Source of the DNA: Candidatus Thorarchaeota archaeon
Lineage (GTDB): Archaea > Asgardarchaeota > Thorarchaeia > Thorarchaeales > Thorarchaeaceae
Reading direction: 5' to 3'
Length of the DNA: 5,259 nucleotides
Assembly (NCBI GenBank): GCA_019057595.1
Contig: DXJI01000001.1
Location: 1 to 5,259, forward strand
This document shows positions 1 through 5,259 of this stretch, piece by piece. Each line of letters starts with the position of its first letter. Position 1 is the first letter of the stretch. The translations under genes and the position numbers were made by a program. The notes under the pieces were generated by a model. The model searched no databases, was not told the origin of the DNA, and worked only from the letters and a program-made list of their open reading frames with translations.

Positions 1-42
1 CGCACCAATCCAGTAATTGATATCCAGGAGGAGTTCGAGTGA
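1..42 (+). CDS. C-terminal tail of an unidentified gene (partial)
   Basis: Frame 1 is open from the window edge and reads RTNPVIDIQEEFE, then TGA at 40-42. The other two plus frames close within the first 20 bases. The TGA overlaps the GTG start of the next gene by four bases (GTGA), and an AGGAGGAG ribosome-binding site for that gene lies inside this frame. This is the usual arrangement of co-transcribed, translationally coupled genes. Thirteen residues are too few to assign a family. The call rests only on the open frame and the overlap, so it could be chance. Confidence 0.45.
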   Translation, partial: RTNPVIDIQEEFE

Positions 43-353
43 GCAATGAGGGTAGAGATTCTCCACTTGAGATCGATAAAATCATTCATGAGCCTGCTCG
101 TTTGCAGATCATGACCCAGCTCTACGTTGTAGATGAAGCGGATTTTATCGATATCATGCGTCAAACAGGTTTCACCTGGGGTAACCTCTCCTCACATATG
201 AGTAAATTAGAGGATGCTGGATACATAGAGGTGAGAAAGGAGTTTAGGGAAAAGAAACCTCACACCATCTTGAAACTCACATCAAAAGGCCGTGATGCTT
301 TCAAGGAGTATCGTAGAACTATGGATCAGGTCTTCAAAGACTTACCCGATTAG
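39..353 (+). CDS. Small winged-helix transcriptional regulator
   Basis: A 104-residue single-domain winged helix-turn-helix protein of the MarR/ArsR-like group (the small HTH_34-type archaeal regulators). Residues about 17-30 (HEPARLQIMTQL) form the first helix. Residues about 36-60 hold the helix-turn-helix, with recognition helix TWGNLSSHMSKLEDAGYI. The KEFREKKPHTILKLT stretch is the beta-wing, followed by a C-terminal helix (GRDAFKEYRRTMDQVF) typical of a dimer interface. No ligand domain or metal-binding cysteines are visible. The GTG start is fixed by a strong SD, AGGAGGAG at 26-33, five bases upstream, and by an in-frame TGA at 18-20 that leaves no other start. It overlaps the preceding frame by four bases, so it probably shares that transcript. 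DNA-binding role is well supported; its targets are unknown. Confidence 0.85.
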   Translation: MSNEGRDSPLEIDKIIHEPARLQIMTQLYVVDEADFIDIMRQTGFTWGNLSSHMSKLEDAGYIEVRKEFREKKPHTILKLTSKGRDAFKEYRRTMDQVFKDLPD

Positions 354-388
354 TTGTGGGAGTAGTTCATCTCTCACATCTTCATTTC

Positions 389-841
389 TTAGATGATATA
401 GGGGATGACTGTGGGTGCAATTCCAAGAAGCCTATAGTATACAGTGATCTGTCCCCGATGATGGATACTATGTTCAATCATCTCTAGAATCAATTCAGAA
501 ACGGTTGCAGGTCGACTGAATGATTCTATCTTCCTTCCTAGATCACTAGATGAAATCATGCTTGCAAAAACATCAACTCGCACAAACACCTCAGCCGCTA
601 GTTCAATAATGGCTTCAGCAGAATCATAATTTTCAAGTGTGTAAGGAAGAGGTTCCCATTGATTCGTAGTGATGCCTCTCATGTAGTATTCTACTGACCT
701 CACTAAGTGCAGTATGACTTCACCGATTTCCCTCCCTTCAGAGTATGGTTTGCTCATGACATTAATATCAACGAGTTGCTCTATCAATGGCATTGTTTCT
801 TTGAGGTGGCGTTTAACAGCAGAAATTAGCATTTTGTACAA
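389..841 (-). CDS. DinB-fold (DinB/YfiT-like) metalloprotein
   Basis: A 150-residue protein of the DinB four-helix-bundle superfamily, which includes thiol transferases and many damage- or stress-associated proteins of unknown substrate. The family metal-binding triad is visible: His45 in EVILHLVRSVEYY, and His124 and His128 in EHSIHHRGQ. The latter is followed by the characteristic RGQITVYYRLLG helix. Length is normal for the family. The TTG start at 841-839 is preferred because GGAGAG (856-851, inside the last codons of the deacetylase) lies nine bases upstream. An ATG three codons further on (832-830) is an alternative. The gene begins six bases after the deacetylase stop, in the same reading frame, so the two are surely co-transcribed. 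It converges on the winged-helix gene with a 35-base gap. Enzymatic activity is not predictable. Confidence 0.85.
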   Translation of the reverse strand: MYKMLISAVKRHLKETMPLIEQLVDINVMSKPYSEGREIGEVILHLVRSVEYYMRGITTNQWEPLPYTLENYDSAEAIIELAAEVFVRVDVFASMISSSDLGRKIESFSRPATVSELILEMIEHSIHHRGQITVYYRLLGIAPTVIPYII

Positions 842-847
842 GTCATA

Positions 848-1630
848 TCACTCTCCTCTTAGTCCATCACAAAAAGCAAGGACATTCTTTCCAAGATCTT
901 CAAAATTGTAACCTCCCTCAAGAAGTCCGTATCGACGCCCCTCACATCTCTCTTCAGCAAAATCACACATCATTTTACCAATCTTGCGAAATGCATCTGT
1001 TGAGAGATTCCCTCCCCAGTCCTCCTCATATTGATCAAACCCTGCTGAGGCGACGATGATATCCACATCAGGTGCTGAATCGAGAGAGCTCTTTACATCC
1101 CTTAGATATTGCTCATCACCGTTCCCATTGGGATTGTGGATGATGAAATTTGGGTCATCACCTAAGATGTTGATGTTCCCATCTCCAGTGTGGAGGTCAA
1201 AATCTAGGATGTATGCTGACTCGATGAGACCCTTTGCTCTGAGATGAAGCAGTGATACTGCGATGTTATTGTAATAACAAAACCCCCAATAGGAATCATA
1301 TGAGGCGTGATGTCCAGGAGGCCTGACCAATGCAAATGCAGGTTCTCCTTGGACTGCGATTTCAGCAGCCTGTATGGAACCTCCGGCTGCCAAAGATGCC
1401 ATCTTATGAATGAGTCCTGGTCCAGTCGAGTCGTAGTCCTGTTTCACTGACTCCCATGTTCTTAGTCCGTGGGCTCGCAGGATCTCCTCCTCTGTTGCAG
1501 GTCTTGCTTCTATGAACTCATAGTCAGGATGGTTCTCGAGAAGCTCGATTGCAGTGTCAAGTCTACCAGAAGCGCCTGCAGGAGTCCGATCATAGGTTTC
1601 TCTCATAGAGGGGTGATATACGATTTTCAC
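848..1630 (-). CDS. Compact histone deacetylase / acetylpolyamine amidohydrolase-like hydrolase
   Basis: A 260-residue zinc-dependent deacetylase of the HDAC superfamily, expected to remove acetyl groups from lysine or polyamines in the cytoplasm. Landmarks in order: RPPGHHA at 103-109 (catalytic pair His107/His108), GFCYYNN at 116-122, DFDLHTGDG at 143-151 (zinc ligands Asp145 and His147), SAGFD at 195-199 (third ligand Asp199), and LEGGY at 237-241 (Tyr241, transition-state tyrosine). All catalytic residues are present, so it should be active. It is short: family members usually have 300 or more residues. Only 54 residues separate Asp145 from Asp199, against about 89 in human HDAC8. The start is GTG; no SD is evident, so it may be leaderless or read through from the ribosomal operon. 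It heads a pair with the DinB gene. Substrate class cannot be told from sequence. Confidence 0.92.
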   Translation of the reverse strand: MKIVYHPSMRETYDRTPAGASGRLDTAIELLENHPDYEFIEARPATEEEILRAHGLRTWESVKQDYDSTGPGLIHKMASLAAGGSIQAAEIAVQGEPAFALVRPPGHHASYDSYWGFCYYNNIAVSLLHLRAKGLIESAYILDFDLHTGDGNINILGDDPNFIIHNPNGNGDEQYLRDVKSSLDSAPDVDIIVASAGFDQYEEDWGGNLSTDAFRKIGKMMCDFAEERCEGRRYGLLEGGYNFEDLGKNVLAFCDGLRGE

Positions 1631-1673
1631 AACTTACTATGAGTCAAAAGTAGGATTTGTGTGTGTGGGTCAG

Positions 1674-1730
1674 AAAAAGGATTTAGCGGGTAGATAGGCT
1701 CGCGACCCATCCACCCTCTGATATTAGAGG
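1674..1730 (-). terminator. Possible transcription end after the L12 gene
   Basis: Downstream of the L12 stop, the minus strand shows a near-perfect inverted repeat, CCTCTAATATCAGAGG (1730-1715). About 36 bases further on is a T5 run (1678-1674). Archaeal RNA polymerase terminates at oligo-T, with or without a hairpin, so this is the likely end of the stalk operon. The T-run is short, and some readthrough into the deacetylase gene is possible because no clear promoter for that gene is visible in the 129-base gap. Confidence 0.4.
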
Positions 1731-1759
1731 AACGGTTTGGAGGGGACTGATTGTCCCGT

Positions 1760-2071
1760 CTAACCAAAGAGGCTTCCGAGTCCAGCTGTGAACTCTTCTT
1801 CCTTTTCTTCTTCCTTCTCTTCTTTTCCTTCTTTCTTCTTCTCCTCTGCGGGAGCTGCACCACCAGCGGCTGCTGGGGCTGCTGCTACTGGCATTGCTGC
1901 GGCGCTTGATAGTGCCTCATCAATGTCGACTCCCTTCAAGGCTGCTAGTAGGGCTTTTACCCTGGCCTTGTCGGTTTCGACACCAGCTGCAGTCAGTGTT
2001 GCTTCCATCGCCTTGGCTGTGAGTTTCTGACCCGCCTTGTGGAGCAGAAGTGCTGCGTATACGTACTCCAT
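1760..2071 (-). CDS. rpl12: Large-subunit ribosomal protein L12 (archaeal P1-type stalk protein)
   Basis: A 103-residue archaeal L12, the multicopy stalk protein that binds L10 as dimers and recruits translation GTPases. Residues 1-57 form the helical dimerisation and L10-binding domain ([20 protein letters not shown]...). An Ala/Pro/Gly hinge follows at about 60-74. A highly charged Glu/Lys segment and the conserved tail TAGLGSLFG complete the protein; that tail contacts the factors. Length is normal (about 100-110). The ATG start has AGAGGT (2084-2079) seven bases upstream. It follows L10 by 21 bases and closes the operon. The charged segment makes a 55-base uninterrupted pyrimidine tract on the plus strand (1793-1847) and gives rise to spurious Lys-rich frames. 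Confidence 0.97.
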
Positions 2072-2092
2072 TGTTGTTACCTCTTGTGTTTC

Positions 2093-3124
2093 TTAACCGA
2101 ACAGGCCTCCGATGCCTGCTACGGATTCTTCTTCTTCGTCTTTTTCTTCCTCTGGTTCGTTAGGTTCTTGCTGCTCAGCCGCGTCTGTGGCGGGTGCAGC
2201 CGCTGTTGATGCTGCCGCAGCAGCTGATTGAACCTGGCTGACAATCTCGGAAGGTAGTGCCTCAGGGTCCTTCTCAGAAACTACTGCAATCAGTGCAGAA
2301 GCCTCTGAGTTGGCTCTACCCAAGAACACATCCATCAAGTCCGGTACGAAGAACCCTACTTCTAGGGCCAGACTCTTGGCTTCCATATTGACCTTGGCAA
2401 TTATGAGTGGAATAGTTTCCTCCGTTGGGATTCCTACGTTAACAGAGAGATTGATTGCGTACTGATGACCTGCGATGACCTGACTGAATAGTGCTTCAAT
2501 GTCAATCTCAAAGGAATCACTAGTGAGGACCTCTCCATCGCTAAAGGCTGCAATTAATTTGAGTTGGAGTTCCATTGGTTCAATACCAAGCCTAGTTAGC
2601 ATGAGTGCCATTGCGCTTGAGATGACAGCTCCTGAAGCAACGGCTACAGTATCAGCAGTGATGTGAATGACACCACCCTTGACACGGGATGGGATCTTAA
2701 GACCAGCTAGCTCACTAATGAAAGGTCCAGGTGCAACGCCAGTGTTCATCTCTGGTACGATGATGTCTTTTGGCGCTAACTGACCACCCTTTGCGGGAGC
2801 TGCAGTTCTGTTCTCACTAAGGAACTTACTGAGCATAAACGGGTCCTGTTCGCTGAAAACGAATGATACTGGTCCTGTGACATGCTCTATCAAGTCTTTG
2901 ATTCCTTTCTTGTCGGACTTCTCGATGGCTCTGATCATCAGAGTGTTACGAGACATCTTGATGGCCGCAGATCCTCTAAGACTGTCACGAATTCCTTGGA
3001 GCTGTTTTGCTCCAACACCCTCAACATTCACAAGACCAATCATCTTGCTGTCGTTGATGGTTTTTGCTAGAGCGTTGACTTCGTCCTGCTTCCATTGTGG
3101 AATTGTCTTTTCATATACAGACAT
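2093..3124 (-). CDS. rpl10: Large-subunit ribosomal protein L10 (archaeal P0-type stalk base)
   Basis: A 343-residue archaeal L10/P0, which anchors the stalk to the GTPase-associated region of 23S rRNA and carries the L12 dimers. The N-terminal rRNA-binding domain is about residues 1-105 and contains the IKMSRNTLMIRAI signature. The archaeal/eukaryotic insertion domain follows (about 106-185, including PGPFISELAGLKIPSRV). Next come the stalk helices for L12 dimers (about 200-290), an Ala-rich linker, an acidic stretch, and a terminal VAGIGGLFG matching the L12 tail. Full length for archaea. The ATG start has GGTGA (3134-3130) five bases upstream. The gene lies 14 bases after L1 and 21 before L12. 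Confidence 0.97.
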   Translation of the reverse strand: MSVYEKTIPQWKQDEVNALAKTINDSKMIGLVNVEGVGAKQLQGIRDSLRGSAAIKMSRNTLMIRAIEKSDKKGIKDLIEHVTGPVSFVFSEQDPFMLSKFLSENRTAAPAKGGQLAPKDIIVPEMNTGVAPGPFISELAGLKIPSRVKGGVIHITADTVAVASGAVISSAMALMLTRLGIEPMELQLKLIAAFSDGEVLTSDSFEIDIEALFSQVIAGHQYAINLSVNVGIPTEETIPLIIAKVNMEAKSLALEVGFFVPDLMDVFLGRANSEASALIAVVSEKDPEALPSEIVSQVQSAAAAASTAAAPATDAAEQQEPNEPEEEKDEEEESVAGIGGLFG

Positions 3125-3138
3125 TCAATTCACCAATC

Positions 3139-3795
3139 CTAGTTAGACACCTCAACGGTTGGTCCCATGGTCGTTTTGACCTTGACACTGCTTACTCTCT
3201 CCGTGAAGCCCTTACTCTCCACGAAAGCGAGAACTGCGTTGACGTTGTCTGCTATCTCTCTATCACTCATATTGAAATGACCCACTTTCACATGGAACGT
3301 GGGTGTGTTTCGCATTCTGACACGGACAGTCCGATGATACTGATTGATTATCGCACTCAGATCCGCTTGTGGTGGGAATGGTCTGGGCATCTTTCCTCTT
3401 GAACCCAGGGTCTGTCCCAGATAACGACCAATCAATGGCATCGCGTCAACCGCTGCGATGAAGAACTCATAGCTCTTTGCCAATGACTTTCGTTCTTTCT
3501 TCTCCTCACCAATCTTTGGAATGTCATCCTTTGGAATGACACGCTCAGCTCCTGCTGCTGTGGCATTCTCTGCGAACTCTCCATCTCCAAAAGCGCATAC
3601 CTTTGGGGGTGGATACAGCGCGTTTGGAAGGACCAGTTCCTGATTGAATCTGTTCTCAGGCTTTGTGATGTCAAGCTCTTTCTTTCTGAAATTGACTGCT
3701 AAATCAAAACTCTGCTTGAACTTGATTTTTCTTTTCTTACCCTGAGCTCTTGCTTCAGTAACTGCTGCTTCAATTGTTTCGACACTAAACGACAT
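3139..3795 (-). CDS. rpl1: Large-subunit ribosomal protein L1
   Basis: A 218-residue archaeal L1, which forms the mobile L1 arm at the E-site side of the ribosome by binding 23S rRNA. The two-domain fold is recognisable. The N- and C-terminal segments form domain I (FKQSFDLAVNFRKKELDITKPENRF; HVKVGHFNMSDREIADNVNAVLAFV). The inserted Rossmann-like domain II spans about residues 65-155 (KVCAFGDGEFAENATAAGAERV). The L1 signature LGSRGKMPRPFP follows that domain, at about 130-141. Length is normal. ATG start; GGGAG (3809-3805) lies nine bases upstream and abuts the L11 stop codon, so translation is likely coupled to L11. In methanogens and halophiles L1 represses its own mRNA, but I could not identify an L1-binding motif near this start. 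Confidence 0.97.
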   Translation of the reverse strand: MSFSVETIEAAVTEARAQGKKRKIKFKQSFDLAVNFRKKELDITKPENRFNQELVLPNALYPPPKVCAFGDGEFAENATAAGAERVIPKDDIPKIGEEKKERKSLAKSYEFFIAAVDAMPLIGRYLGQTLGSRGKMPRPFPPQADLSAIINQYHRTVRVRMRNTPTFHVKVGHFNMSDREIADNVNAVLAFVESKGFTERVSSVKVKTTMGPTVEVSN

Positions 3796-3801
3796 CTGAA
3801 A

Positions 3802-4311
3802 TCACTCCCTGAAAGGTTCATCCAGCTGGGCATCCCATGTACCCTCTCGGACCTCCGCTTGGAACTCCTTCGCTGGTTTACCCTCTATTGTGACGCCCAT
3901 CTGACCACAGGTGCCAGTTACAATCATGACTCCTGCTTTCATCGTCAGGGCGGAGAGGTCGTCTGCCTTTCCCTTAGCGATTGTCTTCACTTGATCTAGA
4001 GTGAGGTTTCCGATGATGTTTGTATTAGGTTCTCCAGATCCCTTATCAGATCCAACCTCTTTCAGAATCAGTGCACTTGTTGGTGGAGTACCCACCTCAA
4101 CCTCGAAGGTCTTGTCATTTGGATTGACCGTGATTTTCACGGGTACCTTCAGACCTGCGAATGCCTGTGTGACCTCATTGATTTTAGTCACGACCTGAAA
4201 GATGTTGACACCTGTGGGACCGAGTGCTGGACCAATTGGTGGTCCTCCGCTGGCCTTACCACCTTCTACCATCGCGTCTACTATTATTGGTTTCTCGCTC
4301 AATTTCTTCAC
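3802..4311 (-). CDS. rpl11: Large-subunit ribosomal protein L11
   Basis: A 169-residue archaeal L11, which binds the GTPase-associated region of 23S rRNA beside L10. The N-terminal domain has the proline-rich helix GGPPIGPALGPTGVNI (about 22-37). The C-terminal RNA-binding domain covers about 80-155 (GSDKGSGEPNTN, GNLTLDQVKTIAKGKADDL, GTCGQMGVTIEGKPAKEF), plus a short acidic C-terminal tail. Start choice is uncertain. The GTG at 4311 overlaps the stop of a short upstream frame (GTGA) but sits only two bases after GGAG (4317-4314). A TTG three codons later (4302-4300) is 11 bases from it. Either choice keeps the whole domain. It is the first long gene after the unusual spt5-L11 spacer. Confidence 0.97.
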   Translation of the reverse strand: MKKLSEKPIIVDAMVEGGKASGGPPIGPALGPTGVNIFQVVTKINEVTQAFAGLKVPVKITVNPNDKTFEVEVGTPPTSALILKEVGSDKGSGEPNTNIIGNLTLDQVKTIAKGKADDLSALTMKAGVMIVTGTCGQMGVTIEGKPAKEFQAEVREGTWDAQLDEPFRE

Positions 4312-4418
4312 GACTCCTGATGCAGTACATACAGGGCGTACGCAACGCTTCTGATGTGGTCGACCCGCAGGACAGAATTCTTCTTACATCCAGCTAGGTC
4401 TACTGCATTCTTTGTCAC
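4308..4418 (-). CDS. Possible 36-residue leader peptide before L11
   Basis: A GTG start (4418-4416) with SD-like GGGGTG eight bases upstream opens a frame whose peptide includes TKNAVDLAGCKKNSVLRVD and ends ...VLHQES. Its TGA overlaps the L11 GTG as GTGA, the same coupling seen at the left edge of the window. The frame can also be extended upstream to ATG at 4454 (48 residues, Arg-rich N-terminus) or ATG at 4478. I recognise no family. For it: the coupled overlap and an equivalent open frame and start signal in the outer repeat copy. Against it: substitutions between copies show no synonymous excess (13 amino-acid changes against 5 silent codons). Confidence 0.3.
   Translation of the reverse strand: MTKNAVDLAGCKKNSVLRVDHIRSVAYALYVLHQES
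4314..4418 (-). repeat. Direct repeat, inner copy (abuts L11)
   Basis: Aligns without interruption, except for one 3-base indel, to 4628-4735: 83 of 105 aligned bases match (79%). The copy runs from the GGAG just before the L11 GTG to a GTGACAAA block preceded by an A-run and GGTG. Similarity fades beyond these borders. The 22 differences fall 8/7/7 on the three codon positions of the minus-strand open frame, so the divergence shows no protein-coding signature. The location suggests it is the L11 leader. Confidence 0.85.
4320..4408 (-). promoter_or_regulatory. Candidate structured mRNA leader of the stalk operon
   Basis: On the minus strand ATGCAGTA (4408-4401) can pair perfectly with TACTGCAT (4327-4320), which ends just before the L11 SD. 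Nested inside are GACC (4400-4397) with GGTC (4365-4362), GCTGGA (4394-4389) with TCCTGC (4372-4367, one T-T mismatch), and AGAA (4384-4381) with TTCT (4377-4374) around a three-base loop. A second small hairpin, GCGT (4348-4345) with ACGC (4339-4336), sits in the remaining segment. The whole could control access to the SD. A fold drawn by eye is weak evidence alone; it gains weight because the outer copy keeps it. Confidence 0.4.
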
Positions 4419-4493
4419 TTTTTTGCCACCCCGGACACGACGTCTGTGCGTCATTGTCAGATTAAGAGGATGAACCATGCCATTGATATCTTG

Positions 4494-4507
4494 TTTTAAA
4501 CATTTTG
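4494..4507 (-). promoter_or_regulatory. BRE/TATA-like promoter for the L11-L1-L10-L12 operon
   Basis: The minus strand reads CAAAATG followed by TTTAAAA (TATA-like box, 4500-4494), with an A-rich element in the BRE position directly upstream. The usual archaeal spacing of about 25 bases puts transcription start near 4472-4468. The start would therefore lie upstream of the inner repeat copy, and the whole candidate fold would be in the mRNA leader (about 160 bases before L11). This is the best box between spt5 and L11. Confidence 0.5.
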
Positions 4508-4594
4508 TTAAGAATCACCTTCTATGAGCAAAATACGCTACTAAAACCGGTCCACCACTTTCAAGATCGCTCTAATGGAATGAGAGGATGAAAT

Positions 4595-4735
4595 CTATTT
4601 CTTAGATTGGGAGTGAACTGCAAGAAACTCCTGATACAGTACATCCAGCATATGCGTAAAGGATCTGATGGGATCGACCTGCAGGACAGAAGTCTTCTCA
4701 TATCCTGCATGGTCAACTGCATTCATTTTTGTCAC
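4595..4735 (-). CDS. Possible 46-residue peptide in the outer repeat copy
   Basis: Paralogous frame to 4308-4418: GTG at 4735-4733 with GGTGA seven to eight bases upstream, an in-frame extra Met codon, then NAVDHAGYEKTSVLQVDPIRS and a longer tail ending ...HSQSKK before TAG (4597-4595). Upstream of the GTG the frame soon meets a stop. The only indel against the other copy is three bases, which keeps the frame. It may equally be a non-coding copy of the leader. No family is recognised. Confidence 0.22.
   Translation of the reverse strand: MTKMNAVDHAGYEKTSVLQVDPIRSFTHMLDVLYQEFLAVHSQSKK
4628..4735 (-). repeat. Direct repeat, outer copy
   Basis: The second copy of the element described at 4314-4418, same orientation, about 315 bases upstream of it relative to L11. 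It has one extra ATG triplet (4726-4724) near its 5' end. It keeps the upstream GGTG and A-rich stretch and the terminal CAGGAG, but no ribosomal gene follows it. Its hairpin arms are as well or better paired than those of the inner copy. Confidence 0.85.
4634..4722 (-). promoter_or_regulatory. Second copy of the candidate RNA fold
   Basis: ATGCAGT (4722-4716) pairs with ACTGTAT (4640-4634): the C-to-T change relative to the inner copy leaves a G-U pair. GACC (4714-4711) pairs with GGTC (4679-4676). TGCAGGA (4709-4703) pairs perfectly with TCCTGCA (4686-4680). AGAA (4698-4695) pairs with TTCT (4691-4688). The second hairpin position is filled by a different pairing, ATCC (4664-4661) with GGAT (4646-4643). 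Pairing is thus retained despite about 21% divergence. Confidence 0.4.
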
Positions 4736-4785
4736 TTTTCTTCACCGTTGCCCGAAACTCAGACGATCCTGGACATGGAATCCTG

Positions 4786-4810
4786 GATGAAGTTCGGTTC
4801 CTGCTTCATC
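4786..4810. other. Seven-base-pair hairpin upstream of the outer repeat
   Basis: GATGAAG (4786-4792) and CTTCATC (4804-4810) form a perfect inverted repeat around an 11-base loop. It lies in non-coding sequence between the spt5-side TATA-like box and the outer repeat, so it would be part of any RNA made from that box. No T-run follows on either strand, so it does not look like a terminator. Confidence 0.35.
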
Positions 4811-4908
4811 GAGGCTGCATCGTGACTCCGGAAGAATCACAATGTTTTACGGTCTCTCCATCAGGCGTTTCATGTCTCCGTGCAACTCGCGGCGACAATA
4901 AAGCTGAC

Positions 4909-4920
4909 CCAAGGACTTGG
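4909..4920. promoter_or_regulatory. Palindrome CCAAGGACTTGG, possible operator
   Basis: Five-base arms CCAAG/CTTGG around GA lie about 45 bases downstream of the TATA-like box at 4963-4974, in non-coding sequence. Symmetric sites of this size can bind dimeric regulators. No second copy was seen in the window, so the call is weak. Confidence 0.2.
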
Positions 4921-4962
4921 CTCTTGTCCCAGACCAGCTCTACACTTCACTGTTCATTCTGG

Positions 4963-4974
4963 ATAATATAAACA
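4963..4974 (-). promoter_or_regulatory. Second TATA-like box downstream of spt5
   Basis: The minus strand reads GTTTATATTATC, a good archaeal TATA-like sequence about 50 bases beyond the spt5 stop. It would start transcription near 4945-4940 and produce an RNA running through the outer repeat copy. No T-run clearly ends spt5 before it. T4 runs at 4546-4543 and 4533-4530 could end such a short transcript before the L11 promoter. Confidence 0.35.
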
Positions 4975-5024
4975 CCAATGAGGAAGTATTTCTGAATGTT
5001 AAGGATTACGCCACAGCAACTTTT

Positions 5025-5259
5025 CTAATCCTCGGGTTCATGAGCCCAGAACGAGTCTTCTTCATCGAACTTGTCATCATCATCCTTTGCTTTTGCTGCT
5101 GCAGCCTCATCAACGGGCTCTTCTTTCCTTTCAGCTCTCTCGACAATTTTGGCGAAATCCGCATGAACCCTCACCGGAATCGTGTAAGGGCTGTCCAGAA
5201 GCTCAAGAATCAGTTCTTCTTTCCCTGCATCCACTCGAACGACTTTGGCACGCTCGCCC
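5025..5259 (-). CDS. spt5: Transcription elongation factor Spt5 (NusG homologue), C-terminal part
   Basis: The frame is open to the right edge and gives the last 77 residues, beginning GERAKVVRVDAGKEEL and continuing LILELLDSPYTIPVRV. This is the core of the archaeal Spt5 KOW domain, which contacts the ribosome and other factors. The N-terminal NGN domain that binds the RNA polymerase clamp lies outside the window. After the KOW fold the protein carries an unusual acidic tail of about 30 residues containing an Ala run, DDDDKFDEED and FWAHEPED, whereas many archaeal Spt5 proteins end close to the KOW. Position directly before the L11 operon is the conserved archaeal arrangement and supports the call. 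A GTG at 5234 is internal, not a start. Confidence 0.9.
   Translation of the reverse strand, partial: GERAKVVRVDAGKEELILELLDSPYTIPVRVHADFAKIVERAERKEEPVDEAAAAKAKDDDDKFDEEDSFWAHEPED

Follow-up and report, generated by a model that had tools for sequence, protein, structure and literature searches.

A conserved 5' leader with a predicted RNA fold and an overlapping short open reading frame at the L11 operon of Thorarchaeota, and a probable relic copy beside an IS605/TnpB-type element

The window analyzed here is a stretch of 5,259 nucleotides from a Candidatus Thorarchaeota archaeon (assembly GCA_019057595.1, contig DXJI01000001.1). Along its minus strand lie a fragment of spt5, an element that we call X, two copies of a repeat (copy 2, then copy 1), and the genes for the ribosomal proteins L11, L1, L10, and L12. 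The L11 (uL11) gene (3802..4302, minus strand; Pfam Ribosomal_L11) is given a GTG start at 4311 in the list of open reading frames, but its true start is likely the TTG at 4302, given its alignment with ATG codons in two relatives (L004 and L010). The 3' part of spt5 (5025..5258, minus strand) owes its name to an earlier note on this DNA; it matches all 23 loci of relatives described below, where it lies upstream of L11, and a Pfam scan of the 69-residue fragment returned no spt5 match.

That note had drawn attention to two same-strand copies of an element at 4314-4418 and 4628-4735. The repeat is real: both copies lie on the minus strand like L11, and their alignment contains one 3-nt gap. 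The reported identity of 83 out of 105 was close, the exact count being 84 of 105 aligned bases. The local alignment of the two copies scores 59 against a maximum of 14 over 500 shuffles, and a repeat search of the window recovers 101 nt at 78% with a spacing of 314. As also described earlier, copy 1 terminates at the L11 Shine-Dalgarno sequence (GGAG, 4314..4317, minus strand), which is invariant in the alignments and falls within the last codons of a short ORF, and copy 2 has no downstream gene, although its end also reads CAGGAG. Conservation extends beyond the repeat: at copy 1, the conserved unit begins with a promoter near 4500 and ends at the L11 start. Within it, copy 1 (4314..4418, minus strand) corresponds to a domain comprising helices P1 to P3 up to the L11 Shine-Dalgarno sequence, as judged from the alignment, from covariation, and from a match of 113.2 bits to our covariance model R2. 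Copy 2 (4628..4744, minus strand) matches the same model at 87.9 bits (long-form orthologues: 45.7-118); it lacks the upstream hairpin h1 and the promoter, and its leader-like sequence extends to 4744, where it abuts the right end of a dispersed repeat (4745-∼4998). Between copy 2 and the copy 1 promoter, the spacer (4505-4625) has no match at E ≤ 1 among the loci of the 23 relatives.

These relatives are 23 loci found with an L1 protein query, all from Candidatus Thorarchaeota. The leader lies directly upstream of L11 in all 23 of these L1-bearing loci, i.e., in the consistent position 5' of a ribosomal-protein operon that characterizes ribosomal-protein leaders. In a tree of the L11, L1, and L10 proteins, the window groups with L002 (support 99). 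Two loci carry a shorter form (L004:4377-4483 and L010:4377-4483), a leader of 107 nt that retains P1, P2, and h1 and has lost P3 and the start of the short ORF; L010 is placed very near L008 and L011, which have long-form leaders, in the operon protein tree. The short forms were excluded from both covariance models, R1, whose matches rest mostly on sequence, and R2, in which the pairs were corrected. A search along the lines proposed in the earlier note, with covariance models in related archaeal genomes, found one strong match per genome, upstream of L11 in all loci inspected. With R1, 21 of the 23 genomes were matched at E ≤ 1, each by one strong match and all at the L11 locus, the next best match anywhere reaching 20.7 bits (E 0.3). 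Among 227 genomes of the phylum, which include most of the 23, 41 were matched with R1 and 44 with R2, the best 16 candidates per genome being scored in both searches, so that extra weak copies could escape. Forty-two of the R2 genomes have one match each at E ≤ 9e-5; the two others (G123 and G154) have E values of about 0.03, as expected by chance over 227 genomes. In the further matched genomes, every locus that we inspected continues into L11. G004 and G010 have short-form leaders, G212 has, by eye, a diverged form at L11, and no L11 was found in G219. Copy 1 thus belongs to a 5' leader that is conserved at the L11-L1-L10-L12 operon of Thorarchaeota.

The leader appears to be restricted to Thorarchaeota: three exact leader motifs are absent from the 190 nt upstream of L11 in 18 other genomes of the phylum (24 genomes were queried, 21 of which had L11). 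The plasmid collection yielded no leader match, and the viral contigs no relative of the L1 query protein. In 6 of these 18 other upstream regions, we observed a different conserved element with two hairpins (CUAAGU...CUUAG(G)ACG...CGGUUUCAAUAU...AUAUUGAAA; L120:1323-1442 and L121:1317-1436 on the plus strand, L125:2052-2171, L126:2048-2167, L128:2085-2204, and L129:2076-2195 on the minus strand). It has no match in Rfam and may be a second, unrelated leader. Separately, L002 carries, on the opposite strand upstream of spt5, 25 nt (L002:3318-3342) resembling the 3' strand of P1 plus the Shine-Dalgarno sequence (88%, E 0.005), which do not match the RNA model.

Based on the alignments, the leader is predicted to fold into the hairpin h1 followed by a three-way junction of P1, P2, and P3 that reaches the L11 Shine-Dalgarno sequence. 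P1 is formed by AUGCAGU (4402..4408, minus strand) and ACUGCAU (4320..4326, minus strand), the latter immediately 5' of CAGGAG; 91.7% of its cells are paired over 8 pairs, 4 of which are invariant, and its support comes from complementarity and not from covariation, P1 being nearly invariant. P2 pairs GACC (4397..4400, minus strand) with GGUC (4362..4365, minus strand), and 98.2% of its cells are paired. We tested covariation on 41 R2 matches (40 leaders and copy 2), in which 91.8% of 730 cells are standard pairs. Cells changed on both sides number 26 against 7.4 ± 2.2 in shuffles, none out of 500 reaching 26, and 1-12 in slid controls; the shuffles carry no correction for relatedness and the alignment was fitted to the model structure, which favors it, while the slid controls keep relatedness. 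With the same proviso for the shuffles, 7 of the 18 pairs show a change on both sides (7 out of 500 shuffles reach 7), and the covariation score is 0.153 versus 0.097. This covariation is located in the inner part of P2 and in P3, P2 proper contributing one such pair. Signal was weaker in the first, closer alignments (24 and 22 sequences), where the covariation terms of RNAalifold were almost nil (-0.79 and +0.05) because P1 and most of P2 barely vary among close relatives. The folding energy of copy 1 is modestly better than that of shuffles (z -1.67, 12 out of 200 being as good).

Hairpin h1 (4427..4469, minus strand, at copy 1) was examined in an alignment of 38 leaders. Its outer 4 pairs are present in 100% of cells and its inner stem in 73.6%; 6 of 12 pairs change on both sides, and both-side-changed cells number 16 versus 10.8 ± 2.6 in shuffles (18 out of 500 reach this value). 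The outer CYYC/GGGG pairs occur in every leader and vary on one side only; at copy 1, the 5' CCUC is able to pair with an invariant GGGG that resembles the Shine-Dalgarno sequence of the short ORF. Upstream of h1 lies a TATA-like box, TTTAAAA (4494..4500, minus strand), belonging to the putative promoter of copy 1 and the L11 operon. A TTAAAA-type box 30-36 nt before CYYCUUAAU was measured by pattern in 12 of the 38 leaders; the pattern missed the other 26, nearly all of which, by eye, have TTAAAAC. Since the CYYC strand of h1 follows the TATA box by about 30 nt, it may sit at or just outside the 5' end of the transcript. Two further pairings were considered and set aside. An anti-Shine-Dalgarno switch between a 5' CUCC and the GGAG of L11 appears in some single-sequence folds and pairs poorly in UCCC variants, and a P0 helix (GUGAC/GUCGU) flanking P1 fits, by eye, some leaders only. 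No tRNA was found in the window, and at gathering scores Rfam matched only tRNAs in the window and 17 loci; a permissive Rfam search of 3700-5259 gave two weak matches below cut-off that we treated as chance, one to a human lncRNA model and one to RAGATH-18 (20.8 bits, cut-off 44.9).

The folded part of the leader is overlapped by a short ORF. In copy 1, it starts with GTG at 4418 and runs over 36 codons to a TGA at 4308-4310 (4308..4418, minus strand), 8 nt before the L11 start, counted from first base to first base. At this position, 41 of 42 long-form leaders have a start codon, with GTG, ATG, and TTG interchanging; it lies 5-9 nt downstream of a conserved GGGGT, and the GCA (once ACA) of P1 follows at a distance of exactly four codons (five in L108). 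In-frame starts are missing from the short forms L004 and L010 and from the diverged L098. The frame stays open up to the L11 Shine-Dalgarno sequence in 41 of 42 leaders, the exception being an early stop in L112, against an expected openness of 33.6% per leader derived from dinucleotide shuffles of the variable middle. Among representatives at less than 85, 75, 70, and 65% identity, 24/25, 17/18, 15/16, and 7/8 frames are open (P = 7e-11, 1.4e-7, 1.4e-6, and 1.7e-3, the representatives being taken as independent). In the 32 leaders in which the L11 start could be located by pattern (10 fell outside this measurement), the distance between the first bases of stop and L11 start is -8 to +8 nt in 31 and -64 in L112, bearing in mind that the L11 start region carries stops in other frames too, which favors close distances. 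A frame that ends on the start of the next gene is the layout of translational coupling, and we therefore propose that the two are coupled. The frame of copy 2 that matches the short ORF (4595..4735, minus strand) has 46 codons and no gene at its end.

Copy 2 has a neighbor of a different nature. Element X (4745..4998, minus strand) resembles the right end, or omega-RNA region, of an IS605-type TnpB element whose left end is truncated. A query spanning 4626-4990 was matched in 19 of the 23 genomes, at up to 30 places per genome, 30 being the number scored; by position, the single match in G003, G005, G013, and G023 is the L11 leader itself, so X-like copies are present in about 15 of the 23. 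The copies share a common end (GGGCAACGG / GGTTTCGGGCAACGG), and TnpB ORFs extend into X in L036, L051, and L053, two of which were scanned with Pfam and contain OrfB_IS605, Cas12f1-like_TNB, and HTH_OrfB_IS605. Dispersed copies that share a right end adjoining TnpB ORFs are what defines such elements. X in the window differs from them in its truncated left end and in having no intact TnpB or transposase: there is no such ORF in 4745-5024, and the tail frame is broken by stops. Right ends of this type reach tens of copies in some Thorarchaeota, and many of them have no adjoining TnpB ORF and seem internally deleted, MITE-like. Another copy lies in the same operon neighborhood of a relative, between L12 and an opposite-strand histone-deacetylase-like gene (L021:7056-7136). 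Both the assignment of X to the omega-RNA right ends and the target motif suggested for it draw partly on general properties of TnpB elements. Archaeal omega-RNAs are the subject of PMC12558985.

Copy 2 starts at the right end of X (TGAAGAAAAGTGAC), at the point that follows the invariant GGGG in an intact leader. In ∼17 of the 20 X copies retrieved, the beginning lies, by eye, at or after (A/G)GGG, and GGGG may thus have been the target motif. On the other side of X, right after spt5, 21 of 23 bases (4999..5021, minus strand; AGTTGCTGTG..GTAATCCTTAA) are identical to the L11 promoter region of L002; this stretch is likely what is left of the original L11 promoter, with X now downstream of it. 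L010 has X in this position as well, and after it a short stretch that resembles a decayed leader (R1 14.5 bits, E 0.68). The earlier note had weighed whether the repeat might be a dispersed transposable one; the repeat itself is not dispersed, and the sequence beside copy 2 is. X is thus a neighbor of the repeat and not the repeat.

How old copy 2 is can be approached from the leader tree, in which it falls outside the pair formed by copy 1 and L002 (supports 94 and 93). Tentatively, the duplication may predate the split between the window and L002, with a loss in L002, in a tree that rests on about 100 sites and one long branch. The branch of copy 2 measures 0.25, compared with a fourfold-site divergence of K = 0.44 between the window and L002 (about 0.22 per lineage); a branch of about half the fourfold divergence is relic-like, at about the synonymous rate. 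At the same time, changes affect only 2 of 28 otherwise invariant columns (P 0.013), and 13 of 14 pairs are still intact (P 0.027, both against random substitutions on copy 1), a retention that exceeds the prediction of pure decay. Most likely, copy 2 is a relic that spent part of its existence under constraint. It would be an old duplicate of the leader domain, beside which an IS605/TnpB-type element inserted at a GGGG|UGAA site; deletions would then have removed its promoter and h1, leaving a mostly decaying sequence with no target gene.

Alternatively, copy 2 could still work, either as an additional leader or as an RNA decoy for the regulator, with transcription driven by promoter-like sequence of X. 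The retention of its invariant columns and pairs would fit such a role, as would a model score within the range of orthologues, folding better than shuffles (z -2.56), and the GGUGA that the junction leaves before its GTG. We nevertheless regard it as rather improbable: copy 2 is found in the window only (none among the 23 and 227 genomes searched, with a limited number of candidates scored per genome, the best 16 in the two large searches), its rate is near the synonymous one, its minimum-energy fold lacks P1, and no gene follows it. The earlier view that the duplication itself points to function or to a small RNA is not supported, relatives being single-copy within the candidates scored and copy 2 evolving at a nearly neutral rate next to a mobile-element remnant. 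What survives of the earlier reading is a functional cis-element upstream of L11 at copy 1, which is conserved at L11 with a covarying fold and a conserved frame; it does not extend to copy 2. Likewise, close relatives do have copy 1, and it is copy 2 that they lack. Another reading is that the conservation reflects a gene for a small protein, duplicated in the repeat, with the fold being incidental. The open frame and start codon are indeed conserved, and the sole gap between the copies measures 3 nt. Against this, the first, second, and third codon positions show 59, 87, and 98 changes within groups of close relatives, and synonymous changes are in slight excess (82 vs. 71.4 expected), so the frame seems to be kept more than the peptide. 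The C-terminus is read in different frames where the DNA is conserved, the fold covaries, and the frame containing the short ORF has no match in Pfam. We hold this explanation to be very unlikely.

For the leader at L11, the reading that we favor, with somewhat better than even confidence, is that of a ribosomal-protein feedback leader with coupling through the short upstream ORF, copy 2 being a decaying duplicate beside the IS605/TnpB-type insertion. The short ORF would be translated, and translation of L11 would be coupled to it. Hairpin h1 could mask the Shine-Dalgarno sequence of the short ORF, and P1 would extend into both initiation sites. When in excess, one of the operon's own ribosomal proteins (by precedent, L1) would bind and stabilize the fold, keeping both the short ORF and L11 untranslated and thereby shutting down the operon. 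Feedback by L1 on L11-L1 mRNAs is known from bacteria and archaea, and the known mRNA sites of L1 mimic its site on 23S rRNA (PMC10931766, in part). We compared the leader with 23S sequences, a match to which was obtained in 2 of 7 thorarchaeal genomes searched, and found no clear mimic of the L1 site, an irregular stem with an internal bulge (shared 9-mers, and the L1 stalk by eye), and no convincing match to the L11 site (9-mers and by eye). The leader and the 23S sequence share UCAGGAG, which includes the Shine-Dalgarno sequence. This lack of visible mimicry of the L1 site would suit a leader that responds instead to a small molecule or to the growth state, as a riboswitch, or a structure that tunes translation efficiency, the short ORF coupling translation in the same way. 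The strongly conserved bases around the junction are compatible with that possibility, as is the confinement of strong matches to the L11 operon in the inspected loci. We consider it unlikely, since the leader precedes a ribosomal operon of the kind under L1 feedback (PMC10931766, in part) and several real ribosomal-protein leaders are devoid of rRNA mimicry (PMC7247131, in part). More speculative still, and in our opinion highly improbable, is a scheme in which the passing ribosome is itself the sensor that opens and closes the Asgard L11 operon, the three-way junction lying wholly inside a short frame whose peptide changes freely, and in which copy 2 and the omega-RNA joined to it have been retained in this lineage as an RNA acting in trans; this RNA would serve as a decoy that titrates the operon repressor, or as a guide for TnpB with first bases matching those of the leader.

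Among known systems, the feedback leader that we propose is closest to the uL1 autoregulatory site of the rplK-rplA operon, which is also a structured mRNA site opening an operon with L11 and L1 (PMC10931766, in part). In the L11 operon of E. coli, translational coupling is combined with repression by L1 (PMC12548453, in part), and coupling is likewise proposed for the thorarchaeal leader. Unlike the uL1 site, the thorarchaeal leader shows no evident mimicry of the L1 site of 23S rRNA (by eye), and its fold lies inside a short ORF that looks translated. It resembles the archaeal S15, eL15, and L4 leaders (Eckert and Weinberg, 2020; PMC7247131, in part) in being a structured 5' region of a ribosomal operon that is confined to one lineage and supported by covariation; these leaders belong to other genes and another lineage, and the main text of that paper mentions neither Asgard nor Thorarchaeota, uL11, uL1, or uL10. 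Few archaeal cis-regulatory RNAs were known in 2020 (PMC7247131, in part), and none of the titles listed in our literature searches refers to a ribosomal-protein leader of L11 or to a cis-regulatory RNA, ribosomal-protein leaders included, of Asgard archaea.

Copy 2 illustrates how a duplicate of a regulatory leader can become stranded by a TnpB-type element, which cautions against equating duplication with function. Asgard archaea are thought to be the archaeal group closest to eukaryotes. With a covarying fold that overlaps a conserved short frame upstream of L11, ribosomal-protein feedback and translational coupling become testable in these organisms.
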